A DNA stretch of 51,328 nucleotides from Nitratiruptor sp. (GCA_015494535.1 WGBC01000085.1:1-51328), one strand, 5' to 3'. Counted from the first letter of the stretch, positions 1 to 51,328 are shown. Notes: generated by a model from the letters alone, not told the origin. Translations and numbers: made by a program.

Positions 1-822
1 ATATCAAAAGCTGTGCCATGATCCACTGAAGTACGCAGGATTGGCAGATTGAGCGAAACATTGATCGATTCTTCGAAATAGAGGGCCTTGAGGGGGGCGA
101 GCCCCTGGTCGTGGTACATAGCTACGATATGTGAGACATTTTTACGAAAATTGGGTGTAAAAGCGATATCTGGCACCACTGGGCCGAAGTAGATATCTTT
201 ACCTATTTTTTTATTCGCTTTTTGGATAGCTACTGCGATTTTCTCCTCTTTATCGCCAAGCACTCCTCCATCGCCCGCATGGGGGTTGAGGCCAAGGACC
301 GGGATTGGCAAGGCTGGATTGATGCTTTTGTAGAAATCAATTAAAAAGCGAGAGAGCTTTTTCTTTTTTATCTGCTTTGGCACCTCTTTGAGGGGCATAT
401 GTTCGGTGTAGAGGGCCACAAAGAGCTTGTCGCAGCCAAGCATCATGATGGCATCTTTCTTGAAGCGCTTGCGCAGATAATCTGTGTGGCCGCTGTAGTG
501 GATGCCGGCTTTGTGCCACGCCTCTTTGTTGATAGGCAGTGTCACCACTGCATCTGTTATACCGCTTGCAGTCATCTCGACTGCTTTGCGGAAGGAAGCA
601 AAAGAGAGTTTGGCACTTTTTTTGCTAATTTTGCCGGGCTTGATGGTAAACTCCCCCTCCACGTATTCCACTTCCAGATCCTTTGGCAACTCCATTCCCA
701 AAAGCTTTGCGGCTTGTTCAAGCATAGGGCGGTTGCAAAAGTAGAGTGGTGTGCAAAACTTTTTGATAATGTCGTGGGATTTTAGGGCGATTTCCGCTCC
801 TACGCCATTGAGATCGCCGATA

Positions 823-845
<23 letters not shown>
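1..845 (-). CDS. pdxA: 4-hydroxythreonine-4-phosphate dehydrogenase PdxA (3' end cut by window)
   Basis: PdxA oxidises 4-phosphohydroxy-L-threonine for the DXP-dependent pyridoxal-phosphate pathway in the cytosol. Reading from ATG at 845 the protein starts MKPVIAISIGDLNGVG, typical of the family. The metal-binding histidines are visible in YSGHTDYL, GLNPHAGDGG and MYHDQGLAPLK, in the expected order. About 281 codons are present and the frame is open to base 1, so only the C-terminal few tens of residues are missing. The start overlaps the end of pdxJ by 23 bp, so the two are almost certainly co-transcribed and act together: PdxA supplies the substrate that PdxJ condenses with deoxyxylulose phosphate. 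Confidence 0.95.
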
Positions 846-2754
<1,909 letters not shown>

Positions 2755-2760
2755 GTATAT

Positions 2761-4185
2761 GTGCAAAGTGCAAAGGTTTTGCAAACAGATGTATTGATTT
2801 TGGCTGATGGTATTGTAGCAAAACAGCTCTTACAAAGAATTGTCGAAAAATATGTAAGCACCAACCGGTACTTTATCGTCTATCAAGATCCAAATATTTT
2901 GCCATCGGTTGAACAAGAGAATATCTTTTTTTATCGTTTCGATCCTACATCTTTTGTGAAACTCTCCAAACTTTTCCACCAACGCTTTAGCGAAGTAGTA
3001 ATTGTGCTAGCAAACAAGATAGACACCTTAGCTTCCTTTGAAAATGTGCGTAAACTCGATAGTAGCGTCAATATCGTCGTTCTGGATAGATGGGATCTGG
3101 AGTTTGAGGGTAAAAACTTCATTAGGCTTGATGCCAATGAGATTCTAGCAAATAGAGTAGCCGATCATCTCCCAAACATCCCGGTAACTGCCCAAAACGT
3201 AGGACTTGGGCATGGGGAGATTATGGAAGTATTAGTGCCTTTTGGAAGTGCTTATGTTTATCGCCATATTGGATCAATTGAGCAAAAAAACTGGAAAATA
3301 GCAGCAATTTATCGCAACAATAGACTACTGCTCCCCTCGGCATCCCTTATGATCTATCCCAACGACCTCTTGCTGCTTATTGGTGAACCGGAGGTGCTTA
3401 AAGAGGTGTTCAAATCTATCAAGCAAGAGGTTGGACAGTTTCCTATGCCGTTTGGAATCAACTCCTATCTCTTTATCGATATGCAGTGCTTAGATACCAG
3501 AAGCCTCAAGCATTTGGTGCGCGGGGCTATTTACGTGCACAAAAAGTTCAAGGATAAAAAGCTCTTCATCAGAATCGTCAATCCCAATGATTTTGAATTT
3601 TTACGCTTCATAAAACAATACGATAGCGATAGTATTGAGGTGAGTATAGACTATCGGCAAGTCGATGCATACAAACGCATAGAAGAGGATATCAAAACAG
3701 CCAAGATAGGGCTCTTTATCACCCATGCTTCCATGTTTGTAGAGAGATCTTTTAGAATGTTTTTATACAATTTTTCGATACCTGTGCTCTCTTTGTCTTG
3801 CAAGCCTTTTGAGCAGTTGCGAGAGGCTGGCATAATTTTGGGCAGAAATAAGAATCTAGAGAAGATTTCCTCTATCATTTTCGATATAGCCATCCAGCTC
3901 AAACTTGCCCTTAAACTCTTTCAATACTCCCAAGAGGAACCAAACCAAGAGGTGGTGGATCATTTCGAAAACTTGGCGAACATCTTCTCAAAACCCATCT
4001 CCATCCAAAAAACCAAACTCAATCCAATAAGGCACATCAAGCAGTTTGAAGAGAATATTCTCATCGTCTATCCGTTCAACGAAAAGGTGGCAAAAGCCAG
4101 GACATGGAATATCTTTTGCACAGACGCAGAGGCGCTTTTTTATAGGCTCAACCAGTATCATCAGATTTTTATCCCTGAATCATAA
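2761..4185 (+). CDS. TrkA-C/RCK-domain protein of unknown function (COG3400-like)
   Basis: The 474-residue protein resembles a Campylobacterota-specific protein related to potassium-uptake regulators. The N-terminus (about 8-115) alternates beta and alpha like a Rossmann RCK domain but lacks a clean GxGxxG. Residues about 150-220 look like a TrkA-C ligand-binding domain, ending in the typical run ASLMIYPNDLLLLIGEPE. The C-terminal half (230-474) is unrelated to anything I can name. No membrane segment or signal peptide is visible, so it is probably cytosolic. The start is GTG at 2761 with AAAGG just upstream. A role in sensing ions or nucleotides is an inference. Confidence 0.7.
   Translation: MQSAKVLQTDVLILADGIVAKQLLQRIVEKYVSTNRYFIVYQDPNILPSVEQENIFFYRFDPTSFVKLSKLFHQRFSEVVIVLANKIDTLASFENVRKLDSSVNIVVLDRWDLEFEGKNFIRLDANEILANRVADHLPNIPVTAQNVGLGHGEIMEVLVPFGSAYVYRHIGSIEQKNWKIAAIYRNNRLLLPSASLMIYPNDLLLLIGEPEVLKEVFKSIKQEVGQFPMPFGINSYLFIDMQCLDTRSLKHLVRGAIYVHKKFKDKKLFIRIVNPNDFEFLRFIKQYDSDSIEVSIDYRQVDAYKRIEEDIKTAKIGLFITHASMFVERSFRMFLYNFSIPVLSLSCKPFEQLREAGIILGRNKNLEKISSIIFDIAIQLKLALKLFQYSQEEPNQEVVDHFENLANIFSKPISIQKTKLNPIRHIKQFEENILIVYPFNEKVAKARTWNIFCTDAEALFYRLNQYHQIFIPES
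2812..2817 (-). promoter_or_regulatory. candidate -10 box for the tgt operon, inside the divergent gene
   Basis: On the minus strand the sequence reads TGCTACAAT, an extended -10 form, 74 bp upstream of the tgt start codon. The divergent gap has no room for a promoter. The assignment rests on motif and position only. Confidence 0.3.
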
Positions 4186-4205
4186 GAGTATAAACTTCTT
4201 TTTTC

Positions 4206-4211
4206 TATAAT
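4206..4211 (+). promoter_or_regulatory. -10 box upstream of aroB
   Basis: TATAAT lies 24 bp before the aroB ATG, with GAAGAGG as the ribosome-binding site between them. No -35 box is evident, which is normal for sigma-70 promoters of this phylum. It probably drives the whole aroB-to-54-aa-protein operon. Confidence 0.6.
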
Positions 4212-4235
4212 AATGCAAAAAATGAAGAGGTAGCG

Positions 4236-5285
4236 ATGGAAGTAGCAATAGAACTCAAAAAGATAGAAGATAGAAGCTATACGATCTACATAGATGCAAT
4301 CAAAAAGATTGAACTTGACCAAAAGGCCGTTATCGTCACGAATCCAAAAGTTGCAGGCTTGCACCTAGGGTATTTGCTAGATAGGCTCGAAGCGAAAGAG
4401 CTCTATATAGTGACGCTTCCAGATGGAGAGGATTACAAAAACGAAGATTCGCTCAACTATTTGCTGGATCGTTTATTCGACCACAAGATTGATAGAAAAT
4501 CTACGCTTATAGCTTTTGGTGGCGGCGTTATTGGAGATATGACAGGATTTGCGGCTGCAATATATCAAAGAGGCATCGATTTTATTCAGATTCCAACAAC
4601 CCTACTTAGCCAAGTGGATGCAAGCGTGGGAGGCAAAACCGGTATCAACAACCGCTTTGGCAAAAACCTCATAGGAGCTTTCCATCAGCCAAAAGCGGTC
4701 TATATCGATACCCATTTTCTTACTACCCTGCCAAAACGAGAGTTTAGTGCAGGCGTGGCCGAAATTGTGAAGATGGCGGTGGTGTTTGATAGAGATTTTT
4801 TCGCATGGCTTGAAGAAAATAGCCTCGATAGCGAAGAGAACGTCAAACTCGCCATCAAAAAGTCGGTCGAGCTCAAAGCAAAAATCGTAGCACTAGATGA
4901 GAGAGAAGCCGGGGTGAGAGCTAGCCTCAACTATGGCCATACCTTCGCGCATGTAATAGAGAATCTCACTAACTACAAAGGTTTCTTGCATGGCGAAGCG
5001 GTTGCAATTGGCATGGTGATGGCCAACGAGTTGGCAAAGAGATTGGGGTTGATGAGCGAAGAGGATGCTAAGAGAATCAAAAGGCTCCTTGAGCGCTATG
5101 ATTTGCCTATTTGCTATGAGATAAAGGATATTGAGGATTTCTATGAACACTTCTTTTTGGACAAAAAAAGCGCCGAGCAAAAGATCAAATTTGTATTGCC
5201 AAAAGGGATAGGGGATTTCGTAATTAGCGACAGCGTAGCAAAAGAGGAAGTGATTGAGGTATTGGATAGGTTCAAGCGATGTTGA
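4236..5285 (+). CDS. aroB: 3-dehydroquinate synthase AroB
   Basis: AroB cyclises DAHP to 3-dehydroquinate, step two of the shikimate pathway, using NAD+ and a divalent metal. The 349-residue protein has the NAD-binding GGGVIGDMTGF segment (about 90-100), the GGKTGINNRFGKN substrate loop (about 130), the FSAGVAEIVK segment, and the metal ligand His in NYGHTFAHVIE (about 235-245). Length is normal. It is the first gene of a plus-strand operon whose members overlap one another by 4-14 bp; the operon order matches what I recall from Helicobacter pylori, where aroB is followed by an MscS-like gene, mtaB and an ftsH-like gene. Confidence 0.97.
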   Translation: MEVAIELKKIEDRSYTIYIDAIKKIELDQKAVIVTNPKVAGLHLGYLLDRLEAKELYIVTLPDGEDYKNEDSLNYLLDRLFDHKIDRKSTLIAFGGGVIGDMTGFAAAIYQRGIDFIQIPTTLLSQVDASVGGKTGINNRFGKNLIGAFHQPKAVYIDTHFLTTLPKREFSAGVAEIVKMAVVFDRDFFAWLEENSLDSEENVKLAIKKSVELKAKIVALDEREAGVRASLNYGHTFAHVIENLTNYKGFLHGEAVAIGMVMANELAKRLGLMSEEDAKRIKRLLERYDLPICYEIKDIEDFYEHFFLDKKSAEQKIKFVLPKGIGDFVISDSVAKEEVIEVLDRFKRC

Positions 5286-6910
5286 GAGTTTTGATAGGGT
5301 TGGTTTTCGTTTTTAGTTTGGCGGTTGCGGAGAATAATGCTAGCGAGACAAACGAAACGCTGCTTCAAGCACAAAAAGAGGCGCAAAAAAAAGAGCTAGA
5401 AATTATCAATCGAAAAATCAAAGAGTACCAAAATGAACTTGAACATATTAACGCTGAACTTGCTACCAATATCTGGATTAAAAAATATGAAAACTACAAA
5501 ACATATTTCAATATCAAAAATCAGCTAAACACCGTTTTAAGTCAGCTCAAAAAAGCAAAGCGTTATCGCAAAAAGAAGCTGATTCAAGAGCTGGAATCCA
5601 AAAAAGAGACTTTGCAAAACCAATTGGAGCTTCTCAAAGAGTATCAAGAGTCGCCATTTTTGGAACTTTTAAAGCCGCAAAAAATACCCAACGCGCCAAC
5701 TATCAAAAACCCTTTTGACATTATTGGAGCTTTTTCGTATATAAAGCAGCTTAATAGCTCCAAAGAATATTACGATCAAAAACTCAAAGATATGGAGTTG
5801 GCGTTAGAATCGCTAAAGAAAAAGGAAGCGGTATTAAAAAGACTTTACGAGTTGCAAAAAAATGAGAAACTCCATAAAGAACTTTTGGCACTAAGAAAGG
5901 AGATAAAAGACTTCGAGGACTCTTTGAAAACTGCCAAGGAGACGCTAGGGGTTTATAGGCGAAAAATTGAAGAGAACGTACTTAAAATCACCGAAGAGAT
6001 TAAGCTTCAAACTGAAAAGACCGCCTATATCGCAGCTATTATCGTGGGGCTTTTTATTTTCAGTTTCATTCTAAAATGGATAATCTCTCGCTACATCCAG
6101 GATAATCAGCGCGCCTACATGGCGAACAAGATTGTCAACTTCAACCTCGCCCTCATTATTATCTTCATCCTGCTTTTTGCCTATATTGAAAACGTCAACT
6201 ATCTCGTGACGATTTTGGGTTTTGCTTCCGCGGGTATTGCGATTGCCATGAAAGATATGTTTATGAGTGTGCTTGGCTGGATGGTGATCGTGCTTGGCGG
6301 CTCGATTCATGTGGGCGATCGCATCAAGGTGACGAAGGAGGGCAAGGAGTTCGTAGGGGACGTGGTGGACATTTCGCTATTGCGCATTACAATACTCGAA
6401 GATGTGACTCTCACGAGCTACCTGCACAATATCAGATCGGGGCGTGTAATTTTCATTCCAAACAACTATATCTTCACCGACTTGATAGCCAACTACACCC
6501 ACCAAGGGCTCAAGACCGTATGGGACAACATCAATTTCAATATCACCTTCGATTCCAACCACAAAAAAGCGGCACATATAGCCAAAGAGACAGCCAGAAA
6601 ATATGCCAAAGGCTATACCGATATCGCACGCAAGCAGCTCAATAAACTGCGCAGCACCTACCATCTCAAAAACACCAACGTGGATGTGAGGGTCTATACT
6701 TTCGCAGAGGAGTATGGGATTAGGATTAGCCTATGGTACATGACCAACTCTTATGCTACGTTGACGCTGCGTAGTACCATCTCTGCCGAGGTCATCGATG
6801 CATATTTGCAAGAGCCGGATATCACGCTTACTTACCCAGCGCAAAAAGTTCTCTTGACAAAAGATGAATTTAGTGTTAAAAAGGCTAGCAAAAACGAGGA
6901 AGAGGCGTGA
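5279..6910 (+). CDS. mechanosensitive ion channel of the MscS family with long periplasmic coiled coil
   Basis: A signal peptide (residues 1-17, cut near AVA-E) is followed by about 215 residues of Lys/Glu/Gln-rich predicted coiled coil. Then come three hydrophobic segments (about 245-265, 285-305 and 310-345). The third contains the glycine/alanine-rich MscS pore sequence SAGIAIAMKDMFMSVLGW, followed by the beta-domain start VGDRIKV. Length is 543 residues, about double the small MscS type, resembling MscK/YbdG-like large members. It overlaps aroB by 7 bp and mtaB by 4 bp. It should protect against osmotic downshock; the coiled coil may sense or bind the cell envelope, which is inference. 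Confidence 0.88.
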   Translation: MLRVLIGLVFVFSLAVAENNASETNETLLQAQKEAQKKELEIINRKIKEYQNELEHINAELATNIWIKKYENYKTYFNIKNQLNTVLSQLKKAKRYRKKKLIQELESKKETLQNQLELLKEYQESPFLELLKPQKIPNAPTIKNPFDIIGAFSYIKQLNSSKEYYDQKLKDMELALESLKKKEAVLKRLYELQKNEKLHKELLALRKEIKDFEDSLKTAKETLGVYRRKIEENVLKITEEIKLQTEKTAYIAAIIVGLFIFSFILKWIISRYIQDNQRAYMANKIVNFNLALIIIFILLFAYIENVNYLVTILGFASAGIAIAMKDMFMSVLGWMVIVLGGSIHVGDRIKVTKEGKEFVGDVVDISLLRITILEDVTLTSYLHNIRSGRVIFIPNNYIFTDLIANYTHQGLKTVWDNINFNITFDSNHKKAAHIAKETARKYAKGYTDIARKQLNKLRSTYHLKNTNVDVRVYTFAEEYGIRISLWYMTNSYATLTLRSTISAEVIDAYLQEPDITLTYPAQKVLLTKDEFSVKKASKNEEEA

Positions 6911-8139
6911 GAGTATATTTCAAAACTTTTGGGTGTAGAACCAATCTTTTCGATACACAAATCATGATGAGTTCCCTCAAAGATTTTACCATTACCCAAA
7001 ATGAGCAAGATGCCGATATAATCGTGGTCAATTCCTGCACAGTGACAAATGGGGCGGATAGCAGCGTGCGCCACTATATCAATCGGCTAAGTAGGAGCAA
7101 TAAAAAAATTTATCTCACAGGGTGCGGTGCTTTTACTAAGGGTAAAGAACTACTAGAGGCTAAGAAGGTAAAAGGCGTTTTTGGCCATTCAGAAAAAGAG
7201 AAAATTAATGAACTGCTCCAAAAAGAGAATTTTTTTGAATTAGGCGATCTTACAAGCGTCGACAAGCAGATTGTAGGGGAGTTTATCGGCAAAAGCCGCG
7301 CTTTCATAAAAGTGCAAGAGGGGTGCGATTTTCGATGTAGCTACTGCATTATACCTTTTGTGAGGGGAGATGCTAGAAGCATGCCTGAAGATCGCATTAT
7401 CGAGCAGGTGCGAAAGCTCGCCGCCAATGGTTTTGGGGAGTTTATCCTCACAGGCACAAACGTTGGAAGCTACGGCAAAGACACGGGAAGCTCCCTTGCC
7501 AAACTGCTCAAACGCTTAAGCTTCATTCGAGGAGTAAGGAGGCTTCGCATAGGCTCCATCGAGCCAATTCAGATTGATGAGGAGTTCAAAGAGATTTTGG
7601 ATGAGCCTTGGATGGCGAAGCATCTGCATATCGCACTGCAGCACACTAGCGACAAGATGCTAGAAATCATGAATAGAAGAAACAGGGTGGAAGAGGATTT
7701 GAAGCTTTTTGAAGAGATCGCATCACATGGTTATGCGATAGGGACCGATTTTATCGTGGGACATCCTGGAGAGAGCGAGGAGATTTTCAAAGAGGCTGTA
7801 GAAAATATCCAGAAATTCCCTCTCACCCACATACACCTCTTTACCTACTCCAAGCGCGATAGCACGGCAGCGGCCAGTATGAAGTCACAAGTCCCAGGCG
7901 GCGTAGCAAAAGAGCGTTTTAAAATCATTAAATCGATAATAGAAGAGAAAAACTTGCAGTTTCGCCAAAAGCAGGGCGCTTTACAGGTGCTCGTAGAAGG
8001 TTGGAAGAAAGATTACTTTTTTGGTTATGATCAGTTCTATAATCCACTCTTTATTGAGAGTGAACTTGATTTGCAGGGCAACTGGGTGGAAGTGCAAGAT
8101 TACGAAGTGAAAAAAGAGGGAAATTTTGCCAAGTTTTAG
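6907..8139 (+). CDS. mtaB: tRNA N6-threonylcarbamoyladenosine (t6A37) methylthiotransferase MtaB
   Basis: This radical-SAM enzyme adds a methylthio group to t6A37 of tRNAs. The N-terminal UPF0004 domain has its three cluster cysteines in FGCRTN, NSCTVTN and TGCGAF. The radical-SAM CxxxCxxC motif is GCDFRCSYC near residue 140, followed by the TGTNVGSYG segment and a TRAM-like C-terminus. At 410 residues it matches MtaB better than MiaB or RimO. The start is GTG at 6907, inside GTGA of the MscS stop. Confidence 0.92.
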   Translation: MRVYFKTFGCRTNLFDTQIMMSSLKDFTITQNEQDADIIVVNSCTVTNGADSSVRHYINRLSRSNKKIYLTGCGAFTKGKELLEAKKVKGVFGHSEKEKINELLQKENFFELGDLTSVDKQIVGEFIGKSRAFIKVQEGCDFRCSYCIIPFVRGDARSMPEDRIIEQVRKLAANGFGEFILTGTNVGSYGKDTGSSLAKLLKRLSFIRGVRRLRIGSIEPIQIDEEFKEILDEPWMAKHLHIALQHTSDKMLEIMNRRNRVEEDLKLFEEIASHGYAIGTDFIVGHPGESEEIFKEAVENIQKFPLTHIHLFTYSKRDSTAAASMKSQVPGGVAKERFKIIKSIIEEKNLQFRQKQGALQVLVEGWKKDYFFGYDQFYNPLFIESELDLQGNWVEVQDYEVKKEGNFAKF

Positions 8140-9787
8140 GAAAAAACTCTGGATTTTGATTGGATCCTTTGTCGTTTTACTGTTGCTCGTGGGAGCCTTC
8201 GCACTAAAAAATATCCAAAGCCCGAGGCTCGATTACAAAACGTACCAGACACTGCTGCAAAACGGCATGATCGATCGTGCTAGAATCACGGATGGCATGG
8301 TCTATTTGCAAAGTGGTTCTAAAGAGTTCGTAATCCCAAAAGAGCTCATCGATGTGCAAGAGCTCTACAAAAGCGTGCCGGTGAGCGTAGTGTCCGACAT
8401 ATCGCAAGATATGATAGATATGGGGATTTTGCTGGTTCTCATTTTCTTCGTGGGCTATCTACTCTACTACATGCGCCAGCAGCGAAAAGAGCCAATCCCT
8501 ATCAAGCATCAAATCCAGATAGCCCCTATGGAGCAGGCAAACGATCTGAAATTTGAGATCACGCCCCAAGTGAGCGATGTGACTTTTGAGGATGTGGCGG
8601 GGATTGATGAGGTAAAAGAAGAGCTTGAAGAGATCATAGACTTTTTAAAAAATCCCCAAAAATATGTGGAGTTTGGCGTGCGCATGCCAAAAGGTGTCTT
8701 GCTAGTGGGGCCTCCGGGAGTGGGCAAGACTCTCATTGCCAAGGCGGTGGCGGGAGAGGCTGGGGCACCCTTTTTCTATCAAAGTGGTAGTGCCTTTGTG
8801 CAGATCTATGTAGGCATGGGGGCAAAGAGGGTTAGAGAGCTTTTTGCAAAAGCCAAGGAAATGGCTCCAAGCATAATTTTTATCGATGAGATCGATGCGG
8901 TTGGCAAGGCAAGGGGAGGTATGCGCAACGATGAAAGGGAAGCCACCCTCAACCAGCTGCTCACTGAAATGGATGGTTTTGAAGGTTCACAAGGCGTGAT
9001 TGTGATTGGGGCTACCAACAAGATAGAGGTGCTCGATGAAGCGCTGCTAAGACCTGGGCGCTTTGATAGGCGCATCTTTATTTCTCTGCCAAACAAAGAG
9101 GAGCGTAAGAAAATACTTGAAATTTACTTGCAAAAGATCCCTCACAGCGTGGAAGTAGATAGATTGGCGCAGATGAGCGTGGGCTTTAGCGGGGCGGCGC
9201 TTGCAAGTCTTGTTAACGAAGCAGCATTGGCTGCTTTGAGAAAAGGCAAGAAGAAAGTAGAATTAGAGGATTTTGAAGAGGTAAAAGATAAAGTGCTTTT
9301 TGGAAAGAAGAAGATTCTCGTCTTTAGCGAAAGGGAAAAGGAGATTCAAAGCATCTATCAAGCCGCTAAAGCGCTGGTGTCTTATTGGTATGGGATAGAT
9401 TTCGAGAAGATCTCTTTGATTGGCACGAGGCTCAAGGAGGTGGACAAGGAGATAGTATCTCGCAGCGACTACCTTGCTAAAATCAAAGTCTATCTAGCTG
9501 GCTACGTGGCGCTGGATCTCTTCTTTGGCGAGAAGTTTTCCAATGCCGCTGCCGATTTACACTTTGCCAAGGAGCTAGCTGAAGAGATGGTGCATCGCTA
9601 TGGGATGGGGGAGAGCTTGTTTGCTCAAAGTAGCGATGTGGTGCATATCTTGCAAGAAGCGCAGGATGAGCTGAAAAAATATCTCACATCCCATCAGCAG
9701 TTATTGCAAAAAATAGCTACATGTCTGCGCCAAAAAGAGTCCATTACCAAAGAGGATATCCAAGGTTTGCAAGATGCGCTACTTTAG
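8126..9787 (+). CDS. FtsH-like membrane AAA+ protein without the zinc-protease motif
   Basis: The 553-residue protein has FtsH architecture: TM1 (about 8-28), a short periplasmic domain, TM2 (about 97-117), then an AAA+ module. The motor looks active: Walker A GPPGVGKT (195-202), pore loop FVQIYVG (224-230), Walker B IIFIDEID (250-257), arginine fingers in LLRPGRFDRR (308-316). In the M41 part the HEAGH of FtsH is replaced by QAAKA (412-416), and the AEE of FtsH becomes ALD, although the GxxxDL aspartate region survives as NAAADL. It should therefore be an unfoldase or chaperone, not a peptidase. A similar FtsH-like paralogue occurs at this position in Helicobacter (from memory, HP0286). The TTG start at 8126 has GAGGG upstream and overlaps mtaB by 14 bp. 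Confidence 0.9.
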   Translation: MPSFRKKLWILIGSFVVLLLLVGAFALKNIQSPRLDYKTYQTLLQNGMIDRARITDGMVYLQSGSKEFVIPKELIDVQELYKSVPVSVVSDISQDMIDMGILLVLIFFVGYLLYYMRQQRKEPIPIKHQIQIAPMEQANDLKFEITPQVSDVTFEDVAGIDEVKEELEEIIDFLKNPQKYVEFGVRMPKGVLLVGPPGVGKTLIAKAVAGEAGAPFFYQSGSAFVQIYVGMGAKRVRELFAKAKEMAPSIIFIDEIDAVGKARGGMRNDEREATLNQLLTEMDGFEGSQGVIVIGATNKIEVLDEALLRPGRFDRRIFISLPNKEERKKILEIYLQKIPHSVEVDRLAQMSVGFSGAALASLVNEAALAALRKGKKKVELEDFEEVKDKVLFGKKKILVFSEREKEIQSIYQAAKALVSYWYGIDFEKISLIGTRLKEVDKEIVSRSDYLAKIKVYLAGYVALDLFFGEKFSNAAADLHFAKELAEEMVHRYGMGESLFAQSSDVVHILQEAQDELKKYLTSHQQLLQKIATCLRQKESITKEDIQGLQDALL

Positions 9788-10295
9788 TGGATTTGGCTTG
9801 CAGATGGATAGAATCTTTTTCAAAGAGATTCTTGATAATGGCGATTTTACTATCGCAGGATTTAGCTACGGGGCGCAAAAGGCGATGCAAGAGGCTTTGA
9901 GACTGATCAAAAACAACCAAAGAGTCCAAAAGCTCCAACTTATCTCTCCCGCATTTTTTCAGCATCTGGAAAAAGAGCAAACCTACAAAGAGATCAGAGC
10001 TTTTACTAAAAATCAAGATCTCTACCTCAAGTTTTTTTACAAAAAGATCTGCTATCCTGCAAAAGTAGATCTGCAAAAGTTTAAAAAAACGCCAACTTTG
10101 GGTGAGCTCAAAGAGCTTTTGCTCTATAGATGGAAGCAGGAGGAGTTAAAGCTTTTGCAAGATAGAGGTGTGATCATTGAGGTCTATCTTGGAAAGCAGG
10201 ATAAGATAATCGATACTGAAAAAGTCAAAGAGTTTTTCCAAAACTATGCGATGATTTATAGTTTCAAAAATGCAGGGCATCTATTAAAGGAGTAG
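9774..10295 (+). CDS. bioV: BioV-like pimeloyl-[ACP] methyl ester esterase
   Basis: A small alpha/beta hydrolase of 173 residues. The nucleophile elbow is GFSYG (about 29-33), an acidic residue follows in LGKQDKIID (about 142-150), and the final His is in KNAGHLL at the C-terminus. The opening MRYFSGFGL would supply the oxyanion loop. There is no lid domain, as I recall for Helicobacter BioV, the esterase that ends pimeloyl-ACP synthesis for biotin. The start overlaps the FtsH-like gene by 14 bp. A biotin role is supported by bioA at the other end of this window. A generic esterase cannot be excluded. Confidence 0.65.
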   Translation: MRYFSGFGLQMDRIFFKEILDNGDFTIAGFSYGAQKAMQEALRLIKNNQRVQKLQLISPAFFQHLEKEQTYKEIRAFTKNQDLYLKFFYKKICYPAKVDLQKFKKTPTLGELKELLLYRWKQEELKLLQDRGVIIEVYLGKQDKIIDTEKVKEFFQNYAMIYSFKNAGHLLKE

Positions 10296-10296
10296 C

Positions 10297-10830
10297 ATGG
10301 ATAAGGTAAAAATTGGTGTCGTTACCGCAAGTGATAGAGCAAGTGCGGGGATTTATGAGGATATTAGCGGCAAAGCGATAATGGATACGATGAAGGAGTA
10401 CCTCAAAAACGAGTTTGAAATAGTTTATCGCTGTATCCCCGATGATCAAAAAGAGATAGAAAAAGCTTTGATTGAGCTTTGTGATGAGGAGGGGTGCGCT
10501 TTGGTGGTGACGACGGGAGGCACAGGACCCGCTCCAAGAGACGTAACGCCAGAGGCCACAGAAGCAGTGTGCGAAAAGATGCTACCAGGTTTTGGTGAGC
10601 AGATGAGGGCTGTGAGCTTACAGTATGTGCCTACGGCCATACTTTCGCGTCAGAGCGCAGGGATTCGCGGCAAAAGCCTCATTATCAATCTACCAGGCAA
10701 GCCAAAAAGCATCAGGGAGTGTTTAGATGCGGTCTTTCCTGCGGTGCCATACTGCATCGACCTTATCGGTGGTCCCTATATTGAGACCAACGAAGATGTG
10801 ATCAAAGCCTTTCGCCCAAAGAGTAAATGA
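10297..10830 (+). CDS. mogA: molybdopterin adenylyltransferase MogA
   Basis: MogA adenylates molybdopterin before molybdate insertion. The 177-residue protein starts IGVVTASDRASAGIYED and carries the TTGGTGPAPRDVTPEAT signature (about 70-86), then the PGFGEQMR and IRGKSLIINLPGKP segments that separate MogA/MoaB from MoeA. The start is ATG at 10297, one base after the bioV-like stop. Its product would serve the molybdopterin oxidoreductase encoded at 17.7 kb. Confidence 0.93.
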   Translation: MDKVKIGVVTASDRASAGIYEDISGKAIMDTMKEYLKNEFEIVYRCIPDDQKEIEKALIELCDEEGCALVVTTGGTGPAPRDVTPEATEAVCEKMLPGFGEQMRAVSLQYVPTAILSRQSAGIRGKSLIINLPGKPKSIRECLDAVFPAVPYCIDLIGGPYIETNEDVIKAFRPKSK

Positions 10831-11036
10831 TGGATATTACAAAAGCGTATGAGGAGTGCATGCACAAACTCCTAGTCGCATTAGAAAAGGAGTTTATGGA
10901 GGTTTTGGCCAATCCCAAACTTGATAAAAAAGCGAAGAATCTGCGTACCAAACCGCTTGTCACAAAGAAGCAAATTTTACTTAATACGTTGGATGCTTTG
11001 AGACTCGTAGATAGGAGCGGCAATGAAGAAAAATAA
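10827..11036 (+). CDS. small hypothetical protein (69 aa)
   Basis: A charged, probably helical cytosolic protein that I do not recognise. It starts at ATG 10827 inside ATGA of the mogA stop (a second in-frame ATG follows at once) and overlaps the next small gene by 14 bp. This tight coupling argues that it is real. No motif or membrane segment is visible; the C-terminal part contains a short Lys-rich run. Confidence 0.6.
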   Translation: MMDITKAYEECMHKLLVALEKEFMEVLANPKLDKKAKNLRTKPLVTKKQILLNTLDALRLVDRSGNEEK

Positions 11037-11187
11037 ACATCTAAGACTCATTCCCATGTATCTACTGGCAATCTTTTTGGTAGCTTCAATACTCTTTATC
11101 TTCATTGCCCCCATCTATATGGTCAACAAAGTCCAAAGCGACGCCAAAAAGCCAAAGAGCGAGCGAGAGCTCATCTACAGGCATTAA
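11023..11187 (+). CDS. small single-span membrane protein (54 aa)
   Basis: ATG at 11023 follows AGGAGCGGCA. The predicted protein has a short Lys-rich N-terminus, one hydrophobic segment (about residues 9-33, with a Pro near its end) and a basic, hydrophilic C-terminus (about 34-54). I infer N-in topology from the positive residues. It is the last gene of the aroB operon and its stop overlaps the fur stop by 4 bp on the other strand. Function is unknown; an accessory subunit for the membrane FtsH-like protein in the same operon is only a speculation. Confidence 0.6.
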   Translation: MKKNKHLRLIPMYLLAIFLVASILFIFIAPIYMVNKVQSDAKKPKSERELIYRH

Positions 11188-11639
11188 TCTTTCTCTTGGC
11201 ACTCTTTGCAGATGCCATACATATTCATCTGGTGGGTGATGAGCTTAAAACCGTGCTTCTTGGCGATCTCTTCTTGCAGCCTCTCTAGATCTTCGTTGAA
11301 AAATTCGATTATTTTACCACACTGTAGGCAAATCATGTGATCGTGATGTTCGCCGCGGTTAAGCTCATACTTTTTGCCCTCGCTCCCAAAGGAGATGGAG
11401 CTTACCATATCCTCTTTTTCCAAAAATGCAAGGGTTCTGTAAATCGTGGCAAGTCCGATGGTGCTGTTTATCTTTTTGACCTCTTGGTAGATCTCTTCAG
11501 GGGTCAGATGCTTTTTAGCATGGAAGAGTACTGTGAGGATCTGCTCTCTTTGGGTGGAGTGCTTGAGCCCTCTTTTTTTTACGAGGCTTTTTAGCTCATC
11601 CAGATAGAGTTCGAGCTCTTTATCCATCTTAACACTCAT
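11184..11639 (-). CDS. fur: ferric uptake regulator Fur
   Basis: Fur is a dimeric iron-responsive repressor. The 151-residue protein has an N-terminal winged helix (STQREQILTVLFHAKKH, then GLATIYRTLAFLE as recognition helix near residues 56-68). The dimerisation domain has the EHHDHMICLQCGKIIEF segment (about 96-112), containing the regulatory His residues and CxxC, and a second CxxC (GICKEC) near the C-terminus for structural zinc. The long N-terminus before the DNA-binding domain is as in Campylobacter Fur. The start at 11639 lies inside the end of the DksA-like gene (11 bp overlap), so both are transcribed together. Confidence 0.95.
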   Translation of the reverse strand: MSVKMDKELELYLDELKSLVKKRGLKHSTQREQILTVLFHAKKHLTPEEIYQEVKKINSTIGLATIYRTLAFLEKEDMVSSISFGSEGKKYELNRGEHHDHMICLQCGKIIEFFNEDLERLQEEIAKKHGFKLITHQMNMYGICKECQEKD

Positions 11640-11937
11640 GCAGTGGATTTGCCTCTAAAGTCTCTTCTGGAATTTCCGATCCATCGGCGCACTTGCCGTA
11701 TGTGCCATTTTTGATCTTTGTAAGCGCTTTTTTGATGGCCTTTTTTTCTTGCAATAGTCTTTGCAAAAGGGCTTTGTTGCTATCGTTGATAGTCTTAAGT
11801 TCCGCCAAGTCTTCTATATCGTCTATATTTTCATATGTCGCTATCTCTTCTAGTTCGTTGAGTAGCATCGCAATATCGCTCTCCACTTTAGCTAATCTCT
11901 CTTTAAGTATCTTTTCAAATTTTTGTGTATCGATCAT
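11629..11937 (-). CDS. DksA/TraR-family protein with reduced zinc finger
   Basis: A 102-residue protein with a long charged coiled-coil hairpin (about 5-70), then GTYGKC near residue 82, as in DksA/TraR family proteins that bind the RNA-polymerase secondary channel. Only two Cys remain in the C-terminal finger (KC and the final HEC) rather than four. The ATG at 11937 is chosen because GGGGAG lies 4-9 nt upstream and a -10 box (TATAAT, 11964-11969) starts 27 bp upstream, which rules out a longer reading frame starting at 11964. It precedes and overlaps fur. Confidence 0.75.
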   Translation of the reverse strand: MIDTQKFEKILKERLAKVESDIAMLLNELEEIATYENIDDIEDLAELKTINDSNKALLQRLLQEKKAIKKALTKIKNGTYGKCADGSEIPEETLEANPLHEC

Positions 11938-11963
11938 ATGCTCCCCTTCAACCAATTTGTTCA

Positions 11964-11969
11964 ATTATA
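11964..11969 (-). promoter_or_regulatory. -10 box for the DksA-like/fur operon
   Basis: The minus strand reads TATAAT 27 bp before the ATG at 11937. It sits back-to-back with the promoter of the metK remnant (TATAAT at 11983-11988, plus strand). I see no clear Fur box. Confidence 0.55.
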
Positions 11970-11982
11970 ACGAAATATGGAA

Positions 11983-11988
11983 TATAAT
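11983..11988 (+). promoter_or_regulatory. retained -10 box of the metK remnant
   Basis: TATAAT lies 21 bp before the ATG of the metK remnant, followed by AAGGA as a ribosome-binding site. Both expression signals look intact although the gene is broken. Confidence 0.5.
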
Positions 11989-12008
11989 TTTTTAAAAAAG
12001 GAAAACAG

Positions 12009-12599
12009 ATGTATCTTTTTAGCCGTAAGTACGTCTTGGCGGGGCATCCCGATAAGTGTGCAGACACCATAGCAGATAAAATTGTAGATGAGCTGTTGTG
12101 AATCGATCCAAACGCGCGTGTGGCGACAGAGGTCTTTTTTGCGGATATCAACGTGATAGGTGAAGAGGTACGCGTCAACTAAAAGATAGACAAAGATTTC
12201 TACATCCAGTGCGCAAAAGAAGCCCTCAAGGCTATCGATTATCCTGAAAGCGGCTTTAGCCCGGAGCAGACGCTCTATCCCGACAGGCTTAACTATGAAG
12301 TCTAGTCCATTCTCAATCTTGCGAGATTGCCAGGGAGTGGACAAATCTGGCGAGCTTGGAGCAGGGGATGAGGGGATGATAGGCTATGCCATAAACGAGA
12401 GAGAGGACTACATGTCCATGCCATTATGATGGCAAAAGAACTTCGAGATATTCTCTATACCAACGCGAAAAACAACCCCAATAAGTATGGTGCGGATATA
12501 AAAACCAAATGTGGTAGGAAGGGCTAGGCCGTTGCATCTAAGTGTCTACGCCTTTGAGAGCGGCTGGATGAATTGGAGTGGTTTCAAAGCTTATGTTAG
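12009..12599 (+). pseudogene. metK: metK (S-adenosylmethionine synthetase) remnant with stops, frameshifts and internal deletion
   Basis: From ATG 12009 the frame reads MYLFSRKYVLAGHPDKCADT, clearly MetK. It is broken by TGA at 12099, TAA at 12180 and TAG at 12303. After each stop MetK-like sequence continues (IDPNARVATEVF; SGFSPEQTLYPD). The frame then shifts by +1 to read GVDKSGELGAGDEGM (from about 12337) and returns near 12426 to read KELRDILY and NPNKYGADIKT. It ends after another stop with ERLDELEWF and TAG at 12597, which resembles the MetK C-terminus. About 200 codons of the usual middle are absent. A functional metK must exist elsewhere, since SAM is essential. This fills the otherwise gene-free stretch 11938-12590. 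Confidence 0.85.
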
Positions 12600-13163
12600 T
12601 GCCTCTTTGGATGCGATTATGGCTCCAAGTCCAAGGAGCGAATCTAGAGGCTTCGCTGCCTCATTGACAGACTTGATGCCATCTTCTAGCAAAATTACCC
12701 AGTATCCTAGATGTAGCCCGCCTAAGGCTGTGTGTTTGACGCAGTAATCACCCGCCACCCCACAGACAAAAAGCCTCTTAACTCCTCTTTCTTGTAGGAG
12801 TGCATGCAGCTGCGTGCCTTGGAAGCCAGAATATGCGTCGAAATCTTTTGAAGTACCTTTGGAGATGATGAATCTGTTATCTTTTGGGATGGTTAGACCT
12901 CCTGCAAATTGGGCGCCTTGGGTGCCTGCTACGCAGTGTTCAGGCCAGATGCCACCGTTTTTTTCGAAGGAGACGTGATCCTTTGGGTGCCAGTCTCTCG
13001 TGAAAAATATGGGTAACTCTTTTGCGACGAAGAGATCGATATAGTGGTTAATGGTTGGGATGATGGTATCGGCATTTTTGACAGGCAGAGCCCCTCCTGG
13101 CAGAAAATCTTTTTGCATATCCACCACAACAAGGGCATCGAGTTCGTACAATGCTATTTTCAT
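12591..13163 (-). CDS. pncA: nicotinamidase PncA
   Basis: PncA hydrolyses nicotinamide to nicotinate and ammonia in NAD salvage. The 190-residue isochorismatase-fold protein shows the catalytic Asp in VVDMQKDFLPGGAL (about 14), metal ligands in the FTRDWHPKDHVSF segment, the Lys in IISKGTSKDFDAYSGFQ, and the nucleophile Cys in VCGVAGDYCVKHTA (about 145). The start is ATG 13163 with GGAG 6-10 nt upstream; a longer frame to 13280 would run through the divergent promoter and into pncB. The gene is divergent from pncB, which uses its product. Confidence 0.95.
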   Translation of the reverse strand: MKIALYELDALVVVDMQKDFLPGGALPVKNADTIIPTINHYIDLFVAKELPIFFTRDWHPKDHVSFEKNGGIWPEHCVAGTQGAQFAGGLTIPKDNRFIISKGTSKDFDAYSGFQGTQLHALLQERGVKRLFVCGVAGDYCVKHTALGGLHLGYWVILLEDGIKSVNEAAKPLDSLLGLGAIIASKEALT

Positions 13164-13178
13164 CCTTCGCTCCTTTGT

Positions 13179-13196
13179 TATAATAAGGCTATTGTA
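13179..13196. promoter_or_regulatory. divergent -10 boxes for pncB (+) and pncA (-)
   Basis: TATAAT at 13179-13184 on the plus strand lies 27 bp before the pncB ATG. On the minus strand 13196-13191 reads TACAAT, preceded by TGC, 28 bp before the pncA ATG. The two promoters face away from each other and overlap, so the salvage pair may be co-regulated. Confidence 0.5.
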
Positions 13197-13210
13197 GCAT
13201 AGGAGTGAAG

Positions 13211-14545
13211 ATGAGCGGATGGTTTGTGTGCGATCGAGACTACCCTTTGTTGACGGATCTCTATCAACTGACGATGGCAAATATCTATTTCCAAAAAAAC
13301 CTCAACGACATGGCTGCTTTCGACTTTTTTGTCCGTCCCAATCCAAAGCGAGGCTACTATGTGATGGCTGGCGTGGCGGAATTGGTCGATTTGCTCGAAA
13401 ATTTCCGTTTTGATGAAGAGGAACTAGCCTTTTTGCAAAGCCTTGGCAAGTTCAGTGAGGAGTTTTTGGAGTATCTGCGCCTTTTTCGTTTTGGAGGAGA
13501 AGTGTGGGCGATAAAGGAAGGTGAGATTTTTTTCGCCAACGAACCGGTAGTAAGCGTGCGAGCCTCTTTGATAGAGGCGCAAATCATCGAGACGCTGTTA
13601 ATCAATATCTTGCAACTTCCTATACTGGTGGCTACCAAAGCCGCGCGATGCTTTAGCGTAGCAAGAGGTACCTCGCTTGTAGATTTTGGCCTTAGAAGAG
13701 CGCAGGGCAAAGATGCTGGGATGCAAGCAGCGAGAAGCTCCTATCTAGCAGGCTTTTTGGGCACTTCTAATGTGCTTGCGGCCAAGGAGTTTGGCATTCC
13801 CGCTTTTGGCACGATGGCGCACTCTTTTGTGCAGGTGCACACAGACGAGAGAGAAGCATTCGCAGACTTTATTGATATCTATCCAGAAAACGCTATCCTT
13901 CTGGTGGATACCTATGATACTATCGAAGGAGTCAAGAGGGCTATCGAAGCGGTGAAGGGAGAAGGGCTAAAAAAATTCAAAGGTATTAGGATCGATAGTG
14001 GCGATTTGCTGAGTCTGAGTAAAAAAGCTAGAGAGATGTTAGACGTTGCCGGATTCACGGATGCCATGATTATAGCCAGTGGAGGGATAGATGAGTACGA
14101 GATAGAGAAGCTTTTGCAAGAGGATGCGCCAATCGATGCATGGGGCGTGGGCACCAAGCTGGTCACATCCGCCGATATGCCCTATCTCGATTGCGCTTAC
14201 AAGCTCGTGGAGTATGCCAACGAGCCAAAAATGAAGTTTAGCCCCCACAAAGTTACGTTGCCGGGGCGCAAGCAGGTGTTTCGGTGGTATAAGGAGGAGA
14301 AGATAGAGGATATAGTGGATCTTTTCGATGCCTCCTACACTGATGCCAAGCCGCTGCTACAGCTAGTAATGCAAGAGGGCAAAGCCGTTGGGGAGCTTCC
14401 ATCGCTGCAAGAGAGTCGAGAATATTTTATGCAAAACTTCCAAAAGCTGCCTGAGAACGTGAAAGATATCCACAACCCTACAACCTATGAGCCCACGATT
14501 TCTCCAAATATTCAGAATCTCATAAAAAGGCTCAAGAGTTCATAA
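13211..14545 (+). CDS. pncB: nicotinate phosphoribosyltransferase
   Basis: This enzyme converts nicotinate and PRPP to nicotinate mononucleotide (Preiss-Handler salvage). The 444-residue protein has PLLTDLYQLTMANIYF at the N-terminus, FFVRPNPKRGYYVMAG (about 37-52), the VDFGLRRAQG signature with catalytic His-neighbourhood (about 160), AHSFVQVHTDEREAF, and the RIDSGDLLSLSK phosphate-binding segment (about 260). ATG 13211 is preferred over the in-frame GTG at 13205 because AGGAG lies 6 nt upstream of it. Its stop overlaps the stop of the minus-strand peptidase gene by 14 bp. Confidence 0.94.
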   Translation: MSGWFVCDRDYPLLTDLYQLTMANIYFQKNLNDMAAFDFFVRPNPKRGYYVMAGVAELVDLLENFRFDEEELAFLQSLGKFSEEFLEYLRLFRFGGEVWAIKEGEIFFANEPVVSVRASLIEAQIIETLLINILQLPILVATKAARCFSVARGTSLVDFGLRRAQGKDAGMQAARSSYLAGFLGTSNVLAAKEFGIPAFGTMAHSFVQVHTDEREAFADFIDIYPENAILLVDTYDTIEGVKRAIEAVKGEGLKKFKGIRIDSGDLLSLSKKAREMLDVAGFTDAMIIASGGIDEYEIEKLLQEDAPIDAWGVGTKLVTSADMPYLDCAYKLVEYANEPKMKFSPHKVTLPGRKQVFRWYKEEKIEDIVDLFDASYTDAKPLLQLVMQEGKAVGELPSLQESREYFMQNFQKLPENVKDIHNPTTYEPTISPNIQNLIKRLKSS

Positions 14546-16868
14546 TCTTTTTGAGCTCTTCCCCGTCGATATACTCCTTTTTGATGAGCTCTTGCGCCAC
14601 TTTCTCTATTTTGTCCCAATATGTCTCCACCAGCTCCTGGGCTCTTTTGGTGGCTTTGTCGATCCAATAGGCAATGCGCTCTTCTACGAGATTTTTAAAA
14701 AACTCTTTGTTGACGTTTTGATTGAGGGTATCGACATGGATATAGCCAACCTTCTCGTCCATCCCAAAGACCGCTACGAGATTGTACGCCTCCCATGTAG
14801 CTTGCTCTAGATCTTGCGCAGCGCCGGTGTCCTCTCCCTCATCGGGAAAGCGCTTCTTCTTGGCTATGCGCCCGGCAAGCGCGACGCAGATATCGCTAAA
14901 AAGCTCTTCTTTGGAGATGTTGGTGATGAATTCGTCGCTATACGAAACGAATCCCAAGGCCTCTGCTCTTGGCGTGATGGTGACTTGCTCGATTTTGATA
15001 TCTGGCAATAAAATGTAGCTTAGCACCGCATGCCCAGCTTCGTGGTAAGCAGTCTTTTTGAGATCCTCTTCGATGTTGCGAATGCGCTTTTTGTCCACCT
15101 TTTGGCCATACTTTATGTTGTTTATCTGTTCAATCAAGATCTCCTCGGTCAGGCGCGGCAGATTTTTCCTCATTACATATAGGGCTGCCTCTTTGGCAAC
15201 GCGCTGCATTTCGTAGCCACTCAGTCCCGACATGTAGCGTGCCACTTTATCGATATCGATTTTTTCATGAGGCATCTGCAGGATCTTTTTGATGAAAAAT
15301 TTGCGTGCTTGCATATCAAGCTCAGGTACCTCTATCAAAATGTCGATCCTCTCGCTGGATAGGAGGTTTTTGTCGATATGGTCTTTGTTGATGGCGGTAA
15401 TGAGCACGAATATGCGATCCTCGTTTTGCAACGCATCTATCTCATCAATGAGCGCGTCGTAGGCGATTGGCGCTTGCGGGGTGTTATCGAGCCCATCAAC
15501 AAGCACGATCGCTTCATTCAATTCCTTCGCTTTGTTGAAGGCCAAATGAATCAGATTGGGGGCAAAAAGATCGGTGCCACTGAGCAGCACAAAAGGCATG
15601 TTGGCCTCTTTGGCGAAAGCGTAGGCCAGCAGCGTTTTGCCCACGCCTTTGGGACCATAGAGCAGCATCCCTTTTGGCATATTGACGGAGAACTTTTTTA
15701 CGAGTTCTGGATTTTTGATGATTTTGATGATCTCTTTTAGGCTATTTTTTACTAATTTTTGCCCCGCCACGTCGTCAAAGGAGATAGTAGAATACCCGCT
15801 TATAGGTTTTTCAGTAGCAGACACATAGTGAGGCAGTTTTTTGACGGATATGCCAACTAGCTGTATATGCAAAGTCTCTTTGTTTTGGATCTCTTTCCAC
15901 TGCAGCACCACGGTTTCGTTCTTTTTGATGAGGTTGTGCAAGAACTCTTTGTCGATCTTTTTTAAAAAATCCTTCGCTACGAGCTCAAAAACTATTTTTT
16001 TGATAGGGCTTTTGGTTTTGGCATAGGCTTTGGCGATGATGTCGATGAGGAGATCTGGAATCTTTTTGCTCACTCTTCTGGCATTGATATAGGGAGCAAA
16101 GGAGAGGACAATGGGCTTGAGGATCGCTTTTTCTTTGATTTTGATGGCGATTTGGAGTTTCTTCTCTAAGGTTTGGATGCTGTTTTGCAGCTGCAAATCG
16201 GCGATTTTGACGATGGCGTTGAAGCTTAGATGACGAAAGATGATGATATAGTTTTGCACCATCGTGGAGAGCAGCTCCGCATCGATAGCGCTCTCGACGA
16301 TGTCGTAGATGATTTTTTTCTCTTTTGCTACGTATTCTATGAGTTTGGCTTGGGCTTTGAGGGGATCTTGAAAGTAGAATTTCCAGAACTCCTCTTTTTT
16401 CAAAAGATTCGATCCTGCGGTAGTGGTGAAGATGAAGAGCGTGTTTTTGATGCCGGGGGCCTCTTTGAGAAAGCTAAGGATTGCCAGCTGGATGATGTTG
16501 TCGGCCTTTTCTATATCTTTGAAGACCACGATAGAATTTGGGTTCTCTTTGACGAACTTAGTGAGCTCGCCCTTTGGACCAAGAAGCCTCTTTTGATCGT
16601 TTGGATCGGTAAACTGCGCCATGTCGAAGACCCTGATGGCTTCGTAATCTGGGTTGAAGCGAGCCAGCAATTGGGCTAGGTAGAGTTTGCCGCAGTTGTG
16701 TGGACCCAAAAATGTGATGATGGCTTTGTAGTTTTGTGGTGCGCTTTGCAGTTCGATATGGATGAGCGCTTTGATGAGCTCCTTGACGGCTCTATTTTGG
16801 CCAAAGAAACTTTGCAGCAGTTTCTTTTCGAGCTCTTCAAATTTTGTAAAAATAGATTGAGATTGCAT
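14532..16868 (-). CDS. ClpB-like/FtsH fusion: M41 zinc metallopeptidase with two degenerate AAA domains
   Basis: A 778-residue protein from ATG 16868 (AGGA upstream; the in-frame TTG at 16886 lacks a site). Residues about 20-150 resemble the ClpA/ClpB D2 domain: FGQNRAV, FLGPHNCGK, FDMAQF, SIVVFKDIEKAD. Its Walker A has Leu after the Lys, and Walker B has Lys-Asp instead of Asp-Glu. Residues about 365-550 are an FtsH-type AAA domain: Walker A GPKGVGKT is good, but Walker B reads VLVDGLD (Glu to Gly), the aromatic pore loop is deleted, and the second arginine finger is Ile (SERIDI). The M41 part (about 600-778) is intact: HEAGH at 609-613 and Asp in GAAQDLEQAT at 686. There is no transmembrane segment, unlike FtsH. 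It probably cleaves proteins in the cytosol; how it is powered is unclear. Confidence 0.88.
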   Translation of the reverse strand: MQSQSIFTKFEELEKKLLQSFFGQNRAVKELIKALIHIELQSAPQNYKAIITFLGPHNCGKLYLAQLLARFNPDYEAIRVFDMAQFTDPNDQKRLLGPKGELTKFVKENPNSIVVFKDIEKADNIIQLAILSFLKEAPGIKNTLFIFTTTAGSNLLKKEEFWKFYFQDPLKAQAKLIEYVAKEKKIIYDIVESAIDAELLSTMVQNYIIIFRHLSFNAIVKIADLQLQNSIQTLEKKLQIAIKIKEKAILKPIVLSFAPYINARRVSKKIPDLLIDIIAKAYAKTKSPIKKIVFELVAKDFLKKIDKEFLHNLIKKNETVVLQWKEIQNKETLHIQLVGISVKKLPHYVSATEKPISGYSTISFDDVAGQKLVKNSLKEIIKIIKNPELVKKFSVNMPKGMLLYGPKGVGKTLLAYAFAKEANMPFVLLSGTDLFAPNLIHLAFNKAKELNEAIVLVDGLDNTPQAPIAYDALIDEIDALQNEDRIFVLITAINKDHIDKNLLSSERIDILIEVPELDMQARKFFIKKILQMPHEKIDIDKVARYMSGLSGYEMQRVAKEAALYVMRKNLPRLTEEILIEQINNIKYGQKVDKKRIRNIEEDLKKTAYHEAGHAVLSYILLPDIKIEQVTITPRAEALGFVSYSDEFITNISKEELFSDICVALAGRIAKKKRFPDEGEDTGAAQDLEQATWEAYNLVAVFGMDEKVGYIHVDTLNQNVNKEFFKNLVEERIAYWIDKATKRAQELVETYWDKIEKVAQELIKKEYIDGEELKKIMNS

Positions 16869-16900
16869 GGAAGTTTTCCTATTCAATTGCTTTTGCGATT

Positions 16901-16906
16901 ATTATA
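16901..16906 (-). promoter_or_regulatory. -10 box for the ClpB-FtsH fusion gene
   Basis: The minus strand reads TATAAT about 33 bp before ATG 16868. The divergent operon starts at 16941, so its promoter shares the same AT-rich stretch (TATAGT at 16904-16909 on the plus strand). Confidence 0.5.
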
Positions 16907-16940
16907 GTAAAATATAGCCAAGAAATTTGTGAGGATGAAG

Positions 16941-17723
16941 ATGAAAAAAGCCCTCTTGTTGATGCCTTTGATGCTTTTTGCAAAAGTGCACACTGTAAAA
17001 GTAGAGCCTTTCATGATCTATCACTATAAAGCTGCTGCCAGTGGGCAAGTGCTTTGGAGCAAGATAGAAAAAGAGGCTAAAAGCGTAAAAGATGAGCAGC
17101 TGTTAAAGATTGATGATGCGATTGATCGGGTAAATCTAAAGAGTTTGCAAAAAAAGGCAAAAATTTTGCAGCGTCTCATAGCAATAGCCAAAGAGAACCT
17201 GCAAAATGCGAAAGAGACGTATGAGATAAAATGGCAAAATTACCGAAGCATCAAAGAACTCAAAACCAAATCGCGCTTTGAAAAAAATCTGCGCCACTCC
17301 GAAGCTCTGCTGGCCAAACAATCCTTCTTGGGAGCAAAAGAGAAGCTGCAAAACCTGCTTATGCAAAAGAGTGATATAGATGTACAGATAAAAAAACTAC
17401 AAGATCTTATCCAGAAGAAAAACCCAAAATTTAGTGGCTATGTCTATAAAATCTATCCAGCCAAGGGCGATTTTGTGAGTATTGGTGCACCATTGGTGGA
17501 TATAGCGGATATTAGTAGAGCAAAAATCGTACTCTATTTGACTCCTGAAGAGATGGAGAATATTAATAAAAAGCGACTCTTCATCGATGGAAAGCCGCGT
17601 AAACTGCAGTTTTATAAACTATACAAAATCACAGATAGCGACTATCTTACCCAATACAAGGCGGAGATTATTCTGCCAGCACCCAAAATCTTTGGAAAAT
17701 TTATCAAGGTGGAGATAAAATGA
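16941..17723 (+). CDS. periplasmic membrane-fusion (HlyD/AcrA-like) protein
   Basis: A 260-residue protein with a signal peptide (KKALLLMPLMLFAKVHT). A short barrel-sandwich half (about 20-45) is followed by a long coiled-coil hairpin (about 45-160). Then comes the second half, SGYVYKIYPAKGDFVSIGAPL, the lipoyl-like signature of membrane-fusion proteins, and a small beta-barrel. It is shorter than usual and lacks a clear membrane-proximal domain. ATG 16941 is preferred because AGGA lies 5 nt upstream. It overlaps the molybdopterin gene by 4 bp. A TolC-like partner lies three genes downstream, but no inner-membrane pump is encoded in this operon. Confidence 0.75.
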   Translation: MKKALLLMPLMLFAKVHTVKVEPFMIYHYKAAASGQVLWSKIEKEAKSVKDEQLLKIDDAIDRVNLKSLQKKAKILQRLIAIAKENLQNAKETYEIKWQNYRSIKELKTKSRFEKNLRHSEALLAKQSFLGAKEKLQNLLMQKSDIDVQIKKLQDLIQKKNPKFSGYVYKIYPAKGDFVSIGAPLVDIADISRAKIVLYLTPEEMENINKKRLFIDGKPRKLQFYKLYKITDSDYLTQYKAEIILPAPKIFGKFIKVEIK

Positions 17724-19438
17724 AAAAAACAGCATGTCCATTGGATTGTTATGATGCGTGTAGCGTGGTATATGATGGCAAAAGCCTCAAAGGTGACAAG
17801 GAACACCCTTTTACGAGAGGGCATCTATGCTACAAACTTAATCACTATTTTGACTACGAGCAGCTAAAGAGTGCCAAATATCAAGGTCAAGAGATTAGTT
17901 TTGAGGAAGCTTTAGACATTTTGGAAGAGAAGATAAAAGAGTCCAAAGAGATCCTATTCTTTCGCGGCAGCGGTAACGTGGGCAAGATGCAAGCGGTAAG
18001 TGAGCTTTTCTTTGCTGCTATTGGTGCTACTCTAACAAGTGGGAGTCTTTGCGATGCGGCGGGGCAGCTTGGTATTGAAAAGGGTAGAGGAAAAAATCTA
18101 ATACTACCAATTGAGCAGATTGCAAAGAGTGAACTAGTAATTGTGTGGGGGCGCAATGTTGGCTACACCAATCATCATCTTTTGCCTTTTTTAGAGGGTA
18201 AAACTTTAGTAGTAATCGATCCTGTCAAAACAAACCTAGCCAAAAACGCCGCAATGCATTTGCAGATTACTCCAAGAAGCGATCTAGAGCTAGCCTGCAT
18301 GCTAGCGCGCTTTGTTTACATGCAAAACAGAGAAGATGAGAGTTTTATAGAGGAGTATACTGAAGATTACGATTTTTATGCAGATTTTATCAAAAGCTAT
18401 AGAATGGTTCCAACCACTGAGAAGATTGGGGTGGATCTATTGGATATTGCCACATTGGCAGAGCTGATGATGGATATGAAGACGGTGATTTTGGTGGGCA
18501 ACGGGGTGCAAAAGTATAGCCACGGGGCGGAAGTGCTAAGGGCAATTGATAGCTTGGCTGCGATGCTGGGACTTTTTGGCAAAGAGGGTTGTGGGGTGAG
18601 CTTTCTTGGCGACACTTCGCTATCTCTTGAGGATCCGTTCAAAGTGGAGGCAAAGAGGGTGCCAAAGCCTTTGGTAGATTTTGGAGAGTATGATTTGTGT
18701 TTCATCCAAGCCAGCAACCCGGCTGTCACGATGCCACGAAGTGCTAAGGTGATAGAGGGGCTAAAGAAGAGCTTTACGGTGGTTTTTGGGCTCTATGATG
18801 ACGAGACGGCGCAGCTAGCCGATTTGGTGATTCCAGCCAAGAACTTCTTGCAAAAAAATGATATTCGCTTTAGCTATGGTCATGAGTTCGTGGAGCTTAT
18901 GCCAAAACTAGAGGATAACGACAAAGCTTTGAGCGAGTATGAGTTTACCAAGATGATGATGGATCGTTTCGGTTTGGATGGAATAAAAAGCGAAGAGGAG
19001 TATATCCAGCACTTTACAAAGCAGCTTAAAAAAAGAGGGGATTACTATTTGCTTCCGAGCTTCGAGGAGAAACCTTACAGCGAGGGCTTCGAAGAGCCTT
19101 TTTGCTTTATCGACGAAGTGGAGGACGAGTTCGATGCTTTGCAAGATGGATATTTTCTTTTGACACCAAAAGCCAAAAACGCCATCAATTCGCAGTTCAA
19201 AAGGGATGAATTTCTGTATGTGCCGCTAAGTAGCGGGTTGCACGATGGGGATAGAGTAGTGGTATCTAATGAATATGGGCAGGTCGAGATGGAAGTTAGG
19301 CTACTTGCAGAGCTTAGAGATGATTGTGTTTTAGCTTATAGCGGATCTAAAATTAATTTCGTGACTCCTGATAAAAGTGATAATTGGGAAGAGAATGCCG
19401 TTTTTCAGGAAGTGAAAGTTATTATAAGGAAAGCGTAA
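17720..19438 (+). CDS. molybdopterin-dependent oxidoreductase (cytosolic, 4Fe-4S)
   Basis: A 572-residue DMSO-reductase-family catalytic subunit. The N-terminal cluster motif is CPLDCYDAC with the fourth Cys in RGHLC (about 36). FFRGSGNVGKMQ (about 80) and SGSLCDAAG (about 105) lie where the molybdenum ligand is expected; FVIVWG-like LVIVWGRNVGYT binds the guanine-dinucleotide cofactor. QASNPAVTMPRS and the beta-barrel C-terminus (LSSGLHDGDRVVVSN) complete the fold. There is no Tat signal, so it is cytosolic. It is shorter than formate dehydrogenase or nitrate reductase. The substrate is unknown. Start overlaps the fusion-protein stop by 4 bp. Confidence 0.82.
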   Translation: MKKTACPLDCYDACSVVYDGKSLKGDKEHPFTRGHLCYKLNHYFDYEQLKSAKYQGQEISFEEALDILEEKIKESKEILFFRGSGNVGKMQAVSELFFAAIGATLTSGSLCDAAGQLGIEKGRGKNLILPIEQIAKSELVIVWGRNVGYTNHHLLPFLEGKTLVVIDPVKTNLAKNAAMHLQITPRSDLELACMLARFVYMQNREDESFIEEYTEDYDFYADFIKSYRMVPTTEKIGVDLLDIATLAELMMDMKTVILVGNGVQKYSHGAEVLRAIDSLAAMLGLFGKEGCGVSFLGDTSLSLEDPFKVEAKRVPKPLVDFGEYDLCFIQASNPAVTMPRSAKVIEGLKKSFTVVFGLYDDETAQLADLVIPAKNFLQKNDIRFSYGHEFVELMPKLEDNDKALSEYEFTKMMMDRFGLDGIKSEEEYIQHFTKQLKKRGDYYLLPSFEEKPYSEGFEEPFCFIDEVEDEFDALQDGYFLLTPKAKNAINSQFKRDEFLYVPLSSGLHDGDRVVVSNEYGQVEMEVRLLAELRDDCVLAYSGSKINFVTPDKSDNWEENAVFQEVKVIIRKA

Positions 19439-20625
19439 TGGATCTAAAAGAGTTGGATTTGGAGTACGTACTGCATACCTATGCAAGAAATTATGTCAAT
19501 TTCAAATATGGCAAAAATGCAAGGCTTTATGATGAAGAGGGTAGAGAGTATATCGATTTTACAAGCGGTATCGGGGTTGTGAGCGTAGGGCATGGCAACG
19601 AGAGACTCTCTCATGCCATTTGCGATCAAGCTAAAAACATCATTCATATATCCAATCTCTATCTTATCGAGCCGCAAACCCTGCTTGCCAAGCGTTTGGT
19701 GGAGCTTAGTGGTTATGATATGCGCCTTTTCTTTGCCAATAGCGGTGCGGAGGCGAACGAGGGGGCAATTAAGATTGCCAGAAAATATGGGGAAGAGGAT
19801 GGAGAGGTGAAAAGATACAAAATTATCACCCTCAAACACTCCTTTCATGGGCGTACCATTACCGCGCTCAAAGCCACTGGCCAAGAGGCGATGCACACCT
19901 ATTTTGGCCCATTTCCCGATGGCTTTGTGTATGCCGAGAGCATTGATGAAATCGAAAAGCTCATAGACGATCATACCGTGGGAGTGATGATTGAGCTCAT
20001 TCAAGGAGAGGGTGGCATCGAGCCGCAAGATAAAAAGGCCGTGCAAAATTTGGCAAAGATACTAAAAGAAAGAGACATTTTGCTCATCGTGGATGAGGTG
20101 CAAACGGGGATCTATCGCACGGGCGAGCTTTTGGCCAGCAACCTTTATGAAATCGAGCCAGATATCGTCACGTTGGCAAAAGGCCTTGGTGGTGGCGTGC
20201 CAATTGGAGCAATTATGACTAGGCTCAAAGATATTTTTTCTCCAGGCGATCACGGCAGCACCTTTGGGGGAAACTATCTCAGCACAAGAGCAGCTCTTGA
20301 AGTGTTGGCAATTTTGGATGAGGATTTTCAAACTGGCGCACTGCAAGATCGCATTGATGCATTTAGTAAAGCTTTACAAGCTGTAGCTAAAGATTTTCCA
20401 GATCTTTTTAGTAAAGAGGTGGGTATTGGGCTTATGCGTGGACTTAGAGCAAAAAGTGCCGATTTGCAATCACAAATCATAACCAAAGCCTTTGAGCATG
20501 GGGTATTGGTGCTTAAAGCTGGGCGCAATACGGTGCGATTCCTGCCGCCTCTAACCATTACGCAAGAAGAGATTGATGCAGGATTTGCAAGACTAAGAGC
20601 GGCACTCAAGGAGATAGAGGCTTGA
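19438..20625 (+). CDS. argD: acetylornithine aminotransferase ArgD
   Basis: A 395-residue class-III PLP aminotransferase. Visible are the NSGAEANEGAIKIAR phosphate-binding segment (about 100-115), HSFHGRT (about 138), the cofactor Asp in IVDEVQTGIYRTG (about 218), and the Schiff-base Lys in TLAKGLGGGVPIGA (about 247). These and the short N-terminus fit ArgD (arginine synthesis, possibly also succinyl-diaminopimelate transamination) rather than BioA, which is a separate gene in this window. ATG 19438 shares one base with the preceding TAA. Confidence 0.92.
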   Translation: MDLKELDLEYVLHTYARNYVNFKYGKNARLYDEEGREYIDFTSGIGVVSVGHGNERLSHAICDQAKNIIHISNLYLIEPQTLLAKRLVELSGYDMRLFFANSGAEANEGAIKIARKYGEEDGEVKRYKIITLKHSFHGRTITALKATGQEAMHTYFGPFPDGFVYAESIDEIEKLIDDHTVGVMIELIQGEGGIEPQDKKAVQNLAKILKERDILLIVDEVQTGIYRTGELLASNLYEIEPDIVTLAKGLGGGVPIGAIMTRLKDIFSPGDHGSTFGGNYLSTRAALEVLAILDEDFQTGALQDRIDAFSKALQAVAKDFPDLFSKEVGIGLMRGLRAKSADLQSQIITKAFEHGVLVLKAGRNTVRFLPPLTITQEEIDAGFARLRAALKEIEA

Positions 20626-21797
20626 GGATTTCACTACTCTTTTTGCCTGTGATGCTGCTAGCTAATTCGCTGTTAAATTCCCTAAAACAAGAGGAGCTAT
20701 CTTTAGAAAAAAAGGCAGCAATTAATCAAGCAAAGCAACTAAGAGATAGCTGGATAATGCCAATAAGACTCAGCTATCTTTATCAAAAGGGCAACCAATT
20801 TCCAAATCAAGAGCTCAAAAATTTCAGCGTCACAATTGATCAGCCAATCTTTAAAAGTGGAGGCATTTGGGCAGCTATAAAGTATGCGAACGCTAAGAAG
20901 ATAGCCTCTTTGTATGGAGTGGAGCTTAAAAGAAATCAGCTAATAGCCTTAGTTATTGAGTTAGTCTATAAGCGCAAGCGCTTAATCTTGCAAGAACAGA
21001 AACAAAAGCTTCTCATAAAAAACGCCCAAATCAACGTAGAAGTCAAGAAAGATGCCTATTTGCACGGACTGCTTGATAGTACCTTTTTGGACAACGCCAT
21101 TTTGCAAAAAAACAGCGCCGAGCTTGCTTTGTTGGATCTCAAGCAGCAGCGAGTAAGTCTTCAAAAAAATTTGCGAGATCTCAGCGATATAAATTTTGAA
21201 GTAAAGCTGCCCAGGTTTTCTTTGCGAAAAAGAGAGGATTTTTTGCAAAGAAACATCAATATCTTGCAGCAAAGAGAACAAAAAATGGCCGCCAAATACA
21301 ACAGCTTCATGCAAGTGGCACGATATATGCCATCCCTGTCACTTATTGCGAACTACAACTATCAGTCCATGCGAGGCAGTCTCTATTTTCCAGATTACAA
21401 CTACCAGGATAGCTACTATACTTATGGATTGCGTTTTAAATTTGATTTTTTGGATATAAATGCTTATAAAGTGATCGAAGCGGCAAAGATCGAGAAGCTG
21501 CAGGCTGCAAACAGGCTCTTGCAAACGAAACGCCAAGAGAACAACCTCTATCAAAAAATCCTCGATCAACTCCAAATTCTGGATAAGAAGATTGCACTCA
21601 CCAAAGAGGACAAAGAGCTCTATCGCAATCTTCTCAAGCAAACCGAAGAACTCTATAAAGCTGGAGAGAAGACCAGATATGATGTGCAAACGCTGCAAAA
21701 TTCGCTGCGTATGAAGGATATTGAGTTGCAAATATACGATATTGATAAACAGCTTTTGCTGCTAGAACTCTATAAAGAGATGCACGATGCGTTTTAG
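20622..21797 (+). CDS. TolC-family outer-membrane efflux protein
   Basis: A 391-residue protein starting at TTG 20622, inside TTGA of the argD stop, with AAGGAG 8 nt upstream. A signal peptide (MRISLLFLPVMLLANS) is followed by two long helical repeats rich in Lys, Leu and Gln (about 90-185 and 285-390). Between them lies an aromatic stretch (NYNYQSMRGSLYFPDYNYQ) typical of the membrane beta strands. It is probably a trimeric export duct partnering the membrane-fusion protein at 16941. No transporter is present locally. Confidence 0.82.
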   Translation: MRISLLFLPVMLLANSLLNSLKQEELSLEKKAAINQAKQLRDSWIMPIRLSYLYQKGNQFPNQELKNFSVTIDQPIFKSGGIWAAIKYANAKKIASLYGVELKRNQLIALVIELVYKRKRLILQEQKQKLLIKNAQINVEVKKDAYLHGLLDSTFLDNAILQKNSAELALLDLKQQRVSLQKNLRDLSDINFEVKLPRFSLRKREDFLQRNINILQQREQKMAAKYNSFMQVARYMPSLSLIANYNYQSMRGSLYFPDYNYQDSYYTYGLRFKFDFLDINAYKVIEAAKIEKLQAANRLLQTKRQENNLYQKILDQLQILDKKIALTKEDKELYRNLLKQTEELYKAGEKTRYDVQTLQNSLRMKDIELQIYDIDKQLLLLELYKEMHDAF

Positions 21798-22776
21798 TGA
21801 GTTTTTCAACGAATGGCTCTATGGCAAAGGTGGCTACTATGCTTCTTTCAAGCAAATAGGAAAAGCTGGCGACTTTTTTACCGCGGTCTCCGTCTCTCCA
21901 CTCTTTGGCGGGGCTATCGCCAACTATATCTATAGAAATATCCGATCAGGCCAACTGAGCCGTGATGCAAAGATAGTAGAAATCGGCGCGCACCAAGGCT
22001 ATCTTCTAGCCGATATCGTACAGTTTCTCTATACGTTTGAACCAAAACTGATAGAGAGCCTCAGTTTTGCCATCGTCGAGCCCTTTGAGCATCTTCGAAA
22101 GGCGCAAAGAGACTATTTCGCCAAAAGTTTTGGGGATGCAATCAAGCTTGAGCACTACAAGTCACTCGATGAGATGCGAGCCAAAGAGGCTTTCGTGTTG
22201 GCAAACGAGATATTTGACGCTTTTGCTTGCGAGCTTTTCTACAAAGGCAAGATGGCCTATGTGAAAGATTTCGAGATCGTTTGGCAAGAAGCGGATGAGA
22301 AGGTTTTGGAAGTTACAAGGAAGTATGGCTTTGAAAAAGGGGAAGTTGCGGTAGGGTATGAGGAGTTTGCGGCCTCCATGGATAGAGCCTTCGATAAATG
22401 CGAGTTTGTCACTTTTGATTATGGTGAGGAGTATGCAAGGAATGAGTTTTCTTTACGAATCTACACCAAGCACCAAGTCTATCCATTTTTCGACGAAGAG
22501 GTGGATTTAAAAGAGCTTTTCAAAAAAAGCGATCTTACCTACGACGTGCATTTTGGTCATCTCATCGATGCGTTTGCAGCGAGCGGTATAAGCAAAAAAG
22601 CCTACAAAACCCAAGCGAGCGCACTCATCGACTTTGGAATAATGGAGCTTTTGGAAAAGATTTTGCAGACGAAAGGGTATGATCTCTATTGGCAGCAGAT
22701 GCAAAAAATCAAAGTTCTCATAGCTCCCAATCAAATGGGAGAGCGATTTAAAATGGTAAGTTTTATCAAAGAATAA
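21787..22776 (+). CDS. SAM-dependent methyltransferase of the MidA/NDUFAF7 (DUF185) family
   Basis: The 329-residue protein starts MRFSEFFNEWLYGKGGYYAS and contains the family's KAGDFFTAVSVSPLFGGAIA segment (about 25-45), the SAM-binding motif VEIGAHQGYLLADI (about 62), and SFAIVEP (about 95). LANEIFDAFACELF (about 140) corresponds to the conserved substrate-contact region. Eukaryotic NDUFAF7 methylates an arginine of the complex I subunit NDUFS2; the bacterial role is not established. It overlaps the TolC-like gene by 11 bp and ends the operon. Confidence 0.85.
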   Translation: MRFSEFFNEWLYGKGGYYASFKQIGKAGDFFTAVSVSPLFGGAIANYIYRNIRSGQLSRDAKIVEIGAHQGYLLADIVQFLYTFEPKLIESLSFAIVEPFEHLRKAQRDYFAKSFGDAIKLEHYKSLDEMRAKEAFVLANEIFDAFACELFYKGKMAYVKDFEIVWQEADEKVLEVTRKYGFEKGEVAVGYEEFAASMDRAFDKCEFVTFDYGEEYARNEFSLRIYTKHQVYPFFDEEVDLKELFKKSDLTYDVHFGHLIDAFAASGISKKAYKTQASALIDFGIMELLEKILQTKGYDLYWQQMQKIKVLIAPNQMGERFKMVSFIKE

Positions 22777-22784
22777 TTTTTTGC

Positions 22785-22790
22785 TATAAT
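22785..22790 (+). promoter_or_regulatory. extended -10 box for the ankyrin-repeat gene
   Basis: TGCTATAAT, an extended -10 form, lies 18 bp before ATG 22809, with AAGGAG at 22798-22803 in between. Confidence 0.6.
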
Positions 22791-22808
22791 GCTTCCAAAG
22801 GAGCTGGT

Positions 22809-23396
22809 ATGAGAAAGATTATTTTAGCGATGCTGCTACTCTCATCATTGATGGCGGATAGTATCAATGGTTGGACGAAACTGCACGAGGCTATCTATAA
22901 AGGGGATCTCAAAAAAGTCAAAAAGCTCGTGGAAGCTGGCGCGGACATAGATAAATGCACGAAAGCTGGAATCACCCCCCTTATCATGGCCGTGAAGATG
23001 AGAAATTTGGAGATAGTTCGCTATTTGATAGAACATGGGGCGGATGTGGATGAGGAGGACAATAATGGCATGAGCCCCTTGCACTATGCGGTGGGACAAA
23101 GACGAGTCAAAATCGTCAAATTTCTACTTTCACACGATGCCGACATAAATGCCAAGAACCGTTACGGCATTACCCCTTTGCATCAAGCTGCTTATATGGG
23201 GGATGTAAAACTAATAGATTTGCTGCTCAAACTCGGAGCGGATGCGAATATTAAAAACAATTTAGGGATGAATCCTTGCCAGCTTGCTTACGCAAAACAT
23301 AGATTTTTGGTGGCAAAATATCTCAGTAGCTTTACAAAAGGAGAGTGTGTTGTTGGTGACGATCAATGGGGAACGAAAAGAGATAGTGCCAAATAG
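22809..23396 (+). CDS. exported ankyrin-repeat protein
   Basis: A signal peptide (RKIILAMLLLSSLMADS) precedes about four ankyrin repeats. The repeats can be recognised by WTKLHEAIYKGDLKKVKKL, GITPLIMAVKMRNLEIV, GMSPLHYAVGQRRVKIV and GITPLHQAAYMGDVKLID, at roughly 33-residue spacing. The C-terminal tail carries one Cys and overlaps the ThiS-like gene by 47 bp. It probably mediates periplasmic protein-protein contacts; the partner is unknown. Confidence 0.88.
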   Translation: MRKIILAMLLLSSLMADSINGWTKLHEAIYKGDLKKVKKLVEAGADIDKCTKAGITPLIMAVKMRNLEIVRYLIEHGADVDEEDNNGMSPLHYAVGQRRVKIVKFLLSHDADINAKNRYGITPLHQAAYMGDVKLIDLLLKLGADANIKNNLGMNPCQLAYAKHRFLVAKYLSSFTKGECVVGDDQWGTKRDSAK

Positions 23397-23550
23397 TACC
23401 ATCAAGGATATTTTGCGCCAAATCGGCATAGAAGAGAAGGTGATGGCGGTGGCCGTGAACATGCAGATAGTCAAAAAGGAGCAGTGGGACAGTTTTCGCC
23501 CAAAAGAGGGTGATAAGATCGAGTTTTTAGGATTTACCGGCGGGGGCTGA
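23350..23550 (+). CDS. thiS: ThiS/MoaD-like sulfur-carrier protein
   Basis: A ubiquitin-fold protein of about 66 residues beginning VTINGERKEI and ending FLGFTGGG; the C-terminal Gly-Gly is the site of adenylation and thiocarboxylation in ThiS and MoaD. The start is uncertain: TTG 23350 has AGGAG 6 nt upstream, GTG 23347 and TTG 23353 are alternatives. All of them lie inside the ankyrin gene, so translation is probably coupled. The tail overlaps acpS by 24 bp. No thiG, thiF or moaE is next to it. Confidence 0.72.
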   Translation: MLVTINGERKEIVPNSTIKDILRQIGIEEKVMAVAVNMQIVKKEQWDSFRPKEGDKIEFLGFTGGG

Positions 23551-23892
23551 TCGCATTATGACAGCCACGGCGATGGCATAATCTTTTTCGTGGGTGATGG
23601 AGAGGGCTTTTTGGGTGACGTCAAAGGCTCGCTCCTTTTCTTCACTTAGGCGAAAGTGTGGGGCGCCATCGATTTTGTAGATAGTGATGTCTTTGAAACT
23701 CAGTTGCTTGCCGATGCCAGTTTGCAGCGCTTTTGCGATGGCTTCTTTGGCTGCCCAGTAGCCGGCAATAGATTGGACCGACTTGGCTTCATTTATTTCG
23801 CTCTCATGTAAGAATCTTTGCAAAGCTTTCTGGCCAAATCTATCAATCATTGCTTGAATACGATCGATTCTTACCATGTCGATACCAATCAT
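23527..23892 (-). CDS. acpS: holo-[acyl-carrier-protein] synthase AcpS
   Basis: AcpS transfers 4'-phosphopantetheine from CoA to apo-ACP. The 121-residue protein has the metal-binding Asp in MIGIDMVRIDRI (about 5-10) and the WAAKEAIAKALQTG motif with catalytic Glu/Lys (about 45-58). It ends with SITHEKDYAIAVAVI, the typical last strand. Length and start (ATG 23892 with AAGG upstream) are normal. Confidence 0.95.
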   Translation of the reverse strand: MIGIDMVRIDRIQAMIDRFGQKALQRFLHESEINEAKSVQSIAGYWAAKEAIAKALQTGIGKQLSFKDITIYKIDGAPHFRLSEEKERAFDVTQKALSITHEKDYAIAVAVIMRSAPAGKS

Positions 23893-23921
23893 CGGCTACC
23901 TTTATGTTAAAATATCATCAA

Positions 23922-23927
23922 ATTATA
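23922..23927 (-). promoter_or_regulatory. -10 box for acpS
   Basis: The minus strand reads TATAAT 30 bp before the acpS ATG, in the 47-bp gap shared with mlaE. Confidence 0.45.
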
Positions 23928-23939
23928 GCAAGGTTTGTG

Positions 23940-24731
23940 ATGGAGAGGTTTCTTTACTTCTTGGGGTTGCCCGTTGTGCGGTTTTTTAGGATGCTTGAGA
24001 GCTTCGGTGCGTTCGTGATTTTTCAAGCAAAACTGCTGCCGCTTTTCTTCAAGCCTCCCTATCGCTTCAAAGAGACGCTACAGCAAATCGAAATAATTGG
24101 CGTTGGATCCTTTTTCGTCATAGCCTTGACTGCAATATTCACAGGACTCGTCGAAGCGATTCAGCTCTATCACGGCTTTCACAAGTTCGGTGCTGAGAGC
24201 TTCATGGGCTATACAATATTCGTCTCTATCTCCAAAGAGCTTGGCCCTGTTTTTGGGGCATTGATGCTGGTATCGCGCGCCATAAGTGCGATGACGGCAG
24301 AGCTTGGCACCATGCGAGTGACTGAGCAGATTGATGCTATTGATACTTTGGCGGTGGATAGCAAGAAGTACCTGCTCATTCCTCGTATCATCGCTTCGAC
24401 CATTTCTACCCCGATTTTGGTGATAATCTTTGTCTTTTTGGGTAATATCGCTGCCTATCTCATCTCCACCTATGCCTTGGGTGTCAATCCCACGGAATAC
24501 AAAAATACCATCACTACCTATTTGGAGTTTAGCGACATAGGCACGGGGCTTATTAAAGCAGCCGTGTTTGGGTATCTGATCAGCATCATAGGGACATATA
24601 TCGGTTATTTTACGAGAGGAGGGGCGAGAGGCGTGGGACTTTCTACCACCAAAGCGGTGGTATACGCGGCGATGACAGTGTTTGCGGCAAACTACTTTCT
24701 ATCTTCTTTGTTCCTGTTTCTTGACTGGTAG
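23940..24731 (+). CDS. mlaE: MlaE-family lipid-transport permease
   Basis: A 263-residue membrane permease with about five hydrophobic segments. It has the MlaE signatures FTGLVEAIQLYHGF, SISKELGPVFGALMLVSRAISAMTAELGTM (about 95-125) and EQIDAIDTLAVD (about 130-142), followed by GVGLSTTKAVV near the C-terminus. MlaE works with the ATPase MlaF and the MCE protein MlaD to move phospholipids between inner and outer membranes. The likely ATPase gene is at 45.8 kb, not adjacent. ATG 23940 fits the conserved N-terminus; an upstream frame from 23850 would cross the acpS start. Confidence 0.92.
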   Translation: MERFLYFLGLPVVRFFRMLESFGAFVIFQAKLLPLFFKPPYRFKETLQQIEIIGVGSFFVIALTAIFTGLVEAIQLYHGFHKFGAESFMGYTIFVSISKELGPVFGALMLVSRAISAMTAELGTMRVTEQIDAIDTLAVDSKKYLLIPRIIASTISTPILVIIFVFLGNIAAYLISTYALGVNPTEYKNTITTYLEFSDIGTGLIKAAVFGYLISIIGTYIGYFTRGGARGVGLSTTKAVVYAAMTVFAANYFLSSLFLFLDW

Positions 24732-24733
24732 TC

Positions 24734-25003
24734 TCAGTCGCACTTTTCGATGCCAAGTTCATGCAGCAGCTCTTCGAAGAAGGGTCCCGCTTTTTTGTCG
24801 TAATCGTCATGAAACTCTATTACATATTCTCCGGTCTCTATTGTTTTTGGTTCTACGGTGATTTGTGGAGAGATATGGTGTTTGACGATTAAGTCGTTGA
24901 CAAGATTGCATATCTTTTTTTTCTCATCGACACTCTCATAATCCAATTCCAAGCGAGCATAACGCTCTTCCATACTCACATGTGCTTTGCATTTATTTGC
25001 CAT
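24734..25003 (-). CDS. small conserved-looking hypothetical protein (89 aa)
   Basis: I do not recognise this protein. It is acidic, soluble and alpha/beta in pattern, with three Cys (near residues 4, 32 and 88). ATG 25003 has AAGGAG 5 nt upstream, a textbook spacing, and the gene sits 10 bp after the radA stop on the same strand. It is therefore the last gene of the lipoprotein-ftsY-radA unit and converges with mlaE. Confidence 0.6.
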   Translation of the reverse strand: MANKCKAHVSMEERYARLELDYESVDEKKKICNLVNDLIVKHHISPQITVEPKTIETGEYVIEFHDDYDKKAGPFFEELLHELGIEKCD

Positions 25004-25013
25004 GTTCACTCCT

Positions 25014-26357
25014 TTACATCCACTCTACAATTTTCTCTACACTATCGACAATGTAGTTCTTGATTGGTTGCTTCTCTATAGGGTTGGAGGGGATTATCGC
25101 TTTGGTGAAGCCTTGCGAAGCTGCTTCTTTGAGCCTATTATCAAGCATGATAACGTCACGAATTTCACCAGTAAGCCCCACTTCCCCCAAAAAAATGGTC
25201 TCTTCGCTGATAGCGCGATTGCGAAAACTGCTAAGAATCGCTGCTATTATAGCAAGATCTGCTGCCGTTTCGCTAATTTTAATGCCGCCAGCGATATTTA
25301 TAAAGACATCGTATTGGTTGAAGGGAAGCTCTAGTTTTTTCTCTAAAAGCGCCAAAAGCATCGTGAGCCTGTTGGCATCAAAGCCCGTGGCGCTCCTTTT
25401 TGGCGTGGGATAGCCAGATTCTGCTACGAGCGCTTGCACCTCCAAAATCAAAGGCCTGCTTCCCTCCATCACCACCGTTGCGGCTGAGCCAACAGTAGCG
25501 CTCTTTCTATGGAAAAACCTTTTGGCGATATTTTTGGCACTCACCAGCCCCTCTTTCGTCATCTCAAAAATCCCAATTTCACTAATGCTGCCAAATCTAT
25601 TTTTGAAGCTTCTTAGAATCCTTAACTCTTTTGCGCCATCTCCTTCGAAATAGAGGACGGTATCCACCATGTGCTCAAGCACTCTCGGCCCTGCAATGGA
25701 TCCCTCTTTCGTGATGTGACCGATGATGAAGATGGGAAGTCTTTTTTCTTTGGCTACGCGCATAAGCTCGAAGGTTACGGCTCTCACTTGCGAGACGCTG
25801 CCAGGGGCAGAGGTTATCTCTTGGGAGTAGATGGTCTGGATAGAATCGATGACCAGCAGATCGAAATGCTCTTTACTAATTGCTGCCAAGATATTTTCCA
25901 AGACTAGCTCGCTCATCAAAAAGAGGTTTGGATGGTTTGCGCAAATCCTATTGGCTCGCATCTTGATTTGCGAGGTAGACTCTTCCGCACTTACATAAAG
26001 AACCCTTTTTCCATCCTGTGCCAGATTGGCGCACACCTTCAAAAGCAGCGTCGATTTGCCAACGCCAGGACTTCCACCTACCAAAATGAGCGAGCCATGC
26101 ACTATTCCTCCACCCAGGACCAAATCGAGCTCCTCCATGTGGGTAGGTAGGCGTTCAACCCTCTCTTCGCTCACTTCAGTGATAGGGACGATGGTGGCAT
26201 TAGGTTGTGCGTTGGAGCTAGTTTTGAGGATTTGGATCTCTTTTTCGCTAAGCTCAATAAAGCTGTCCCAAGCCCCACAATTGACGCATTTGCCCATCCA
26301 TTTGCTGCTTTTGTAGCCGCAGGCTTGGCACTCAAAGAGAGTTTTTTTCTTTGCCAT
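25014..26357 (-). CDS. radA: DNA repair protein RadA (Sms)
   Basis: RadA is a branch-migration ATPase in recombinational repair. The 447-residue protein has an N-terminal zinc finger (FECQACGY ... GKCVNCGAW), a RecA-like core with Walker A GGSPGVGKS (about 95), Walker B LLVIDSIQT (about 165), the RadA-specific KNRFG motif (about 250), and a C-terminal Lon-protease-like domain (about 290-447). ATG 26357 follows GGGGAG closely. The stop of the preceding small membrane protein gene overlaps the start. Confidence 0.96.
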   Translation of the reverse strand: MAKKKTLFECQACGYKSSKWMGKCVNCGAWDSFIELSEKEIQILKTSSNAQPNATIVPITEVSEERVERLPTHMEELDLVLGGGIVHGSLILVGGSPGVGKSTLLLKVCANLAQDGKRVLYVSAEESTSQIKMRANRICANHPNLFLMSELVLENILAAISKEHFDLLVIDSIQTIYSQEITSAPGSVSQVRAVTFELMRVAKEKRLPIFIIGHITKEGSIAGPRVLEHMVDTVLYFEGDGAKELRILRSFKNRFGSISEIGIFEMTKEGLVSAKNIAKRFFHRKSATVGSAATVVMEGSRPLILEVQALVAESGYPTPKRSATGFDANRLTMLLALLEKKLELPFNQYDVFINIAGGIKISETAADLAIIAAILSSFRNRAISEETIFLGEVGLTGEIRDVIMLDNRLKEAASQGFTKAIIPSNPIEKQPIKNYIVDSVEKIVEWM

Positions 26358-26602
26358 CACTCCCCATTTAGTTGGATTTGTAGAATTTGAAGCAACTTTT
26401 TGCTAAAAAAGATATCGAAAACATATCTCCAAACGATTATTGTCAACACCATAAGCAGGATGTAGAGGATAGCTATCCATAGGTGCTCCTCTAGTACGAA
26501 TCGCTCCTGACGAAAACGCACGTACAAAAACCCCACGTAGAAAAATATGATAACGGCAATACCAGCCCAAAAGAGCAGATCAAAATTATTCAAAGATCGC
26601 AT
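26357..26602 (-). CDS. small two-span membrane protein between ftsY and radA (81 aa)
   Basis: Two hydrophobic segments (about 9-28 and 42-63) are joined by a charged loop; the C-terminus is Lys/Gln-rich. It overlaps the end of ftsY by 17 bp and touches the radA start, so it is embedded in the operon. I do not recognise a family. Conservation of this position in relatives would be the best evidence for function. Confidence 0.6.
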
Positions 26603-27449
26603 CCAAAATTGTATCTACGTACTCGTTGGGGTTAAATTCAGCGAGATCTTCCACTCCTTCGCCCGTGCCAACGTAGAGAATCGGCAGTTTCAATTCGTGC
26701 GAGATGCTTAGCAGCGATCCGCCCTTTGCCGTGCCGTCGAGCTTGGTGACGATAATGCCATCTACGCCTACCATCTCGTTGAATACTTTCGCTTGGTTGA
26801 TACTTGAACTTCCCTGCGTGCCATCAAGAACCAAGAGTTTTCTATGTGGTGCGCCCTCCATGGCTTTGTTGCAGACTCTTACAATCTTTTTGAGCTCTTC
26901 TGCCAAGTTGCTCTGGGTATGGAGCCTGCCGGCGGTATCGATGATGGCGTGATCGAACTCTTTAGCTTTTGCTTTGGCAATGGTATCATAAGCAACGGCT
27001 GAAGGATCGTGTCCTTGTTTGGTGGCGACTATTGGGATTTCGAGTCTCTGTGCCCAGCGCGTAAGCTGTTCGATAGCGGCAGCTCTAAACGTATCGCCAG
27101 CGCCCAATATAACGCTCTCGCCTCGCTGTTTGTAAAGGTAGGCGAGTTTTGCGATGGTGGTGGTTTTGCCTGCACCATTGACGCCGATAATGAGCTCAAC
27201 GAACGGCTTGGCGTTGATCTTGGGTAGCTGGGGCGTAGAAAAGAGAAAGAGCAGTTCGTTTTTGAGCGAGACCCTATTGACTTTGGCTGGGAGCGAAGCC
27301 AGGATCTTTTCTATCAGATCATACTCCACGTCAGCTTCGATGAGCAGCTCTTCAATCTCCTCTTTGGTAGCCTCTTTTTTCTTCTTCTCTACGTTCTCTT
27401 CGATATTTTCTACGGTTTTTTTGAGCGCTTTTTTGATAAATCCAAACAT
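26586..27449 (-). CDS. ftsY: signal recognition particle receptor FtsY
   Basis: FtsY is the SRP-docking GTPase that targets membrane proteins to SecYEG. The 287-residue protein has the NG domain: a helical N region (about 1-85), G1 [15 protein letters not shown] (about 90-104), [11 protein letters not shown] (about 120), G3 DTAGRLH (about 170), [10 protein letters not shown] (about 230) and [12 protein letters not shown]. The acidic A domain of E. coli is reduced to a short Lys/Glu-rich helix. It lies between the TlpA-like lipoprotein and radA as in Campylobacter. Confidence 0.97.
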
Positions 27450-28019
27450 CTACTCTTCCTTTAATGCCTTTATGTCCGCTTGCAAAATCGCCAATGGCAC
27501 CGCACCGAGATAATGCCTAAAATAGCTGTTTTTGTGCAATACTACGATGGCTGGCACCGGCATGCTTGCCGGGGCTTTGATAAATCTATATATTTTTTCT
27601 GCCACAATGCTATTTGTTTTATAGCTAGTTGCGACAAAAAAGTCAATACCATAGCGTTGGAGGAAATCTTGCACATCTTGAGGCTCATTGAGTAGAATTC
27701 CGACAATCTCTACATCCTCGAATTTTTTCTTGAGTGCTTTGAGCTCAGGAATTTGAGCCTTGCAAGAGGGACACCAAGAGGTGAAGAAGAAGAGAATAGT
27801 AATATCTTTTGCAGGCTCAAGGGTGATTCTGTTTTGTTCAATCTTAATGGTGATTTTCGTAGTATTAATATCTTCTAATATGAATTTATTTTCAGGCTTT
27901 TTGATAGATGAACTCGATTGTTCTTGAACTGGCTTGGGAGAGGTTCTTTTTTGCTCTTTTTCGCAACCGCTTAATGCCAAGAGGAGAAGTATGATCATAA
28001 AAGAGGCTACACTTTTCAA
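27450..28019 (-). CDS. TlpA/ResA-like thioredoxin-fold lipoprotein
   Basis: From TTG 28019 the protein (189 aa) begins MKSVASFMIILLLLALSGC, a lipoprotein signal with lipobox LSGC. A Lys/Ser/Pro linker is followed by a thioredoxin fold with active site WCPSCK (about residues 85-90) and a cis-Pro region near MPVPAIVV. It should act as an outward-facing disulfide reductase, for example in cytochrome c maturation. The TTG is supported by AAGGA 7 nt upstream and a -10 box at 28051-28056, which lies within any longer frame and so excludes a start at 28103. Confidence 0.85.
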   Translation of the reverse strand: MKSVASFMIILLLLALSGCEKEQKRTSPKPVQEQSSSSIKKPENKFILEDINTTKITIKIEQNRITLEPAKDITILFFFTSWCPSCKAQIPELKALKKKFEDVEIVGILLNEPQDVQDFLQRYGIDFFVATSYKTNSIVAEKIYRFIKAPASMPVPAIVVLHKNSYFRHYLGAVPLAILQADIKALKEE

Positions 28020-28050
28020 AAGGCGTTCCTTTGTAGTAATATATGAAGCT

Positions 28051-28056
28051 ATTATA
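28051..28056 (-). promoter_or_regulatory. -10 box for the lipoprotein-ftsY-radA operon
   Basis: The minus strand reads TATAAT about 32 bp before TTG 28019. The overlapping plus-strand TATATT (28053-28058) may serve the divergent cyclo-ligase gene. Confidence 0.5.
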
Positions 28057-28073
28057 TTCAATAGAGGCTTAAT

Positions 28074-28721
28074 ATGAGTTTTGACAAAGATTTCTTCAGG
28101 CAAAAGTGCAAAGAGCGCCTATTTCATGTACGAGCCAAGCGCGTAAGAGAGAGAAAGATAGAAGAGAAGGTCATGCGGATTTTGAGGCTTGTAAAAGCAA
28201 AAAGTATCCTAAGTTATGTGGCGATGGGGCATGAACCGCGGCTGCGGGAAGTTTTTGCCCAAAGGGGTCATCAAAATATATTTGTGCCGTTTATGCAAGC
28301 TGCAAGCTTTAAAATGGTAAAATTTAGATTGCCTTTAAAGAAGAAAAAATTTTCGATATACGAGCCTTTAAACTCCTTTTTTTCGACGAAAATTGATGTA
28401 GCTATCATTCCCGTTATCGGGGTAGACGGGGATTTTAGAAGAGTTGGATTTGGCAAAGGAATGTATGATAGGTTTTTTGCGAAACTACCATACAGACCGT
28501 TGATACTATTTATCCAGATAGAAAAGTGTTTTACGAAAAAATTCGTTACCGATCGTTTCGATGTACAAGGTGACATACTAATTACCCCGAAAGAAATAAT
28601 TATTAGAGGGGATAGTGATGTGGGTAGAGCTATTGGTAGGAAGCTCTGCGGCGATCATAAGTGGCGCTGCAGGCTATTTCATGGCAAAAAAACTAGAAAA
28701 AGAGAAGTTCAAAATCTATGA
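28074..28721 (+). CDS. 5-formyltetrahydrofolate cyclo-ligase
   Basis: This enzyme converts 5-formyl-THF to 5,10-methenyl-THF using ATP. The 215-residue protein has the basic N-terminal helix that holds ATP, ILSYVAMGHEPRLREV (about 43-58), and the phosphate-binding signature VGFGKGMYDRFF (about 122-133) after IPVIGVDGDF. The recognisable domain ends near residue 181 (DILITP). The last 34 residues are read from DNA that also encodes the start of RNase Y in another frame, a 104-nt overlap. The tail looks compositionally unlike the rest and may be non-essential read-through. Confidence 0.85.
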   Translation: MSFDKDFFRQKCKERLFHVRAKRVRERKIEEKVMRILRLVKAKSILSYVAMGHEPRLREVFAQRGHQNIFVPFMQAASFKMVKFRLPLKKKKFSIYEPLNSFFSTKIDVAIIPVIGVDGDFRRVGFGKGMYDRFFAKLPYRPLILFIQIEKCFTKKFVTDRFDVQGDILITPKEIIIRGDSDVGRAIGRKLCGDHKWRCRLFHGKKTRKREVQNL

Positions 28722-30186
28722 GGAGCAAGCCAAGGCAAAAGCCAAGGCGATAGAGCATGAAGCGCAAATCGTGCTTAAAAACGCGCAGGTCAAAGCCAAA
28801 GAGGCAGAGCTTGCCGCAAAGAAGCATTATGAAGAGAAACTAGAGGAGCTAAAAAAGGAGTATGAGCAACGCTTTAATGAGCTCATGGAAAAAGAGATGT
28901 CTTTGAAGCAGATGTTCAAAGACGAACTCAAGCATATAACTCTTGAAAAGCAAGAGATCAAAGAAGAAAAAGAGGAAGTAAACAGATTAAGAGAAGAGTA
29001 TGAGCGCCTCAAAGAGGAGTATCAGCAAAAATACAACGAAGTGCTGGAAGCGCTGCAGACGCAAGCTGGTCTCACTGCGGAAGAGGCAAAAGCACTCGTA
29101 TTGCAAAAGGTGGAAGAGGAGTCTCGAGCAGAAATTGCCAATATTGTGCGAAAGTATGAAGAGGAGGCCAAGAGGGAGGCCAAAAGAAAAGCCAACTACA
29201 TCATCGCCCAAGCCACCACGCGCTTCGCTGGGGAGTTTGCGGCTGAACGCCTCATCAATACTGTAAGCATCCCGAGCGAAGATATAAAGGGACGTATTAT
29301 TGGCAAAGAGGGGCGTAATATCAAAGCTTTGGAGATGCTGCTTGGCGTGGATATCATCATCGACGATACGCCAAATGCCATCGTGCTAAGCTCTTTCAAC
29401 CTCTACCGCCGCGCCATCGCTACGAAAGTTATCGAGCTATTGGTAGAGGATGGGCGTATCCAGCCAGCACGTATTGAAGAGATATACGAAAAGGTCAAAG
29501 AGGAGTTTGATCAGCAGCTGTTGGAAGAGGGTGAAAATATCGTCATGGAGCTTGGGATCGGCCAGATACATCCAGAGCTTGTGAAGCTTATTGGCAGGCT
29601 TAAATTTAGAGCAAGCTATGGGCAAAACGCTCTAGGACACTCTTTAGAAGTGGCGCATCTTGCTGGTATCATGGCAGCTGAGATGGGTGGCGATGAGATA
29701 TTGGCTAAGCGTGCCGGACTTTTGCACGATATTGGCAAAGCTTTGACCCATGAGTACTCTGGTAGCCACGTGGATCTTGGAGCAGATATCTGTAGGCGCT
29801 ACAAAGAGCCTGACGAAGTGATCAACGCTATCTACGCACACCATGGCCATGAGGAGCCTAGAAGCATCGAGGCTGCGGCTGTGTGTACGGCAGATACTTT
29901 GAGCGCGGCTAGACCTGGGGCTAGAAGAGAAGTGTTGGAAGCATTTTTGAAGCGTGTACAAGCTATCGAAGAGATAGCCTTGGCCAAACCTGGCGTGAGA
30001 AAAGCCTATGCCATCAATGCGGGAAGAGAGGTGAGAGTCATCGTCAACGCGGAGCTCATCACAGATAACGAAGCTGTGCTTTTGGCCAAAGAGATAGCCA
30101 AAGATATCGAAGAGAGCGTGCAGTATCCAGGTGAAATCAAAGTCAACGTGATTCGAGAAAACAGGGCGGTAGAGTTTGCGAGATAG
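28618..30186 (+). CDS. rny: ribonuclease Y
   Basis: RNase Y is a membrane-anchored endoribonuclease that starts mRNA decay. The 522-residue protein has an N-terminal membrane anchor (WVELLVGSSAAIISGAAGYFM), a long coiled coil (about 25-200), a KH domain with GRIIGKEGRNIKALE (about 225), and an HD domain with GHSLEVAHL and LLHDIGKA (about 340-380). The HH and HD metal ligands are present. ATG 28618 is preferred to GTG 28615. The gene ends in a short hairpin shared with the convergent transporter gene. Confidence 0.97.
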   Translation: MWVELLVGSSAAIISGAAGYFMAKKLEKEKFKIYEEQAKAKAKAIEHEAQIVLKNAQVKAKEAELAAKKHYEEKLEELKKEYEQRFNELMEKEMSLKQMFKDELKHITLEKQEIKEEKEEVNRLREEYERLKEEYQQKYNEVLEALQTQAGLTAEEAKALVLQKVEEESRAEIANIVRKYEEEAKREAKRKANYIIAQATTRFAGEFAAERLINTVSIPSEDIKGRIIGKEGRNIKALEMLLGVDIIIDDTPNAIVLSSFNLYRRAIATKVIELLVEDGRIQPARIEEIYEKVKEEFDQQLLEEGENIVMELGIGQIHPELVKLIGRLKFRASYGQNALGHSLEVAHLAGIMAAEMGGDEILAKRAGLLHDIGKALTHEYSGSHVDLGADICRRYKEPDEVINAIYAHHGHEEPRSIEAAAVCTADTLSAARPGARREVLEAFLKRVQAIEEIALAKPGVRKAYAINAGREVRVIVNAELITDNEAVLLAKEIAKDIEESVQYPGEIKVNVIRENRAVEFAR

Positions 30187-30199
30187 GAGAAATCTCCTA
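30184..30199. terminator. perfect 6-bp hairpin spanning both stop codons of rny and the CDF gene
   Basis: TAGGAG-AAAT-CTCCTA begins with the rny stop codon (30184-30186) and ends with the reverse complement of the transporter stop codon (30197-30199). There is no T-tract on either side, so termination strength is uncertain. Confidence 0.4.
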
Positions 30200-31075
30200 C
30201 TCGTTATGAGGTGAGTCGTCGTAAGGATCCAGGTGAATGACGATGTACCACTCGCTTTTTGGATCGAGCTTTTTGATCTCCTCTTCAATTTTATCGGAGA
30301 CCCTATGGGCGTCCATCAAAGAAATTTCAGGCGTAAAGACCACATGCACATCCACAAAGTTGGTATTGCCGCTTCTTCTGGTTTTGAGGTAGTGGTAGCC
30401 TGTTACTTCTGGTTGGCTGCTAATAATTTTTTTGATCCCTTCTACAATCTCTTCTTCAAGCGCTACATCCAATAGCATGAGCGTTCCCTCTTTGATGAGC
30501 TCGTACGCCTCTTTGATGATGTAGATGGCGATTGCTATACCAAAAATACCATCTATCCAGTGCCATCCCGTAAAGTAGATGATAGCCAGAGAAGCCAAAA
30601 CAGCCGAGTTACTAAAGAGGTCTGTTTTGTAGTGCAGGGCATCAGATTTGATCACCATATTCTGCGTCTTTTTGTAGACATAGTTGAGAAAAAGCACGAG
30701 AGCACCTGTAAGGATGATTGAGATTACCATCACAAGCAAGGAGCTGCCAAGATATGTGATCTCTTTGTGCTCGATTATGTTGATGGCGCCTTTGTAGAAG
30801 ATAAAGAGCCCGGAAATTGTAATGATAGTGCCCTCAATCACCGCTGCTAGGGCTTCTATTTTACCAAGACCATAGTTGAACTTTTCGCTTGGAGCCTTTT
30901 CGGCCTTGGAGATGGCGAAGTAGTTGAAGAGCGAGACCGCAATATCCAAAATAGAATCTATCGCACTTGCCAGCACCGCGGCGGATCCGCTCAAGATGCC
31001 CACCACTAGCTTGATAATCACCAAAATAGTGGCTACGATACTCGCTACGACCGTTGCACTCTTTTGTAAACTCAT
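30197..31075 (-). CDS. cation diffusion facilitator (FieF/ZitB-like) metal efflux transporter
   Basis: The 292-residue protein has about six hydrophobic segments over residues 10-200 and a cytoplasmic C-terminal domain. Metal-site residues are visible as ASAIDSILDIAVSL in TM2 (DxxxD) and HYKTDLFSN in TM5 (HxxxD), the arrangement seen in Zn/Fe/Cd efflux proteins such as FieF. The C-terminal domain has GYHYLKTRRSGNTNFVDVHV and a His in IVIHLDP. Substrate metal cannot be fixed from sequence alone. It exports cations by proton antiport. Confidence 0.9.
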   Translation of the reverse strand: MSLQKSATVVASIVATILVIIKLVVGILSGSAAVLASAIDSILDIAVSLFNYFAISKAEKAPSEKFNYGLGKIEALAAVIEGTIITISGLFIFYKGAINIIEHKEITYLGSSLLVMVISIILTGALVLFLNYVYKKTQNMVIKSDALHYKTDLFSNSAVLASLAIIYFTGWHWIDGIFGIAIAIYIIKEAYELIKEGTLMLLDVALEEEIVEGIKKIISSQPEVTGYHYLKTRRSGNTNFVDVHVVFTPEISLMDAHRVSDKIEEEIKKLDPKSEWYIVIHLDPYDDSPHNE

Positions 31076-31078
31076 GGA

Positions 31079-31624
31079 CTACCTTTGAAAATTTTGAGCA
31101 GATTGTAGCTCAATTTGGCTTAATATTACATCTAAATGTTTTTCTATAAGGGAGGTGTCTTTGATGAAATTATTAGGATCGAACCTGTCGCTTACGACTT
31201 TGAGGATGGCGACTGGGGCTTTGAAAATTTTTGCTGCTTGCACTATGGCTGCTGCTTCCATATCCGCCAAAGTTTTTGTTGGCTTGGTTTGAGGGAGGGG
31301 ATAGGTGGTGCAGGCCATATTTGGTAAAGTTTCGCTTCTAAGCAGGTGGAAGACCCTGTTGCTGCAGCTTTCAATCACTTTGTGAATATGAAACAGCTCT
31401 CCCAACTCCATGCCCGCAGCATAGCCGATATTAAGAATTTTTTCGTTTTTAATCGTCAAAATATGGCTTGTGGCTACGGCTGCATTTATCATCCCAATAC
31501 CACTGATGGTTAGTGCAATAATGCCGTTTTGATAGGTGCTAAAGGGTTTGTGGGTTGCAAGCTTGAGATCCAAAGCCTCAATGATTGGCAAAGCTTCAGT
31601 TTTCGTGGCACAGATGATATGCAT
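31079..31624 (-). CDS. short MTA/SAH-nucleosidase-like (nucleoside phosphorylase superfamily) protein
   Basis: A 181-residue protein, shorter than the usual 230. It retains the beta-strand core LTISGIGMINAAVA, LNIGYAAGM (about 68), the substrate motif DMEAAAIVQAA (about 120, including the Glu that binds ribose) and VVSDRFD (about 145) with the catalytic Asp. About 35 residues between GYAAGM and DMEAAA are missing relative to Pfs, including the usual GDVV/ARHHDVD segment. It could hydrolyse methylthioadenosine, SAH or a futalosine-type nucleoside, or be inactive. It overlaps nothing and lies 4 bp before the CDF gene. Confidence 0.65.
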   Translation of the reverse strand: MHIICATKTEALPIIEALDLKLATHKPFSTYQNGIIALTISGIGMINAAVATSHILTIKNEKILNIGYAAGMELGELFHIHKVIESCSNRVFHLLRSETLPNMACTTYPLPQTKPTKTLADMEAAAIVQAAKIFKAPVAILKVVSDRFDPNNFIKDTSLIEKHLDVILSQIELQSAQNFQR

Positions 31625-31637
31625 GGCGCTTCTTTGC

Positions 31638-31658
31638 TATAATCATTGGGTAATTGTA
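31638..31658. promoter_or_regulatory. divergent -10 boxes for cmoB (+) and the nucleosidase-like gene (-)
   Basis: On the plus strand TGCTATAAT (-10 at 31638-31643) lies 32 bp before the cmoB ATG. On the minus strand 31658-31653 reads TACAAT, about 29 bp before ATG 31624. The two boxes point outward and overlap. Confidence 0.5.
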
Positions 31659-31675
31659 ACATAGCAGGAGCTTGT

Positions 31676-32572
31676 ATGGATATCGAGGCTATCAAGAAAG
31701 AGCGCCAAAATTGGCTGCAGTGGAAAAATATCGCGCCTGTAAGAGAGAGATTGGAACTTTTGCCGCGTATTGATGCAAAAGTGAGCTTGGGCGACGTCGT
31801 TACCATCGAAGCGGATGTAGATGAAAAGACTAAAGAGTTTGTGAAAGAGTTAGCGTGGGCCATGCGTCCTTGGCGCAAGGGGCCATTTGAGGTGATGGGA
31901 ACATTTATCGATAGTGAGTGGAGGAGTTTTATCAAATACAACCTTTTGCGCCCTTTTATGAATTTGAACGATAAGGATATAGCGGATGTTGGCTGCAACA
32001 ATGGCTACTATATGTTTCGGATGCTAGAGTTCAAACCGCGCTCTATTACTGGCTTCGATCCATCACCACTTTTTCGCACACAGTTTGATTTTATTAACCA
32101 TTTTATCGGATCTGATATCTTATACGAGCTTCTGGGTGTCGAGCATCTGCCATACTATCCCAAGAAATTTGATGTGATATTTTGCCTTGGAGTGCTCTAT
32201 CACAGAAGCGATCCTATCGTGATGCTCAAATGGCTCAAAGCCGCGTTGAAAAAAGAGGGCGAGATCTTTTTGGATAGCTTCTATATTCCAGGAGATGAAC
32301 CAATAGCTCTGTGTCCAGGCAAAACATACTCAAAAATTCCCAACGTCCATTTCGTACCGACGATTAAAGCGCTACAAAACTGGTGCGAGAAGGCAGGATT
32401 GGAGTTTGAACTTTTAAAAACTATGCAGACAACATCCGAGGAGCAGAGAAAAACGCCTTGGATATTGGGTGAGAGTCTGGAGGATTTTTTGGATCCAAAT
32501 GACCCTACAAAGACCATCGAGGGCTACCCAGCACCAAGAAGAGTCTATGTGAGATTAAGGAGGATGCAGTGA
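31676..32572 (+). CDS. cmoB: tRNA U34 carboxymethyltransferase CmoB
   Basis: CmoB uses carboxy-SAM to make cmo5U34 in tRNAs. The 298-residue protein has the family N-terminal helices and [10 protein letters not shown]-like region, then [12 protein letters not shown] (about 82), the SAM-binding motif [13 protein letters not shown] (about 102), [12 protein letters not shown] (about 180) and the C-terminal [12 protein letters not shown] segment specific to CmoB. ATG 31676 is chosen because AGGAG is 6 nt upstream. No cmoA is adjacent. Confidence 0.95.
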
Positions 32573-33315
32573 TAAAGGGAGTGCTACTGGATATTGGCGG
32601 AGTGCTGTATGAGGGTGAGAGCGTAATTGATGGAGCGATAGAGGCTTTGCGGGAGCTGAGAAAAAATTATAAAATTCGTTTTCTTTCAAATACAAGCAGG
32701 GTTTCACCCGATACCCTCTTTGAAAGACTGAAAAATATGGGCTTTGAATTGGAAAAGGAGGAGATCTTTACAGCTTTGAGCGCTGCAAAACTCTTTTTGC
32801 AAAAAAGAAAAAGCACAGCTTTTGTGATTGGCACAGGTGAAGCGAGGGAATACTTAGCAAGCGAGTCTGGAGAAGATTATGTGTTGGTGTGTGATGCGTA
32901 TAAAAATTTTACTTATGATGCGCTCAACCAAGGTTTTCGCCTCTTGGAAGATGGAGCGGGATTCTTGGCCACCAACATTAATCGCTACTTCAAGGATAAT
33001 GATGGTCTGAGCCTAGATGCTGGTGGGTTCGTGAAGTGCTTGGAGTATGCTAGCGGCAAAATGGCCAAAGTCCTTGGCAAGCCAAATTGCGAGTTTTTCT
33101 CACTGGCTATTGCAAGTATGGAAGTGGAGAGAGATGAGGTAGTAATGGTGGGAGACGATATCCAAAGCGATATTATTGGAGCCAAGGCTTGCTGGCTTAA
33201 AGCTGTAATGGTAAAAACCGGAAAATTTAAGCCTGAAGATCTGCAAAGTGCAAAGCCAGATTTTCTGATTGATTCAATCAAAGATCTGCCAAAACTTCTC
33301 AAGGAGATAGGATGA
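32569..33315 (+). CDS. HAD-superfamily (IIA, LHPP/NagD-like) phosphatase with altered motif I
   Basis: The 248-residue protein has the HAD IIA layout: motif [12 protein letters not shown] at the N-terminus, motif [12 protein letters not shown] (about 40), a C2-type cap (about 75-165), motif III Lys and motif [16 protein letters not shown] (about 195-205). Motif I normally reads DxDG; here the second Asp is Gly (DIGG), while the LHPP branch has Ser/Thr-like residues there. The nucleophile Asp8 is present. The start is GTG 32569, inside GTGA of the cmoB stop, so the two genes are translationally coupled. Confidence 0.8.
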
Positions 33316-33659
33316 TAAAGGTATATGGCATTAAGACTTGCGGCAGTGTTAAGAAGGCGCTGAAATTATTGAATGAGTGCGGGATAGAGTATGAGTTTGT
33401 GGACTTTAAAAAGAGCCCTATAGGGTGTGAGAAAATTAATGCGTGGTTGGAAAAGGTGAGTATGGATAAGCTTTTTAATACGAGAGGCACGAAGTATAGA
33501 CAATTGAAACTAAAAGATCTTAACTTGGATGATGAGGGCAAAAAGGGGTGGCTCTGCAAGGAGAATCTACTGATTAAAAGACCTGTCATTGAGATGGGGG
33601 ACAAGGTGATTGTGGGATTTGATGAGGAGCGTTACAAGGAGGTGTTTTGTGGAAGTTAG
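33312..33659 (+). CDS. ArsC/Spx/MgsR-family thioredoxin-fold protein
   Basis: A 115-residue protein starting [19 protein letters not shown], with a single active-site-like Cys (TCGS, not CxxC), FNTRGTKYRQL (about 56) and LLIKRPVIEMGDKVIVGFDEERY. These are the marks of the YffB/ArsC-like branch rather than true arsenate reductase, whose RPI motif and extra Cys differ. It is probably a glutathione- or thioredoxin-linked reductase. ATG 33312 overlaps the HAD stop by 4 bp. Confidence 0.82.
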   Translation: MIKVYGIKTCGSVKKALKLLNECGIEYEFVDFKKSPIGCEKINAWLEKVSMDKLFNTRGTKYRQLKLKDLNLDDEGKKGWLCKENLLIKRPVIEMGDKVIVGFDEERYKEVFCGS

Positions 33660-34038
33660 AACGCATCTAAAGATCGATAACACTTTGTGTGGCAAGGTGA
33701 TAGCTCATTGTGATAACTACGCCAAGGTAAGGTTACAAACAACCCAGGTGATGGCAGCTGACGAGAGGGGCTTGGTGCACGGCGGCTTTACGTTTGGGGC
33801 AGCAGACTATGCCGCGATGGTGGCTATAAACGATCCTTATGTGGTTTTGGCGGCAGCTGAAGTAAAGTTCCTAGCTCCCGTGGTGGTAGGAGATGTTGTA
33901 GAGTTTGAGGCTAAAGTGGTGGAGCAAGAGGGCAAGAAGGCTAAAGTAGAAGTGATAGCCAACGTGCATGGCAAGGAAGTTTTTCAAGGCCTTTTCAAAA
34001 CCTTTACGCCCCCGCATCACATTCTAGATCGCGCGTAG
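33649..34038 (+). CDS. hotdog-fold thioesterase (PaaI-like)
   Basis: A 129-residue single hotdog-domain protein. The motif LVHGGFTFGAADYAAM (about 38-53) holds the usual HGG and long helix, followed by AAEVKFLAPVVVGDVVEFEA. It is likely an acyl-CoA thioesterase; the substrate is unknown. GTG 33649 is chosen because a full AAGGAGG lies 7-8 nt upstream. It overlaps the ArsC-like stop by 11 bp and converges with the MBL gene, sharing 15 bp at the 3' ends. Confidence 0.8.
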   Translation: MEVRTHLKIDNTLCGKVIAHCDNYAKVRLQTTQVMAADERGLVHGGFTFGAADYAAMVAINDPYVVLAAAEVKFLAPVVVGDVVEFEAKVVEQEGKKAKVEVIANVHGKEVFQGLFKTFTPPHHILDRA

Positions 34039-34617
34039 CCAATAGTCTATGAGGCGCTGCTCCTCCTTGATGGTGGTGGGTTCGCCATGCCCAGGATAGA
34101 GGATCTTGTCAAACTCTAGCGCCTTGAATCGTCTGAGGCTCTCTTTCATAGCATTTGGATCGGAGTAGGGAAAATCTACTCTGCCGATGCTGCCTTTAAA
34201 TATAAAATCTCCGCTACACCAAAACTCACCAAAATCGATGACGCAGCTGCCGGGAGTGTGGCCAGGAAAGTGCAAAAAGCGAATACTCTCTCCCTCAATT
34301 GAGAGTGGCTCTTCATCCTTTACCAAAAGATTAGGCTCGCTTTTTGGCATGTTGATGCCAAACTGATCACGCTGCAAAAAGAATGCGTCATTTTGGTGGA
34401 TAACGATGGGAATTTGCAGGAGTTTTTGTAGCTCGGAATTGCTCCATACATGATCGAAGTGTCCATGGGTATTGAGGATTGCTACCGGGTTTTTTGCATG
34501 TTCTATCACCCAATTAGTCGCCCCCATGCCAGGATCGACTATAAAATCTTTGCCGTTAATTGTTACAATATAGCAGTTGGTTTGGTATTCGCCCATAGGC
34601 TGGACTTGAATTTGCAA
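34024..34617 (-). CDS. metallo-beta-lactamase-fold hydrolase (glyoxalase II-like)
   Basis: The 197-residue protein has the MBL metal motifs: THGHFDHV (about 50-57), the later His in FPGHTPGS (about 118), Asp in CSGDFIFKGSIGR (about 137) and the last His in LYPGHGEPT (about 175). The lack of the C-terminal helical domain separates it from classical hydroxyacylglutathione hydrolase. TTG 34617 is the start, with AAGGAG 6-7 nt upstream. The divergent DUF455 gene starts 23 bp away. Confidence 0.87.
   Translation of the reverse strand: MQIQVQPMGEYQTNCYIVTINGKDFIVDPGMGATNWVIEHAKNPVAILNTHGHFDHVWSNSELQKLLQIPIVIHQNDAFFLQRDQFGINMPKSEPNLLVKDEEPLSIEGESIRFLHFPGHTPGSCVIDFGEFWCSGDFIFKGSIGRVDFPYSDPNAMKESLRRFKALEFDKILYPGHGEPTTIKEEQRLIDYWLRAI
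34564..34569 (+). promoter_or_regulatory. candidate -10 box for the DUF455 gene, inside the MBL gene
   Basis: TACAAT lies 72 bp before ATG 34641, within the opposite-strand MBL gene. The 23-bp divergent gap cannot hold a promoter. Motif and position only. Confidence 0.3.
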
Positions 34618-34623
34618 AACTTT

Positions 34624-34634
34624 CTCCTTAAAGG
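34624..34634. promoter_or_regulatory. back-to-back Shine-Dalgarno sequences in a 23-bp divergent gap
   Basis: CTCCTTAAAGG supplies AAGGAG to the minus-strand MBL gene and AAAGG to the plus-strand DUF455 gene. It is identical to 2744-2754. Confidence 0.6.
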
Positions 34635-34640
34635 TCGAAA

Positions 34641-35459
34641 ATGGAATTTTTCTCTTGGCTTGTGAAGATCTTGCGTCAAAGCGATCCCCACAAGAAGATA
34701 GAAGAGTTTAACAAATTTTATGCGGTTTTTCCAAATGTAGCCTATCATCACGACAGCGTTGTGGAAGTGTGGGAGGAGCCATCGTACGCCTCAATTTGCC
34801 AGATCGTGGAGCCAATAAAGCTTGCAAAGAGGCGATCGCTTCAATCAAAAGAGCATAGAGCCATTTTCTTGCATGCGATTGCGCATATCGAGTATAGTGC
34901 AATTGATCTAGCACTCGATGCGGCTTACAGGTTCCGCCACATGCCGATGCAGTTCTATGAAGATTGGATAGAAGTGGCTGCAGATGAGTGTAGGCACTTT
35001 TTGATGATCGAAGAGCTACTGCATGAACTTGGTTACAAATATACGGACTTTCCTGTGCATAGAGCGCTTTTTGACGCTGCCTTGCATTCTCCCACCCTTT
35101 TGGCTCGCATGAGCGTGGTGCCAAGGTACCTTGAAGCCAATGGGCTCGATGCAAACGCAAAGATTATAGACAAACTAAGGCGCTACCCCGATGAGTTTGC
35201 CAAAAAGATGGTAGCTGCCTTGCAGGTGATTTTGGATGAGGAGATAGATCATGTGAAGAAAGGGGATTTCTGGTTTCATTGGGCTTGCGAGCACGAGGGG
35301 ATCGAAGATAGCGTGGAGGAGTATTTCAAGCAGGTAGAAAAGGTCTATCCCAAAACGAAGCATTCGAAGAGTTTTCTCAATATCCGGGCTCGCAGGCAAG
35401 CTGGCTTTAGCTGTAAAGAGATCGAGCTTTTGGCAAAAGAGAGGGTGGATTGTGGATAA
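34641..35459 (+). CDS. DUF455 ferritin-like protein
   Basis: A 272-residue all-helical protein of the DUF455 (COG2833) family. The di-metal ligands are in EHRAIFLHAIAHIEYSAIDL (about 72-91), DWIEVAADECRHFLMIEE (about 111-128) and ILDEEIDHVKKG (about 193-204), the E/ExxH pattern of ferritin-like and MiaE-like enzymes. Its reaction is unknown; a di-iron oxygenase or tRNA-modifying role has been proposed for relatives. The start is ATG 34641 with AAAGG upstream. Confidence 0.87.
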   Translation: MEFFSWLVKILRQSDPHKKIEEFNKFYAVFPNVAYHHDSVVEVWEEPSYASICQIVEPIKLAKRRSLQSKEHRAIFLHAIAHIEYSAIDLALDAAYRFRHMPMQFYEDWIEVAADECRHFLMIEELLHELGYKYTDFPVHRALFDAALHSPTLLARMSVVPRYLEANGLDANAKIIDKLRRYPDEFAKKMVAALQVILDEEIDHVKKGDFWFHWACEHEGIEDSVEEYFKQVEKVYPKTKHSKSFLNIRARRQAGFSCKEIELLAKERVDCG

Positions 35460-35536
35460 TTTTTCTTATTTATGATAATTTGTTATTATTAAATGGCAAA
35501 ATTATATATAAAAGCGTAAATTAAGTGTCAATTTAG

Positions 35537-35542
35537 TATAAT
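35537..35542 (+). promoter_or_regulatory. -10 box for the DegT-lpxK-argB operon
   Basis: TATAAT lies 31 bp before ATG 35574, with TTAGGAG in between, at the end of a 114-bp AT-rich intergenic stretch. No -35 box is evident. Confidence 0.6.
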
Positions 35543-35573
35543 CTAAAAAATTTCCTTAAGTTAGGAGCAAGCA

Positions 35574-36701
35574 ATGAAACGCATACCACTATTTGCGACG
35601 CAAACCGACAAGAAAGAGTCCCAACAGATTCAAAGTGCTCTGGAGTCTAAGAACAAAAGTGAAGAGCTGGAAGAGCGGATATGCGACTACGTACAAACCG
35701 ATTATGCCATAGCCACCTGCAACGAAACGGCGGCATTGCATCTAGCCATGACTACGATGGATCTCAAGCGCGGCGACAAAATTTTGTGCAGTGTTAATGC
35801 TTATCCCAACGTACCGGAAGTGGTGCGCCATTTTGATGCCGAGCCGATTTTTATCGATATCGATACGGATGATTACAATATCGATCTAGAAGAGCTTGAG
35901 AAGTATCTTGCCAAAAATAGAAGCAAAAAACTCAAAGGCGTCATTGTTTCGCATGTGGCTGGGCAGCCAACAGATCTCGATGCGCTTATGGATATTGCCG
36001 AGCACTATAATATTATGATTATTGAAGATGCCACCAACGCTTTGGGCGCCACTTACAAAGGTAAACCTATTGGGTCGTATCAAACTGGAATGACTATTTT
36101 TAGTTTCAATCCTCATAGGCAGTTTCCGTTGGGTAATGGTGGGATGCTCACAACGTACATCGAGGAATTTGAAGAAAGGGCGAGGCTTCTTCGCAACAAC
36201 GCCATCGTGCAGAACGAGTGGAGCAGTGAAGGAGGGCTGGGCTACGTATACGATGTGGTGGATATAGGACTTGAATATTTCATGAGCGATTTTGATGCGG
36301 CTTTCAATCTGGCTATGCTGGAGAAAAACGATGCCGTTATCAAAAGACGCAAAGAGATAGCAGCAATATATAACAAGGAGCTTGCGGGCACGCCGCACGT
36401 TGAGCTGCCAAAAGAGCTGCGCGATCACAGCTACTCTCTCTATATTATCAAAATTGACAAAAACCGCGACTCTTTTGCGAGAGATCTCTACAAAAGAGGT
36501 ATCGAAGTGGGGTTGCACTACATTCCTCTGCACCTACTGAGCTACTACAAGCAAAAATACAACCTACGCATCAACGACTATCCAAAAGCGCTTAGAAATT
36601 TCCAGCAGATCCTTTCAATCCCGATACATGCAGCGTTGAGTGACGAAGATGTTTATTACATAATAGAACAGGTCAAAGAGGTTGCCAAATCAAGAGGATA
36701 A
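35574..36701 (+). CDS. DegT/DnrJ/EryC1-family aminotransferase-like protein lacking the PLP lysine
   Basis: A 375-residue fold-type-I protein. TCNETAALHLAMTT (about 48-61), the NAYPNVPEVVRH segment, and IIEDATNALGATYKG (about 149-163, with the PLP-ring Asp) are typical of sugar aminotransferases. In the Schiff-base region the usual SFHPTK pattern is SFNPHR (177-182): the catalytic Lys is Arg182 (codon AGG at 36117), with His just before it. The following glycine segment reads GNGGM. It may be a non-PLP enzyme, a dehydratase-like relative, or inactive. Start ATG 35574 has AGGAG 6 nt upstream. It precedes lpxK, so an envelope role is possible. Confidence 0.85.
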   Translation: MKRIPLFATQTDKKESQQIQSALESKNKSEELEERICDYVQTDYAIATCNETAALHLAMTTMDLKRGDKILCSVNAYPNVPEVVRHFDAEPIFIDIDTDDYNIDLEELEKYLAKNRSKKLKGVIVSHVAGQPTDLDALMDIAEHYNIMIIEDATNALGATYKGKPIGSYQTGMTIFSFNPHRQFPLGNGGMLTTYIEEFEERARLLRNNAIVQNEWSSEGGLGYVYDVVDIGLEYFMSDFDAAFNLAMLEKNDAVIKRRKEIAAIYNKELAGTPHVELPKELRDHSYSLYIIKIDKNRDSFARDLYKRGIEVGLHYIPLHLLSYYKQKYNLRINDYPKALRNFQQILSIPIHAALSDEDVYYIIEQVKEVAKSRG

Positions 36702-37630
36702 CACGCTTTTTCGAAGAGGGCTTCTATAGCCCCTCTTTTTGGTATTGGATTGTTGCACTCCCACTTTTTCCCATCTCTTTGCTCTACTGCTTCATTGCCT
36801 CTATGAAGAAACTAGTGTGTAGTAAAAAGGATTCTGGACTGCCGATTATTAGCGTTGGCAATATCGTCGTAGGAGGGAGTGGCAAGAGCCCATTTGTAAT
36901 AGAGCTTGCAAAAATGCAAAAAGATGCTGCCGTATTGCTTCGAGGCTATAAAAGAGCGAGCAGAGGTGTGCTAGTGGTGAGTGAGATGGGCGAGATTCTT
37001 TGCGACGAAAAAGAGAGCGGCGATGAAGCCATGATGATAGCCAAGGTTTTGCCGCAAGCAAGCGTGATAGTGAGCGAAAATAGGGATGAGGGAATCAAAA
37101 GGGCAAAAGAGCTTGGCGCAAAAGTTATCTTTCTTGACGATGCCTTTCATAAGTGCTATGAAAAATTTGATATTGTTATTGATGTCAAGACGCCAAATAG
37201 ATTCTGCCTACCTCTTGGACCATATCGCTTACCTCGCTTTTTTTTGCGTTATGCCAATTTGGTTGTCAAAGAGGGCAGGGATTTTACGAGAAATGTGACA
37301 ATCCAAAACCCGACAGCAAAAATGGTATTAGTTACTGCCATAGCCAATCCAAAAAGGCTGCTATCCTTTATTCCAAAGGATATGCCTTACTACTTTTTTC
37401 CCGATCATCACCGCTTTAGCAAAGAGGAGATAGATGCCATTATACAAAAAGAGCGACCCACGTCGCTCCTTGTTACCGCCAAAGATATAGTAAAATTGCA
37501 AAAGTTTGGTTATCCTCTTTCGCTGCTGCAGCTACAGCTAGAGATAAGAGAGGAGATTATTGCAAAAATTGATAGCTACATAAAGGACTACCATGCAAAA
37601 AAAGATGCAAACGGTTCAGACGCTGCTTGA
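36698..37630 (+). CDS. lpxK: tetraacyldisaccharide 4'-kinase LpxK (non-canonical start)
   Basis: LpxK phosphorylates the lipid A precursor at the inner membrane. The protein has the P-loop SVGNIVVGGSGKSPF, LLRGYKRASRG, SGDEAMMIA, FLDDAFHKCYEKFDIVI and the C-terminal HHRFSKEEID segment. The membrane-binding N-terminus (FFEEGFYSPSFWYWIVALPL) is encoded upstream of the first canonical start (TTG 36779) in an open frame with no ATG, GTG or TTG. ATA 36698, overlapping the DegT stop as ATAA, or ATC 36689 with AAAGAGG 7 nt upstream, are the possible starts. I give 36698, with low certainty. The gene overlaps argB by 38 bp. Confidence 0.88.
   Translation: MTRFFEEGFYSPSFWYWIVALPLFPISLLYCFIASMKKLVCSKKDSGLPIISVGNIVVGGSGKSPFVIELAKMQKDAAVLLRGYKRASRGVLVVSEMGEILCDEKESGDEAMMIAKVLPQASVIVSENRDEGIKRAKELGAKVIFLDDAFHKCYEKFDIVIDVKTPNRFCLPLGPYRLPRFFLRYANLVVKEGRDFTRNVTIQNPTAKMVLVTAIANPKRLLSFIPKDMPYYFFPDHHRFSKEEIDAIIQKERPTSLLVTAKDIVKLQKFGYPLSLLQLQLEIREEIIAKIDSYIKDYHAKKDANGSDAA
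36714..36740 (+). terminator. terminator-like hairpin with T-tract in the first codons of lpxK
   Basis: AAGAGGG (36714-36720), a 10-nt loop and CCCTCTT (36731-36737), then more T, form a 7-bp stem with a T-run. It lies just after the DegT stop and inside the lpxK coding start, so it could attenuate or set the level of lpxK-argB transcription. Confidence 0.45.
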
Positions 37631-38447
37631 CGCTCTGCCTTTTATAAAAAAGTTTCGCGATGAGATTTTTGTAATCAAATATGGAGGGAGCGCGCAAATA
37701 GATGAGAGGCTCAAAGAGCTCTTTGCCAAGGATATCCTGCTGCTCTATACCGTGGGCATAAAGCCGGTCATCGTGCATGGAGGTGGCAAGAGAATCACCG
37801 AGATTCTCAGTCGTCTCAAAATCGATACCACTTTCATAGATGGGCAGCGTGTGACTACTCCAGAGGTGATGGAGATAGTGGAGATGGTGCTCAGCGGCGA
37901 TATCAACAAAGAGATCGTATCGCTGCTCAACAACTACGGTGCCAAAGCTTTGGGAGTGAGTGGCAAGGATGCGCATTTCATTACCGCGCGAGCCAAAGAT
38001 TTTGAGAAGTTTGGCTATACGGGTGTGATAGATAGCATCGATCCGAGAGTGATATACAACCTTTTGGAAGAGCAGTTCGTCCCCGTGATCGCACCCATAG
38101 CCGCAAGCAATCAAATCGGCCATCCGGGATACAACATCAATGCTGATCTTTGTGCTAGCAAAGTAGCAGCAGCCCTTAAAGCCAAAAAAATTATCTTTCT
38201 TACTGACACCCCCGGTGTTTTGGACAAGGAGGGGAGTCTCATTTCAACACTTACGAAAGAGAAAATCGAGCTGCTCAAAAAAGATGGTACCATAAGTGGA
38301 GGTATGATTCCAAAAGTGGATGCATGCTTGGAGGCGATTGAAGGGGGAGTGCAAAAGGCGCATATTATTGATGGTAGGGTAGAGCATTCGCTTCTTTTGG
38401 AAATTTTTACGAGTGAAGGGATCGGCACGCAGGTATTAGGAGGATAA
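37593..38447 (+). CDS. argB: acetylglutamate kinase ArgB
   Basis: ArgB phosphorylates N-acetylglutamate in arginine synthesis. The 284-residue protein has IKYGGSAQ (about 29-36), VHGGGKRITEIL (about 61-72), SGKDAHFITA, NINADLCASKVAAAL (about 178) and FLTDTPGVLDKEGS, all typical. The gene starts with ATG 37593 inside lpxK; ATG 37605 is an alternative. The other arginine gene in the window, argD, lies 18 kb away. Confidence 0.97.
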   Translation: MQKKMQTVQTLLDALPFIKKFRDEIFVIKYGGSAQIDERLKELFAKDILLLYTVGIKPVIVHGGGKRITEILSRLKIDTTFIDGQRVTTPEVMEIVEMVLSGDINKEIVSLLNNYGAKALGVSGKDAHFITARAKDFEKFGYTGVIDSIDPRVIYNLLEEQFVPVIAPIAASNQIGHPGYNINADLCASKVAAALKAKKIIFLTDTPGVLDKEGSLISTLTKEKIELLKKDGTISGGMIPKVDACLEAIEGGVQKAHIIDGRVEHSLLLEIFTSEGIGTQVLGG

Positions 38448-38448
38448 G

Positions 38449-38754
38449 ATGCAAGTAATTCTATCAACCGCCAAAGATATGCAAGAGGCAAAAAAGATAG
38501 CCAAGACGCTGCTGCAACACCGCCTCGCAGCTTGTATCAATATAATCCCGGCAATTACTTCGATGTATATCTGGGAGGGCGAAATTGTGGAGGATAGCGA
38601 GGTGATGCTTATCATCAAGGCAATCGACTTTCACAAAGTCCAAAGAGCTATCCAAGAAATCCACTCATATGAAGTGCCAGAGATTATCGCTTTTGATATA
38701 GATGATGGTAGCAATCAGTATCTGGGCTGGATAAGAGAAGTTTTGCTACAATAA
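38449..38754 (+). CDS. cutA: divalent-cation tolerance protein CutA
   Basis: A 101-residue CutA1 trimer protein: STAKDMQEAKKIAKTLLQHRLAACINI at the N-terminus (in parts), SMYIWEGEIVEDSEVMLIIK (about 42) and SYEVPEIIAFDI. It is linked to copper and other divalent-cation tolerance in E. coli; the biochemical role is unsettled. ATG 38449 follows argB by one base, with AGGAGG upstream. Confidence 0.93.
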   Translation: MQVILSTAKDMQEAKKIAKTLLQHRLAACINIIPAITSMYIWEGEIVEDSEVMLIIKAIDFHKVQRAIQEIHSYEVPEIIAFDIDDGSNQYLGWIREVLLQ

Positions 38755-38776
38755 GCAAAAAATTTAAAGGGTTTGA

Positions 38777-40237
38777 ATGGTTTTTGTGGAGAGTAGAGGA
38801 AATGACGGTGTTAAACCAAAAAGTGTGAGCTTTTCTGAGGCGATTTTGCATCCAAGTGCCAGTTTTGGCGGGCTCTATGTGCCAAAGGAGCTGCCAAAAT
38901 TGGATAGAGATTTTTTGTTGCAGCTGCCAAAAAATTATAAAGAGATGGCTTTTAGGTTACTCAGACTCTTCGATATCGATATAGAAGATAGCCTTTTGCA
39001 AGAAGCTTTGGAACTCTATGATAAATTTGACGATCCAAACAATCCAGTGCCAGTAGTTGAGGTAGATAGCAATCTCTATATTACTGAGCTCTACCATGGC
39101 CCAACAAGAGCATTTAAGGATATGGCGCTGCAGCCATTTGGCTATATCCTTTCAGCTTTAGCCAAGAGAAGAGGAGAAAACTACCTTATTTTAGCAGCTA
39201 CCAGTGGCGATACGGGTCCAGCTACCTTGGAGACCTTCAAAAACCGCCCAAACATCAAAGTGGCCTGCATCTATCCAGCTGGGGGTACAAGCGATGTGCA
39301 ACGCCTGCAAATGGTGACAGAAGATGGCAAAAACCTCAAAGTCATAGGCATCAAAGGGGATTTCGACGATGCGCAAAATGCCCTTAAAAATCTCTTAGCC
39401 TCCTCTGCTTTTCAAGAGACGCTCAGAAAAAAAGATATCCATCTCTCTGCCGCAAATTCAGTCAATTTTGGGCGCATAATATTTCAGATACTCTACCATA
39501 TCCATAGCTATTTAGAAGTGGTGCAAAAGGGTGCTGTGGCGTTTGGAGAAGAGATCAATCTCATTGTGCCAAGCGGTAACTTTGGTAACGCCTTGGGAGC
39601 GTATTACGCCAAGAAGATGGGGCTTCCAATTAGAAAGATCCTTATTGCATCCAATGCCAATAATATTTTGACCGAGCTTATCAAAAAGGGTCGCTACGAT
39701 CTGCGCGACAAAAGCCTTGTCAAAACCACATCACCTGCGATGGATATTCTCAAATCCTCCAATGTGGAAAGAGTGCTTTATGACAAGTTCGGCGCAAGCC
39801 GCACGAGAGAGCTCATGCAAGATCTCCAAGAAAAGGGCTACTATGAGCTGACCCCGCAAGAGCTTGCCTCTTTGCAAGAGGATTTCGACGCCGATTTTAG
39901 CAGCGACGAGGAGGTGGCACACACAATCAAAGAGTATGCTCTTGATAAAAACTACCTTTTCGATCCTCACACTGCAACGACGATAAAACTCTACAAAAAA
40001 TACGCGCAAGATTGCAACGTGGCATACTCTACAGCAGAGTGGACGAAATTCGCTCCTGCCATCTGGAAAGCTTTGAGCGGAGAGGAGCTTCGAGACCTCG
40101 AAGCATTGCAGGCGATTTCGCAAAAACTGGGTGTCGTTATTCCACAAAAAATAGCCGAACTTTTCACTAAGCCGATAGTCCATGATCTGGTTGTGGAGAA
40201 AGAGAAAATAGAGGAAGAGATTTTAGCTTTTTTGTAA
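38777..40237 (+). CDS. thrC: threonine synthase ThrC
   Basis: ThrC makes threonine from O-phosphohomoserine with PLP. The 486-residue protein (longer, E. coli/yeast-type branch) starts with SVSFSEAILHPSASFGGLYVP, has the PLP Lys in GPTRAFKDMALQP (about 110), AATSGDTGPATLETF, VPSGNFGNALGAYYAKKMG (phosphate loop, about 258) and DPHTAT near residue 395. Length is normal. A weak AAAGGG precedes ATG 38777. Confidence 0.96.
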   Translation: MVFVESRGNDGVKPKSVSFSEAILHPSASFGGLYVPKELPKLDRDFLLQLPKNYKEMAFRLLRLFDIDIEDSLLQEALELYDKFDDPNNPVPVVEVDSNLYITELYHGPTRAFKDMALQPFGYILSALAKRRGENYLILAATSGDTGPATLETFKNRPNIKVACIYPAGGTSDVQRLQMVTEDGKNLKVIGIKGDFDDAQNALKNLLASSAFQETLRKKDIHLSAANSVNFGRIIFQILYHIHSYLEVVQKGAVAFGEEINLIVPSGNFGNALGAYYAKKMGLPIRKILIASNANNILTELIKKGRYDLRDKSLVKTTSPAMDILKSSNVERVLYDKFGASRTRELMQDLQEKGYYELTPQELASLQEDFDADFSSDEEVAHTIKEYALDKNYLFDPHTATTIKLYKKYAQDCNVAYSTAEWTKFAPAIWKALSGEELRDLEALQAISQKLGVVIPQKIAELFTKPIVHDLVVEKEKIEEEILAFL

Positions 40238-40243
40238 TTGTGC

Positions 40244-40249
40244 TATAAT
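40244..40249 (+). promoter_or_regulatory. extended -10 box only a few bases before a start codon
   Basis: TGCTATAAT (-10 at 40244-40249) predicts a transcription start near 40255-40257, at the ATG 40257 itself. The first in-frame ATG (40248) overlaps the -10 box. Confidence 0.5.
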
Positions 40250-40256
40250 GAGAGTT

Positions 40257-41249
40257 ATGAGAAGATATATAAAGATAGTTTTGTTCCTGTTTTTGTTTGT
40301 CCTTGGCGCGCAGGCGAAATACATGGATGAATTAAGATCGTACCTGCTGAGCAAAGATTTTTCTATAAGTGGGGAGTTTTTCCTCTCGCAAGATAGGTGG
40401 ATTTTTGGCTATTTTGATAAATATGGCCAGATAGTTGGATATTATCAATTAATGGGTACCCAGCCTACCACAACCAATCCCTTTGGTTGGAGAGAGGCAA
40501 ATGCCAGCCAGCTTGTGCAGATGCAGGGGGTTGGCTATTTTATCAAAATAGATTTTCCTTTCGATATGCAAAATCCCTATCTCAAGCCATATTCATGGAT
40601 TTATGTGGACATGCAGACAAAAAATGTATACAAGCTCATAGGGGCAGACAAGGGAATCTTCAAATACTACGATCGCGATCTCGATGGCGTGCCAGACCCT
40701 ATAGATCAGATATATTTTTACAGGCTCAGCAACAAAGCCAAGTTTTTTAGCTGCAAAGATAGCGTGCAAACCCAAAAATACGACATTTTGAAACTAGCCA
40801 AAAGCAGCGGCAGTGTACAATACGATTGCGGTATAGGTGGCGATCGTTTCATTGAAAAAAATGGCAGCAAACTTACAGATGCTATAATAGATATCCAACT
40901 AGATGGCAAACTCAATGGCAAGCGTTTTTTTGCAAAAATTTTCAAAGAACCTTTTAAAGGATTGGTGACGGTTGAGGGGCTCTATGGCGGGCGCTATATG
41001 GCCTGTACCAAAGAGTATGAGCCAGTGCAAGAAGTTGCTGTAGATAAAGAGGCTTTGAGCAAGTTTTTGATGCATTGGGGCGAGGGCAAAGGGGATGGAT
41101 ATATTAGCGGAAATTGCGTGCTTGAAGAGAGGCTTTTGGATAGGGTTCAAAGCGCCGAGCTTACAATCGTTACGACAATTACCACCACCAACGAAGCCAA
41201 CAATACGGCAAAAATCGAGATTTTGGAGCAGATGGTCAAAAGACCTTAG
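40257..41249 (+). CDS. secreted protein of unknown function with a DxDxDG calcium-type loop
   Basis: From ATG 40257 the protein (330 aa) begins MRRYIKIVLFLFLFVLGAQA, a signal peptide cut after AQA. The mature part is rich in beta patterns and aromatic residues. Residues 139-147 read DRDLDGVPD, the DxDxDGxxD loop of EF-hand-like and thrombospondin type-3 calcium sites. Four Cys in the mature part could form two disulfides. I do not recognise the family. The upstream ATG 40248 is rejected because it overlaps the -10 box. The end lies 4 bp from the convergent ABC-F gene end. Confidence 0.75.
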   Translation: MRRYIKIVLFLFLFVLGAQAKYMDELRSYLLSKDFSISGEFFLSQDRWIFGYFDKYGQIVGYYQLMGTQPTTTNPFGWREANASQLVQMQGVGYFIKIDFPFDMQNPYLKPYSWIYVDMQTKNVYKLIGADKGIFKYYDRDLDGVPDPIDQIYFYRLSNKAKFFSCKDSVQTQKYDILKLAKSSGSVQYDCGIGGDRFIEKNGSKLTDAIIDIQLDGKLNGKRFFAKIFKEPFKGLVTVEGLYGGRYMACTKEYEPVQEVAVDKEALSKFLMHWGEGKGDGYISGNCVLEERLLDRVQSAELTIVTTITTTNEANNTAKIEILEQMVKRP

Positions 41250-43174
41250 TGCTCTAACCGTTCTCTTTTTTCTTCTAGTTCGATATATTCGTTGAGCAGC
41301 TCTTCATGCTCCTTTTGCAAAGCATCCAACTTCGAAGAGATTGCGACAATTCCCTCTTTTTCGTAGCATTCTGGGACGCTTAGGCACTCGTTGATAGCCT
41401 CTATCTCCTCTTCGATTTTCTCTATAAGAGATGGAAGCTCTTCGAGTCTTCTTTGCTCTTTATAAGAGAGCTTTTTGACCTCTTTTTTTATGCGCTCTTT
41501 TTGTGGCTTTTTCTCTTTGGCTATTTTACTGAGCTCTGCTAATTCTTTTTCGATCATCAAATATTCGCTATAGCTTTGATAGCTCTCCTCTATCTCTCCG
41601 TTGCCTTTGAAGATGAAAAGTTTTTTGGCGATTTTGTCTACGAAGTAGCGATCGTGGCTCACAAAAATGACTGAGCCTTGAAATTTTTGCAGATACTCTT
41701 CTAAGATAGTGATAGTAGGGATGTCAAGATCGTTTGTAGGCTCATCTAGAATCAAGCAGTCCACTTTTTTGGTAAAAAGAAGCGCCAGTGCTACTCTGTT
41801 CTTCTCTCCACCACTCAGACTGCCAATCTTTTTGTCTAGAAATTCTTTTGGAAAGAGGAAGTTTTTGAGATAACCATATACATGCATACTCTTGCCCCAC
41901 ACCTCTACCCGATCCCCTCCATTAGGGCAGAATGTCTCTATGAGGTTTTTATCATCATCAAGCATGCTTCTATGCTGATCGAAGTAGCCAATTTTTATGT
42001 CGCCTCTTTTTATGATGCCACTATCTGGCTCTATTTCTCCAAGAAGTAGTTTTAAAAACGTAGATTTGCCGCTGCCATTTTTGCCAACAATCGCGATAGT
42101 GTCTTTTTGCAAGATTCTGGTGCTAAATTCTTTGATTAAGAGCTTATTTCCCAAGGATTTTGAGATTTTTTCCAACTCAAAAAGCACCTTTTTTCTGCTT
42201 ACTCCCTCTTCTCTATTGAAGTGTTTCTTTTCTCTTTCAAGCTGGAGTTGAATTTTTTTGATGATAGCTGGATTTTTCTTGGCCTCTTCTCTAAGCTGCA
42301 AGACTCTCTTTTTTCTCCCTTCATTTCTCTTCATCCTGGCTTTCACGCCACGCCTTAACCACTCTTCTTCTTGCTTTAAAAGCCTTAGAAGATTTTCATG
42401 CTGCTTTTGCATATTTTTAAGCAGATCCTCTTTTTGTCGCAGATAATCGCTGTATCCACCTTTGAAGCTTCTTAGCTTGCAATCTTCCACTTCCACCACT
42501 CTGGTAGCAATGCGATCGATAAAGTAGCGATCGTGGCTCACGAAAATGAGGGTGAATTTTTCTTTTAAAATCGTCTCTTCCAAAAACTCCACCATATGTA
42601 CGTCCAGGTGGTTGGTAGGCTCATCAAGAAGCAAGACATCAGGTTTTTGCAAAAGAAGCCCAGCTAACGCTACGCGACGCTGCTCGCCACCGCTGAGCGA
42701 ATCGATAAGACGCTTTTCATAGGCTTTAAGATCAAATTCAAGAAGAACTCTTTCTATCTTTTCTTCAATATTCCAAGCATCATGAAAATCAAGATAATTG
42801 GAGACTCTATTTAGCTCTTGCAAAAGAGTGGAGTTGTCAGGATCCTTGGCAATTTTTTGTGAAATCTCTTCATAGCGCTTTTTAGCTTCATTGATCTCTT
42901 TGAGCTCATGAATGATGGCCTCTTTGACCGTGACGCCGTGAGGGAATTTTGGCACTTGTGAAAGAATCCTAATAGAGATATTTTGCTGCACAATCCTCTC
43001 GCCGCTATCTGGCTCAATTTGGCCAGCTATAATTTTCATAAGAGTCGATTTGCCACTTCCGTTTTTGCCTACAATCGCAATGCGCTCCTTTTCATCTAAG
43101 TGGAACTCCACGTCGCACAAAATCTTTTGCGCCTCATACTGCTTGGATACGTGCAAGAGATCGATTAGCGCCAT
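41246..43174 (-). CDS. ABC-F family ATPase (Uup-like)
   Basis: Two ABC domains with no membrane segment, the ABC-F layout of ribosome-associated ATPases. Walker A GKNGSGKSTLMKI (about 38) and GKNGSGKSTFLKL (about 365), signatures LSGGEQRRVALAG (about 152) and LSGGEKNRVALAL (about 455), Walker B VLLLDEPTNHLD and CLILDEPTNDLD. The linker between domains is basic (about 250-310), and a C-terminal coiled coil (about 535-640) points to the Uup branch. It should act on stalled or hibernating ribosomes. Whether it gives antibiotic resistance cannot be told. Confidence 0.93.
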   Translation of the reverse strand: MALIDLLHVSKQYEAQKILCDVEFHLDEKERIAIVGKNGSGKSTLMKIIAGQIEPDSGERIVQQNISIRILSQVPKFPHGVTVKEAIIHELKEINEAKKRYEEISQKIAKDPDNSTLLQELNRVSNYLDFHDAWNIEEKIERVLLEFDLKAYEKRLIDSLSGGEQRRVALAGLLLQKPDVLLLDEPTNHLDVHMVEFLEETILKEKFTLIFVSHDRYFIDRIATRVVEVEDCKLRSFKGGYSDYLRQKEDLLKNMQKQHENLLRLLKQEEEWLRRGVKARMKRNEGRKKRVLQLREEAKKNPAIIKKIQLQLEREKKHFNREEGVSRKKVLFELEKISKSLGNKLLIKEFSTRILQKDTIAIVGKNGSGKSTFLKLLLGEIEPDSGIIKRGDIKIGYFDQHRSMLDDDKNLIETFCPNGGDRVEVWGKSMHVYGYLKNFLFPKEFLDKKIGSLSGGEKNRVALALLFTKKVDCLILDEPTNDLDIPTITILEEYLQKFQGSVIFVSHDRYFVDKIAKKLFIFKGNGEIEESYQSYSEYLMIEKELAELSKIAKEKKPQKERIKKEVKKLSYKEQRRLEELPSLIEKIEEEIEAINECLSVPECYEKEGIVAISSKLDALQKEHEELLNEYIELEEKRERLEH

Positions 43175-43238
43175 TTATAACCTTTTTAAGTTTTTTTGAT
43201 AAATAAATATTTGTAAGAGTAGGTAAAACATTTTGTGT

Positions 43239-43244
43239 ATAATA
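43239..43244 (+). promoter_or_regulatory. -10 box for the M48-prmC-DUF4149-mlaF operon
   Basis: TATAAT lies 25 bp before ATG 43270, with AAAAGGA between. It is at the end of a 95-bp AT-rich divergent gap shared with the ABC-F gene. Confidence 0.6.
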
Positions 43245-43269
43245 GTCAAAATTTTGCAAAAGGACAATA

Positions 43270-44523
43270 ATGTTGGGTGTAAGTATCCTCTATGGGTTAT
43301 ATATACTAATGAAAATATATATCTCCGTGATGCAAGCTGGGTTTATCGCCAAGGCAAAAGACGGTAAGCCGGTCTTGATGATGCCAAGTAAATTCTTCAA
43401 ATCTGGAAGATATAGTTTGAAAAAAGAGCGTATTGTTATAGCTGAGGCTTTCGTGGAGTATATCCTCTTCATTTTCTGGATGGGAGTGGGGCTGCACTGG
43501 CTTGAAGCAAAAATCGATGTAGACGATATACTGCTAAAGAGCGTGCTATTTATCGACATATTCTTTGCTATCAATTATATCGTCACGCTGCCGTTTACCA
43601 TTTATCAAAAATTTGTTTTGGATGAGGAGTTTGGCTTCAACACTTCTACGATCTCTTTGTTTATTAAAGATCAGATTAAAATGGCGCTACTCTTTTTGGT
43701 ATTTGGAACGCTTATAGTCTATATCATTAGCTGGATAATTCTTCATCTGCACAACTGGTGGATTTGGGGATTTGTCTTCATTTTTGGCGTGATAATCCTT
43801 ATCAACGCCATCTATCCTACAATCATAGCGCCGATGTTCAATAAATTTACGCCACTTGAAGATGAGGAGCTCAAAAAAGATATCGAAGATCTCATGCAAA
43901 AAAGCGGATTTAGCGCCAACGGCATCTATGTGATGGACTCAAGCAGGCGCGATACGAGACTCAATGCCTACTTTGGAGGACTTGGCAAGACAAAGAGGGT
44001 GGTGCTTTTTGATACATTGCTCAAAAAGCTTTCAAAAAGCGAGCTGTTGGCGGTTTTGGGGCATGAGCTTGGGCATTTCAAGCATAAAGACCTTTATAAA
44101 AATATCGTGATGTTAGGAGTCATGTTTTTTGCGCTCTTTTTTATCTTTGCCAATCTTCCAGCCTCACTCTATGAGCAAATAGGTGTCGATCCAAAGGCTC
44201 CATATAGCGTGATAGCTATGTTTTTGCTGCTTAGTCCAGTCTTTTTCTTCTTTTTTATGCCTCTTATAAATTTTGTTAGTCGCAAAAACGAATATGCAGC
44301 AGATAAATATGGTGCTGAAATGGGTGGCAGGGCAAATCTTCGCAATGCGTTGCTAAAACTTGTAGAAGAAAATAGCCACTTCCCGCTCTCTCATCCGCTC
44401 TATATCTTTTTTTACTACTCCCATCCACCAATCCTTGATCGTCTCAAAGCTTTGGGATTCGAGGAGGAGAGTGAGGTAAAAGATGCTATGAGAGAGGAGT
44501 GTAGTGTCGTTGATGAGGATTGA
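43270..44523 (+). CDS. M48-family (Ste24/CAAX protease-like) membrane metallopeptidase
   Basis: A 417-residue integral membrane protein with about six hydrophobic segments. The zinc site is HELGHFKH (about 263-270), and the third ligand is the Glu of NEYAADKYG (about 340). The topology and MDSSRRDTRLNAYFGGLGKTKRVVLFDTL segment (around 220-245, described in parts) match Ste24-type peptidases rather than HtpX, which is shorter. It probably degrades membrane or stress-damaged proteins. It overlaps prmC by 20 bp. Confidence 0.92.
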   Translation: MLGVSILYGLYILMKIYISVMQAGFIAKAKDGKPVLMMPSKFFKSGRYSLKKERIVIAEAFVEYILFIFWMGVGLHWLEAKIDVDDILLKSVLFIDIFFAINYIVTLPFTIYQKFVLDEEFGFNTSTISLFIKDQIKMALLFLVFGTLIVYIISWIILHLHNWWIWGFVFIFGVIILINAIYPTIIAPMFNKFTPLEDEELKKDIEDLMQKSGFSANGIYVMDSSRRDTRLNAYFGGLGKTKRVVLFDTLLKKLSKSELLAVLGHELGHFKHKDLYKNIVMLGVMFFALFFIFANLPASLYEQIGVDPKAPYSVIAMFLLLSPVFFFFFMPLINFVSRKNEYAADKYGAEMGGRANLRNALLKLVEENSHFPLSHPLYIFFYYSHPPILDRLKALGFEEESEVKDAMREECSVVDED

Positions 44524-45325
44524 TGCAGCCCTCAAAGAGGCAAAAAAGATGCTCGAAAATGTGGCCGATAGACCTCTTTTTGAAGCGCAGATTCTTTTGG
44601 CACACTTTTTAGGGCGTGACAGAGTCTTTTTGCATGCCCATCCAGAAGAGAGGATCGATGCGGATGGGTATTTTGAGCTTGTAAAAAGAAGAGCCAATTT
44701 CGAGCCGATAGAGTATATTACTAAAAAAGTCTCTTTCTATGGCAAAGAGTTTTTTGTTGAGCCAGGGGTGCTCATCCCAAGGCCAGAGACGGAGATACTT
44801 GTGGATGAAGTGAGCAAAAGGCTAAAGGGAGAGGAGATTGTGGCCGAAATTGGGGTGGGCAGCGGAATTATTAGCATCATGCTCAAGCTAAAATTTCCTA
44901 ATCTTCGTATCATCGCTACAGATATCAACCCTAAGGCGCTGCAGTTAACGAAGAAAAATGCCAAGAGATTTGGAGTCTCGATTGAGCTTCATCAAACTTC
45001 ATATCTTGATGGGATTGCTGAGCCAATTGATGTAATTGTCTCCAATCCTCCCTATATCAAAAATGAAGCTACACTTGAAAAGCCTCTAAGCTTTGAGCCA
45101 AAAGAGGCGCTCTTTGGAGGAGAGAGGGGAGATGAAGTATTAAGAGAGATTATCGATCGTTTTTTTACTATGGATGCTAAAATACTAGCTTGTGAGATGG
45201 GCTATGATCAAAAAAGTTCGATACATGAATATCTGCAAGCAAAAAAAGAGCCTTTTTTAATCGATTTTTACAAAGATTTGGCAGGACTTGATAGAGGATT
45301 TGTAATACAAAAGGATAGAGTATGA
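44504..45325 (+). CDS. prmC: release-factor glutamine methyltransferase PrmC
   Basis: PrmC methylates the GGQ glutamine of release factors 1 and 2. The 273-residue protein has a helical N-terminal domain (about 1-75), LIPRPETEILVDEV (about 90), SAM motif VAEIGVGSGIISIML (about 112), IIATDINPKAL (about 135) and the catalytic SNPPYIKNE (about 183), then ALFGGERGDEVL. The start is GTG 44504 by frame; TTG 44510 or ATG 44513 are alternatives. All lie inside the M48 gene. Confidence 0.95.
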   Translation: MSLMRIDAALKEAKKMLENVADRPLFEAQILLAHFLGRDRVFLHAHPEERIDADGYFELVKRRANFEPIEYITKKVSFYGKEFFVEPGVLIPRPETEILVDEVSKRLKGEEIVAEIGVGSGIISIMLKLKFPNLRIIATDINPKALQLTKKNAKRFGVSIELHQTSYLDGIAEPIDVIVSNPPYIKNEATLEKPLSFEPKEALFGGERGDEVLREIIDRFFTMDAKILACEMGYDQKSSIHEYLQAKKEPFLIDFYKDLAGLDRGFVIQKDRV

Positions 45326-45798
45326 GAAGATATATCGATGTAGCTTATTTGATGCTACTTGGCATTACGCTTGGTTTGGTATTGACGCTAGGAGCAATCG
45401 TTGCGCCTACCATTTTTCATGCAGACAAGTTTTTGGGAAGCGGGATACTCGATCATTACCAGATGGGGCTTTTGATGAGCGCTATTTTTATCAAAAGCAA
45501 CTACGTGCTGAATTTCACTGCTATTGCGATACTGCTGCGCGAAGGGTATGCATATAAGAGTTTCGAGAGAGACTCAATCGCCATTCCATCGGCTGCAACG
45601 GCCGTTTTGATGATATTTTTATTCACTTTATACTATACTAAGGAGATTCTCTCATTGCAGGCTATGGGCGATGAAGTGACGAATTCCAACACTTTTGCAT
45701 CGGTGCACAAAGCGAGCGAGTTGGATTTTCAATTGTTGGCGTTTTCATTAGCACTGCTTTTAGGAAGACGTTTATATCTTGTGATGAAGGTAAAGTAG
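45322..45798 (+). CDS. DUF4149 (TMEM205-like) membrane protein
   Basis: A 158-residue protein with about four hydrophobic segments. It has the conserved pattern YLMLLGITLGLVLTLGAIVAPTIF (first segment), HYQMGLLMSAIFIKSNYVL and a C-terminal HKASELDFQLLAFSLALLLGRR, which fit DUF4149. Function is unknown. ATG 45322 overlaps the prmC stop by 4 bp, and mlaF follows at once, suggesting an envelope-related role. Confidence 0.85.
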   Translation: MRRYIDVAYLMLLGITLGLVLTLGAIVAPTIFHADKFLGSGILDHYQMGLLMSAIFIKSNYVLNFTAIAILLREGYAYKSFERDSIAIPSAATAVLMIFLFTLYYTKEILSLQAMGDEVTNSNTFASVHKASELDFQLLAFSLALLLGRRLYLVMKVK

Positions 45799-46563
45799 GT
45801 GGAGCATATCATCCAGATTCGCAATCTATACAAAAGTTTTGGTAGCAAACAGGTGCTTAAAGGGGTGAATCTCGATATTGTCAAGGGAAAGACCACTGTC
45901 ATATTGGGTCTTTCTGGTAGCGGTAAATCGACGATCATCAAGCATATCGTAAGGCTTTTGCGTCCAGACAGCGGCGAAGTGCTCATAGATGGTGTGGATA
46001 TGGCAAAAGCGGACGAAGAGACAGTTTTTTCGTTGCGTAAAAGAATAGGATATCTTTTCCAAAGCGGGGCGCTCTTTGATAGTATGAACGTGTATGAAAA
46101 TGTGGCTTTTCCTCTTAGGGAGCATACGAACTTAAGCGAAAAAGAGATTGCGCAGAAGGTGAGTATGCGCCTAAGAACAGTCGGGCTCAATCCAGAGGAT
46201 GTGTTGCATCTCTATCCAGATGAGCTGAGTGGCGGTATGCGAAAGAGGGTGGGGCTAGCTAGATCAATCGTGCTCGATCCAGAGATTATCCTATATGATG
46301 AGCCGACAAGCGGGCTCGATCCAATCACTAGCGATCTCATTACCAGGCTTATACGCAACACACAAGCTACACTCAATGCCACTTCCATTCTCATCAGCCA
46401 CGATATCAAGGAGAGCTTCAAAGCCGGCGACTACTTCGCTTTTCTTTATAATGGCAAGATTATAGAGTATGGGGATAAAGAGTACTTTTTACGAAGTACC
46501 AATCCATACGTCAGACAGTTTTTGGAAGGGGAGGCGGAAGGGCCCATAAAAGTGGTGCGCTAG
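45799..46563 (+). CDS. mlaF: MlaF-type ABC transporter ATPase
   Basis: A 254-residue ABC ATPase: Walker A GLSGSGKSTIIKH (about 35), Q-loop FQSGALFDSM with the typical Mla aromatic run (about 83-92), signature LSGGMRKRVGLAR (about 140), Walker B IILYDEPTSGLDP (about 158). SGALF and GGMRKRV are marks of MlaF-like lipid-transport ATPases. Its likely permease (mlaE) is at 23.9 kb. GTG 45799 follows the DUF4149 stop directly. MlaD, MlaC and MlaB are not in the window. Confidence 0.9.
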   Translation: MEHIIQIRNLYKSFGSKQVLKGVNLDIVKGKTTVILGLSGSGKSTIIKHIVRLLRPDSGEVLIDGVDMAKADEETVFSLRKRIGYLFQSGALFDSMNVYENVAFPLREHTNLSEKEIAQKVSMRLRTVGLNPEDVLHLYPDELSGGMRKRVGLARSIVLDPEIILYDEPTSGLDPITSDLITRLIRNTQATLNATSILISHDIKESFKAGDYFAFLYNGKIIEYGDKEYFLRSTNPYVRQFLEGEAEGPIKVVR

Positions 46564-46567
46564 CAGA

Positions 46568-47686
46568 TTAATCCATCTGGTTGCGCAAGTAGGTAGGTAT
46601 GTCGAGAATATCCTCGTTTTCGTCGTATCCGCCGCTTACTTTTTTCTTTCTCACTTGTATTCTATCTTGAATGGGTTTGACGATTTTGAGCGGTTCCTCT
46701 TGCTGGGCGGTTTTATCTTCGAACCCGGTAGCGATGAGAGTGATTTTTACTTGATCGGGAGCCATGTTTTCGTTGGTGGTGGTTCCAAAGATGACGTGTG
46801 CATCTTCGTCCGCGCTCTCATAGACTACTTCCATGGCGTCACCGATATCCACCAATGGATAGTCCGGATGGATGGTGAAATGTACAAGCACACCCATGGC
46901 GCCGTTGATAGAGATGTTATCAAGCAGAGGAGACTCTACCGCGCTTTTGATAGCTTCGTAAGCGGAGTTTTCTCCTTGCGCTTCGCCAACACCCATGAGT
47001 GCCAATCCCCTGTGGCTCATGACAGTTTGTACGTCTGCGAAGTCGAGGTTGATATCGTTGTGCCCATAGGAGAGGATGACACCACTAATACCACCAACTG
47101 CGCGAGCGAGCACGTCATCCACTATCTTGAAGCTATCTTTGACGCCAAGCTTCTTGTCCACTATCGAGAGGAGTTTGTCGTTGGGGATGACCACAATAGA
47201 GTCGCTCTCTTTTTTAAGCTCCTCAATTCCCTCTTCGGCGAGTCTGGCTCTTCGTCTACCTTCGAATTTAAAGGGTTTAGTGACGACGGAGATAGTGAGG
47301 GCACCCACCTCTTTAGCCGCTTGTGCGATGATTGGAGCGGCACCCGTTCCGGTACCCCCACCCATGCCAGCGGAGATGAAGACGATATCCGCGCCTTCTA
47401 GTTTTTCTTTGATTATGTCGTAACTTTCCAGTGCCGCTTCTCTGCCGATTTCAGGCTTCATCCCAGCACCAAGACCCCTCGTGGTTTTTTCTCCTAGCTG
47501 GATTTTGGTATGGGCTTGGGATGTGCTTAGAGCCTGAGCGTCGGTGTTGGCTACAACGAGCTCAATTCCTTCGATTCCCTCTTCAATCATATGCCCTATC
47601 ATATTACCGCCGCCACCACCGACGCCTACGGCTTTGATGTTAGCGCCGGTAATTCTCTTTTTTTCTTCTATGTTGAACGCTTCCAT
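46568..47686 (-). CDS. ftsZ: cell-division protein FtsZ
   Basis: FtsZ is the tubulin-like GTPase of the Z-ring. The 372-residue protein has GVGGGGGNMIGHM (about 22), VVANTDAQAL, the tubulin signature GGGTGTGAAPIIA (about 108-120), the T7 loop NLDFADV (about 210), and the conserved C-terminal peptide DILDIPTYLRNQMD that binds FtsA. ATG 47686 is chosen because AAGGAAAAGG lies just upstream and the first 15 residues of the longer frame from 47731 are not FtsZ-like. It follows ftsA by 23 bp. Confidence 0.98.
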   Translation of the reverse strand: MEAFNIEEKKRITGANIKAVGVGGGGGNMIGHMIEEGIEGIELVVANTDAQALSTSQAHTKIQLGEKTTRGLGAGMKPEIGREAALESYDIIKEKLEGADIVFISAGMGGGTGTGAAPIIAQAAKEVGALTISVVTKPFKFEGRRRARLAEEGIEELKKESDSIVVIPNDKLLSIVDKKLGVKDSFKIVDDVLARAVGGISGVILSYGHNDINLDFADVQTVMSHRGLALMGVGEAQGENSAYEAIKSAVESPLLDNISINGAMGVLVHFTIHPDYPLVDIGDAMEVVYESADEDAHVIFGTTTNENMAPDQVKITLIATGFEDKTAQQEEPLKIVKPIQDRIQVRKKKVSGGYDENEDILDIPTYLRNQMD

Positions 47687-47709
47687 GCCTTTTCCTTCTA
47701 AAGTGATGA

Positions 47710-49062
47710 TCAAAATAGTTGTGTGAGCCAACGCATGAATTTCGAAAGCTTCCCTTTGACAGAGCTGTTTTGCTCTTCGAAATTTTGCATATTTGTTAAC
47801 TCTTCGAGGATTTCATCCTCTTTATCATGCGAGGCTATTGGTTCAAATGCCTCAATCTTTTCTTCACTATCGGAAAAACTTCTCTCATTTTTATAGCGAA
47901 GGCGTTTGTTCGAATCGATTTCGTAGAGTGTGAACTCGCCGTTGCCATAGCATATGAGGCCTATAAGTGTGGAAAATGCGGGATCTTCTAGTGATTCATG
48001 GAGTGATGGGATCTTTTTGGGTTTGGCTATGCGCACAGGCATATGATCGAAAATCGCGGATGAGAGCTCTCTTAGTCCTTCTAGCTTCGTCATGCCACCT
48101 GTGAGGATCACACCAGCGCCCAGTTGATCTTTGAGCCCGCTTTTTTCGATAGATTGGGCTAGGATCATGAGCGTCTCTTCCACGCGTGCGTGGATGACGT
48201 TGTAGACGATCTCCAGAGATACCTGATGCGTATTCTCTTCATCACCGATGACCGGGATCTCTATGTAGTCGCTTTTTGGCTCTTTGAGATCGCCATAGTA
48301 GACCTTGATCTCCTCTGCGGTGGAGAGCGGCGTATGCAGGGCCATGGAGAGGTCATTGGTGATATGCATGGAGCCCACGGCCAAAAAGTCGTTGTAGACG
48401 ATGGAGTTGCCGCTGTATATCACGAGGTTGCAAGTACTCCCACCCATATCGATCACGCAAGCACCCAACTCTTTTTCGTCTTCGTTGAGCACGGCTATGG
48501 CAGAGGCGTAGCCGCTAAGGACGATATTTTCTATCTCGATGCCGGCTTGTTTGACGGCTTTGTTGAGATTGAAGAGGCTCGATTTTGGCGCAGTGATAAT
48601 ATGTGCGTCAACTTCTAGCCTAGAAGCGTTCATGCCGAGGGGATCTTCTATGAAATCTTGATCGTCCACCTTGAATTTGTATGGCAGGACGTGTACCACT
48701 TCGTATTCGTGTGGGATATTGGCATTATAGAGGGCCGTTTGCATTACTCTGTTGATCTCATCGATGGAGATCTCTTTGTTGGGAATGTTGACAATGCCGT
48801 TGCTGTTGGTGCTTTTGACATAAGCGCCAGAGAGTGCAACCACCGCTTTTTTGGGTGAAGTGCCGGCGATGCGGTTGGCGTCCTCATAGGCTTGCTTGAT
48901 AGCTTTTGCCGCCAGATCGATATTGGTTATGATTCCTTTTTTTAGACCTTGCGCTTTGGCGATGCCAATACCCGTAACTACAAGCTCTTCGTCTTTGGGC
49001 TGTGCAATAGCGGCACACACTTTTGTAGAGCCGATATCCAGAGCCAAAATAGCTTTTGACAA
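47710..49062 (-). CDS. ftsA: cell-division protein FtsA
   Basis: FtsA is the actin-like membrane anchor of FtsZ. The 450-residue protein shows ALDIGSTKVCAAIA (phosphate 1, about 5-18), the 1C subdomain, CVIDMGGSTCNLVIY (phosphate 2, about 200) and GAGVILTGGMTKLEGL (adenosine motif, about 320). A charged linker (about 390-435) ends in the amphipathic membrane-targeting helix (KLSKFMRWLTQLF). The order PpiD-like, ftsA, ftsZ on one strand is as in Campylobacter. Confidence 0.97.
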   Translation of the reverse strand: MSKAILALDIGSTKVCAAIAQPKDEELVVTGIGIAKAQGLKKGIITNIDLAAKAIKQAYEDANRIAGTSPKKAVVALSGAYVKSTNSNGIVNIPNKEISIDEINRVMQTALYNANIPHEYEVVHVLPYKFKVDDQDFIEDPLGMNASRLEVDAHIITAPKSSLFNLNKAVKQAGIEIENIVLSGYASAIAVLNEDEKELGACVIDMGGSTCNLVIYSGNSIVYNDFLAVGSMHITNDLSMALHTPLSTAEEIKVYYGDLKEPKSDYIEIPVIGDEENTHQVSLEIVYNVIHARVEETLMILAQSIEKSGLKDQLGAGVILTGGMTKLEGLRELSSAIFDHMPVRIAKPKKIPSLHESLEDPAFSTLIGLICYGNGEFTLYEIDSNKRLRYKNERSFSDSEEKIEAFEPIASHDKEDEILEELTNMQNFEEQNSSVKGKLSKFMRWLTQLF

Positions 49063-50532
49063 CTACAGTCCTTTATAGATTTTTATTTCATACAGCGTTT
49101 GCAATCTATTGAGAATGTTTTGATTCTCCAGCGTCTCTTTGAGTTTAAGTGTATTATCGGAGATAAGCTTGCGATTTTTATCGATTTTTTGGCTCATTTG
49201 CAGTTTTTGATCTAAAATTTTGTACAAAACCACTTTTTGATCCGTTATAGGGATATAGCCGTTTGGATCTTTTTGAACAAAAAGCTCTTTGAGAAACTTT
49301 GCGGCTTCCGGACTTGGTAGCTCACTGATTTTATCGATGTCGTCTCTGCAAATATAGCCTGGCGTGACAATGCCTTTGAAGTTTTTGGCTTTTGATTTGG
49401 CAATTTCAATAAGCTTCTTTGCTTTTGTTTCCCGATTATAATCTTTCTCCACCAATCCTTTAGCCTCTTCAAATTTCATGAGTTGGGGCAAAATCTTCTC
49501 ATCGAGTCTGGCTACGAGGTATTTCCCATTGACAAGAATCGGTTTGAAGACTTTCTTGGCGGAGGCTGATGGGAGTTGATCTAGCAAAGATTTTGGCAGC
49601 GTTGTGTCATTTTGTGTAATAGTGGCGCTTTTTTGTGCTTGAATTTTCCCTTTTTTAAATGCTATGTATTTTTTCAGAGCCTCTTTTTTGGCAAGTTTGA
49701 GGCTGAGATCTTTTTTGACTTGATCGATAGCCTTTTCAAAAGGCAAAATCTTGCCATCATTGTCTTTGTAACGAATACGATGTTTTTGGTAAAACTCTTG
49801 AAGCTCTTTTTCGCTTAGGTTCGTATCTTTTGGCGATACTTCGATATAGGATATTTTGTATTTCGCCTCCGTTTTGTAGTTGTCTCTATGCTCGTTGAAA
49901 TATTTTTTGAGATCTTTGAGGCTGTAGCTGATGTTGATATCGTCGCTTGTAAAGATCTTATATTCGATTTTATCTCCTATAAAAAGCGCGCTGGCAATTG
50001 TGTCGAACTCTATTGGATACTGCGTTGGGGCGAGAGCAGCTTTTATCTTTTGCAAAAGCAGATCTTTCTTGAGGCTCTCTTCGAAATCTTTCGGGCGCAA
50101 ATGATTTTGTTTGAGTACGTTGATATAGACTTCTTTATCGAATCTACCATCTTTCCAGAACACCTGCATAGATTCGATTTTTTTGGCCACCTCTTCGTCG
50201 CTTACCATCAATCCCATCTCTTTTGCGTAGTTTTCCAAGAGTGCCTCTTGGATAAGGGCGTTGAAAGCCATCTTGTCAAGCCCCATCTCTTTTGCTTTTT
50301 GCTGATCGAGTTGGTTGCCAAAAAGTTGGTTGTAGGAGTTGTAAAGTTGTGTGTATCTGTTTTGAAAATCGCGGATGGTGATTTTCGTGCTACCCACTTC
50401 CGCCATAACGTCGGCTTTGTTGCCATATTTATACGCTCCCCAGCCAACAAACCCTGCTCCTACGAATGCGATAGTGCTTATCCAAATAGTAATCACAAGA
50501 TATTTTTTATGTTTTTGCATCCAGCTAATCAT
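49063..50532 (-). CDS. PpiD/SurA-like periplasmic folding factor
   Basis: A 489-residue protein anchored by one N-terminal membrane segment (about 10-32, LVITIWISTIAFVGAGFVGW). The following region (about 40-190) is the SurA-type chaperone domain: AEVGSTKITIRDFQNRYTQL and FNALIQEALLENYAKEMG. The rest is highly charged; the C-terminal part about 370-489 is also SurA-like. I cannot find a clear parvulin active-site segment, so isomerase activity is uncertain. It begins the ftsA-ftsZ unit, with its stop adjacent to the ftsA start. Confidence 0.85.
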   Translation of the reverse strand: MISWMQKHKKYLVITIWISTIAFVGAGFVGWGAYKYGNKADVMAEVGSTKITIRDFQNRYTQLYNSYNQLFGNQLDQQKAKEMGLDKMAFNALIQEALLENYAKEMGLMVSDEEVAKKIESMQVFWKDGRFDKEVYINVLKQNHLRPKDFEESLKKDLLLQKIKAALAPTQYPIEFDTIASALFIGDKIEYKIFTSDDINISYSLKDLKKYFNEHRDNYKTEAKYKISYIEVSPKDTNLSEKELQEFYQKHRIRYKDNDGKILPFEKAIDQVKKDLSLKLAKKEALKKYIAFKKGKIQAQKSATITQNDTTLPKSLLDQLPSASAKKVFKPILVNGKYLVARLDEKILPQLMKFEEAKGLVEKDYNRETKAKKLIEIAKSKAKNFKGIVTPGYICRDDIDKISELPSPEAAKFLKELFVQKDPNGYIPITDQKVVLYKILDQKLQMSQKIDKNRKLISDNTLKLKETLENQNILNRLQTLYEIKIYKGL

Positions 50533-50545
50533 AAGCCAACCTTTG

Positions 50546-50568
50546 TATAATTTTGGAGATGTATTGTA
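50546..50568. promoter_or_regulatory. divergent -10 boxes for bioA (+) and the PpiD-ftsA-ftsZ operon (-)
   Basis: TATAAT at 50546-50551 on the plus strand lies 52 bp before the bioA ATG. On the minus strand 50568-50563 reads TACAAT, about 30 bp before ATG 50532. The two face away from each other in the 71-bp gap. Confidence 0.45.
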
Positions 50569-50603
50569 GTTAAAAAGTGATTAATTCACAATAAAGGCTG
50601 CCG

Positions 50604-51328
50604 ATGACAAACGTTGAGCTTATGGCTAGGGATCTCGCTCATATCTGGCATCCATGCACCCAGATGAAAGATCATGAAGCTATACCTCTCATCCCCATCA
50701 AAGAGGCAAAAGGGGTATATCTCTATGATTTTGATGGGAATCGCTATCTTGATGCCATCAGCAGTTGGTGGGTCAATCTCTTTGGCCATCGCAACGAATA
50801 TATCAATATGTGCATCAAGGAGCAGCTAGAGACGCTGGAGCACGTGATTTTTGCCGGTTTTACCCATGAGCAGATTGTAAGACTGAGTGAGAGGATGTGT
50901 GCTCTCACGGGCATGCAAAAGTGTTTCTATGCCGACAATGGCAGCAGCGCTATTGAGGTAGCCTTGAAGATGAGCTTTCACTACTTCAAAAACGAAGGCA
51001 AGACCAAGCCTTACTTCGTTTCGCTTACTAACAGCTATCATGGCGAGACGCTGGGAGCTTTGGCGGTAGGGGATGTGGAGCTGTACAAAGATACCTACAA
51101 AGAGATTATGATCCAAACCCTACAAGCTCCCGTACCAAAAGATAGGAGCGAGGAAGCTACAAGCGAGGCGATAGCCGCATTGAGAGATCTCTTTGAAGAG
51201 TATATTGAACAAATCTCGGCTTTTATCGTGGAGCCTTTGGTGCAGTGTGCGGGCTACATGCACATGTATGCGCCAAGCTATCTTAAAAAAGCAAAAGAGC
51301 TATGCGAGGAGTATGGGATCTTTTTCAT
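50604..51328 (+). CDS. bioA: adenosylmethionine-8-amino-7-oxononanoate aminotransferase BioA (3' end cut by window)
   Basis: BioA makes 7,8-diaminopelargonate for biotin, using SAM as amino donor. ATG 50604 begins a frame open to the window end (241 codons). Class-III PLP aminotransferase features include IWHPCTQMKDHE near the N-terminus, typical of BioA, then AISSWWVNLFGHRN (about 53), ADNGSSAIEVALKM (about 112), SYHGETLGALAVGD (about 142) and IVEPLVQCAGYM (about 207). The Schiff-base Lys lies beyond the edge. AAAGG precedes the ATG. With the bioV-like gene at 9.8 kb it shows that the cell makes biotin. Confidence 0.95.
   Translation, partial: MTNVELMARDLAHIWHPCTQMKDHEAIPLIPIKEAKGVYLYDFDGNRYLDAISSWWVNLFGHRNEYINMCIKEQLETLEHVIFAGFTHEQIVRLSERMCALTGMQKCFYADNGSSAIEVALKMSFHYFKNEGKTKPYFVSLTNSYHGETLGALAVGDVELYKDTYKEIMIQTLQAPVPKDRSEEATSEAIAALRDLFEEYIEQISAFIVEPLVQCAGYMHMYAPSYLKKAKELCEEYGIFF

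Follow-up and report, generated by a model that had tools for sequence, protein, structure and literature searches.

Across a family of proteins that join a Clp-type AAA domain to an FtsH-type AAA domain and an M41 peptidase, most members have lost their motor residues and kept the cutting site intact, a pattern which, read from the sequences, suggests a protease that no longer needs its motor. AAA proteases are understood as motors that feed a chamber. The member described here is encoded in a 51,328-nucleotide stretch of Nitratiruptor sp. DNA (GCA_015494535.1, WGBC01000085.1; hereafter the window). The source genome, assembled to 79% completeness in 112 contigs, separately encodes a canonical FtsH and ClpB-like and ClpA-like proteins. 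The open reading frame lies on the minus strand and runs without stops from 16886 (TTG) or 16868 (ATG) to 14532. AGGA is found about 10 nt upstream of the ATG at 16868, and the product from this start is 778 aa long, with the following layout:

14532-16868, minus strand: the gene, encoding a Clp-D2-like AAA domain, an FtsH-like AAA domain and an M41 peptidase (open reading frame, Pfam)
15819-16868, minus strand: ClpA/ClpB-D2-like domain, residues 1-350, ATPase motifs lost (Pfam AAA_2 at 49-171, NCBIfam ClpA at 8-276)
15099-15788, minus strand: FtsH-like AAA domain, residues 361-590 (Pfam, structure model)
14538-15080, minus strand: Peptidase_M41 domain, residues 597-777 (Pfam, structure model)

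In the HMM searches that an earlier, sequence-only reading of this DNA had proposed, all three Pfam models scored above their cut-offs: AAA_2 over residues 49-171 (40.3 bits, cut-off 27), AAA over 401-515 (78.8 bits) and Peptidase_M41 over 601-775 (122.6 bits). The NCBIfam ClpA model, in its second ring (D2) and small domain, matches residues 8-276. The NCBIfam FtsH model matches residues 360-772 at 232 bits, under the equivalog cut-off of 600. No transmembrane anchor was found, the highest 19-residue Kyte-Doolittle mean being 1.37 compared with 2.69 for a membrane FtsH-like protein encoded in the same window. The 778-residue minus-strand frame, its three Pfam domains and its low hydropathy bear out the description of a soluble Clp-FtsH fusion. 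An AlphaFold2 single-chain model shows an FtsH fold over residues 360-778 with pLDDT mostly 80-98, and this part matches the structures of FtsH, AFG3L2 and YME1 (3kds, 6nyy). The input rows for the model were the window protein and FtsH, and the N-terminal half has pLDDT mostly below 50, giving nothing firm there.

The motifs of the window protein were read from alignments:

16683-16706, minus strand: Clp-like Walker A, GPHNCGKL, Thr replaced by Leu (motif alignment)
16515-16529, minus strand: Clp-like Walker B, VVFKD (FKDIE), Asp-Glu replaced by Lys-Asp (motif alignment)
15633-15656, minus strand: FtsH-like Walker A, GPKGVGKT, intact (motif alignment)
15540-15578, minus strand: site of the pore-1 loop deletion, GTDLFAPNLIHLA, 13 aa, where canonical FtsH has 19 aa with FVGVG (family alignment)
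15486-15500, minus strand: FtsH-like Walker B, VDGLD, Glu replaced by Gly, private to the source genome (codon GGG and family alignment)
15390-15392, minus strand: FtsH-like sensor-1, position 493, Asn replaced by Ile (motif alignment)
15348-15359, minus strand: arginine-finger pair, Ser504 (first, lost) and Arg507 (second, kept) (motif alignment)
15030-15044, minus strand: HEAGH zinc site, residues 609-613, with H609, E610 and H613 (sequence, family alignment)
14811-14813, minus strand: third zinc ligand, Asp686, in TGAAQDL (family alignment)

These agree with the sequence-only reading, which had called the M41 site intact (H609, E610, H613 and D686 are all present), the Clp-like Walker A Thr and Walker B Asp-Glu lost, and the FtsH-type domain damaged at Walker B, in the pore loop and at one arginine finger, behind a sound Walker A. 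Further losses can be added to its list: the sensor-1 Asn of the FtsH-type domain and, in the Clp-like domain, the sensor-1 Asn, the arginine finger (Thr202) and the aromatic pore loop. Where Hsp100 proteins have two active Clp-type rings, the window protein has one Clp-type domain with its motifs lost. The Gly codon in the FtsH-type Walker B (GGG, 15492-15494) is one base from a Glu codon, in an assembly that is incomplete.

To survey the family, we searched with an alignment of nine orthologues and found it in 64 of 399 genomes of the window's order, spread over 18 of 87 genera. Samples of the class and phylum outside this order gave no hits. With tblastn, no locus reached at least 80% query coverage in plasmids (query, the basal relative P0004) or in phages (query, the window protein), and viral contigs match only one half of the chimera. 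The motif table comprises 64 proteins from most of the 64 genomes, one genome having given two. The FtsH pore-1 segment is 13 aa long in all 64, compared with 19 aa in 10 of 10 references, a deletion of six residues.

We calculated a tree of the FtsH-AAA and M41 region rooted on canonical FtsH, by a quick method with SH-aLRT support only and with some long branches. The family forms one clade (support 100). At its base stand nine long proteins (open frames of 854-1096 aa) that form a grade. In the FtsH-type domain, 9/9 have Walker A, Asp-Glu, the sensor-1 Asn and the two arginine fingers. Of the Clp-type motifs, the Walker A Lys-Thr is found in 8/9 and the Walker B Glu in 6/9, and an aromatic Clp pore loop (GY or GW) is still present in most members. 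The other 55 proteins, including that of the window, are nested inside this grade (support 100). Since the nine basal relatives have mostly intact motors, their sequences indicate that the Clp-FtsH layout did not arise broken. Two of the nine, L159 (7590-10220) and L169 (7955-10516), have intact FtsH-type AAA motifs and a replaced first zinc His (YEAGH and KEAAH, respectively).

Within the nested clade of 55 the balance is reversed. The zinc ligands are present in every readable row (H 54/54, E 53/53, H 53/53, D 52/52) and the full FtsH-type ATPase set in 0/55, so that the description of a protease with its own degraded motor, made for the window protein, fits the whole clade. The Clp Walker A Thr occurs in 0/38 rows that have a Clp-like domain, and in most of these rows the Clp-like Walker B reads ED or KD. 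In the remaining 17 of 55 rows there is no recognisable Clp domain; AAA and M41 are kept, and most of these proteins are about 455 aa long. The FtsH-type domain has the sensor-1 Asn in 2/55 and the Walker B Asp-Glu in 6/55, all six being members of the window's own family, and its Walker A Lys is kept in 55/55. These six near relatives carry GPKGVGKT; pore loop and first arginine finger are gone in all of them and the sensor-1 Asn in five. The sequence-only reading had named orthologues with Walker B and pore loop intact as evidence against it, and the survey bears this out in part: loss of the pore loop is general, no member of the 64 having it, whereas the Walker B Gly is private to the window protein's genome, six relatives keeping Asp-Glu. 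On the tree the Asp-Glu state needs at least three changes, which may reflect either repeated loss, or loss followed by regain in the window's family and then loss again in the window. As a side observation, the commonest Walker B state in the clade is a swap to Glu-Asp, seen in 26/38 Clp-type and 28/55 FtsH-type rows (P0001 columns 117-118 and 458-459).

Selection was estimated from dN/dS of close pairs (Nei-Gojobori). Values lie at 0.016-0.083 in the FtsH-AAA domain and 0.012-0.095 in M41; those of the Clp-like domain are 0.045-0.19. The FtsH-AAA domain of the clade is under strong purifying selection and is kept as strictly as the peptidase. Dead as it is, the domain must therefore be kept for a purpose other than hydrolysis. 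For the clade, these values and the conserved zinc site together speak against a dying gene in random decay, and we reject that reading; for the window copy alone, decay forms part of a rival explanation given below. The gene is nevertheless dispensable, because six relatives have the same surrounding genes without it. One of them is G015, whose neighbouring proteins at the locus are 74-95% identical to those of the window.

Our preferred reading, to which we would give about an even chance, is that the window protein is a soluble, caged zinc peptidase scaffolded by its AAA parts, either ATP-independent or only gated by nucleotide. On this reading the family goes back to the joining of a Clp-type unfolding ring to an FtsH-type ring carrying M41. 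Because no family member has an FtsH threading loop, the ancestor probably threaded its substrates via the Clp ring. The ancestral FtsH ring, already devoid of the pore-1 loop, probably served as adaptor and peptidase carrier while the Clp ring pulled. In the window clade the Walker A Thr, Walker B, arginine finger and aromatic pore loop then disappeared from the Clp motor, and sensor-1 and other motifs from the FtsH ring, so that no recognisable pulling part is left. The AAA parts, presumably assembled as a hexamer, would now most likely hold the assembly together as a scaffold and gate access to the peptidase chamber; any bound ATP would be structural at most, and ATP-driven unfolding would be gone. 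Substrates cleaved in such a cage would be peptides or already unfolded segments, diffusing in or brought by a partner. The clade may still bind nucleotide, and some members may hydrolyse it weakly, since 55/55 keep the FtsH Walker A Lys and six keep both Lys-Thr and Asp-Glu.

A different possibility is that the window protein supplies the peptidase sites for an active AAA ring formed by the product of another gene, such as a canonical FtsH, a Clp ATPase or the membrane FtsH-like protein of the same window. The last of these (8126-9787, plus strand) is membrane-anchored and has an intact AAA domain (FIDEID), with YQAAK in place of HExxH; its zinc-site loss is repeated in seven relatives checked, and by its sequence it is a bacterial FtsHi-like pseudo-protease. 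From its gene order (aroB, mscS, mtaB) it presumably belongs to the H. pylori HP0286 family. The defects of the two proteins are complementary, which is suggestive at most, and rings mixing active and inactive FtsH subunits are known in plant plastids (PMC8197885; PDB 8xku, 8xqw). However, obligate complementation is weakened by relatives in which the membrane protein is likewise protease-dead and the chimera is absent. Almost all genomes searched encode FtsH-like relatives and the chimera is not so widespread, so the pairing is not obligate. The chimera also has no membrane anchor. We consider this hetero-complex unlikely.

A residual motor is equally unlikely, or very slightly more so. It would have the FtsH-type ring of the window's family still bind ATP and hydrolyse it slowly, the window's Gly being a recent loss-of-function allele on its way to deletion. 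The six relatives with GPKGVGKT and Asp-Glu fit this idea, as do the branch of the window protein, the longest in its group (0.21 compared with 0.11-0.15), and the lack of the gene from this locus in G015 and other close relatives. Against it, pore loop and first arginine finger are missing from those six as well, as is the sensor-1 Asn from five of them. Moreover, the window copy has its full length, no stop interrupts it, and in the M41 domain it shares 78-82% identity with its congeners. Finally, a pseudo-enzyme whose M41 fold only binds or assembles is very improbable: the replaced zinc His in L159 and L169 means that proteolysis is dispensable in some relatives, but the 55-member clade, which spans several families, has its zinc ligands in each readable row, and this would be hard to account for without catalysis.

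The chimera differs from each known system that it resembles. It shares with FtsH and the m-AAA and i-AAA proteases (TIGR01241) the AAA-then-M41 order, the fold, the zinc site and Walker A. Unlike them it has no membrane anchor, its pore-1 loop is deleted, Walker B, sensor-1 and one arginine finger are lost, and a Clp-like N-terminal domain is added; its FtsH score is 232 bits against a cut-off of 600. The plastid FtsHi proteins (PMC8197885, PMC6460958) are likewise FtsH paralogues that kept the fold and lost one of the two activities; judged by motifs, they are the opposite case, lacking the zinc site where the chimera has kept it and lost its ATPase motifs. The second ring of ClpA/ClpB (AAA_2) is matched by residues 8-276, and most basal relatives keep its motifs and aromatic pore loop; unlike ClpA/ClpB, the chimera has no first Clp AAA ring, carries its own fused peptidase and, in the window clade, has lost the ATPase motifs. 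The FtsH ternary conflict systems (Kaur et al. 2020, PMC7159879) also have two AAA domains per chain with the N-terminal one inactive, but both are FtsH-type and occur with MoxR-vWA genes. The chimera has a Clp-type N-terminal AAA and an M41 domain, and a MoxR-vWA pair is missing from the immediate neighbourhood of its gene. Open-licence papers gave nothing relevant for a Clp-FtsH chimera, an Epsilonproteobacteria Clp-FtsH fusion, a pseudo-ATPase or motor-dead M41 protease, or HP0286. This is consistent with the earlier statement that no characterised protein has such a layout, and the Clp-FtsH-M41 family is apparently undescribed so far. It offers a natural series, from motor-intact to motor-dead to motor-dead without the unfolding ring, along which strong selection continues to act on both the peptidase and the dead AAA domain. 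The series lets one test directly what an AAA ring gives a peptidase besides pulling.

The genomic neighbourhoods also differ between the clade and the basal grade. In the window's family the site is fixed, between the NAPRTase-like gene or its neighbours and an HlyD-like gene, from which the chimera gene is divergent. The neighbours are NAPRTase-like, HlyD-like (by Pfam), molybdopterin-oxidoreductase-like and ArgD-like (the other names from sequence). In the closest relative, L205 (G015:C62), compared with window positions 12591-16886, the chimera, the NAPRTase-like gene and a nicotinamidase-like gene are all missing. Members of the degenerate clade as a whole have ordinary, mostly family-specific neighbours, and no DUF4062-STAND gene lies near the window gene.

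By contrast, the motor-intact chimeras of four basal loci (L160, L161, L162 and L163) directly adjoin DUF4062-STAND/NACHT genes. L162 adds TIR and TrkA_N proteins, L161 similar genes, L163 a TrkA_N protein and L160 a TOTE-type primase-helicase. Elsewhere in the grade the neighbours are a NERD-helicase (L149), an ankyrin protein and a WYL regulator (L198) and a PP2C-kinase (L204). DUF4062 was reported in 2026, in a preprint, as a TIR-like NADase in antiphage defence (PMC13174449); the text describing this system, Swarozyc, mentions no FtsH, Clp or AAA, and four motor-intact basal relatives of the window protein adjoin DUF4062-STAND genes. The link to defence is one of neighbourhood, firm for four of the nine basal members and looser for three more. 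A basal chimera with DUF4062-STAND/NACHT is thus a candidate defence locus, and the basal members are candidates for its protease component. Plausibly, the ancestor of the family served as a protease in defence islands, and the window lineage descends from it by domestication. We put forward only tentatively, as rather less than probable, the full sequence of events: a defence-linked Clp-FtsH protease domesticated in Campylobacterota, its motors decayed and its Clp ring dropped in some lineages, ending as an ATP-independent, AAA-scaffolded zinc peptidase under strong selection. At two basal loci, a protein of about 180 aa belonging to no Pfam family directly precedes the chimera (L160:6649-7188 and L149:3112-3660).
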